Part shown: positions 1 through 34,615 of the stretch, piece by piece
How the letters are laid out: the number at the start of each line of letters is the position of its first letter
Numbering within the stretch: position 1 is the stretch's first letter
NCBI GenBank assembly: GCA_014904985.1
Contig: MU129225.1
Span: 15,711-50,325, forward strand
DNA length: 34,615 bases
Direction: 5' to 3'
Origin: Hydnum rufescens UP504
Taxonomy: Eukaryota > Basidiomycota > Agaricomycetes > Cantharellales > Hydnaceae
The notes under the pieces: model-generated
Told to the model about the DNA's origin: nothing
Seen by the model: only the letters and a program-made list of their open reading frames with translations
The model's database searches: none
Translations under genes and position numbers: made by a program

Positions 1-79
1 AGACCAAAACCTGCCGCACGACGAGGGCCTGAATGGCAAGAGCCAAACCAAAAGAAACGACGGACCGTGGCCCCAGGAA

Positions 80-225
80 CCACATGCCCGCTGCGGCAGG
101 CGTGTGGTACTATTTAAAGTGAGTTCCCCCCCCCCAATAGATACCATGGCGCAAAAGAGCAGCGAAAGCTGCTCTTTTTGCGCAGGTTTTAAAATTCTTA
201 CTAACACTTTCATTTACTCCTCTAG
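80..225 (+). repeat. Module 1: exon-end hairpin and intron-like segment
   Basis: Hairpin A 80-107 (stem with one mismatch, UGCG loop), donor GTGAGT at 119, intronic hairpin B 149-183 with GAAA loop, branch TTACTAACA at 198-206, acceptor TCTAG ending at 225. All signals intact; intron 107 nt. The following exon starts GCCAAGCTGTCCC, as does the exon after module 2. Confidence 0.75.
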
Positions 226-345
226 GCCAAGCTGTCCCACCCACGAACGAACACCCCGCATACGACCACGTGAATGGAAACACGCGAACGAACGAACAGC
301 GACAACGCCCACAGGAAGCCACGAAGAAGAGCAGGAAAACAGAGG

Positions 346-477
346 CCACACACCCGCTGCGGCGGGTGTGTGGCAATATAAGATATGTAATTCTTTTTAA
401 TAGCTCCAGTCGCGCAAAAAGAGCAGCAGTCGCTGCTCTTTTTGCGCGACTTTTGAATTTTAACTAAGTTCTTTCAG
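346..477 (+). repeat. Module 2: exon-end hairpin and intron-like segment, donor altered
   Basis: Hairpin A 346-373 (UGCG loop). Expected donor reads AG/ATATGT at 383, a G-to-A change at intron position 1. Hairpin B 409-450 is a perfect 19-bp stem with loop AGTC. Branch TAACTAAG near 461-467, acceptor TTTCAG ends at 477. Confidence 0.7.
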
Positions 478-735
478 GCCAAGCTGTCCCAACCCAATGC
501 GCAAACCCACGCAGTCGGGGGCCCAAACCGCCCACCCGCCAGTACGCCAAAGAACCCCCCCCCGAATGACAAGGCCCGATCGGCCAGGACCCCAGCGGCA
601 ACCCGTGAACCATGAACACGCCAAATGAAACCCAACCAAACAGACCCAGCCAAACAAAACCGCGCCAAACCGCACGACGCCATACCCAACGAAACAACGC
701 CAAACGAAAACGCGCCACCCGAGTGGCCATGCGAA

Positions 736-876
736 CCACACACCCGCTACGGCGGGTGTGTGGTAGTATTAGGTACGTCTCTAATCCCACCGGTGCCAAA
801 AGAGCAGCAGAAGCTGCTCTTTTGGCACCTCTGTTTTCTTTTTTTTACTAATGTATTATTATTTGTTGTTCTCTAC
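736..876 (+). repeat. Module 3: exon-end hairpin and intron-like segment, acceptor lost
   Basis: Hairpin A 736-763 (UACG loop), donor GTACGT at 773, hairpin B 792-829 (17-bp stem GGTGCC.../...GGCACC, loop AGAA), branch TTTACTAATG at 844-853. The acceptor position reads CTCTAC instead of CTCTAG at 876. Confidence 0.7.
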
Positions 877-978
877 GTGAAAACCCACCCGACGAGCACA
901 CGGACGAGCCCCAGTACGCGCAGTCACCCAAGCCCAGAGTGCCCGCCCCTGAACACGACGATCGACGAAATCGCGTAT

Positions 979-1137
979 CACACACCCGCTGCGGCGGGTG
1001 TGTGGTAATACCTTGTAAGTTTTCAAGTATAGGACGTAGGAAAGCACCAAAAGAGCAGCAGAAGCTGCTCTTTTGGTGCTTCCTTTGTTTTTTTTTTTTA
1101 AATTAACGTGTTATTTACTGATTGATCCGCCTCCCAG
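979..1137 (+). repeat. Module 4: exon-end hairpin and intron-like segment
   Basis: Hairpin A 979-1004 (UGCG loop), donor GTAAGT at 1015, hairpin B 1042-1081 (18-bp perfect stem, loop AGAA), branch ATTAACG about 1103, best acceptor CCCAG ending at 1137; the usual TAG is missing, so the 3' end is uncertain. Confidence 0.65.
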
Positions 1138-1251
1138 CGCGAAAACCCCCTGCAGAAAAAAGGGACGTGCGCAGCCACCCGCAACCCGCAACCCGATCCA
1201 AGAGTCCAGCGCCCGAACACCCGCACGTACGCAACGACGGATGAAATACGG

Positions 1252-1393
1252 TACCACACACCCGCTGCGGCGGGTGTGTGGTAATAGCTCGTGAGTTTCT
1301 CGTACAACGGCGCCCAAAGAGCAGCAGTAGCTGCTCTTTGGGTGCTGCCTCTGTTTTTTTTTTTTCAAACTAACGTTTTATTGATTATTCTAG
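1252..1393 (+). repeat. Module 5: exon-end hairpin and intron-like segment
   Basis: Hairpin A 1252-1283 (UGCG loop), donor GTGAGT at 1291, hairpin B 1310-1345, branch AACTAACG about 1368-1375, acceptor TTCTAG ending at 1393. Intron 103 nt, all signals intact. Confidence 0.75.
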
Positions 1394-1501
1394 GTCTCTC
1401 CTCGATGCACGAAACCCCACCTAACAAGAACACTGATGGAAAACCGATGTGGCAGCCACCCGCAACCCGATCCAAGAACCCGCGACCGCGAGCCAAAACG
1501 A

Positions 1502-1650
1502 GTACCACACACCCGCTTCGGCGGGTGTGTGGTACTACAAGGTATTTTTATTGTATTTTCTATATCTACAGTGGCGCGGAAGGAGCAGCCCAAGCTGCTC
1601 CTTTGCGTCACTTTGAAATTTTTTTTTATGAATGTATGCTATTATTTTAG
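1502..1650 (+). repeat. Module 6: exon-end hairpin and intron-like segment
   Basis: Hairpin A 1502-1535 with C(UUCG)G loop, donor GTATTT at 1542, hairpin B 1571-1611 whose lower stem changed to GGAAGGAGCAGC / GCTGCTCCTTT, largely keeping pairing. The branch is weak (TATGAATG); the acceptor TTTTAG ends at 1650. Confidence 0.7.
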
Positions 1651-1742
1651 GATTCAAATTCAAGCCCCCGAAATGACGACCTGCGACCCGCGACTCGTCC
1701 AAACGACCTGCCCAACGGTGAATCGTCGAGCCCAGCCCCCTG

Positions 1743-1918
1743 TACCACACACCCGCCCAAGCGGGTGTGTGGTGCTACTTAGTTTTTTTTTAATTTTTTT
1801 AATTTTGAGCGACAGTACCACACCTGCCCAAGCGGGTGTGGTGCTGCTAAGTAGTCCGTGTTTTTTCTTTTTGATTTGTATAGACAGTACCATACACCCG
1901 CTAGGATGGGTGTGTGGT
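1743..1918 (+). repeat. Three terminal hairpin-A remnants without introns
   Basis: Palindromes at 1743-1773, 1816-1842 and 1888-1918 keep the CCACAC...GTGTGG stem but are separated only by T-rich spacers, with no donor, hairpin B or branch site. The outermost hairpin of the complete foldback element (19608-19635) likewise lacks an intron, so this looks like a standard arm end. Confidence 0.65.
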
Positions 1919-1929
1919 GCTACTTAAAT

Positions 1930-2253
1930 TTTTTTTTTCATTTTGAGGGATGCATATAGGCCCAAGGTGTATATTGAATTTTTAAATCAATAAATCAATA
2001 AATAAACAAGTCAATGACCTGGGGATGTATAATATAAATAATTATAAATGGAACTATCCCCGGTATGCCCGTATGGCCCGCTGCAAGTCTGAGGTTCTCT
2101 AAGTCCCAGATTCGGCCAATTTTCGGCCAATTTTCGGCCATTTCGGCCAACTCTGGGCCACAAGGTGCAGACCGTAAAATGGCCATTTCGCCGGAATAGT
2201 GATGGGACCTACTTAGGTACCATTATCTGCCCCAAAAGTGGTACCTAACTAGG
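1930..2253 (+). repeat. Subterminal AT-rich segment and palindromic terminus of foldback-like element 1
   Basis: Contains TTTTTAAAT with aataaat repeats and ACAAGTCAAT, shared (inverted) with 19525-19590. A threefold TTTTCGGCCAA repeat lies near 2115-2145. The end is an imperfect palindrome: CCTACTTAGGTACCA at 2208-2223 and its partner TGGTACCTAACTAGG at 2239-2254. The terminal CTAACTAG equals the end of the complete element. No gene seen. Confidence 0.5.
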
Positions 2254-2332
2254 TAGGCTTAGATGACTGACCAAGGTGCTAACATCTCGAATTCTTTTCA
2301 TCATCAGGGCCATCGCTTGGGCCCACCCAGAC

Positions 2333-2460
2333 ATAAAATGATGAGGAGGACAATGAAGATGATTGATGATGATGATGAGGACAATGAGGACAACGATGAT
2401 GAGGATGAGGACAAGGACAAGGATGATGATGATGACGATGCTATCGTCATCATCCACTCA
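2333..2460 (+). repeat. GAT/GAC-rich exon segment with perfect hairpin
   Basis: Low-complexity GATGAT / GAGGAC tract. Bases 2428-2454 form a perfect 12-bp stem (GATGATGACGAT / ATCGTCATCATC) with loop GCT. A frame through it reads as an Asp/Glu run and ends in the module hairpin, so I do not regard it as a gene. Confidence 0.5.
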
Positions 2461-2496
2461 ATTCTGGATATGACCCTGCGTGACCAACCAACTAAG

Positions 2497-2627
2497 TCAT
2501 CACACCCCAGCCTTGCTGGGGTGTGGTGAGCAGGTACGTGTATTATATTGTCTTTTGCACCGGTGGGGCAGCTTTAAGCTGCCTCGTTTGTGCAGCTTTA
2601 ATTTTTTACTAACCATATTCATCCTAG
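2497..2627 (+). repeat. Array-2 module 1: hairpin and intron-like segment
   Basis: Hairpin A 2497-2529 (CACACCCCAGC / GCTGGGGTGTG), donor CAG/GTACGT at 2534, hairpin B core 2567-2583 (GGCAGC / GCTGCC), branch TTTACTAACC 2607-2613, acceptor CCTAG ends 2627. Intron 94 nt; all signals intact. Confidence 0.75.
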
Positions 2628-2762
2628 GTACTATTTACACCTCCCCAACCACCACTTGCACGTGAAACGACAGTGACGATCCGGTAATCGCCATATACAA
2701 TTACAGGGCTTTCGACCCCGCACAACCGAAGAAGCCAACAACAAGCCGCCATGAACAGGACA

Positions 2763-2906
2763 CCACACCCCAGCCTTGCTGGGGTGTGGCGATAAGGTAT
2801 GTAGAGCATTTGTATGTCTCGTCTTTCACAAGGAGGGCGGCTCTTAAGCTGCCTCTTTGCATAAGCTTCATTCTTTACTAACGATTCGAAGTTCCTCTCA
2901 TTACAG
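2763..2906 (+). repeat. Array-2 module 2: hairpin and intron-like segment
   Basis: Hairpin A 2763-2789, donor AAG/GTATGT at 2797, hairpin B about 2833-2854, branch TTTACTAACG 2875-2883, acceptor TACAG ends 2906. Intron 110 nt; all signals intact. Confidence 0.75.
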
Positions 2907-3055
2907 GATGTATCACTGCTGCCCACCCTCCTCCTTCCCTTCAAATTATGGCATCAATGCTACCACCTAATGACCGGTCATCATCACGGGTGATTACGGG
3001 TCATATGACCCTGCGCGACCACAGAACCCAGTGATAAAGCACCCAAGACAGGAAA

Positions 3056-3179
3056 CCACACCCCAGCTTTGCTGGGGTGTGGTAATCAGGTAAGTATCTT
3101 TGTCATATCATACAAAAAGGGCAGCTTAGGCAGCCTTTTTTGTGCTGCTTTAATTATGTACCGATTACTTTCACTTTAG
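3056..3179 (+). repeat. Array-2 module 3: hairpin and intron-like segment
   Basis: Hairpin A 3056-3082, donor CAG/GTAAGT at 3090, imperfect hairpin B 3114-3141 (AAAAAGG / CCTTTTT), weak branch, acceptor TTTAG ends 3179. Intron 90 nt. Confidence 0.65.
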
Positions 3180-3331
3180 GGACCATCATGCTCACCCGCA
3201 CCCCCCTCGCCTACCTCAAGTGATGGCAATAACGGCAATCCTGTCGTTGTCATTGCGAACGGCTGCAGATCTTACGATCTGCATGACTGAAGAATGTGAA
3301 GACTCCAACCACACACACAATAGGCAGGACA

Positions 3332-3466
3332 CCACACCCCAGCCTTGCTGGGGTGTGGAGATGAGCTAAGTCCCCCCAAACCCGCCTCTTCTTCAGCGCG
3401 AACAGGGCTGCTTTAACCTGCCTTGTTCGTGCTCCGTACTAACAATCTGAGTTATTTTCATTATAG
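3332..3466 (+). repeat. Array-2 module 4: hairpin and intron-like segment, donor altered
   Basis: Hairpin A 3332-3358; the donor position reads AG/CTAAGT at 3366 (G to C at intron position 1). Hairpin B 3396-3432 (GCGCGAACA / TGTTCGTGC), branch TACTAACA 3437-3444, acceptor TATAG ends 3466. Confidence 0.65.
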
Positions 3467-4202
3467 GGACTAATTATCTTTCCCGCCTACCCCGAATGGT
3501 GATGAGGGTGATCCCACGATGATGGGATCATCCTTGTTGCTGGCAATTTTGACCAGCCAAAGCCTGTGGCTGGTTCAAAAGGATAGACCTGTATGAAATT
3601 GCGAATAATGGAGGAACCTGGGCACCCATGCACACGAAATTTTGTGTGCATGGACTCCTGGGTTTCCTCCAACATATTATCCCTTCAGATCATGTGCCTG
3701 GTCCCTGTAGGCACCGGGCGCACATGTTTTTTTTTTTTGTGTGAATTCAATTTTGCATTTTTTTCTTTTGTAGTCGCTTCTTTGTAATGTAAAATAGAGA
3801 TAAATGCAAGGTACTGTGCTGCCCAATTAGCAGCCAAAAAGGCCTTGTAGCAGGCTGGAATATGCAAGTCCGAATGAACATGTGATTTCCAAATAAGGAA
3901 ACCCCGCTGCTTTTGAATGAGCAATGACTGCCCAGAGTGAATGGGGAGCCGCAGCGGGCTGATTTCTGGTGTACAGCCATCATTTGGGGCTGTCCGCCAC
4001 CCTACACAGTGACCCTGCTGCCGGAGGGGGTGGGCACCGATGGATGGTGGCAAGTTTTTTGGATGTAGTGGATGTAAATTATTTATTTGAATGGGTGATG
4101 ACCGATGCGCCTGCTAGCTGTCTTGGATGGAAATGAAGGTGGAAGCTGGAATGAATGTTGTCAGCAGAGAGTGAAGAGCTGAGGGGGGTTTTCATGGGGC
4201 CA
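3467..4202. other. Gene-free stretch with long palindromes
   Basis: No credible coding region. It holds imperfect palindromes, notably 3610-3670, whose inner stem CCATGCACAC / GTGTGCATGG is perfect and whose outer arms are GGAGGAA / TTTCCTCC. A T-rich tract at 3727-3740 follows. I see nothing else to name. Confidence 0.5.
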
Positions 4203-4330
4203 GTGTCTAAAAAATTCCCTGGCATGGGCCCATGGGGCCCATGGACCCTAATATTCAGGAAGGCCAGGGGGGCCATGGTAGGTTCAGAAGACATGTGGGG
4301 CCATGGGCCCATGAGTCTATTAGACACACT
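4203..4330. repeat. Palindrome-rich segment with GTGTCTAA...TTAGACAC ends
   Basis: Starts GTGTCTAA and ends TTAGACAC, with GCATGGGCCCATGG near the left end and CATGGGCCCATG near the right end. Either a small inverted-repeat element or the outer terminus of the preceding foldback remnant; the complete foldback element has comparable GGGGCCCC palindromes just inside its ends. No target duplication is clear. Confidence 0.4.
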
Positions 4331-5332
4331 ATTTTACCAGAAAAAGACTACCTAATTAGACATGGGAATTGGGTTGCCTAAGGTGAGTCCAAGTCATCTG
4401 ACAGATCTAACAGCATTTCTGTACATTTGCAGCACCTCTCAGTCTCTCAGCTCCTCACCTGCCAAACTTGTGATTCTCAGTTACAGCATAAATGAAGACC
4501 CTCTACAGGACTATTCCAGCCACCTCCTGGCTATCTTTCAGGATGTGAGGACTCCCTGTGATAGGGCTCTCTTCATGACCTTCACTGTTCACTCGTGTTT
4601 ACCAGAGATCACCCATCACCTCTATGCCAATCTCCATGCTTTCAAACATTCCTTGCATGAAATACTGGATGGCTGGGAGCCCAAATCTGGGGAGGTTATT
4701 GCTTCAAAGCAGGTGTCTGTGTCTATAAATGAGGTTTACCAGCTTGACTTAGCTGGGGTGTTGGTGGCTGAGAAGGATGACACCTATGAATGGAATACAA
4801 GTAGCATGCCAAGGTGGATCACCACCCTCTGTCACATACTTAAGAGTGCACAATACTGGGCCAAGCACCCTAAGAATCCCAACAACAAAACTATTGATCC
4901 TGACACTCTCCTCCACCTTGTTCTAGTGCTCAACACATTATTTTTGCTGTCATACTATGTTCCCATTCACAAACTTCTTTCATTCCTGTTGATTCAGTGG
5001 AGGCTGAAGTTGGAACTCAAATCCACCATCTCTGATGACAGTTTGTGCATTCATCTCAATGATTCCTTTGCCACTACCTCTTTCTGACAAACCCATAACT
5101 TACAGAAATGGTGCTTGAACCTGGGCAGGACATTTATTTGTTGGCATTGCACTACCTGCACAATGCAACAGCTTGGCACAGTGCCATTTGATATGTTTTC
5201 AGAAATCTCCATCATTCAGAACTCTCACCCTCAACTTTGTCACAACTCCTATTGCCTCTCCTGATACCTGTGCACCAGATGAACCGATTGTAAACTTGGG
5301 AATCAAATATATGCTCAAAACACTGAAGCTTA

Positions 5333-5478
5333 GGGCCTGTTCAGATGCAAGAATCCAGATTCTTTGGCCAGATTCTACTATTGAAAATGGGCAGATTCTT
5401 CTGGATTCTTTTCAATCCAAAAGAATCCAAAAGAATCTACCCATTTTCAATACTGGAATCTTGCATCTGAACAGGCCC
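5333..5478. mobile_element. Harbinger/Tourist-like MITE, 146 bp
   Basis: Nearly fully palindromic element starting GGGCCTGTTCAGATGCAAGA, with the inverted copy at its other end, flanked by TTA on both sides (5330-5332 and 5479-5481). GGGCCTGTT-type ends plus a TTA/TAA duplication are typical of PIF/Harbinger non-autonomous elements. It carries no coding sequence and interrupts the deaminase-like pseudogene. Confidence 0.85.
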
Positions 5479-5657
5479 TTAATCACAGGGTTAAAGAAGT
5501 CAAATCTATGATTGAGGTGATGAAGAAGAAAGTGTCACCCATCCAATTTCATGGAACAGTCCATTGTGAGGCATTGTTGATGGGCCTGGCTCTTGTGTGT
5601 CAGGACAGCAAGGTACTGCTTCCTAAGGATGTGACAAACCAACTTGAGACAATTAAG

Positions 5658-5713
5658 GTAGTGTGGAATTGTACCTGCATGACTTCTGGTGTTTTAAGCG
5701 CTCTTGTTTATAG
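5658..5713 (+). other. Spliceosomal intron in the deaminase-like pseudogene
   Basis: GTAGTG donor and TTTATAG acceptor, 56 bp, phase 0. Joining the flanks continues the frame ...LETIK / KLLKGSFVSTIGVGKK. The length is typical of basidiomycete introns and about half that of the hairpin-bearing introns in the arrays. Confidence 0.6.
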
Positions 5714-6120
5714 AAGCTTTTGAAGGGAAGCTTTGTGAGCACAATAGGTGTGGGCAAAAAGTCCTGTTTCTGCTGCACCCTACTTGCCAAAATGCTTCAA
5801 GCTGCCAATTCCCCTGTGTCTTTCAGCCTACCAGCATTGCATGGCATTATTTCCCCCTGAGCACTGCCAACCATTGGAATTCCACTGCCTGTTGCACAGT
5901 CCATGGAGGACACTCTGATGGATGTATGGTACAGGGAAGTGGTGAAATTTGCTTGAGACTATGGCAAGCCTGCACCTTCATCCATGCAGAACATGATGAG
6001 TTTGCCATCAGGTGGAGACCCAACCTTTGCCCCTGCACAGATTGCATGCAGCAGCACCTCTGGAAACTGGGATGTTAGTGTTGCTGTGACTTGTGCTCAA
6101 AGTCAGCTCAAGCTGTGAGT

Positions 6121-7057
6121 CAAGTTGGATACAAGCTGAGCCAAGTCTTGGCAAAGTCAAACTGAGCCATCAAATCAACCTGCCAAGCCAAGCTGATTGA
6201 GTCAACTCAAGTTGGTTTGCAACTTTGCAGGGCAATGTGATGGTGTTGAGTGATGGCAGTTGCCAAATCTGCAGAGTCCACTCCCAGTAGCTTCTAGACA
6301 GAGATTAATTTGCATTGAATCCAAATTTCAAATAACCCCTATTCTACTGCCCCACTTCATGGATTGTACAGGTGCACTCACCTCCACAAGTACATGCCAT
6401 GGGGCCATGAGAGGGGGCTAATCATATTTTTGAGATGCTTGAATCTGATAACAATGCTGATGCTCTATTTGATTTGTCCTACAGTATTCCATGTATATTG
6501 GGTCTGATATGCACATATGTACATACCTGATTTACCTTTTCTGTTGCAACATATCCCTCCAAACCTTTGTACTGGCTGTCATTCTGTGTATTCAATCTTT
6601 TGCTGGGCACCTTGCATTCTACTGCCAGAGGTGTAAGGACTCCAAGACAGTGGACAGCATGACATTCCAAGTACTAGCAATGGTACATGATATGAATAAT
6701 GGATGCTAGACTCCACTTCAGCTGGCAGAAACTAGAAAAACCAGACTATCATAAGGAAATCAGGGCTTCCAGAACCACTCACCTGAAAAGAATGCACCAT
6801 CCATGACACTACAAGGATGTTGTCAAATTTTGTTTGGGTGTTAAGGGTTGTACTTGAGATGAGAGGTATGATTACATAATTGAGTCAGATACAAGGAAAT
6901 GCCCTTAAGGCAATTGATGAGAGAGTCGTGAAGTGGGAATTACATAAAGTCACAAGAGATGAGTATGTATGAGGAAGACTGGCTTCTTGAGAGTTAATAT
7001 GCAAAGGCTTTTAGAGATGAGAGTCATGAGCAATAACTGAGATCACAAAAGGATAAT
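6121..7057. other. Stretch without recognised gene
   Basis: No convincing coding region on either strand. Bases 6085-6230 contain an irregular low-complexity repeat of AGCTCAAG / CAAGCTGAG / GTCAAGTTGG words on both strands. Nothing else is identifiable. Confidence 0.4.
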
Positions 7058-7062
7058 TCAAT

Positions 7063-7245
7063 CAGTGTTGGAGGGATAAATCCCTACACCATAGAATCCT
7101 CATCCAAGGCCTATTTTCCTTACAAATGAGTCAATTACATGTCACCATGCTGTTGGAGGGATAAAATCCCACCATGTACATACCTCATCCAGGCCCAACT
7201 ACCTCCTCAAACAAATCCATATTTCTACATTTCTCTCGTATCCAC
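7063..7245. repeat. Two direct repeats of about 90 bp starting TGTTGGAGGGATAAA
   Basis: TGTTGGAGGGATAAATCCC near 7063 and TGTTGGAGGGATAAAATCCC near 7153; both continue with similar pyrimidine-rich sequence (CCTCATCCA...GGCC). The TGTTGGAGGG start is like the beginning of copia-type LTRs, so these could be old LTR fragments. Fragmentary evidence. Confidence 0.45.
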
Positions 7246-9772
7246 ACTCATTATTCCTTTGGCTGTCAAATAGCATGAATTCCACATCCCAGGAACCATG
7301 GCCCTTTTACTTTTCCTCCACCCTATATATGGGGCAATTATTTGTCTGTCCTTGGCACTTGGACAGGCCATCCAAATTGTACTTATTTCCAAGCCAGTTT
7401 AACCAGGCTATAGCAATTCAACTTGCTTACTTTTGTCCACCTATTGTATCACTATTGGCATATCCAATTGCCTCAAGGGCAGTATTTGACCTTGGATTAT
7501 GTAACACGACTCCCACTTTGACTCACAGACTTGTCACATGTTAAATAGGGGCTATTCCAATACTCTCAAGGAGTATTCTGTGAATATCTCCACCAGTTTT
7601 GATCGGATCAACTCAAGAAAACAGCTTGCAAAAAGCTACGATCAATACCTATCTAACGGTATTACACATGTATTTATTGGATGTGAACTGCATCCTCCAG
7701 ATTGATTTTACCTCATGCTCCACACTATCCTTCAGTATTTCACAAATATCTCCATCAGTTTTGATCCGATTCATTAGAAACGACCACCCCTGGAAATACA
7801 CTGCAAATCCACATTGAATAGTACCAAGGGAAAAACAAGCAGATTAGAACTCGGCTTTCTGTAATTTAGTCTCCCCATGGCTCATTTCACTTTTACCCCC
7901 ACTTTCTAATTACTAAAGGCAATTATGGTCCCGGCATCCTATGTCCAATGGAGGGTACATCTAGGGTGACCAGTTCCACCTTTTCTCAAGGGATTTTGTT
8001 CAGTAGGAGAGGAGGAATACCTTGGTTAAGCCATATTCCCCTATTATGACTTGTTAATTGAATATCTCCTTCAGTTTTGAAGCTTTTGACTTGGTTTCTT
8101 TTTCATCATTTTCGCCTTAATCCCACCTTTCCGCCAGTTACCATAGCATTTTCTGTGATGTATATTAAGTGCAGGAGATGCGAATTTCTATCATCTTTCC
8201 CCCCATCCCCAGTTGAAAAGCTAGTTGAACTGCTGCTGGTGTCAGGGTAAATTCCATAACTCAACCCCCACTAATCACACTTTTGATAGGCTCTCAAGAG
8301 GAGGACCCAGAGTGTGATTCCCTGATTTAACAACCCCTTCATTTATTGTCTGGATAGGCTCTGTCTATACAGGACAATTCTACCCATCCAACGACCCCTC
8401 TTTCCCTCAGACCTTAACATTTGTATTGGCCCTGTGATCCCCTCTCTTCATCCTCATTTCCATTTCACAGACTGTAGCTGGATTCAACTTCTGTTTCCCA
8501 CTTACAATGCTCATTTAATTCCATCATCATTTGTTTATTCAAGAAATCAATTGGATCCCTACCCCTTTCCAACTCATAATATTGCCTCATTCCTTTACCA
8601 TGAACACCAGTCAATTTATTGACTATCTGTTGGACTTCAACAGTCCTCATCAAAAAGGGGCAGTTTATGCCCCACATCAAGTCCATTTTCTTTGGACAAG
8701 GCAATTCAACTTGCCATCCTTCTTCAAGACTGTATGACTTGCCTGCTCTTCCAAGTCATCCTACTGCCTTAAGGGTGAAGATTGTGATTATAATGATGCA
8801 GACCGGGCCTAGTTTGATTCTGGACTCAAAGATCCTCACATGATCCTTAAGGGGCTACACTACTCTAAAGGAGTATATTGTTGAATTTTCTCGTTCATTA
8901 TTAATTGGATCGACTCGAAACAACCGCGCCCAGAAAGATACAAACAGTACCTATCGAACGGTACAACACGACTAACGGATCAAAATGGGTCCTGTAACAA
9001 TATCTTTCCAAGATTCATACTCTGAAGGAGTATTCTTGATTTTCGAAGCCATTCTTATCGGATTTGTTCACGAGTACACACCCTGAAGCTGTTAAAAATT
9101 CGCATCGAACAGTACCAAGGGAAAAACAAGCAGACATGACTCCATTTTTCACAAGACAACTCCTCCCCATGACTCCCCCTTTGCTCCACCATTCAAAATA
9201 GCAAATTACTTCTGGCCCTCATATGTCTGATGGATAAGACCCCCAGGAGACCTATTCCACTTTTCCTTAAGGGAACTTGTCCAGAATTGAAGGAGGAATA
9301 GCATGTAATGTGTCAATCTCCCCTTTTATCTTGAAATTGGAATATCTCCATCAGTTTTGAAGATTTTAACTTCATTTCTTTTTCTCTATATGTCCCTTAA
9401 GTCCGACTTTTTCACTTTCTATTGAGTTGAAGCCTGCTGGATTGTATATTAGGTGCAGCTAGCACACAAATTCAGTAGTTCTCCCCCTCCCTCCAGTTTG
9501 AAGCTCCTTGAACAGCTGCTGGTCCCTGGGTGATTTCTCACTACCAAAAAGCAAATTCTAACTACACTTTGACTAAGATCTCAAGAAGGGATTCTTAGGC
9601 TGTGGTAATTTGACTGAAACACACATTCTCACTTAATCACTTGGGCTTTGTTGGCTCACTGCAATTTCTCCTGTTCAAAAAAAACCTTCCCCCACTTGAA
9701 CCTGAACATCCAAATTAGTTCTGTGATTCCCTTCTTTGTCCCCAGCTCAACATCACAGACTGTAGTTGGATT
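7200..9772. repeat. Tandem pair of diverged 1.3-kb repeats, probably transposon-derived
   Basis: Two direct copies, about 7200-8482 and 8540-9772, with matching landmarks offset by about 1.29-1.30 kb: CTCWAAGGAGTAT near 7567 and 8872, GTACCAAGGGAAAAACAAGC near 7820 and 9112, TATCTCCWTCAGTTTTGA near 8063 and 9342, CAGACTGTAGYTGGA at 8467 and 9756. Both carry degenerate copies of the TCAGTTTTGATC...GAAAC...GGTACCAA motif also found three times in the LTR-like element at 14756. No protein-coding capacity seen. Either diverged LTRs standing head to tail or a tandemly duplicated non-autonomous element. Confidence 0.6.
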
Positions 9773-11730
9773 GGCCTATAACCATCCTCCTTACATCAGT
9801 TGACAATATATTCTTGATCTTCTAAAGAGCAAGTGTACATCAAGTAACTACTTATACTTCTAGAGATCAAAAGGGTTTGTGAATAAAGGGATAAGTTGAA
9901 TAAAGGAGGGATGTCTATAATAGGAAATGCTAAAAGAGGAGGGCACAATGGCAGCAAGGGGAAGGTCATGTGATGATGTGATAGGCTTGGTTATTCTGCA
10001 TACATAATTGAGTTACAAGTACAACTTGTAACATTGGGTGGAACAACCTAAAAAAAAAACCTGGGTGAGGATCACAAGTAGGAGACTGATGACATGACAA
10101 AAATAAATTACCTGAATGATACACAATGGCAGCTGAAAGAAATTGTATTGTTAGAGAAAATTTGATATGAGAAAAAGAAAGACCTACCTTGTGGTCTTGT
10201 GGACATCCATCAGGCTGATTGCAATACTAGGTGCAAATCAGTTCACAATTATTGTCCACATCAATTGAGATGACACTTGAAACCTGCTCATTAAGCTTGA
10301 GGATGGGAAGTTCAATCTTGAAAAAGGTGGTCATGTCGAATCAAGCCTCTCCAAGTGCAACCTCTACTTGTCCACTTGCAGTGTCAGTGAAACACTTCAA
10401 TGCATAGTCCCACACAAGTCACCCCTTTTGGGCATTGCAATCCTGGCACCACTGGAGAGCACCATGCCAATGGTGGCAGTGTTGATGCCCTCAGTACAGT
10501 ATTTCTACATGCAAGTATCTGCCTTTGACATGATCTTGCCACCATCAGCATGATGACTGCCCCAAAATATTGAGATCTCAGGACTGCACTCCCGGATAGC
10601 AACATTGATGGCCCTTTTGGTACTGCATTTGGCAAGATCCACTCTCACTGCAAAGTGGAGGCAAGATGCCTGCCACAGCATTAATGCAACTGACTGCAGC
10701 AAGGACAAGGGACAAGGATGCAAGGGAAGGGAACAGCATGATGATTGGGCAAAGCTGAAGCAATGGGGCTTAACACCCAATGAAAAAGGTTGCAAAGAAA
10801 AGCATGTACCACATGTAGAGATTCAACCCCAGTTGGATCTGAGGGAATGCAAATGATTGTCAAGTATTTTTAAGTCTGATGTGTGGGAATTTGGCCATCC
10901 AACTCCAGACAGGTGCCAATAGCATAGACATTTCTGGATGTTCTCTGGACAGAAAGGAGGCCCACTCAATTCTTAACAATCACCAAAGTTTGGTGGAACT
11001 TTTCCTGTACCTGAGAGATCCAAAACCTTATTTGCCTCTGTACTTTGTCCCTGAGCATGGGACCAATGCGAATCTATGTGCACCCAACTACCCCTTCTTG
11101 CCCTTCTTTTCAGATGCTGCACACTGCTTATGTGGTAATGTGTCTTCTCACACCCTGGCCATAGCATCTGGGCAGTGCTGGGTCTGAAGATAGTAGGCTG
11201 GAAATTAGTGTCAATTTCAACTGAAATTAAACATAAAATCTGAAAATGTTTTTAAACCCAATCAACATCCCCAAAAAGACCAAGACTTGGGGCAGAGATT
11301 CTACAAGGGTATGCCCATTGTCTGTGGAGTGCTCTAGCTATGCGTGAAGCCCAGTTTCATGTTATTTCCACGCAGATTCATTTGCTAATCAATGGAGCCA
11401 AGCCTGAATATTTGTAATCAAATGATTGTCAGGTTGGCTTATGTAAGTGCCTCAGTTGAGTGATATCTTTTTGCACGACTGAAATCGACTAGAGGCAGTG
11501 CCAGTGGTGCTCATGTTGAAGAATCGTGTGGAGCCACTTATATTTGCACAATGAGAGGAAAGTTAGAGTATTTAATCAGGGCTCAAGCAAACACTTGAGG
11601 GAACTTCAGTACATCCCGAGAACTATCTACAGACAATGCTGACTAAGCGATGAGCATTAGAGCTGCCCATCCCCAATTCCAACAGCTCATGACCGCTTGG
11701 TTGAGTGAGAGAAACGGTCTAATTCATTCA
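9773..11730. other. Stretch without recognised gene
   Basis: Contains short frames on both strands (for example 10505-10795 minus and 10879-11187 plus) but none continues across introns or matches a family I know. Minus-strand translation between 10.37 and 10.85 kb is cysteine-containing and partly open with several stops, so a decayed gene is possible. No RNA gene or repeat recognised. Confidence 0.35.
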
Positions 11731-12060
11731 TTATTTCTGTGCATGTGCCAATGTACAATGACTATTGATCCTCACATACTCAAGATCATTTTCACTTTCA
11801 CTTGACCTGTCTTTCATGTCCTTGAGAGTGGCAATACCATCGCTGGTAGGCAGGCTAACAGACTTTGGAAAATGAGAGACAAAACTTCGAGTGAGTAAAT
11901 AAGGAAGAAAGGGGAGGGAAAGGGTACCCACAAAAGTCATAGAAATACCAAGTTTCATCTTCATCTGTAGCACAACGCTCAATCTGCCATCACCCCACTC
12001 CGCAACATGGACACCATCAAGCATGACCTTGAGGCACATGGACTTCTCAGGGCAAGGCAT
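11731..12060 (-). CDS. Unrecognised open frame, 109 codons
   Basis: Open frame on the minus strand starting MPCPEKSMCLKVML, with a hydrophobic middle (SLPFLPYLLTRSFVS) and an acidic tail. A possible 67-bp intron (GTACCC...CCAAAG) lies inside, but splicing it out gives a stop, so the unspliced reading is kept. It sits next to the duplicated segment at 12090-12780 and may belong to the same decayed gene. No family recognised; low confidence that it is translated. Confidence 0.25.
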   Translation of the reverse strand: MPCPEKSMCLKVMLDGVHVAEWGDGRLSVVLQMKMKLGISMTFVGTLSLPFLPYLLTRSFVSHFPKSVSLPTSDGIATLKDMKDRSSESENDLEYVRINSHCTLAHAQK

Positions 12061-12089
12061 TCAGAGTGCCCAGTTTTGCAGGTCGGTTG

Positions 12090-12780
12090 GCATTTTGCCT
12101 ATACAGATTCAAGAGCCATGAATGTGTCAAGCTCAGCAAGGATAATCGATGTCCTGGCAGAAGAAACACAATAAAGGCCGACACAGAGCTGGCCTCGGCT
12201 GGTCAGTTCCGCCATCCAGGATTGAGTTTGGGTTAAAACTTGATCTAAGTCTCCTTAGCTGTATGCAAGCATACGATCTCCGAAGCACCAAGTTTTTCCA
12301 GAGTGGAGGGAACATGAGGTGGGATTACTGTGATGGGTTGCTCATAGGAGGTTGGCTTACTGGGATCCAAGCGAGGAGGGAACAACAACAGGTAGGTATT
12401 CATCACGCTACTGAGGACCCCAGTAGCCCGCCCCATGTTACAATTGTACAGATTCGGGAGTAGTGAATGTCTCGAGGTCAGGAAGGATACTCAACATCAG
12501 GCAGGAGAAAGCACGGTACCGAGGCGGATCTGGCCTTGGCTCATCGATAGCTGGGATTCTGCTTCCAGTGTCAAGTTTGGCTCTGGCGAAAGCTTGGCTG
12601 AAGTTCTATTGATCATATGCAGGCACGTGGTCTCCAGGGCATCAACTCTTTCCAAAGCGGAGGGAATCCAAAGTTGCTCAGAGGAGCCTGGACAACAGGA
12701 ATCTGGGTGAGCAGGAACAAGGCGTATGCCAGTAGCAGAATCATAACACGTAATATAATCATAATCTTGTACCGAATCCA
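12090..12780 (-). pseudogene. Tandemly duplicated, decayed coding segment of unknown family
   Basis: Two units of about 345 bp (12090-12430 and 12438-12780) share order and sequence: ACAGATTC...GTGAATGTST, a GGCAGRAGAAA block, GCTGGCCT-like, then TTTCCARAG-GGAGGGAA. Minus-strand translations are alike (PSTLEKLGASEIVCLHTAKET versus PSALERVDALETTCLHMINRT), so the duplicated unit was probably an exon or exon pair. Stops and frameshifts occur in unit 1. Product unknown. Confidence 0.35.
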
Positions 12781-13850
12781 TAGCGATGGCATCAAGGTGT
12801 ATGTGGGGCGAAGGAAAAAGATCCATGACACTGTATACAGGTGAAAAACGTCGAAGTTCGTAGGGAGCCATTCAGGCCACCATGAATTCACACCCAGAGA
12901 GTGGCATAAAACTGACATACAGAATGAAGGAAAGATATATGAGCATAGGTATAATTAAGATTCTGATGGAAGCAGTGAACCCTCACTGGCTATCAGACTG
13001 CTGGGGTGTAGTCAATGTATGGCGGGCATGCTGACCTTCTGTGCTCGACCTATGACTCAATTTGGTTATCGATCACTGCGACGTGGAGGACAATGAATAT
13101 TATGCACATGTATAGTGCCCAGAGATAGATATACGGCGAAATTTCACCATACGCCATGCCATTCAAGAGGTCTGTCAAGATCCATAGCAATAAAGTAGAA
13201 ATAGAGGATCACTGACCCCGTGTTATGGTGGTGACGATTGCGACAGGACGAGGTCCGGGGGAAAGCTGGCGGCACTTCAGCTCTATAGCTTTCCATTAAA
13301 TCATAGACATGGAACCAATATTTTTGTGATGTACTACGAAGCCCTGCCTGAGTCATCTGTATAGACAGTCTGCGTGCGATAATTATACTGGGGAGACTCA
13401 TTCACGTTATTCGAACTTTGGAGTGGAAGAATTAGTGAGATCAGCTCTGTAAGCATGATAAAATCCTGCCCACCACGAGGGATTCTGCAGTGGTGGTGGT
13501 GTTGGATGTGATCTGTCCCAGTAGCTCTTGGATCCCAATCTATTTAGAAGAAGGAATCAGAATTGGGAAAGTGCATGGAGAAGGAATCACAAACCTCTTT
13601 GATCTCTGTCCATGTGAAGAAACAGATGTATCTTCAGTGACATCCTCCTTGAGTCCTGTAATATACGGATTTGAAAGGAAATAAGAAAACACCACAACGT
13701 GATAAACATGCCTCATTCTCCTGCGCTTGGCTAGATCTGCATTCCAAGGACATCACAAGAGGGTATTGGGAGCAAATCAGCGCACCAGACAACACCTCAC
13801 ATGCGTAGCTCTGTAATCATGGGAAATAGTAGCTGGATTTGCCATTCTGG
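12781..13850. other. Stretch without recognised gene
   Basis: Only short frames (13144-13401 minus, 85 codons; 13490-13684 plus, 64 codons), neither recognised. Ends at the 8-bp duplication of the large transposon, so this is its left flank. Confidence 0.35.
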
Positions 13851-13892
13851 GTCTGGTCAGGACCCCTGCAAGCACTGTTAGAGGCGAGATCC
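13851..13892 (+). repeat. Left target duplication and terminal inverted repeat of the large transposon
   Basis: GTCTGGTC (13851-13858) followed by the 34-bp repeat 13859-13892 beginning AGGACCCCTGCAAGCAC and ending GCGAGATCC. Identical in inverted form at the right end. Just inside lies TCCGGGAA (13954-13961), a word that recurs near the other end. Confidence 0.9.
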
Positions 13893-14122
13893 GGCTGGCA
13901 CCCCAGAGGACCCTGACTCCTGGTACAATTTCAGATCCAATTCCTGGACCAAATCCGGGAAATCACCTCTAGGCTGCTGGCCGAGGCCACAAAAACTGGG
14001 AACCCACGTCTAGGCTCAAAAAAAAAAATTCTCAAAAATTCTCAAAAAATGCCAAAAAACCCCCAAAATCACACGACCCCTTCACACTATCCAAGATATC
14101 CCCAGCATTGACCAAGACAAGT

Positions 14123-14551
14123 TTACTTGAGCCCATCTCCGTCATCTCCATCTAAATCCCCCTCTCCTGCCCTCCTAACCTTCTTCTTTTTGTTCAGCTC
14201 TTTGACCGCACTGAGGACATGTGTAGAATGACGATCCAGTTGGCAGTACTTCAAATTCGCTTGGCCGTCAAGGATAAATGAATCATTACCGGGATTGCAC
14301 ATGATTTGAGGCCATGATGGAGCCAGCATGCATACAAATGATGCGCTTGATATCAGGACATAGCGTTTGTTTTGAGAGTTACATACCGGCCAGTGTTGGT
14401 TGAGGGTTGAACCAAAAGTTTCGGATATATCTTCAGACAAGAATATTTGAAGAAGGATGTTAGAGAGTGCCGTAATGCATTCAGCTTGTGGTACCCATCC
14501 ATGGGCCCCCTGTTTGCCATTAGCACGGCTGTACATAGTGATTACTAGCAT
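14123..14551 (-). pseudogene. C-terminal part of the large transposon's gene (fragment 4)
   Basis: Minus-strand frame of 142 codons. It starts VITMYSRANGKQGAHGWVP-like and passes ITALSNILLQIF, both of which I associate with the C-terminal half of the same agaricomycete Ulp1/transposon protein family. It ends with a lysine cluster (ELNKKKKVRRAGEG) and an acidic tail before the stop at 14123, a typical end for that family. Codons around NQHWP/VCNSQ contain GTATGT and may be an intron. It is separated from the rest of the gene by the LTR-like insertion at 14756. Assignment rests on position, strand and remembered family features. Confidence 0.5.
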
Positions 14552-14755
14552 CCAACATCAAATGTCAGGTGGCCAGGACAGCACTGTCAGGGCGACACTG
14601 CTGTTGAAGCCACAAACAGAAAGAGGAAAGAGATTAATTAACCACATGCTATCGCAGTGGGAATCCTGAGAGATCGAAACTGGTGATCCCCCAACTGCGA
14701 AGGGCTATAAATACTATTTCCTGCACACAGCCTCCAACCTTCCAGAGCCTTCCGC
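14552..14755. other. Intron or decayed exon between fragment 4 and the LTR-like element
   Basis: No clear reading frame. The 20-bp word CGGAAGGCTCTGGAAGGTTGG (minus strand, left of the LTR-like element) resembles CGGAAGGTTATGGAAGATGG on its other side near 16220-16240, which could be a long imperfect target duplication. Written here in minus-strand sense. Confidence 0.3.
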
Positions 14756-15512
14756 TGTGGAAGATAAAAACATCCAGTATCAGAAAACGCGAAATCACAC
14801 CACTCCCAGCCTTTGGATGATCACATGACCAATTACGAAATTAATTACAGCTACGCACAGAAATCGAATTTGTTCTATAACTCCGTCAGTTTTGATCGGA
14901 GAGGTACGCCCATATAACACTTAGAAAGCTACGATTCACACCTTTCGAACAGTACCAAACACAAGTTGAATGGACCAGAAATGCACTCTCCAGACCAATA
15001 TTACTGTCAAAATCCGGGATTTTCAGTAAAAAACGAATTTCTCCGTCAGTTCGCATCCAATCCTCTCGAAACAACCGCGCCTGGAAAGATATAAAAAATC
15101 CGCATCCAACGGTACTGAGCACGCGAAGAACAGATCAAAACTGAACTCTACAGAACAATATTGCTATCAGAATCAACACCCATCAGTAAAAAACGAATTT
15201 CTCTGTCAGTTTACACCGGATCTGCTCAGAACCACCGCGCCCAGAAAGCTGTTAAAAATCCGCATCGAATGATACCAAGAACGTCTATTACGGATGTAAA
15301 CTGTTGTTTCTGCATCAAATCCCATCCCATGCACTTGTCCCCATTATCAACCAGCAACAAAAACATCTTAACCACTGGACTACAAACAAATTAATCTCCA
15401 AGAACTCGGAAATATCCTTTGATTTCATCTCCCATTGCCACAAATAACTTCTAGAACCTCACAGATAAGAAAGATAACACTCCCTTGACTACCCTTTTGT
15501 TCTGTTTATGAA

Positions 15513-15610
15513 TGACTCACCCTCCTTGACAACCCTATTGTTCTCACATATGACTCACCTAAGAGTGAGTCATATTCTTTAAACACAGCCACCTTCAGAA
15601 AGGTATAAAA
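15513..15610 (+). promoter_or_regulatory. Putative promoter of LTR-like copy 1: three bZIP-type sites and TATA box
   Basis: TGACTCA at 15513-15519 and 15551-15557, TGAGTCA at 15566-15572, the last two forming an inverted pair (ATGACTCAC...GTGAGTCAT). TATAAAA follows at 15604-15610. TGASTCA is the recognition site of Gcn4/AP-1-type bZIP activators; use here is inference. Confidence 0.5.
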
Positions 15611-15745
15611 GCTGGTAGATTTTCCTGTATCCCCCCATCATCTTCTCACTACTGGAATATACTACTGTCTACAAATCTGCTTGCATCTTAAGAGAGTACT
15701 GATCTAAAGCCATCTGGAGCTAAGTCATATATAAGGTTGTTAAGA

Positions 15746-16051
15746 CTAAGTCATTGGAAGCCCTCTATGCGAAATACTGAGCCAAGGATAGTTGCAGGAC
15801 CTAAGGTTAGAGTTGCTGGACATCCAAGGAAAGGTGAGTAATAATAAAGTCAAGTCAGAAGAAGAAAGAAATACATTGACACACTGAATCAAGCTTAAAA
15901 CTAGTCCAGAACCCTCTTTGGAATCCGCATTTTGACCAGGAGGACACAAATAGGTGCCCACAGATAGCAGTAAACAGTTCAATACAACACGTATAAGCCT
16001 TTCACAAGCATCCCACGATATATCATTGACTATAGCTAGTCCATACCACAA
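15746..16051 (-). other. Open frame on the antisense strand of LTR-like copy 1
   Basis: Minus-strand frame of 101 codons including IVNDISWDACERLI and GTYLCPPGQNADSKEG. Copy 2 keeps the same frame open (31479-31703) with a handful of amino-acid changes. It is antisense to the promoter-like signals, so it may be fortuitous; no family recognised. Confidence 0.25.
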
Positions 16052-16317
16052 TCTTATCCTCCACTGAATACCATACCTAACTTGTTAGAGAGTGATCAAC
16101 CATCAGAGCGAACCAGCCCATTGAATAAAAACAGAAATACAGTCTCCCATCTACACACTGGCTGAACCAGAGTTTGATTTGACAGTCATCAGAGCTCCCA
16201 ATCCTTCTTCTATACCACCATCTTCCATAACCTTCCGGATCTAAGCTGATGCAGCCGTGTTACGAATCCTGTGCGCACCTCCACATGGCTATGCCCCAAC
16301 TTCCATATGTATCCCCC

Positions 16318-16692
16318 TTAGCATATGTACTTCCAAGGCAGTGTATGCCTGGGTACTCCAAAGGTGTCCAAAGTGTCAAAGGACCGTAATGATGTGGATG
16401 GAGTACGGATTGGGACAGGTGATGTGGATTCAGGGACTGGGGGTAGAGGAGGAGGGGGAGTCTGGATTGGCAACTCCATGGACTCACGTGGGGAGCAAGG
16501 GAATGACAGGTGCTGACAAGGGCACCAATGCTGCCACTGGTTGACTACCCAGCCCATAGCCCACTGGCCGAGGCCTGATAGAATGAGGGCAATAATAATA
16601 AGAGAAATGCCAATAATGGCAAGGATGACAATAACCCCCATAGTGAATGGAGGGAGAGAGGAGACAAGAGCATTTGAGGAAGTAGGTGCCAT
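16318..16692 (-). CDS. Possible small single-pass membrane protein, unknown
   Basis: Frame of 124 codons starting MAPTSSNALVSSLPPF, then a strongly hydrophobic segment at about residues 19-42 (MGVIVILAIIGISLIIIALI), then a proline-rich stretch (TPPPPLPPVPESTSPVP) around residues 78-95. This looks like a one-span membrane protein with a Pro-rich tail. It lies between fragments 3 and 4 of the transposon gene, where I would not expect a membrane protein, so it may be a captured gene or exon, or chance. No family recognised. The upstream sequence has possible splice acceptor CTGTCAG just before. Confidence 0.35.
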   Translation of the reverse strand: MAPTSSNALVSSLPPFTMGVIVILAIIGISLIIIALILSGLGQWAMGWVVNQWQHWCPCQHLSFPCSPRESMELPIQTPPPPLPPVPESTSPVPIRTPSTSLRSFDTLDTFGVPRHTLPWKYIC

Positions 16693-16881
16693 ATGATAGG
16701 GTCGATGAAGAATGATACTCTGACAGGTAAGTCCTTAGGCAGAAGCAAATGTCAATTTGATCCTGACAAGCACAGCACGATAATGAATGACATCATACCA
16801 TGACCAATGAGAAGCTGGCCATCTACGGCACAAACACCCAGGCAATTAACAGTCAGAGGTAGAAGGATTGTAACAGCAGCA

Positions 16882-19203
16882 TCAGCAGCAAGACTCTTCA
16901 CGCCTGGAGCATACTTTTTGAATATGCTTCGTCGATAATGAAGGAGCTGAGTACCAAATGGTTGAGTTGTGCCTTAAAAAAGTCCGACAGCCTGAAAGAT
17001 CACTCACCTGACTACTTGAGTTCAATTTCACAATAGCAGCATTGCTACTATTTCCAGCCCCGCTGGTTCCCTGTTCCCATCTCTGCTGATGCTGGTTTTT
17101 CTCGGCTGTTTCATTGCTTCGGCTCAACCATAAGATGTCATTCAACTTGACCAAAATCTTATGATGTTCACTAATCCTGCTATCTGTGATCATGCTCAAC
17201 TTCTCTTTGCAACCCTCTGCAGCTTCACGAGTTTGATGCGCACGATGGAGCTCCAAGAGATGTTTACTGCTCATATCCATTCGGTGTGGAGCGCTGATGT
17301 GCACATTAGGCTCCAAGACTGGTGGCAGATTGTCCACTAGTAAATTGCCAATCCAGACCCCAGTTTGACGAAAGAGTTCTGCCAATTCATCTTCCAGAGC
17401 TTGACTGAACATTGAAGTCATCAGTTGAGTGGTGCATCCTTTAATATTGGAAAACAAACATCTTGGCATCTTGATCCATGTCCAATGAGGCAGTAGCAAA
17501 AATGACTGTGTCGGCAACATCATTTTGTGAACTCCATTCCAATTGCTCACTGCACAGGTGTGAAATCTGTTCTGCAAGATCAGCAGCCACATTGCCATCC
17601 TCCACATCATTATTGAGACTGTCATAGCCACTGACATCACCATCATTTTTGCTACTGTCATTATCGTCATTATTACCATTGTCGTCCATAATATTGTCAG
17701 ATGGAAGCCCCTGTATGGTCTTGACAAATGACGGGAGAGTCTTGATCGATGGGAGAATGGGCCTCGATAGTTTTGTAGGTGCAACAGCATTATAGATAAA
17801 TCCCAATTGTTGCATCAGGTGGTGGGATTCCTGGTATGCGGTGTCAATCGCCCCTTGGATCTGATTGTCATGAGGAAACTTGCAGATGATTGCATGACAA
17901 GGAAGAGTTTTCGAACCATATGGTGAAAGTTGAGGAGTGAAAAGTCTGGGCAGAGCTTTCGAATTTCGGCAAAGCAGTGCTCAGTTGGCTCAGTGGAATG
18001 GAGCCATAACAATAGGGCGTCAGGCAGGCCTGAGCTGAAGTCATGGTAAACCAATATGAGAGAAATGATTCCATTGACAACAATCCCCACAATATCCATG
18101 GATTCACGGGAGACGAAGTAATGCCTCACGTCATAATCGGCACGTTCGAGGTATACTTTCCATATATCAAGGAAAAACTTTGCTCAGAATGCCATGACTA
18201 ATCGCTCGACAAAAGATACCGAGTGATTCTGGCATGCATCCATGAGATCGCCAAAAACAAAAAGTAAGGCATGAAGCCCAGTTTCTGTCAGCTGGAATTC
18301 CATTGCATACTCTAGCGTTTGTGCAGAGAAGGTACGTGTGGCCACTCAATCATCCTGTCTATCTGCCTTTTCAACATCCCGTGGGTACAGAGGGGGTGGT
18401 TGACAACCCGGTGTATTATCCAAGGCAATTTCCCGGAGCTGGTGATATGCAACATGATAGTCTCCAACTATAAGTGATCGTGCACCCGAGAAGATGTTGT
18501 TTCGGAGGGTTTTCTGCAGGTGCTTAGAATCCTGCATCATGACCAACAGTAGCCCATCAAAAATGTAAATTACGATCTTGATCACACCTTGTTCACTCTG
18601 TGGGTCCTTAAACATGTATATCTTTGTCGATTTGGCAGCATTCGCAGTCTTGGATTGAATTGATCATTCAATTTCAGTTCCATCTGCCAAATAAGAAACC
18701 ACATTGATTTTTTTTGAATGAAAGCCCCAAATGAGGTTCAGGAGGGGGTCAACAAGTTCTGATGCCTTGGACGTGGATGGGGGAAGGGGAATAGCAGCGA
18801 GAGCAAGTGGTGCAACACCGGGCATAGGTATTTGGAGGGTCCAGAGGCGAATCTATAGGCACCAAAAGTTGATCAATAGCAGCCGACCAACTAGTGGGGA
18901 ATATGTGCCTTCGTTGCTTTGATAATATTTGCATTATCAAGGACTCATTTGAGTTCCTTTTCATCAGCTACAACAGTCTCCCTGGGACAACCACCGAGAA
19001 CCACCCATGCATTCTTCTCATTGTTAAAACATGGCTCCAAAGCTGGGCGGAGCTTAGTGTCATCGCATGCCAGAGCACAGAACCCAGAGAAATTTGTTTC
19101 TTCAAGATAGAGACAAGCACAATCAAAGACAAGGGGGGTTATCCCTATGGGAAATGGAGACTCATGAGCATGGTGTGCCCTAAGAGATCGCAACACAAGG
19201 GAC
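16882..19203 (-). pseudogene. Transposon gene, fragment 3: catalytic-like core (DDE-like candidate)
   Basis: Read on the minus strand from an acceptor at 19203. First comes SLRAHHAHESPFPIGI and FCALACDDTKL (19190-19040), then SYLADGTEIE with a TGA stop at 18664 followed by SIQSK. Next are QDSKHLQKTLRNNIFSGAR and PRDVEKADRQDD (18530-18350), with a TGA at 18346, then VATRTFSAQTLEY, SRESMDIVGIV and WLHSTEPTEHCFAEIR (18110-17930). A Ser/Asp-rich linker (17700-17560) and an intron of about 57 nt (GTTTGT...TTCAG, acceptor near 17407) lead into ALEDELAELFRQTG. Acidic residues in CDDTKL, ADGTE and TEH are spaced as a DDE-type triad could be; I infer, not know, that this is the transposase. Order and motifs match an agaricomycete family remembered from genome annotation. 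Stops and frame breaks make it inactive. Confidence 0.6.
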
Positions 19204-19247
19204 TGTCAACTAACCACCATTCAACTCAGTCAGCCACAAATGTAGGT

Positions 19248-19291
19248 CTAGTTAGATATTACGAGCCTTGCATTTATATAGTCTAACTAGA
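19248..19291 (+). repeat. Left terminal inverted repeat of the foldback element
   Basis: Begins CTAGTTAGATATTACG and ends with TCTAACTAGA; the interior TTGCATTTATAT is shared with the right end. The repeat is bounded by an inverted CTAGTTAGA/TCTAACTAG pair. Confidence 0.8.
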
Positions 19292-19299
19292 GGTTTTGA

Positions 19300-19720
19300 T
19301 GCTGGGGCCCCTGGGGCCGGCTAACCTGATTTCCGTGGTTCAGGCAGGGGCCCCCAGGGGCCCCTGGCTCTGAACTTAGAAAATGACCAGGGAGAAGTCA
19401 TATAGGAGGGGGTATCAGGATAGGTGCTGGAAGGCCTGGGAAGGCCCCTGAATGGGTCAGCGGGCTACACGGGCTTATCGGGCCAATCACAGTTATTATT
19501 TTCTCATTGTTTATGATGGGGAATCCCATGTTTCATTCTTATTGACTTGTTTATTATTATTTATTTATTTATTTATTTAAAAATTCACAGGAAACTACTT
19601 AGTAGCACCACACACCCACCCTAGTGGGTGTGTGGTACCTTCCCTTGCCTCATCGGGGGTTCAGTCAGTTTTCAAAGGGGGGGGATGTCACAGGCAGTAT
19701 CTATTGTATGATAACCTAGA
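19300..19720. repeat. Left subterminal region: GGGGCCCC palindromes, AT-rich repeats, no gene
   Basis: GGGGCCCCTGGGG (19304-19316) and its counterpart at 19346-19368 can pair. Then come about 200 bp without features, and ATTTATTTATTT repeats at 19556-19580 that match the outer part of element 1 (1979-2010, inverted). Confidence 0.6.
19608..19635 (-). repeat. Left-arm outermost hairpin A, no intron
   Basis: CCACACACCCAC / GTGGGTGTGTGG palindrome. No donor or hairpin B follows outward on the minus strand; the AT-rich subterminal region begins instead. Confidence 0.7.
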
Positions 19721-19880
19721 TTAAATAAGTAAAAATAAGATTAATATGTTAGTAAAGGAAAAAAATTCGAAGGGAACGCCAAAAGAGCAGCAGGTGCTGC
19801 TCTTTTGGCATCGTGGTACACCTCATAATCAAAAAAACTAACCTAATATTGCCACACACCCGCTTCGGCGGGTGTGTGGC
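19716..19880 (-). repeat. Left-arm module L6
   Basis: Minus strand: hairpin A 19880-19851 (loop CGAA), donor AG/GTTAGT at 19842, hairpin B 19811-19776 (GCCAAAAGAGCAGC / GCTGCTCTTTTGGC), branch TTTACTAACA about 19757-19748, acceptor ATCTAG ends 19716. Intron 127 nt. Confidence 0.75.
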
Positions 19881-20010
19881 ACCGTATTTGTTTCGTGTTT
19901 CGTTGTTGCGGAAAATCGAGGGTCGGGGGTGTGGGGGCAGCGTGGTCCTGTGTTTTGCTTTGGACCTGGTCTGTGCATTTGTCGAGTCGGATATCGGGCA
20001 GTGGAGATAC

Positions 20011-20156
20011 CTAGAATAATAGTATGTTAGTAAAGAAAAAAAAACAAAGGCAACGCCAAAAGAGCAGCTGGTGCTGCTCTTTTGGTGTCGTCGCACACCC
20101 GTAGGGGGGGAAACTCACCTAATATTGCCACACACCCACCGAAGCGGGTGTGTGGC
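20011..20156 (-). repeat. Left-arm module L5
   Basis: Minus strand: hairpin A 20156-20127 with C(UUCG)G loop, donor AG/GTGAGT at 20118, hairpin B 20088-20053, branch TTTACTAACA about 20034-20025, acceptor TTCTAG ends 20011. Intron 108 nt. Confidence 0.75.
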
Positions 20157-20291
20157 GCCGTATTTGTTTCGTCCTCGTATATGTTGCGGGAAGTCGAGGA
20201 TGGGGGGGTATGGGTGGCTGCATGGTCCCGTGTTTTGCCCTGGGCCTGATCTGTGCATTCGTCGGGTCAGGTGTCGCACGGTAAAATGTAC

Positions 20292-20441
20292 CTAGAATAA
20301 TGATATGTTAGTAAAGAAAAAAAATGAAGGCAATGCCAAAAGAGCAGCCGGGGCTACTCTTTTGGCGTCACGGTACACTGCGTAATAAAAAAAAAACTCA
20401 CCTACTAGTACCACACACCCGCCGAAGCGGGTGTATGGTAC
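20292..20441 (-). repeat. Left-arm module L4
   Basis: Minus strand: hairpin A 20441-20408 with C(UUCG)G loop, donor AG/GTGAGT at 20401, hairpin B 20368-20333 (one arm decayed), branch TTTACTAACA about 20315-20306, acceptor TTCTAG ends 20292. Intron 110 nt. Confidence 0.75.
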
Positions 20442-20481
20442 ACGATGTCCTCGTCAGGTGGTCTTCGCGGAGGGAAAAGAC

Positions 20482-20615
20482 CTAGAAGAACGATATAAAT
20501 ACATTAGTACAAAAAAAGAAAACAGAGTGCCAAAGAGCAGCTTCTGCTGCTCTTTTGGCACCAGTGGATTAGACATACCTAATATTACCACACACCCACT
20601 TCGGCAGGTGTGTTT
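20482..20615 (-). repeat. Left-arm module L3
   Basis: Minus strand: decayed hairpin A 20615-20588, donor AG/GTATGT at 20578, hairpin B 20561-20527 (GTGCC / GGCAC lower stem), branch TGTACTAATG about 20512-20503, acceptor TTCTAG ends 20482. Intron 97 nt. Confidence 0.7.
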
Positions 20616-20852
20616 GGAAAGTTTGGTTTGGCGGGAGCCGTTTGGCCGTGCTCGTTTGGCGGATTGTCGGTTTTGGCGGGCAGGTGGTGTTCGTATGGCG
20701 AGTTTTCGTTGGCGGGTGTTCATTGGGCGGGCGTTCGTGGGCGGGTGTTCGTGGGTGGGCGTTCGTTTCCCGGGCGTTTGTTGGTGGGTTTGTTGGGTGG
20801 GTTGGGGTCATGGGTTTGGCTATGCGGGTTCATACAGGTTTGAGTTCAAGAT

Positions 20853-21000
20853 CTAGAAAATAAATAATATTAGTTAAATCATTAAAACTTTGCAAGAAGA
20901 GCAGCTTATGCTGCTCTTCTTGCACCACAAAATAAAATAAAAATAACAAAAAAAAACAATTATATAGTACCACACACCCGCCACGGCGGGTGTGTGGTAC
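20853..21000 (-). repeat. Left-arm module L2, donor degenerate
   Basis: Minus strand: hairpin A 21000-20967, no clear GT donor (CTATATAATT), hairpin B 20924-20891 with AAGAAGAGCAGC / GCTGCTCTTCTT stem, branch TTAACTAATA about 20877-20868, acceptor TTCTAG ends 20853. The exon beyond it (20852-20616) is strongly depleted in T on the minus strand. Confidence 0.65.
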
Positions 21001-21161
21001 CATCGTTTCACTCCATGGCCACGCACCGTCCTGCTTTTCAGGTGGCGACTCTTGTTCGGGTAGGTCGTTATATGGGTCATCCCTGTTCTTACTGGCCTGG
21101 TGTCGATACCTGGGGCTGCTGGGGGTTTCGTGTTGCTATTTGTTCATGTGAAAGATGAGAC

Positions 21162-21303
21162 CTAGATTTAAACAAAAAGAGCATCAGTTAAGAAGTAAAA
21201 GCAGTGCAAAAAGAGCAGCTTTGCTGCTCTTTTTGCACTGTTGTAGCTATTCCAAAATAAAACTCACCTAGTGACCACACACTCGCAATGGCGGTGTGTG
21301 GTC
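21162..21303 (-). repeat. Left-arm module L1 (next to the centre)
   Basis: Minus strand: hairpin A 21303-21273, donor AG/GTGAGT at 21267, perfect hairpin B 21240-21202 (GTGCAAAAAGAGCAGC arm, loop AAA), branch TTAACTGA about 21191-21184, acceptor ATCTAG ends 21162. Intron 106 nt. Confidence 0.75.
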
Positions 21304-21304
21304 G

Positions 21305-22058
21305 TCTAGTTCCTGTTTGGCGGTTCCTTGTTGGGTGGTTGCGTAAGGTGCGGGAAAGAAACACAACTCAACACCGGCAATTGCCGGCATCCAAAAAGCG
21401 CCCAAGTGCGGCGTCACGACTACAGTATGAATTAGTAGCAAGTGACTAAATGTAGAATAAATACCATATAATTAAATATTTGTCGAAAGGAAATAAAGAG
21501 GCCATAACAATGAGTCAGAGTTCACTAAGGCATGCACATTGCAAAGTGGATTGGGCGATTTCTATGCTTCACAATCGCTTAAATTTAAATATATTGGTGG
21601 AATATATGTACCCTACATGGGCGATCAATTATTTCGGGCGCTCCCTCCCATTTTTCAATTTTCATACCTTCAATTCCCTAAATAGGGAATTGAAGGTACG
21701 AAAAATTGAAAAATGGAGGGAGCGCCGAAATAATTGATCGCCATGTAGGGTACATATATTCCACCAATATATTTAAATTTAAGCCGATTGTGAAGCATAG
21801 AAATCGCCCAATCCACTTTGCAATGTGCATGCCTTAGTGAACTCTGACTCATTGTTATGGCCTCTTATTCCTTTCGACAAATATTAATTATATGGTATTT
21901 ATTCTACATTTAGTCACTTGCTACTAATTCATACTGTAGTCATGATGCCGCACTTGGGCGCTTTTGGATGCCGGCAATTGCCGGCGTTGAGTTGTGTTTC
22001 TTCTCGCAACCACCACCTAACAGGGAAACCACCCAAAGAAGGAAAGATGACCACACAC
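21305..22058. repeat. Central 0.75-kb palindrome of the foldback element
   Basis: Long inverted repeat centred at 21681/21682 (TTCCCTA AA TAGGGAA), nearly perfect over about 320 bp on each side and recognisable to the first hairpin A of each arm. AT-rich, unlike the GC-rich exons. Includes a small nested palindrome CCGGCAATTGCCGG on each side (21374, 21971). Mirror-image frames of about 60-85 codons on both strands are a consequence of the symmetry; I do not call them genes. Its position between two outward-reading arrays would suit a bidirectional promoter; that is inference. Confidence 0.85.
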
Positions 22059-22190
22059 CCGCCGATGCGGGTGTGTGGTCACAAGGTGAGTTTTTTTATC
22101 GTAGTAGATACAACAGCGCAAAAAGAGCAGCGAAAGCTGCTCTCTTTGCACTGCTTTGAACTGTTTACTAACACAGCACCTTTCATATAG
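22049..22190 (+). repeat. Right-arm module R1
   Basis: Hairpin A 22049-22080, donor AG/GTGAGT at 22086, hairpin B 22114-22152 with GAAA loop, branch TTTACTAACA 22164-22173, acceptor TATAG ends 22190. Intron 105 nt, all signals intact. Confidence 0.75.
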
Positions 22191-22281
22191 ATCATGACCT
22201 GGTCCTAGGGATCAGCCAAACGATGAAGGCCCAACCTGCCAGGGCCCAAATAGACCACACCAGGCAACAACGCGAAAGGAA

Positions 22282-22375
22282 GACCGCGACAACGCGATGA
22301 ACACGACGAACGCGACGAACACGACGAATGCGACGAATGTGATGAACGCGACGACGACAGACAACAATGCGCCCA
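22282..22375 (+). repeat. CGACGAACA-type simple repeat in a right-arm exon
   Basis: Imperfect CGA/ACG-AAC triplet tract, almost without T on the plus strand at its start. The opposite strand reads as Arg/His/Val repeats, which I do not regard as a protein. Confidence 0.5.
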
Positions 22376-22394
22376 GTGAATGGCCGCACGAACC

Positions 22395-22532
22395 CCACAC
22401 CCGCTACGGCGGTGTGTGTTCTCTATAAGATGAGTCCCCCCCTCCAATATGTCCAGCCACGCAAAAAGAGCAGCGAAAGCTGCTCCTTTTGCGCTGGTTT
22501 TAATTTCTCACTAACGTAAAGATTTTTTCTAG
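22395..22532 (+). repeat. Right-arm module R2, donor altered
   Basis: Hairpin A 22395-22418 (UACG loop), donor position AG/ATGAGT at 22430 (G to A), hairpin B 22453-22497 with GAAA loop, branch CTCACTAACG 22507-22516, acceptor TTCTAG ends 22532. Confidence 0.7.
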
Positions 22533-22762
22533 ATTATCCCCTGCCCTACAACCAATGAAATGAAGAACCACCCAACAAGAACGAGCGGAACGGACCCCCA
22601 CCAAACAAGGACCCGCCAAATGAACCCCAAACCCCCCGAAACGACAGCCCATGACACGAACGCGTGCCAAAAGCCACACGCCAAACGAAACCCCCGCGAG
22701 TGAAGGACCACCCCACCAGCAAAGACACAAAGTGACATGAAGCCAACAAGTGGCCCCAGGAA

Positions 22763-22890
22763 CCACACACCTGCTGCGGCAGGTGTGTGGTACCACAAGA
22801 TAAGTTTTTTATTTTTTATTTTTTTGTGGCGCAAGAAGAGCAGCGTAAGCTGCTCTTCTTGCAATATTTAATGTTTATTTATTCTTCTAG
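22763..22890 (+). repeat. Right-arm module R3, donor altered
   Basis: Perfect hairpin A 22763-22790 with CACCTGC / GCAGGTG stem and UGCG loop, donor position AG/ATAAGT at 22800 (G to A), hairpin B 22831-22862 (GCAAGAAGAGCAGC arm, GTAA loop), branch decayed, acceptor TTCTAG ends 22890. Confidence 0.7.
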
Positions 22891-23092
22891 CTTTTGGACT
22901 CGCACCCACATGAACCCCCAACCCAAACCCGCCGAGCGAAACCCCACAACTGCGACCCCACCGAATGAAGACCCGGTGAGCAAAACCCACCTGAAGACAT
23001 GCCAAATGACCCACCCCCCGACAAAGAAAACTGCGAAAATGCGACCAGCGTGACCACGACAGACGACAACGCACACAGCGAACGGCAGCACG

Positions 23093-23232
23093 AACCACAC
23101 CTGCTACAGTGGGTGTGGTTCTATATAAGGTGAGTCCCCCCCAATATATACAGTGGCGCAAAAAGAGCAGCGTAAGCTGCTCTTTTTGCGCTGCCTTTAC
23201 TTCTTTACTGACCGACTTTTTTTTTCTATTAG
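23093..23232 (+). repeat. Right-arm module R4
   Basis: Hairpin A 23093-23120, donor AG/GTGAGT at 23130, hairpin B 23156-23191 with GTAA loop, branch TTTACTGACC 23204-23213, acceptor ATTAG ends 23232. Intron 103 nt. Confidence 0.75.
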
Positions 23233-23331
23233 GTCTTCACCTTTCATGCGAGCGAATACCGATGCAAGAACCCCACGACCCGCATCTCGAAACCCGGCTG
23301 ACCATACACGGGGAATATAAAGTACCACACC

Positions 23332-23455
23332 CGCCGCCACGGGTGTGGTACTACAAGGTGAGCTTTTTTTATTAATCCTGTGGTGCAAGAAGAGCAGCAT
23401 AAGCTGCTCTTCTTGCAAAGCTTTATTTTCTAACATATTGTTTTTTTTCCCCTAG
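23332..23455 (+). repeat. Right-arm module R5
   Basis: Short hairpin A 23332-23351, donor AG/GTGAGC at 23358, hairpin B 23384-23417 (TGCAAGAAGAGCAGC arm, ATAA loop), branch TTTCTAACA 23427-23435, acceptor CCTAG ends 23455. Intron 98 nt. Confidence 0.75.
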
Positions 23456-23579
23456 ATCTTGGACTCGAATCCGCATGAACCCCCGACCCCAAACCTGCCA
23501 AACGAACACCCGGCAAACGAAGATCTGGCGAGCCGAACCCCGCGACCCACCCCACAACCCCAAACCCGGGGAACCAAGC

Positions 23580-23667
23580 CAAACCCCCCCCCCCACATGA
23601 AGGTGAGGCTTTTTCTTTGGCTGTGATCGCGCAAGAAGAGCAGCCTCTGGCTGTTCTTCTTGGGCGC
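23580..23667 (+). repeat. Right-arm module R6, degenerate
   Basis: Hairpin A replaced by a C-run; donor AG/GTGAGG at 23603; hairpin B 23629-23667 with several mismatches; no branch or acceptor recognised before the AT-rich subterminal repeats at 23700-23750. Confidence 0.5.
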
Positions 23668-23840
23668 ATGGGTGAGTCCCACTGGGCGAGCCTATCATTG
23701 TATATAATAATAGTAGTAGTAATAATAATAATAATAAATAAATAAATAATCCATGGCTAGGGGCCCCAGGGGCCCCTGGGCTGCTTGACCAGCCCCCTTG
23801 ATTGAATTGCAGGGGCCCCTGGGGGCCCCCGGGTCTGATA

Positions 23841-23884
23841 TCTAGTTAGACCATATAAATGCAACCTTTGAAGTATCTAATTAG
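23841..23884 (-). repeat. Right terminal inverted repeat of the foldback element
   Basis: Inverted partner of 19248-19291, including the ATATAAATGCAA core and TCTAATTAG end. Preceded by GGGGCCCC palindromes at 23760-23832 that mirror those at the left end. Confidence 0.8.
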
Positions 23885-23942
23885 ATACTGATAATTGGCT
23901 GACCAGGCTGCCACCATTGCAGTTCCACAAAAGTATAACTTA

Positions 23943-25265
23943 CAGCAAGGAACATGGTGATCTTAAATTGAAATATTTGCAAAGGAGTTTATAGCATGAA
24001 GGGCTTTTGGCATAGAGGCTATGACACAGTGCGTCCAAAGCAGGCGCATATTTCATGCCATTCAATGCTTTTCCATGCTCCTTACGTTCGGATCCTAGGA
24101 CTTGAGCATGGATAAGGCCAAGGAAAATGTCGGAACCCTGGTACTTTCCCTTCGCAACACCAAGAGCATATTTAAGAGATGGGCTCTGGCGAATATCCTT
24201 CTTACAGCCCCAGTTAATTAGAAAATCAAGGACAAATCACAATAGACTTGACCTACCTCATCGAATAGCTCCTTGAGGCCCTTCGTTCTCGCAAATAACT
24301 CACCAAGCTCCGTCTGTGTGAATCATTTATTCACAAACTTGAGGTTAGCGCCGTCATCGCACCGCTCTTTAGCCAGAGCATTCTTGAATTTCTTGGTGAT
24401 GAGCAATCCATGACAAGCCTTGCAAGGCCACGGGTTGCTGGAATCATGATCTGATGCGTTGGTGACTCCTGTGCATGCCACAGAAATGACAGTGCCTCGT
24501 TTGTGGTCAACATGCCACATCCAGGATTGTTCCTGCAGCTTGTCAACTACGACTCACTCCCTCTTCCCCAGATCAGCATACGGTTTTTTGAATGACTCAC
24601 CTGCAATGGCACTGATTGATTTACCACCCCCCTCTGAGAGTGGGGCATCTCGATACATATGATTTGAGTTGTGGATTATCGAGATGGGTGAGACCCATGC
24701 ACGGGACTTTGGGGGCATGGGACTCGAGAGGGGAAGAGTCCTTGGGTACAGGAACGAAGCCGAAAGACTGGAGTGTTGTTGAATTCCTAGCAGTGCTGCT
24801 GGTGGAGTGGGGACTGCATTTCCCAGATTTGACATGTTTAATAAAGGTGTAGGTGTCATATGGATGATCAATTTTGACAGGTCTATGACAGAAGGAATGG
24901 ATAACATCCTGAGGCGATGTTGGCTCAGCTGTTGCACCCGAATCCACAGCAAGAATCTTCTCCATAAAGGACTTCCACTTCCATTTGTCAATCTTAAAGG
25001 TGCCATCAGCTACAGCATGGCGATCCCTTGCCTTGGAGATAGATGTCCTACTGATACCCACTGGACCATAAGCGTCATTTGATCCAGAGGTATGTGCCTT
25101 GACGCGCTTGGAGATGGATGTGTCACAATCATCTCCACTTGGGGGATTCGAAATCGAGTACTTCCGCTTTTCACGATGGATTGAGGGTACACAGAGAGAG
25201 GGTGCATCCCGAACCGAGTCTTGCACAGTGACAAACTTAGAGAAAGTCCCAGGTGGTGAAGGATT
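23943..25265 (-). pseudogene. Transposon gene, fragment 2 (middle domain)
   Basis: Minus strand. 25226-24621 encodes a stretch with REKRKYSISN, ISKRVKAHTSG, then GTFKIDKWKWKSFMEKI and SFCHRPVKIDHPYDTYTFIKHVKSGKC (a possible Cys/His metal site). Next comes PWPCKACHGLLITKKFKNAL (24460-24370) with NLKFVNK, a TGA stop at 24325-24323, then FTQTELGELFARTKGLKELF and an intron with donor GTAGGT near 24258. The following exon reads SPSLKYALGVAKGKYQGS and GMKYAPALDALCHSLY (24180-24000), ending at a GTAAGT donor at 23943. These blocks in this order are, from memory, the middle part of an agaricomycete Ulp1-type transposon protein. The upstream edge is cut by the copia insertion (duplicated GGATT at 25261-25265). 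Confidence 0.6.
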
Positions 25266-25653
25266 TAGTGAGAGTTATGGTATTCGTGCAAGAACAACTC
25301 CCCCTGATTACTAAGCGGGTGAGGACAAATTCGGTGGATCAGCGAGACTCGAGTTGCCCAGGTGAATTAAGCAGGTGGCGGGAAGAACACACACAGAGAA
25401 GTCCTTGAGATTTATGGGGCTCAAGCCCATCCTTTATACTATTTACATCAGGCACAGAAACACATAAGATGGGGTAAAATATGGGGTAAAGATGAAGTAA
25501 AAGTCCAATAATGGCAGCAAGGAAAAGATCGCTGGTGAAACCTATCTACAAGATCCTAGATAATCGAGGTCAGTGCTGTTTGCATAGCCCCCTAGGGGTC
25601 ACACTTGTCTCCAACGTCGTATCCAGTTGCTTCTGTATCCGCTCACTCCAACA
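25266..25653 (-). repeat. 3' LTR of the copia element
   Basis: Minus-strand LTR begins TGTTGGAGTG and ends CTCTCACTA. TATA-like AGTATAAAGG lies at about 25442-25433. Differs from the 5' LTR at 18 positions (hand count), 17 of them transitions. Confidence 0.9.
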
Positions 25654-25665
25654 CTCCCCCTCAAG
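25654..25665 (-). promoter_or_regulatory. Polypurine tract of the copia element
   Basis: CTTGAGGGGGAG on the minus strand directly abuts the 3' LTR, the expected place for plus-strand priming. Confidence 0.8.
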
Positions 25666-26415
25666 CGCGATATAACCCGAGTCCAGTCGCGTGATAGTCC
25701 AATTTCGCAGCCCTGAGGGCTTTCATTAAAATGTTGGCCATCATAGTCTCTGTGGGACAATATACCAGGTTGAAAATACTGTCTTTAATCGTCTCGTGGA
25801 TAAAATGAAAATGGATGTCAATACGCTTCGTCCGGGCATGATAATTATCGCCCATCGCAAGTTTCAATGCAGCTTGATTGTCGCAGTACAGGGTTGTGGC
25901 CTTGAGTTGAGTGTGAAACAACTCGGCAATGAGGCTCTGCAGCCAGATGCCTTCTTTGGCAGCCTGCGTTGCAGCGACATATTCTGCCTCAGCCATTGAT
26001 AGCATAATTAGCTCCTGTTTTCAGGAGCTCCAGGAGACCGTTCCTCCATCGATCAGGTAAGCATACCCTGTAATTGCACGGCGATGTTCCTGTGTTGCTC
26101 TGTCCACATCCGTATACCCGAGTAAGTCGTGACTTTTCAATCTGTACGTTAGGCTGATATCTTTTGTGCCTGATAGGTACCATATAGCTCGCTTTGCCAT
26201 TTCCAATGTGTAGGTCCCGGCTGGTCAAGAAATCGCAATAGTGTTGATACCACAAAGGTAATGTCTGGCCTCGTGGCCACAGACGCATACATGAGGCTTC
26301 CTATGGCCTCGCGATATGGGGTCTTCTTCATCCGTTCGATTTCTTCAGGATTCATCATGGGATCCTCTTTTGTGAGTGTGGCCCCGGGTTCCATTGGTGT
26401 ATTTACGAATTTCAA
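25661..26415 (-). pseudogene. Copia RNase H domain (broken)
   Basis: Two main pieces. 26415-26021 holds FVNTPMEPGATL, YREAIGSLMYASVATRPDI and ITGYAYLIDGGTVSWSS, with a frame change near 26150-26290. After an in-frame TGA at 26021 (CGA expected: WSS-R-KQE), 26005-25661 reads MLSMAEAEYVAATQAAKE, YCDNQAALKLA and HARTKRIDIHFHFIHE, ending at the stop just before the polypurine tract. The Asp/Glu residues in GYAYLID, SMAEAEY and DNQAA fit an RNase H active site. The enzyme would degrade the RNA strand of the replication hybrid. Confidence 0.8.
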
Positions 26416-27420
26416 GTCGCCAAAGAGAACTGGGCTACAATTGAATCAATGTATGACTTTTGCAATAATCGGATCGTTCGTAATTCGCGGTCCCATTCGA
26501 TTTTAATGCTGAGTAGCCAGTGAAGTGGCCCTAAGTCGGTAATCGGGTATTTGTCGTTAATCTTCTGCTTGTATTCATCAAGTAATGCCCTCAACGGGCC
26601 TGTAAATGTGCAATCGTCCACATGGATTGCGAGAATGAGCTCCTCCCCATTCACTTGGGTATGGAACACACCCGGATCGGCATGGCTAGCCCTGAAACCG
26701 ATATCATTAAGGGCGCACAAGAGGGAATCATACCAGCATCGCCCGGCCTGTTTGAGACCATATAGGGTCTTCTGTAGTCGTAGAATCGTGTCTTTTTTCT
26801 GGGGTTTATACTCAGGGGGAAATGCATATAGATTTCTTCATTTTCATTGAGTTCACCATTGAGGTATGCGCCATTGAAATCGAAAGAGTCGATATCCCAA
26901 TCATTTCGTGTGGTGAGTGCGATAATCGTTCGAAAACTTGCAAGTCACACGACAGGGGAATACATTTCATAGTAGTCAACTCCAAAGATTTGAGTAAAAC
27001 CACGGGCAACTAGATGTGCCTTGTATTTTAGAATGGTGCCATCGGCTTTCCGTTTGATTTTGAAGACGAGTTTACAATCGACAATGTTTTTGTCGGGTGC
27101 TCTTGGGACTTCTTCCCAAGTTCCAGCATCTTCAATGGTCTTGAGCTCGATATCTATAGCTTGTTTCCATTGTGGCCAATCCATTCGTGACTTGGCCTCT
27201 TCCAGGGATTTTGGATCTCTGTCTATATCTTGAATGGTCGCAAAAGCCACGTCATTAAATTCTATATGATAGATGGCGTCATTTAGGAGAGATGCTGAAT
27301 TCTTGCCGATATTATCACTGCTCCCCCTGACGCCGGGGATCTGAGAGTCAGATTTGTGTGTGTATCCATGAACTGTCCCTTCGCCCTGTGCAAGGTGTTG
27401 CACATATTGAGATGGTTTGG
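26412..27420 (-). pseudogene. Copia reverse transcriptase domain (broken)
   Basis: Starts in the long frame 27946-26945 (WKQAIDIELKTIEDAGTWEEVP, KLVFKIKRKADG, AHLVARGFTQIFGVDYYEMYSPVV), is broken by TGA at 26945 (CGA expected before LASFRT), continues with DSFDFNGAYLNGEL and IYMHFP, where one C of a C-run seems lost (frameshift near 26820), then TLYGLKQAGRCWYDSL and LAIHVDDCTFTG in 26720-26412. VDD is the catalytic box, and DFNGAYLNG holds the first catalytic Asp. Same family as integrase upstream and RNase H downstream. Confidence 0.85.
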
Positions 27421-28741
27421 GGACACGTGTGGAGCGTTGTTCAGGTTCAGCGGGTGGGGTCTGTTTTGGCATAGGAGGGGGTTCGGTGGGGGTAGTTGGC
27501 CTAGAATTTAGGGTTTTGTTGTCATCTGAGTCTTTGGGATCTGGAGAGTTGTTGTTGGTTGGCAGGGGATCTATCCGCAGCCTTGGGCTCGTAACTGGGG
27601 GATCGACAGAAATGTCAATTGTTGAGGTAGTGAATTTTACATTACATTCGACAGAAATTTTGTTCCTTCCCTTCCAGTAAACCCTATGAGCATGTGGGCT
27701 ATCATTATCATAGCCCACCCAGAAGGCCTCATTCGCGCATTCATCAAGTTTTGATCTGGAGTCGTTATGAACCCAGACTCGTTGGCCCCAAATAGGGATA
27801 TTCACGAGGTTCAGCTTTTCCTTTGTAAGCCGTTCGAGTGGCATCATGTGGCCTAAGACACGCGTAGAGGTACAGTTTTTGAGCCAGATGGCCCAATTCA
27901 CAGCCTTGCCCCAGAGATTTTTCGACAATTGGGATTGATGTAACATAGCGCAAGTTCATTCAAGAATCCACCGATTCAGTGATTCAGCAACTCTGTTGTG
28001 CTGGGGAGTATCATGGGTGGTTAATCGGCGCTCTGTGCCCTGATCCCCTAGAAACTTCATGAATGCATGACTTGTGTATTTGCCTCCACGGTCAGATCGA
28101 AGCCATTTAATTTGGACTCTGTGCTGCGTCTTCGCCCAAGCTGTGAAGTCTTTGTAGGCATCGAGTGCCTCATCCTTCGTACGTAATAGTCGAAGCTTTG
28201 TATATCTCATGGCGTCATCTGTAAATGTGATGTAATATGAGTGCCCGCCTAAGGAATTTAGGGGTGATGGCCCCCAAATGTCTGTGTGAATTTCCTTGCC
28301 GAATGAGGAGGTGAGTGGGGCTGTCCGCTCTTTCTTGATGGCCTTCCATGTGGCCTTGGCATACTCGCAGGAGTTGCAGGAAAAATCCTTGATGTCATCA
28401 ATTAGGTCAATGCCCTCAATAACGTTGTTTTTGATAAGCATGCGTATTGTATCGACCGAAATATAGGCCAATCGTCTGTGAAGATCCAAGAGCTTCACCG
28501 TCTCACGTGCAATTGTAGCTGCCAAATTAGCGTGTTCAACTTTGTATAAGCCATTATCGCTGCCAGTGATGCATCCAATAAGGACACCTTTCGGGTTTTT
28601 GATTTTGCACAAGTTTCCGTCGAATAGGACTTTGTGACCCACTTTCATAATTTGGTTTATTGAAATGACTGTTAATCCGAGTTCTGGAGCATGGAGGGCA
28701 TCGCGCAAGATGACTGGGGTGAATTTCCCGTCATTCAGCAC
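27421..28741 (-). pseudogene. Copia integrase domain (broken)
   Basis: 28741-27956: GAG-pre-integrase region with LLDLHRRLAYIS and CNSCEYAK (HHCC-type zinc finger in which the second His appears as Tyr), then HTDIWGP, LRSDRGGKYTS and NRVAESLNRWILE giving the D, D, E catalytic triad. A TGA at 27958-27956 (CGA expected) interrupts before TCAMLHQSQLSKNLWG. The C-terminal part in 27946 onward continues with FWVGYDN and a Pro/Ser/Thr-rich linker (SVDPPVTSPRLR, PTTPTEPPP) into reverse transcriptase. Confidence 0.85.
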
Positions 28742-28780
28742 TTGAATCTTTAAGTCGCTGGCACCAATAGCATGGAATAC

Positions 28781-29094
28781 TCAGTTATTAGCTGCAAGGA
28801 TTGGGTGAGGGTCGATAGGATGGTAATTAATGAATTGCTCCTTATATGGAGACATGTGTCGGGTGGCCCCTGAATCATATATTTCGGCATAAGCAGGGGA
28901 TTTCATCTGTTCGTTCATTGTTGCCGCGATATCTGGCTGTGGCCCAATGGCCTCGATTGTTGCCCATGCCTCAACGTCAGCATGTGCAGCTGCTGAGGTG
29001 CTTTCCTTAGCACCCGTCCTAGAGTTCAGCGATCCATGGGGTCCCTGGCCTTCCTTTCCTCCCCCTTTCACCCAACAGTCCACTTTGAAGTGTC
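28781..29094 (-). pseudogene. Copia gag C-terminus and aspartic protease
   Basis: After the solo LTR the frame resumes at FKVDCW, completing the gag zinc knuckle, then GGGKEGQGP and a spacer, then AEIYDSGATRHMSPY, where DSGA is the aspartic protease active site. A TGA at 28783-28781 (CGA expected, NN-R-VFHAIGASD) separates it from the integrase frame. The protease would cleave the gag-pol polyprotein. Confidence 0.8.
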
Positions 29095-29684
29095 TGTCAG
29101 GGTTCGCCCCCAACTCCAGTCTACTCCGGTCAACTCCGGTCCTCGTCCGCCCACCTCCAGTCCGGTTCTCCACTTATTTCCCTCGCCCAAGTCCACTTTG
29201 CTTCCGGCTTGATTCCGGTTTGACTCCAGTCCAACCCTATCTTGGTTTCATTTCCTTTTCATTTCCCTTTCATTTCCCATTGCTTCCGGTTCACCCCCTG
29301 GCCGAGTTCCTGTTCCTGTTCCTGTTCCTGTCCCCCTTGTAACCACCTCCAGTTTAGCGATCACTCCCCCGTAGTATAGTCATCATGTATAAGTAGTCCG
29401 AGAGCGAAGTCCAGAGACCCCAGCTTTGGTCTCTCAGGATTTCCGCTGTTACTCCGGACTACAGGTCCGAGTATTTTCCAGTTGACTCCGCGAGCTTAAG
29501 GACCGCTGTGCTCGTTTCCGCCTAGTCCCTTCCGGGCTGCTGGATTGCCTCTCCGTCCCCTCCTATCTTCGTTATCTCATTCCTGCCCGGATTCTCTCGG
29601 ACTTAGCCGGACTTACACCGGACTTAGCCGGAATTATCTGTGTTTATATTTGTTTGGTGCTCTCGTCGCAGCGTGGCCCTGACA
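29095..29684 (+). mobile_element. Solo LTR, 590 bp, inside the copia gag zinc knuckle
   Basis: Starts TGTCAGGGTTCG and ends GTGGCCCTGACA, flanked by GTGTC on both sides (29090-29094 and 29685-29689). TG...CA ends with a 5-bp duplication are the mark of an LTR left after recombination. Orientation taken as plus from the TATA-like TGTATAAGTAG near 29384. Contains CTCCGGT and GGACTTAGCCGGA repeats. It splits the zinc knuckle CFNCH...KGH / FKVDCW. Confidence 0.85.
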
Positions 29685-30234
29685 GTGTCCCTTTCAGTGG
29701 CAATTGAAGCACTCAACATCCTTCTTGCTCTTCCTTTGCCCATTGGCATGGAAGGCCTCATCGTTATTCGATTTGGACTTCCCCTTCTTCAGGGTTCGCC
29801 AGTCATACTCATCTGTCATGAGGCGGATTACCAGAGTCAGCGTAATAGACTTGCCACTGAGATCCGTGGCAGCCATAATCGAATTTAACGTATGAGTCGG
29901 GAAGTGATCCCAATAGAATGTTTCCGTATTCTTCATCCAGAATAGTGGCACCCATGGCTGCCAACTGCTCTTTAAGATCGGACAATTTGTCGAAGTGTGC
30001 ACAGACATCGTCATCCACACCGCAGCGAGTATTCTGTAATCGCTTTCGTAAGTCAACCAAAATTAACTTCAACCATCCTTCGTATAAAGCCTGGAGCTGA
30101 TCCCAGACCTCCTTGGCTTTTAGTCCAGCCTTAATCTGGCTGAACACCATATCGGGGACCGAGCTGGCCACAAGTTGCTTAACCATGGCCTCATCCTTCT
30201 TCCATCGAGCCTCTGGCATAAGTCCATCGACCAT
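29685..30234 (-). pseudogene. Copia gag, central part
   Basis: 30252-29809 reads GLMPEARWKKDEAMVKQLVA, VFSQIKAGLKAKEVWDQLQ and a coiled region to GSLPDSYVKF; a frame change near 29880 leads into DEYDWRTLKKGKSK and KDVECFNCH, where a TGA (29696-29694) sits inside the zinc knuckle before KGH. This is the copia gag (nucleocapsid precursor) type common in fungi and plants. Confidence 0.75.
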
Positions 30235-31798
30235 TGTGGAAGATAAAAACATCCAGTATCAGAAAATGTGAATATCCATTGATCCCAGCCATTGGAATGA
30301 TCATGTGACCTATTAAAAAATCTATTACGGCTACACACAGAAATCGAATTCATTCTATAACTCCATCAGTTTTGATCGGAAAGGTACGCCCATATAACTC
30401 TCGGAAAGCCACGATTCATACCTCTCGAATGGTACCAAACACAAGTCGAACAGACCAGAAATGCACTCTCCAGACCAATATTACTGTCAAAATTCGGGAT
30501 TTTCAGTAAAAAACGAATTTCTCCATCAGTTCGCATTCAATCCTCTCGGAACAACCGCTCCTGGAAAGATATAAAAAATCCGCATTCAACGGTACCGAGC
30601 ATGCGAAGAACAGATCGAAACTGAACTCTACAGAACAATATTACTATCAGAATCAACACCCATCAGTAAAAAATGAATTTCTCTGTCAGTTTACACCAGA
30701 TCTGCTCAGAACCACCGCGCCCAGAAAGCTGTTAAAAATCCGCATTGAATGATATTAAGAACGTCTACTACATATGTAAACTGTTGTTTCTGCATCGAAT
30801 CCCATCCCATGCACTTGTCCCATTACCAACCAGCAACAAAAACATCTTAACCACTGGACTACAAACAAATTAATCTCCAAGAACTCGGAAATATCCTTTG
30901 ATTTCATCTTCCATTGCCACAAATAACTTCTAGAACCTCACAGATAAGAAAGATAACACTCCCTTGACTACCCTTTTGTTCTGTTTATGAATGACTCACC
31001 CTCCTTGCAACCACTTTATGAAAGATAACACCTTCTTAGCAACCCTTTTGTTCTGTTCATGAATGACTCACCTATCTTGCAACCACTTTATGAATGACTC
31101 ACCCTCCTTGACAACCCTATTGTTCTCACATATGACTCACCTAGGAGTGAGTCATATTCTTTAAACACAGCCACCTTCAGAAAGGTATAAAAGCTGGTAG
31201 ATTTTCCTGTATCCCCCCATCATCTTCTCACTACTGGAATACACTACTGTCTACAAATCTGCTTGCATCTGAAGAGAGTACTGATCTGAAAAGCCATCTG
31301 GAGCTAAGTCATATACAAGGTTGTTAAGACTAAGTCACTGGAAGCCCACTATGCGAAATACTGAGCCAAGGATAGTTGCAGGACCTAAGGTTAGAGTTGC
31401 TGGACATCCAAGGAAAGGTGAGTGAAAACAAAGTTAAGTCAGAAGAAGAGAGAAACACATTGACATACTAAATCAAGCTTAAACTAGTCCATAACCCTCT
31501 TTAGAATTCGCATTTTGACCAGGAGGACACAAATAGGTACCCACAAATAGCAGTAAACAGTTCAATGCAACACATATAAGCCTTTCACAAGCATCCCACA
31601 ATATATCATTGACTATAGTTAGTCCATACCATCGCCTTACCATCACTGAATACCATACACAACTTGTTAGAGAGTGATCAACCATCAGAGCGAACCAGCC
31701 CATTGAATAAAAACAGAAATACAGTCTCCCATCTACACACTGGCTGAACCAGAGTTTGATTTGACAGTCATTGGAGCTCCCAATCCTTCTTCTATACC
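30235..31798 (+). mobile_element. LTR-like non-coding element, copy 2 (1.56 kb), inside copia gag
   Basis: Full-length match to 14756-16216. It splits gag between ...SDYSAAGT and VDGLMPEARW; the join suggests that only about 3 bp (ACC on the plus strand, 30230-30232 and 31796-31798) are duplicated, though boundaries are uncertain. Three internal repeats of 160 bp (landmark CTCYRTCAGTT at about 30361, 30521 and 30681). Longer than copy 1 mainly because of a duplicated block at about 31010-31110 that adds TGACTCA sites. Minus-strand frame 31703-31479 corresponds to that of copy 1. Confidence 0.75.
30992..31202 (+). promoter_or_regulatory. Putative promoter of LTR-like copy 2: five bZIP-type sites and TATA box
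   Basis: TGACTCA at 30992, 31064, 31095 and 31133, TGAGTCA at 31148, TATAAAA at 31196-31202. Copy 1 has three such sites, so a block duplication has added two here. Confidence 0.5.
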
Positions 31799-31956
31799 GT
31801 ACCAGCAGCGCTATAGTCTGATGTAATCACATCACTCGTAAGGTGCTCAAGGAGCCCTTTTGCATCAAGGGCCCACATAATCCGGTCGTGGTATGTGACC
31901 CAGTTCATACCGTCTGCCGCCAATTTCGTAACCCAAATCTTGAATTCATCGCTCAT
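31799..31956 (-). pseudogene. Copia gag N-terminus
   Basis: ATG at 31956-31954 begins MSDEFKIWVTKLAADGMNW and continues YHDRIMWALDAKGLLEHL to SDYSAAGT, where LTR-like copy 2 cuts in. Start chosen because it is the first ATG after the primer-binding site (76 bp) and the sequence has the usual gag N-terminal look. Confidence 0.75.
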
Positions 31957-32019
31957 AGTGATCTTTTCTAGTGATGGAAAAAATAGGGGGTAAATGTGTT
32001 TCTTTTAAGAGAGCAGCGA

Positions 32020-32032
32020 TGGGCCCATAACC
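32020..32032 (-). promoter_or_regulatory. Primer-binding site complementary to the initiator-tRNA anticodon arm
   Basis: GGTTATGGGCCCA on the minus strand directly follows the 5' LTR. It is the complement of UGGGCCCAUAACC, the anticodon stem-loop of eukaryotic initiator tRNA-Met, the half-tRNA primer known for Drosophila copia and yeast Ty5. Confidence 0.85.
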
Positions 32033-32420
32033 TAGTGAGAGTTATGGTATTCGCGCAAGAACAACTCCCCCTGATTACTAAGCAGGTGAGGACAAATTCA
32101 GTGGATCAGCGAGACTCAAGTTGCCCAGGTGAATTAAGCAGGTGGCGGGAAGAACACACACAGAGAAGTCCTTGAGATTTATGGGGCTCAAGCCTGTCCT
32201 TTATACTATTTACATGAGGCACAGAAACACATAAGATGGGGTAAAATATGGGGTAAAGATGAAGTAAAAGTCCAATAATGGCGGCAAGGAAAAGATCGCC
32301 AGTGAAACCTATCTACAAGATCCTAGATAATCGAGGTCGGTGCTGTTTGCATAGCCCCCTAGGGGTCGCGCTTGTCTCCGACGTCGTATCCGGTCGCTTC
32401 CGTATCCACTCACTCCAACA
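32033..32420 (-). repeat. 5' LTR of the copia element
   Basis: 388 bp, TGTTGGAGTG...CTCTCACTA on the minus strand, preceded (minus sense) by the AATCC duplication. More CpG-rich than the 3' LTR at most differing sites. Confidence 0.9.
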
Positions 32421-32425
32421 GGATT

Positions 32426-33913
32426 CTCGTCATCTACACTGGGTCACACATCCACCATCTGAATGCAAGGTGAGGCAGAATATCCTGGAGCTATCTCGGT
32501 CAACACGGCCATTGAAATGCTCTAGACCGATTTGTTAGAGGAATTTGATACTAATCCACATTGGAAAATATACCGAAGCATCGTCGTCCAAAGGGTCATT
32601 GTCCAGTAGAAGGCAGGGAAATTGAGCGGGCACAACCATTCCGGTTCCAGGTTCATCAGGATCGTCATCGGAATCCTCGGGGCTAATATCATTGTTGTTC
32701 CCAACACCATGACTGGAGAGAAAGACACTAGCACTGGCACCAGCAGCCTATAGACAAAATCAGCATCATTTTCCATATTTCGTGGGAAATGGGATAGAGT
32801 GCTGACCTGTGCTAAATGACAATCAATGGCCCGAATGAATTTCTCTAATCGAAGGATGGCTTTCATCTCGTTCGTCCACAGAGGCACGTTCTCAGGCCAG
32901 AGTCGATTTTCGATGGTGTTTATGGCGCATATTCCACACAAATACAAATCCTTCTGGTCCCCATGAGGTAGATCATCTGACATGTCGAAAGCCCCAAACA
33001 AGGGAGACAGCCATGCGAGCAAGGCATTTTCCAGGCACTGAGGATGCTGATAACTGTTTAGGCTATCTCCGGTTCGAATTTTACGGCCTATGAAATCCAC
33101 TTCCATCGCAATCCAGTGGCTTCTGTTGATGTTCTCGACTAGGAACATCCTGGACAGCTTTTTCTGGGCCACCCTATCGGATATCGATTCCATTGCGGGA
33201 GTTCTACGCTTAAAGACTTGCTTCTGGTGATTTATAATGGTGGTGACGAGATTTGTACCCCCTATTAGCACATCGCTATATCCATCCAAGGTTGCTTTCT
33301 CAGCGACTGCTTCTAGCATCACGTCAATTGAATCGCCATTGACCCATCTCGTTGAGAGGAGAGACGTGAGTTTCCAAATCTGAACTTCACTGCCAATGAG
33401 GTATGAGGAGATACTGCCCTTCCAAGAAATATGACGGAGGCCAAGGGCTTCGCCTCGAAGAGTCTGAAGACGCATGAAGTCAATGTTCCTCTTTGTAGTG
33501 TTTTCGACAGCAAGAAGCCATTCAAATGACGTTCTCCAGTCCGCCAAGATGCTAATTGACGCTGCGACTTGTTGCCAGTAGTCTACAACCCATAGTGGCA
33601 TGTTCTCATTGCTGGGGCTATCTGGATCACATAGTGATTTGGTTCCCAATTTGATTGCCGACTCCAGGTTCCGGGCCACATTATTAACGAGTGACGCCGA
33701 CGGGATTGTGAGGCTGTGAATATATGCCAAGTCCGAGGTTGGCGGGGCAGTCGAGTACCATTGGGAAGCCATATGCGCCGAATGTTGGACGTTCGCCATA
33801 CGGGGAAATGAATATTTTAGCGCGTCCATAACCGACATGCTCGGATCCGGCAGAATTGAACGTGCTTCTGGTGGGGCTTCAAGGCTATTGTGTCCTCTAG
33901 CAGCCATGGGCAT
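32426..33913 (-). pseudogene. Transposon gene, fragment 1: Ulp1-like (C48) cysteine peptidase domain
   Basis: Long minus-strand frame from ATG at 33913. N-terminal region includes NMPLWVVDYWQQV and WRTSFEWLL, then FLSTRWVNGDSIDVMLEAV. The peptidase core reads NRSHWIAMEVDF (catalytic His), GDSLNSY (Asp) and GDQKDLYLCGICAINTIENRLW (Gln and Cys). Spacing and residues fit Ulp1/SENP-type peptidases, which cleave ubiquitin-like modifiers; many fungal DNA transposons carry such a domain. After CHLAQ an intron (GTCAGC...CTATAG, about 32806-32748) leads to an acidic exon (SPEDSDDDPDEPGTG). The remaining exons run to the GGATT site where copia entered. This part has no internal stop before the intron, so it could still look like a gene in an automatic annotation, but its continuation is destroyed. 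Confidence 0.75.
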
Positions 33914-34263
33914 TAAGGATAGTAAAAGTTCACGGAGCGGTCACAATTGCTAGGAAATGAAACTGTACAGTGGGTGGCAATCCAATACAGTAGTACTGTT
34001 CTGGGAAGTAAGAACTAATTGCCCGCCACAAATCGAACTCGCAGTATCAAAAAGTCCTCCTGGATCATATCCCAACAGGCCTCCAGACTAACCAATCACC
34101 CCACAAACCACGGGATTTTGGATCTAGGCAGGTCCCCCTCAAGGGGGCCAAATCCGGGAACCTACCTCCCGGCTGACCCTCGGCCAACATCAAATTTTGG
34201 GACCGGATCCGGGAATTCGCCTCTCGCATAGTCTCAAAATTACCCTCGAAATCCGGGAACTTT
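33914..34263. other. Subterminal region of the large transposon, upstream of its gene
   Basis: About 350 bp between the gene's ATG and the right inverted repeat, presumably holding the promoter. Contains three TCCGGGAA words (34153, 34208, 34252). I see no clear TATA box. No further gene. Confidence 0.5.
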
Positions 34264-34305
34264 GGATCTCGCCTCTAACAGTGCTTGCAGGGGTCCTGTC
34301 TGGTC
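34264..34305 (-). repeat. Right terminal inverted repeat and target duplication of the large transposon
   Basis: Inverted 34-bp repeat 34264-34297 followed by GTCTGGTC (34298-34305). Inside it, TCCGGGAA occurs at 34153, 34208 and 34252, the last two followed within about 15 nt by CGCCTCT; such subterminal repeats are often transposase-binding sites, which is inference here. Confidence 0.9.
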
Positions 34306-34520
34306 GAGGATTAACGTATGGAAAATCGCGGCAAGTTCCGTTGCCTCTATCAACTCTTGGGCTGAAATATTTCATAACTCAGGTAAGGTTCTCCTTCACG
34401 AGATGATGATCGAGATCCAGATAACATTACATCGGTATGCTCGTAAAACCGTGTTGCCGTAGCAGTTAAATCTCCGTCTTGAATGAGGCAGGCCACTCTC
34501 GAGATTGGCCACCTAACATA
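34306..34520. other. Right flank of the large transposon
   Basis: Short unique segment between two transposon copies. The minus-strand reading from about 34370 is open across the transposon insertion point into 13850-13820 for some 30 codons, so the target may have been coding; too short to identify. Confidence 0.3.
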
Positions 34521-34615
34521 AGGACCCCTGCAAGCACTGTTAGAGGCGAGATCCAAGGTTCCCGGATTTTGAGGGTGATTTTGAGATTATGCGAGGGGCA
34601 AATTCCCGGATCCGG
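34521..34615 (+). mobile_element. Left end of another copy of the same DNA transposon (truncated by window end)
   Basis: AGGACCCCTGCAAGCAC at 34521 followed by the complete 34-bp repeat and about 60 bp of subterminal sequence closely matching the right end at 34205-34263 (inverted). Preceded by CTAACATA, the expected target duplication; its partner lies outside the window. Confidence 0.85.

Follow-up and report, generated by a model that had tools for sequence, protein, structure and literature searches.

A foldback transposable element of Hydnum rufescens, probably of KDZ type, with arms of tandem intron-like modules predicted to be spliced

The window, a 34,615-nt stretch of contig MU129225.1 of Hydnum rufescens UP504 that was analysed as a whole, contains a 4689-bp element (19222..23910) which is likely a non-autonomous KDZ-type foldback element and which, judging from its sequence, is predicted to give rise to two divergent, multiply spliced non-coding RNAs. 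The element has defined borders with a target-site duplication, its termini also occur in a longer coding element, and the modules of its arms point outward. Within the modules, donor, branch site and acceptor, as they can be read from the letters, are set around a conserved hairpin, and the splice signals are under strong constraint.

The borders are common to copies at unrelated sites, and the 8-bp target-site duplication CCACCATT lies directly outside them (19214..19221 on the left, 23911..23918 on the right). A preliminary description had drawn the element at 19248-23884; the shared borders and the duplication show that this was 26 bp short on each side. Further two-ended copies with the same borders and outward arms were found in the genome, and perfect 8-bp duplications are present in eight of ten two-ended copies, the misses being L014 and L024. 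Long inverted arms of short repeated units with a duplication at both borders are the features of a foldback (FB)-type element, and the original assignment to this type therefore holds. The left terminal stretch (19222..19366, plus strand) starts with CAACTCAGTCAGCCA and contains GGGGCCCC palindromes, and the right one (23831..23910, plus strand) ends with TGGCTGACCAGGCTG. The left terminal ~145 bp are identical to the left end of a long coding element in L028, and their first 80 bp show 98.75-100% identity in L027, L029 and L030.

A KDZ transposase appears to be linked to these termini on contig C374, where a left end, ORF pieces resembling P0001, a CxC1 domain, a KDZ domain and a right end follow in order over 15.3 kb (6.4-14.5 kb unread). 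The right terminal stretch of our element has a 73-bp match of 90% identity on this contig, lying about 1.5 kb beyond the KDZ transposase ORF, and the DNA between that ORF and the right end recurs together with a right end in L016. The 8-mers flanking the C374 element differ, so that a duplication of its own is not seen, and the KDZ link consists of one locus; a matching pair of ends was sought at C56, C137 and C106, and none was found. A Pfam search of the P0001 ORF and eight other ORFs of L020, L027 and L028 returned one retroviral SH3 domain, in L020 only. Since the termini are shared with a longer element around a KDZ transposase at one locus, our element is likely a non-autonomous KDZ-type element. 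The 8-bp duplication agrees with the Zisupton type; according to the available passages of one study, Zisupton elements make 8-bp duplications, hAT elements also do so as a rule, and Kyakuja elements have ends CA..TG, 7-bp duplications and no terminal inverted repeats (PMC12730594). A hAT partner was also considered because of its 8-bp duplications.

The two arms are inverted around a near-perfect central palindrome (21356..22002), as had been described, in which the paired segments are 98% (21356-21396/21962-22002 and 21394-21475/21884-21965), 95% (21496-21589/21773-21866) and 100% identical (21577-21620/21741-21784). Each half is an outward-facing, promoter-like block with a predicted promoter role, conserved across 37 aligned halves. 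Toward the outer ends, AATAAA clusters at 19550..19577 (left arm, minus strand) and 23733..23746 (right arm, plus strand) represent possible poly(A) signals; such clusters occupy both outer ends in eight of nine copies, the exception being L024. Elsewhere in the window lies the right part of a second module array (1..2010, plus strand), with six cores, then three exon-type hairpins without introns, and then A+T-rich DNA with AATAAA.

With a pattern allowing up to 2 mismatches, we located 12 intron-hairpin cores in the element, six in each arm. At least 12 modules, all complete, had been claimed before; the 12 hairpin modules are indeed present, but judged by sequence, with branch sites read as CTRAY, only eight carry donor, branch site and acceptor. 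These eight introns span 97-127 nt and include all the junctions named earlier (22086/22190, 23130/23232 and 20118/20011). On the minus strand of the left arm they are L1 (21162..21267, 106 nt, branch read as CTGAT), L3 (20482..20578, 97 nt), L4 (20292..20401, 110 nt), L5 (20011..20118, 108 nt) and L6 (19716..19842, 127 nt). Their counterparts on the plus strand of the right arm are R1 (22086..22190, 105 nt, exon-end hairpin 22048-22081), R4 (23130..23232, 103 nt, exon-end hairpin 23092-23121, branch CTGAC) and R5 (23358..23455, 98 nt, exon-end hairpin 23321-23352). Three modules have no GT donor, namely L2 (minus strand, core 20898..20917, acceptor at 20853), R2 (plus strand, core 22467..22486), where the donor reads AT and branch site and acceptor are present, and R3 (plus strand, core 22837..22856), where the donor likewise reads AT and the branch site is lost. 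The outermost right module, R6 (23603..23657, core 23637, plus strand), has a donor and hairpin without branch site or acceptor. The AT-for-GT donors of R2 and R3 also occur in the sister copies L012 and L013, so this lineage has spread without those donors, which counts against the splicing reading. As had been reported for this copy, modules that can be oriented by their exon hairpin point outward from the central palindrome, and they do so in all nine two-ended copies.

The exact intron-hairpin core occurs at 3766 sites in the 63.2-Mb genome, compared with 0 for a reversed-pattern control, and 12 times in the window (seven inside the element), compared with 0 in 100 window shuffles. A hairpin half followed by the reverse complement of an AGGTRAGT donor gave 932+903 matches against 2+0 in the control. 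A second pattern, in which CTAAC and TAG come after the hairpin half, gave 611+647 against 3+3, a few of these matches overlapping. A search for spliced genomic copies, which used a single 23-base junction pattern built for two left-arm modules and allowed up to 2 mismatches, gave 0 matches. Rfam at gathering thresholds found no match in the window, an ARAGORN scan gave 0, and a near-match search of plasmid records gave no match. In viral contigs, 20 stretches were returned, each containing a single palindromic site that was reported for both strands; our guess is that these sites are chance occurrences or phage terminators.

The case for splicing comes from how these signals are distributed and how slowly they change. 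Before counting, 74 of 237 cores were excluded as not orientable, having no recognisable exon hairpin. Introns with GT-AG ends, a branch site and an acceptor at normal U2-type spacing were called in 115 of the 163 oriented modules, with lengths of 92-128 nt (median 106) and the consensus AAG/GTGAGT, TACTAAC and TTCTAG. Among 51 non-redundant modules picked solely by their hairpins, 38 carry the full splice-signal set, compared with a mean of 0.58 and a maximum of 3 in shuffles and with 1/51 on the reverse strand. Column alignment was performed on 48 of these modules (mean column identity 50%), leaving out three: a terminal one that lacks an acceptor, one that nearly duplicates another and has a deletion, and one interrupted by other DNA. 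This choice slightly favours the splicing reading. The best conserved of its 120 non-hairpin columns are mostly splice positions, including the donor (T 48/48, G 42/48, +5 G 44/48, +6 T 45/48), the branch site (A 46/48, T 46/48) and the acceptor (A 48/48, G 46/48), though column 130 (T 44/48) is among them while lying outside any splice signal.

When copies of one module were compared with each other, non-CpG mismatches amounted to 8/1103 at splice columns and 214/6742 at other intron columns (p=3.6e-7; 0/5000 base- and group-matched column draws were as low), in a test covering only 10 groups with at least five members, one of them without splice columns and four with only nine. The corresponding values were 32/2804 in the intron hairpin, not significantly different from the splice columns (p=0.29), and 68/2025 in the exon hairpin; the exon rate of 798/7785 is too high, since the groups were formed without regard to exons. 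The preliminary description had named one outcome as speaking against splicing, namely drift of the splice signals with retention of the hairpins; this was looked for and is not what the copies display. That splice columns change so little between copies points to selection for splicing. A public gene model has one junction exactly on the donor and acceptor of a module, and at a second module (L065 from 1702) the same model continues across the intron hairpin.

These patterns have to be weighed against other explanations, one of which places the function in the DNA: the hairpins would be binding or recombination sites for a transposase or host factors, and the splice-like signals their passengers. 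Foldback elements commonly contain short repeats in arrays, and the hairpin stems here show strong conservation and compensatory change: in 13 of the 25 predicted pairs both sides have changed and pairing is kept. G.T pairs are not in excess over A.C (26 vs 21 in the intron hairpin, p 0.56; 43 vs 38 in the exon hairpin, p 0.66), a null result for RNA-level folding, and exon-hairpin loops flip between reverse-complement forms in same-module copies (TTCG 5, CGAA 5 in a cluster of 14), a pattern expected of DNA cruciforms or template switching. Against this, splice columns that lie outside the hairpins show a level of constraint similar to that of the intron-hairpin stems (0.7% and 1.1%), the full signal set lies almost wholly on one strand, and binding sites need no ordered donor, branch site and acceptor, so that we consider a purely DNA-level role unlikely. 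A further possibility is that the introns act through recruitment of the spliceosome, which would stop RNA:DNA hybrids in a transcribed palindromic repeat, and not through the spliced product. Introns and spliceosome-dependent packaging, rather than splicing itself, are reported to prevent R-loops in the available part of one study (PMC5851062). The arms are rich in palindromes and hairpins and the exons are A/C-rich, as R-loop prevention could accommodate, but branch site and acceptor vary about as little as the donor does, and early spliceosome binding alone needs neither, which makes this account quite improbable in our view.

The modules might instead be the relic of a multi-exon host gene, tandemly amplified, perhaps partly coding and with no present splicing function. 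Transposons often capture exons and introns, and over part of the left arm the module units are arranged as a 280-bp tandem repeat. The exons (median 190 nt) are also slightly more open than expected, with a stop-free frame in 32 of 74 compared with a mean of 22.7 and a maximum of 31 in shuffles, the copies not being independent; the other 42 have stops in all three frames. However, exon lengths leave remainders by 3 of 0, 1 and 2 in 25, 32 and 17 of the 74, and across 35 arms the longest open stretch has a median of 124 aa after splicing and 120 without it, so splicing does not lengthen it. Coding exons, which were considered and rejected for this want of a frame pattern and of any gain on splicing, are thus unlikely, the slight open-frame excess remaining. 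Nor should relics keep splice columns fixed at a column identity of 50% among modules, and we regard the captured-gene account as distinctly improbable. In a last account, the modules would be introners, units that spread one by one into host genes as new introns; introners are recognised as repeated introns of similar sequence that DNA transposons carry. Introners and introner-like elements, as here, comprise many similar spliceosomal introns moved by a DNA transposon, but each becomes one intron at one gene position, whereas here complete introns stay in tandem with their exons inside the element. The modules include an exon-end hairpin and an exon and are not bare introns, and the apparent solitary modules at C1:444895 and C2:7609 and the apparent pair at C2:323562 all lie in arrays with degenerate neighbours (3/3, out of 3766 core sites). 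Independent spread as introners is therefore highly improbable.

The reading we favour, and hold with some confidence, is that of a foldback DNA element which a KDZ-type transposase likely mobilises in trans and whose arms would be divergent non-coding units with tandem hairpin introns spliced by the host. Slow splice columns, exons without a convincing frame, a promoter-like start and AATAAA ends in most copies lead to the prediction of a spliced non-coding RNA, in agreement with the outward transcription and repeated splicing proposed in the preliminary description. Its other proposal, that host transcripts splice the element away, does not fit the layout, because the first arm met in either reading direction has antisense modules and only the second is sense, with exons that would stay in the RNA. 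In the favoured scheme, the central palindrome would serve as two back-to-back promoters, with one RNA starting from each half and ending at the outer AATAAA clusters, and the host spliceosome would remove up to six tandem hairpin-bearing introns per arm. The intron hairpin may bring donor and branch site close for short-intron recognition, ~106 nt folding to ~70, while the exon-end hairpin may keep the donor free. The least certain step is why splicing would pay: efficiently spliced RNA would be exported and tolerated, and unspliced or stalled transposon RNA degraded or made into siRNA. Such a fate has been described for Cryptococcus, for which the available part of PMC5851062 treats roles of introns. 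If that step holds, the module array could act as a licence for splicing, by which the element stays transcribed, open and mobile. Only tentatively do we propose a new class, the spliced-arm foldback, in which divergent palindromic promoters and tandem self-folding introns would make the element's own transcripts host-accepted RNA; such a DNA transposon would be selected for being spliced, and intron number and quality would set silencing escape and spread in a genome that contains modules by the thousand.

An arrangement in which the arms of a foldback element are built of intron-like units was not found described among the literature matches listed, mainly openly accessible papers. A close likeness is Tm1-HH/Cg-1 of root-knot nematodes, for which the available passages report a non-coding element with long, composite inverted repeats, target-site duplications and a transposase-coding relative sharing its termini, as here, and a Cg-1 non-coding RNA drawn with exons and introns and an RNA-processing hairpin (PMC3169594). 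Tm1 is described there as Mutator-like; its duplications are 9 bp long, and a single histone-type hairpin lies between its repeats. Unlike it, our element has arms made up of arrayed introns, each intron with two hairpins, that diverge from a palindrome, as well as a likely KDZ-type partner and 8-bp duplications. The coding relative on C374, with CxC1 and KDZ domains, and the 8-bp duplications as in Zisupton recall the KDZ elements of basidiomycetes, for which the available passages contain no foldback derivative with intron arrays (PMC12730594). The [D1,2] stwintrons of Xylariales are, in the part of the source at hand, repeated U2 introns of fungi whose ends are drawn together by an RNA stem, but they are nested in host genes (PMC12403724), in contrast to the tandem arrays in transposon arms seen here.

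In this transposon family, which has no evident coding capacity, thousands of introns are framed by hairpins, and their splice signals belong to the most constrained positions of the family. Should the arms prove to be spliced, the family would be a natural experiment for studying the protection of foreign RNA by splicing in the genome of a mushroom, as well as a source of ready-made introns. Since donor-bearing and donor-less modules adjoin in similar copies, it would also offer a direct test of the splicing-coupled silencing model.

We searched the Hydnum rufescens UP504 genome (63.2 Mb, 539 contigs), in which the window is C317:15711-50325, and found that the foldback element claimed in the preliminary description is real, with borders different from those assigned to it. 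These had been set at 19248 and 23884, and copies at unrelated sites place the ends further out, at 19222-23910, where the element is flanked on both sides by the identical 8 bases CCACCATT. Within the fetched stretches, perfect 8-bp duplications, each different, flank 8 of the 10 two-ended copies including that of the window; the copies at loci L014 and L024 carry no perfect 8-bp duplication. L015, L020, L026 and L016:676-1736 are shortened or rearranged relatives in which only end pieces are kept, either from the element itself or from its longer coding relative. Within an exon of another array (L040:3446-3886), one right end and one left end are oddly arranged, the flanking 8-mer ATGAAAAC being found once, inverted, which perhaps records an insertion followed by an inversion.

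A near-perfect palindrome (21356-22002) occupies the middle of the element, and each arm of the window copy contains six copies of a unit, L1-L6 on the minus strand to the left and R1-R6 on the plus strand to the right. The unit comprises the exon-end hairpin (ACCACACACCCGC..GCGGGTGTGTGGT), followed after 3-14 nt (mode 8) by the donor, then the intron hairpin (..AAGAGCAGC NNNN GCTGCTCTT..) and, after it, a branch site resembling TACTAAC and the acceptor TTCTAG. At least 12 complete modules had been proposed, of which 8 of 12 are complete in the window copy, with predicted junctions 22086/22190, 23130/23232, 23358/23455, 21267/21162, 20578/20482, 20401/20292, 20118/20011 and 19842/19716. Of the others, R2 and R3 have AT instead of GT at the donor, R3 also lacks the branch site, L2 is without a GT donor, and an acceptor is missing from R6, the terminal module. 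As proposed, all modules that could be oriented by the exon hairpin point outward in nine two-ended copies; in the window copy 7 of the 12 modules were oriented in this way and the others by direct reading. In 8 of nine copies, AATAAA repeats lie beyond the last module of the right arm, at 170-201 nt from the element's end, and those of the left arm lie 326-376 nt from the left end, also in 8 of nine, L024 being the sole exception on both sides. Subterminal GGGGCCCC palindromes (19300-19370 and 23756-23840) are shared with the coding relative.

For the analysis of splice signals, modules were chosen by the two hairpins alone. The exon hairpin allowed 163 of the 237 intron-hairpin cores in the fetched loci to be oriented, giving 51 groups at 80% identity. 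Donor, branch site and acceptor were all present in 38 of these groups, against a mean of 0.58 and a maximum of 3 in shuffles; the reverse strand gave the full set in 1 of 51. When 48 of the 51 modules were aligned (mean column identity 50%), the most conserved of the 120 non-hairpin columns were mostly splice positions; column 130 (T in 44 of 48) was highly conserved yet lay outside them. Among same-module copies (10 groups), non-CpG mismatch rates were 0.7% for splice sites and 1.1% for the intron hairpin, against 3.2% for the remaining intron sites and 3.4% for the exon hairpin. Splice sites differed from other intron sites (p=3.6e-7, a generous figure, since copies share ancestry), whereas their difference from the intron hairpin was not significant (p=0.29); in 5000 column draws matched for base and group, no rate was as low. 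Genome-wide, 1835 matches had a hairpin half with a donor after it on one side (control 2), and 1258 had a half with branch site plus acceptor after it on the other (control 6). Taken together, the full-set counts, the low mismatch rates and the genome-wide matches indicate, at the level of sequence, that these signals have probably been retained because they work as splice signals, now or until recently. The public gene model P0028, on a 143,818-bp contig, was placed on the related locus L065 by exact 5-residue words; one of its junctions falls exactly at the donor and acceptor of a module, and the model passes through the intron hairpin of another. This match reflects the choice of the gene finder, not splicing.

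Such modules are abundant: the genome has 3766 sites with the exact intron-hairpin core and 1441 with the exon-hairpin core in one of its exact forms, with 0 for the reversed-pattern control in either case. Three sites were fetched, two with a seemingly solitary core and one with an apparent pair, and each proved to lie in an array. A second array of 6 cores occupies window 1-2010 on the plus strand, ending in three intron-less exon-type hairpins (near 1742, 1815 and 1888), each preceding T-rich DNA; A+T-rich DNA with AATAAA then follows. Elsewhere in the window (26945-30252, minus strand) are broken pieces of a Copia-type retrotransposon, whose separate ORFs encode gag, pre-integrase, integrase, SH3 and RVT_2 domains.

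Over its left 145 bp the element shows full identity with the end of a long element at L028, and its first 80 bp are 98.75-100% identical at L027, L029 and L030. The 560-aa ORF of this long coding relative has no Pfam match; it has 93 genome matches, many of them pieces. On contig C374, this left end, pieces of a related ORF, CxC1, a KDZ transposase (PF18758, E 1.9e-44) and the right end (90% identity over 73 bp) follow one another over 15.3 kb, read in its two outer parts, and the DNA that separates the KDZ ORF from the right end recurs at L016, again with a right end. Since the flanking 8-mers on C374 do not match each other and three other candidates showed no matching pair of ends, the KDZ transposase is a likely rather than a proven partner of the element. 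This family is very abundant in the genome (584 first-look candidates; at least 154 matches with 150 scored). Zisupton is reported to make 8-bp duplications, and Kyakuja 7-bp duplications with CA..TG ends (PMC12730594).

The arm exons (n=74, median 190 nt) are A/C-rich and of mixed length remainders. All frames are stopped in 42 of them, and the 32 with a stop-free frame slightly exceed shuffles (mean 22.7, maximum 31). In-silico removal of the introns did not lengthen open stretches. Given the stops, the mixed remainders and the lack of gain from splicing, the arm product is most likely non-coding. In 37 palindrome halves of the element and its relatives, a TATATTTAAATTT-like stretch, GCCCAATCCAC and CTCTGACTCA are conserved, and the palindrome is predicted to comprise two divergent promoters.

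In the hairpins, changes that keep pairing were seen on both sides in 13 of 25 predicted pairs, and the core GAGCAGC/GCTGCTC is nearly fixed; a test of folding at the RNA level was null, the sense strand showing no excess of G.T over A.C mismatches. Exon-hairpin loops of same-module copies switch between reverse-complement forms, which suggests that DNA-level hairpins or template switching are also at work. In the clusters of L009-L025, one cluster of 14 has 5 exon-hairpin loops of TTCG and 5 of CGAA, and loops of the intron hairpin are inverted between same-module copies once each as GAAA/TTTC and GAA/TTC. As for the RNA, the earlier alternative that host transcripts splice the element away does not fit the layout, because any reading direction leaves the second arm alone in sense and its exons retained.

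The nearest precedent we found is Tm1-HH/Cg-1 of root-knot nematodes, described as a foldback-like element whose non-coding RNA has introns and carries a processing hairpin (PMC3169594). Among the matches listed in the open-access literature, outside which most subscription journals lie, no description of foldback arms made of tandem introns was found. We propose that each arm is most likely transcribed outward from a start in the palindrome, and that its RNA would fold locally, one module after another, before the introns are removed, the intron hairpin shortening the effective distance from donor to branch site. The weakest step of this proposal is the reason for which selection would favour splicing in a non-coding transposon. 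In Cryptococcus, introns are reported to favour export and expression and to limit R-loops, and transposon RNA that splices poorly is reported to be converted to siRNA via a spliceosome-coupled complex (PMC5851062). A well-spliced array of modules would get past controls of this type.
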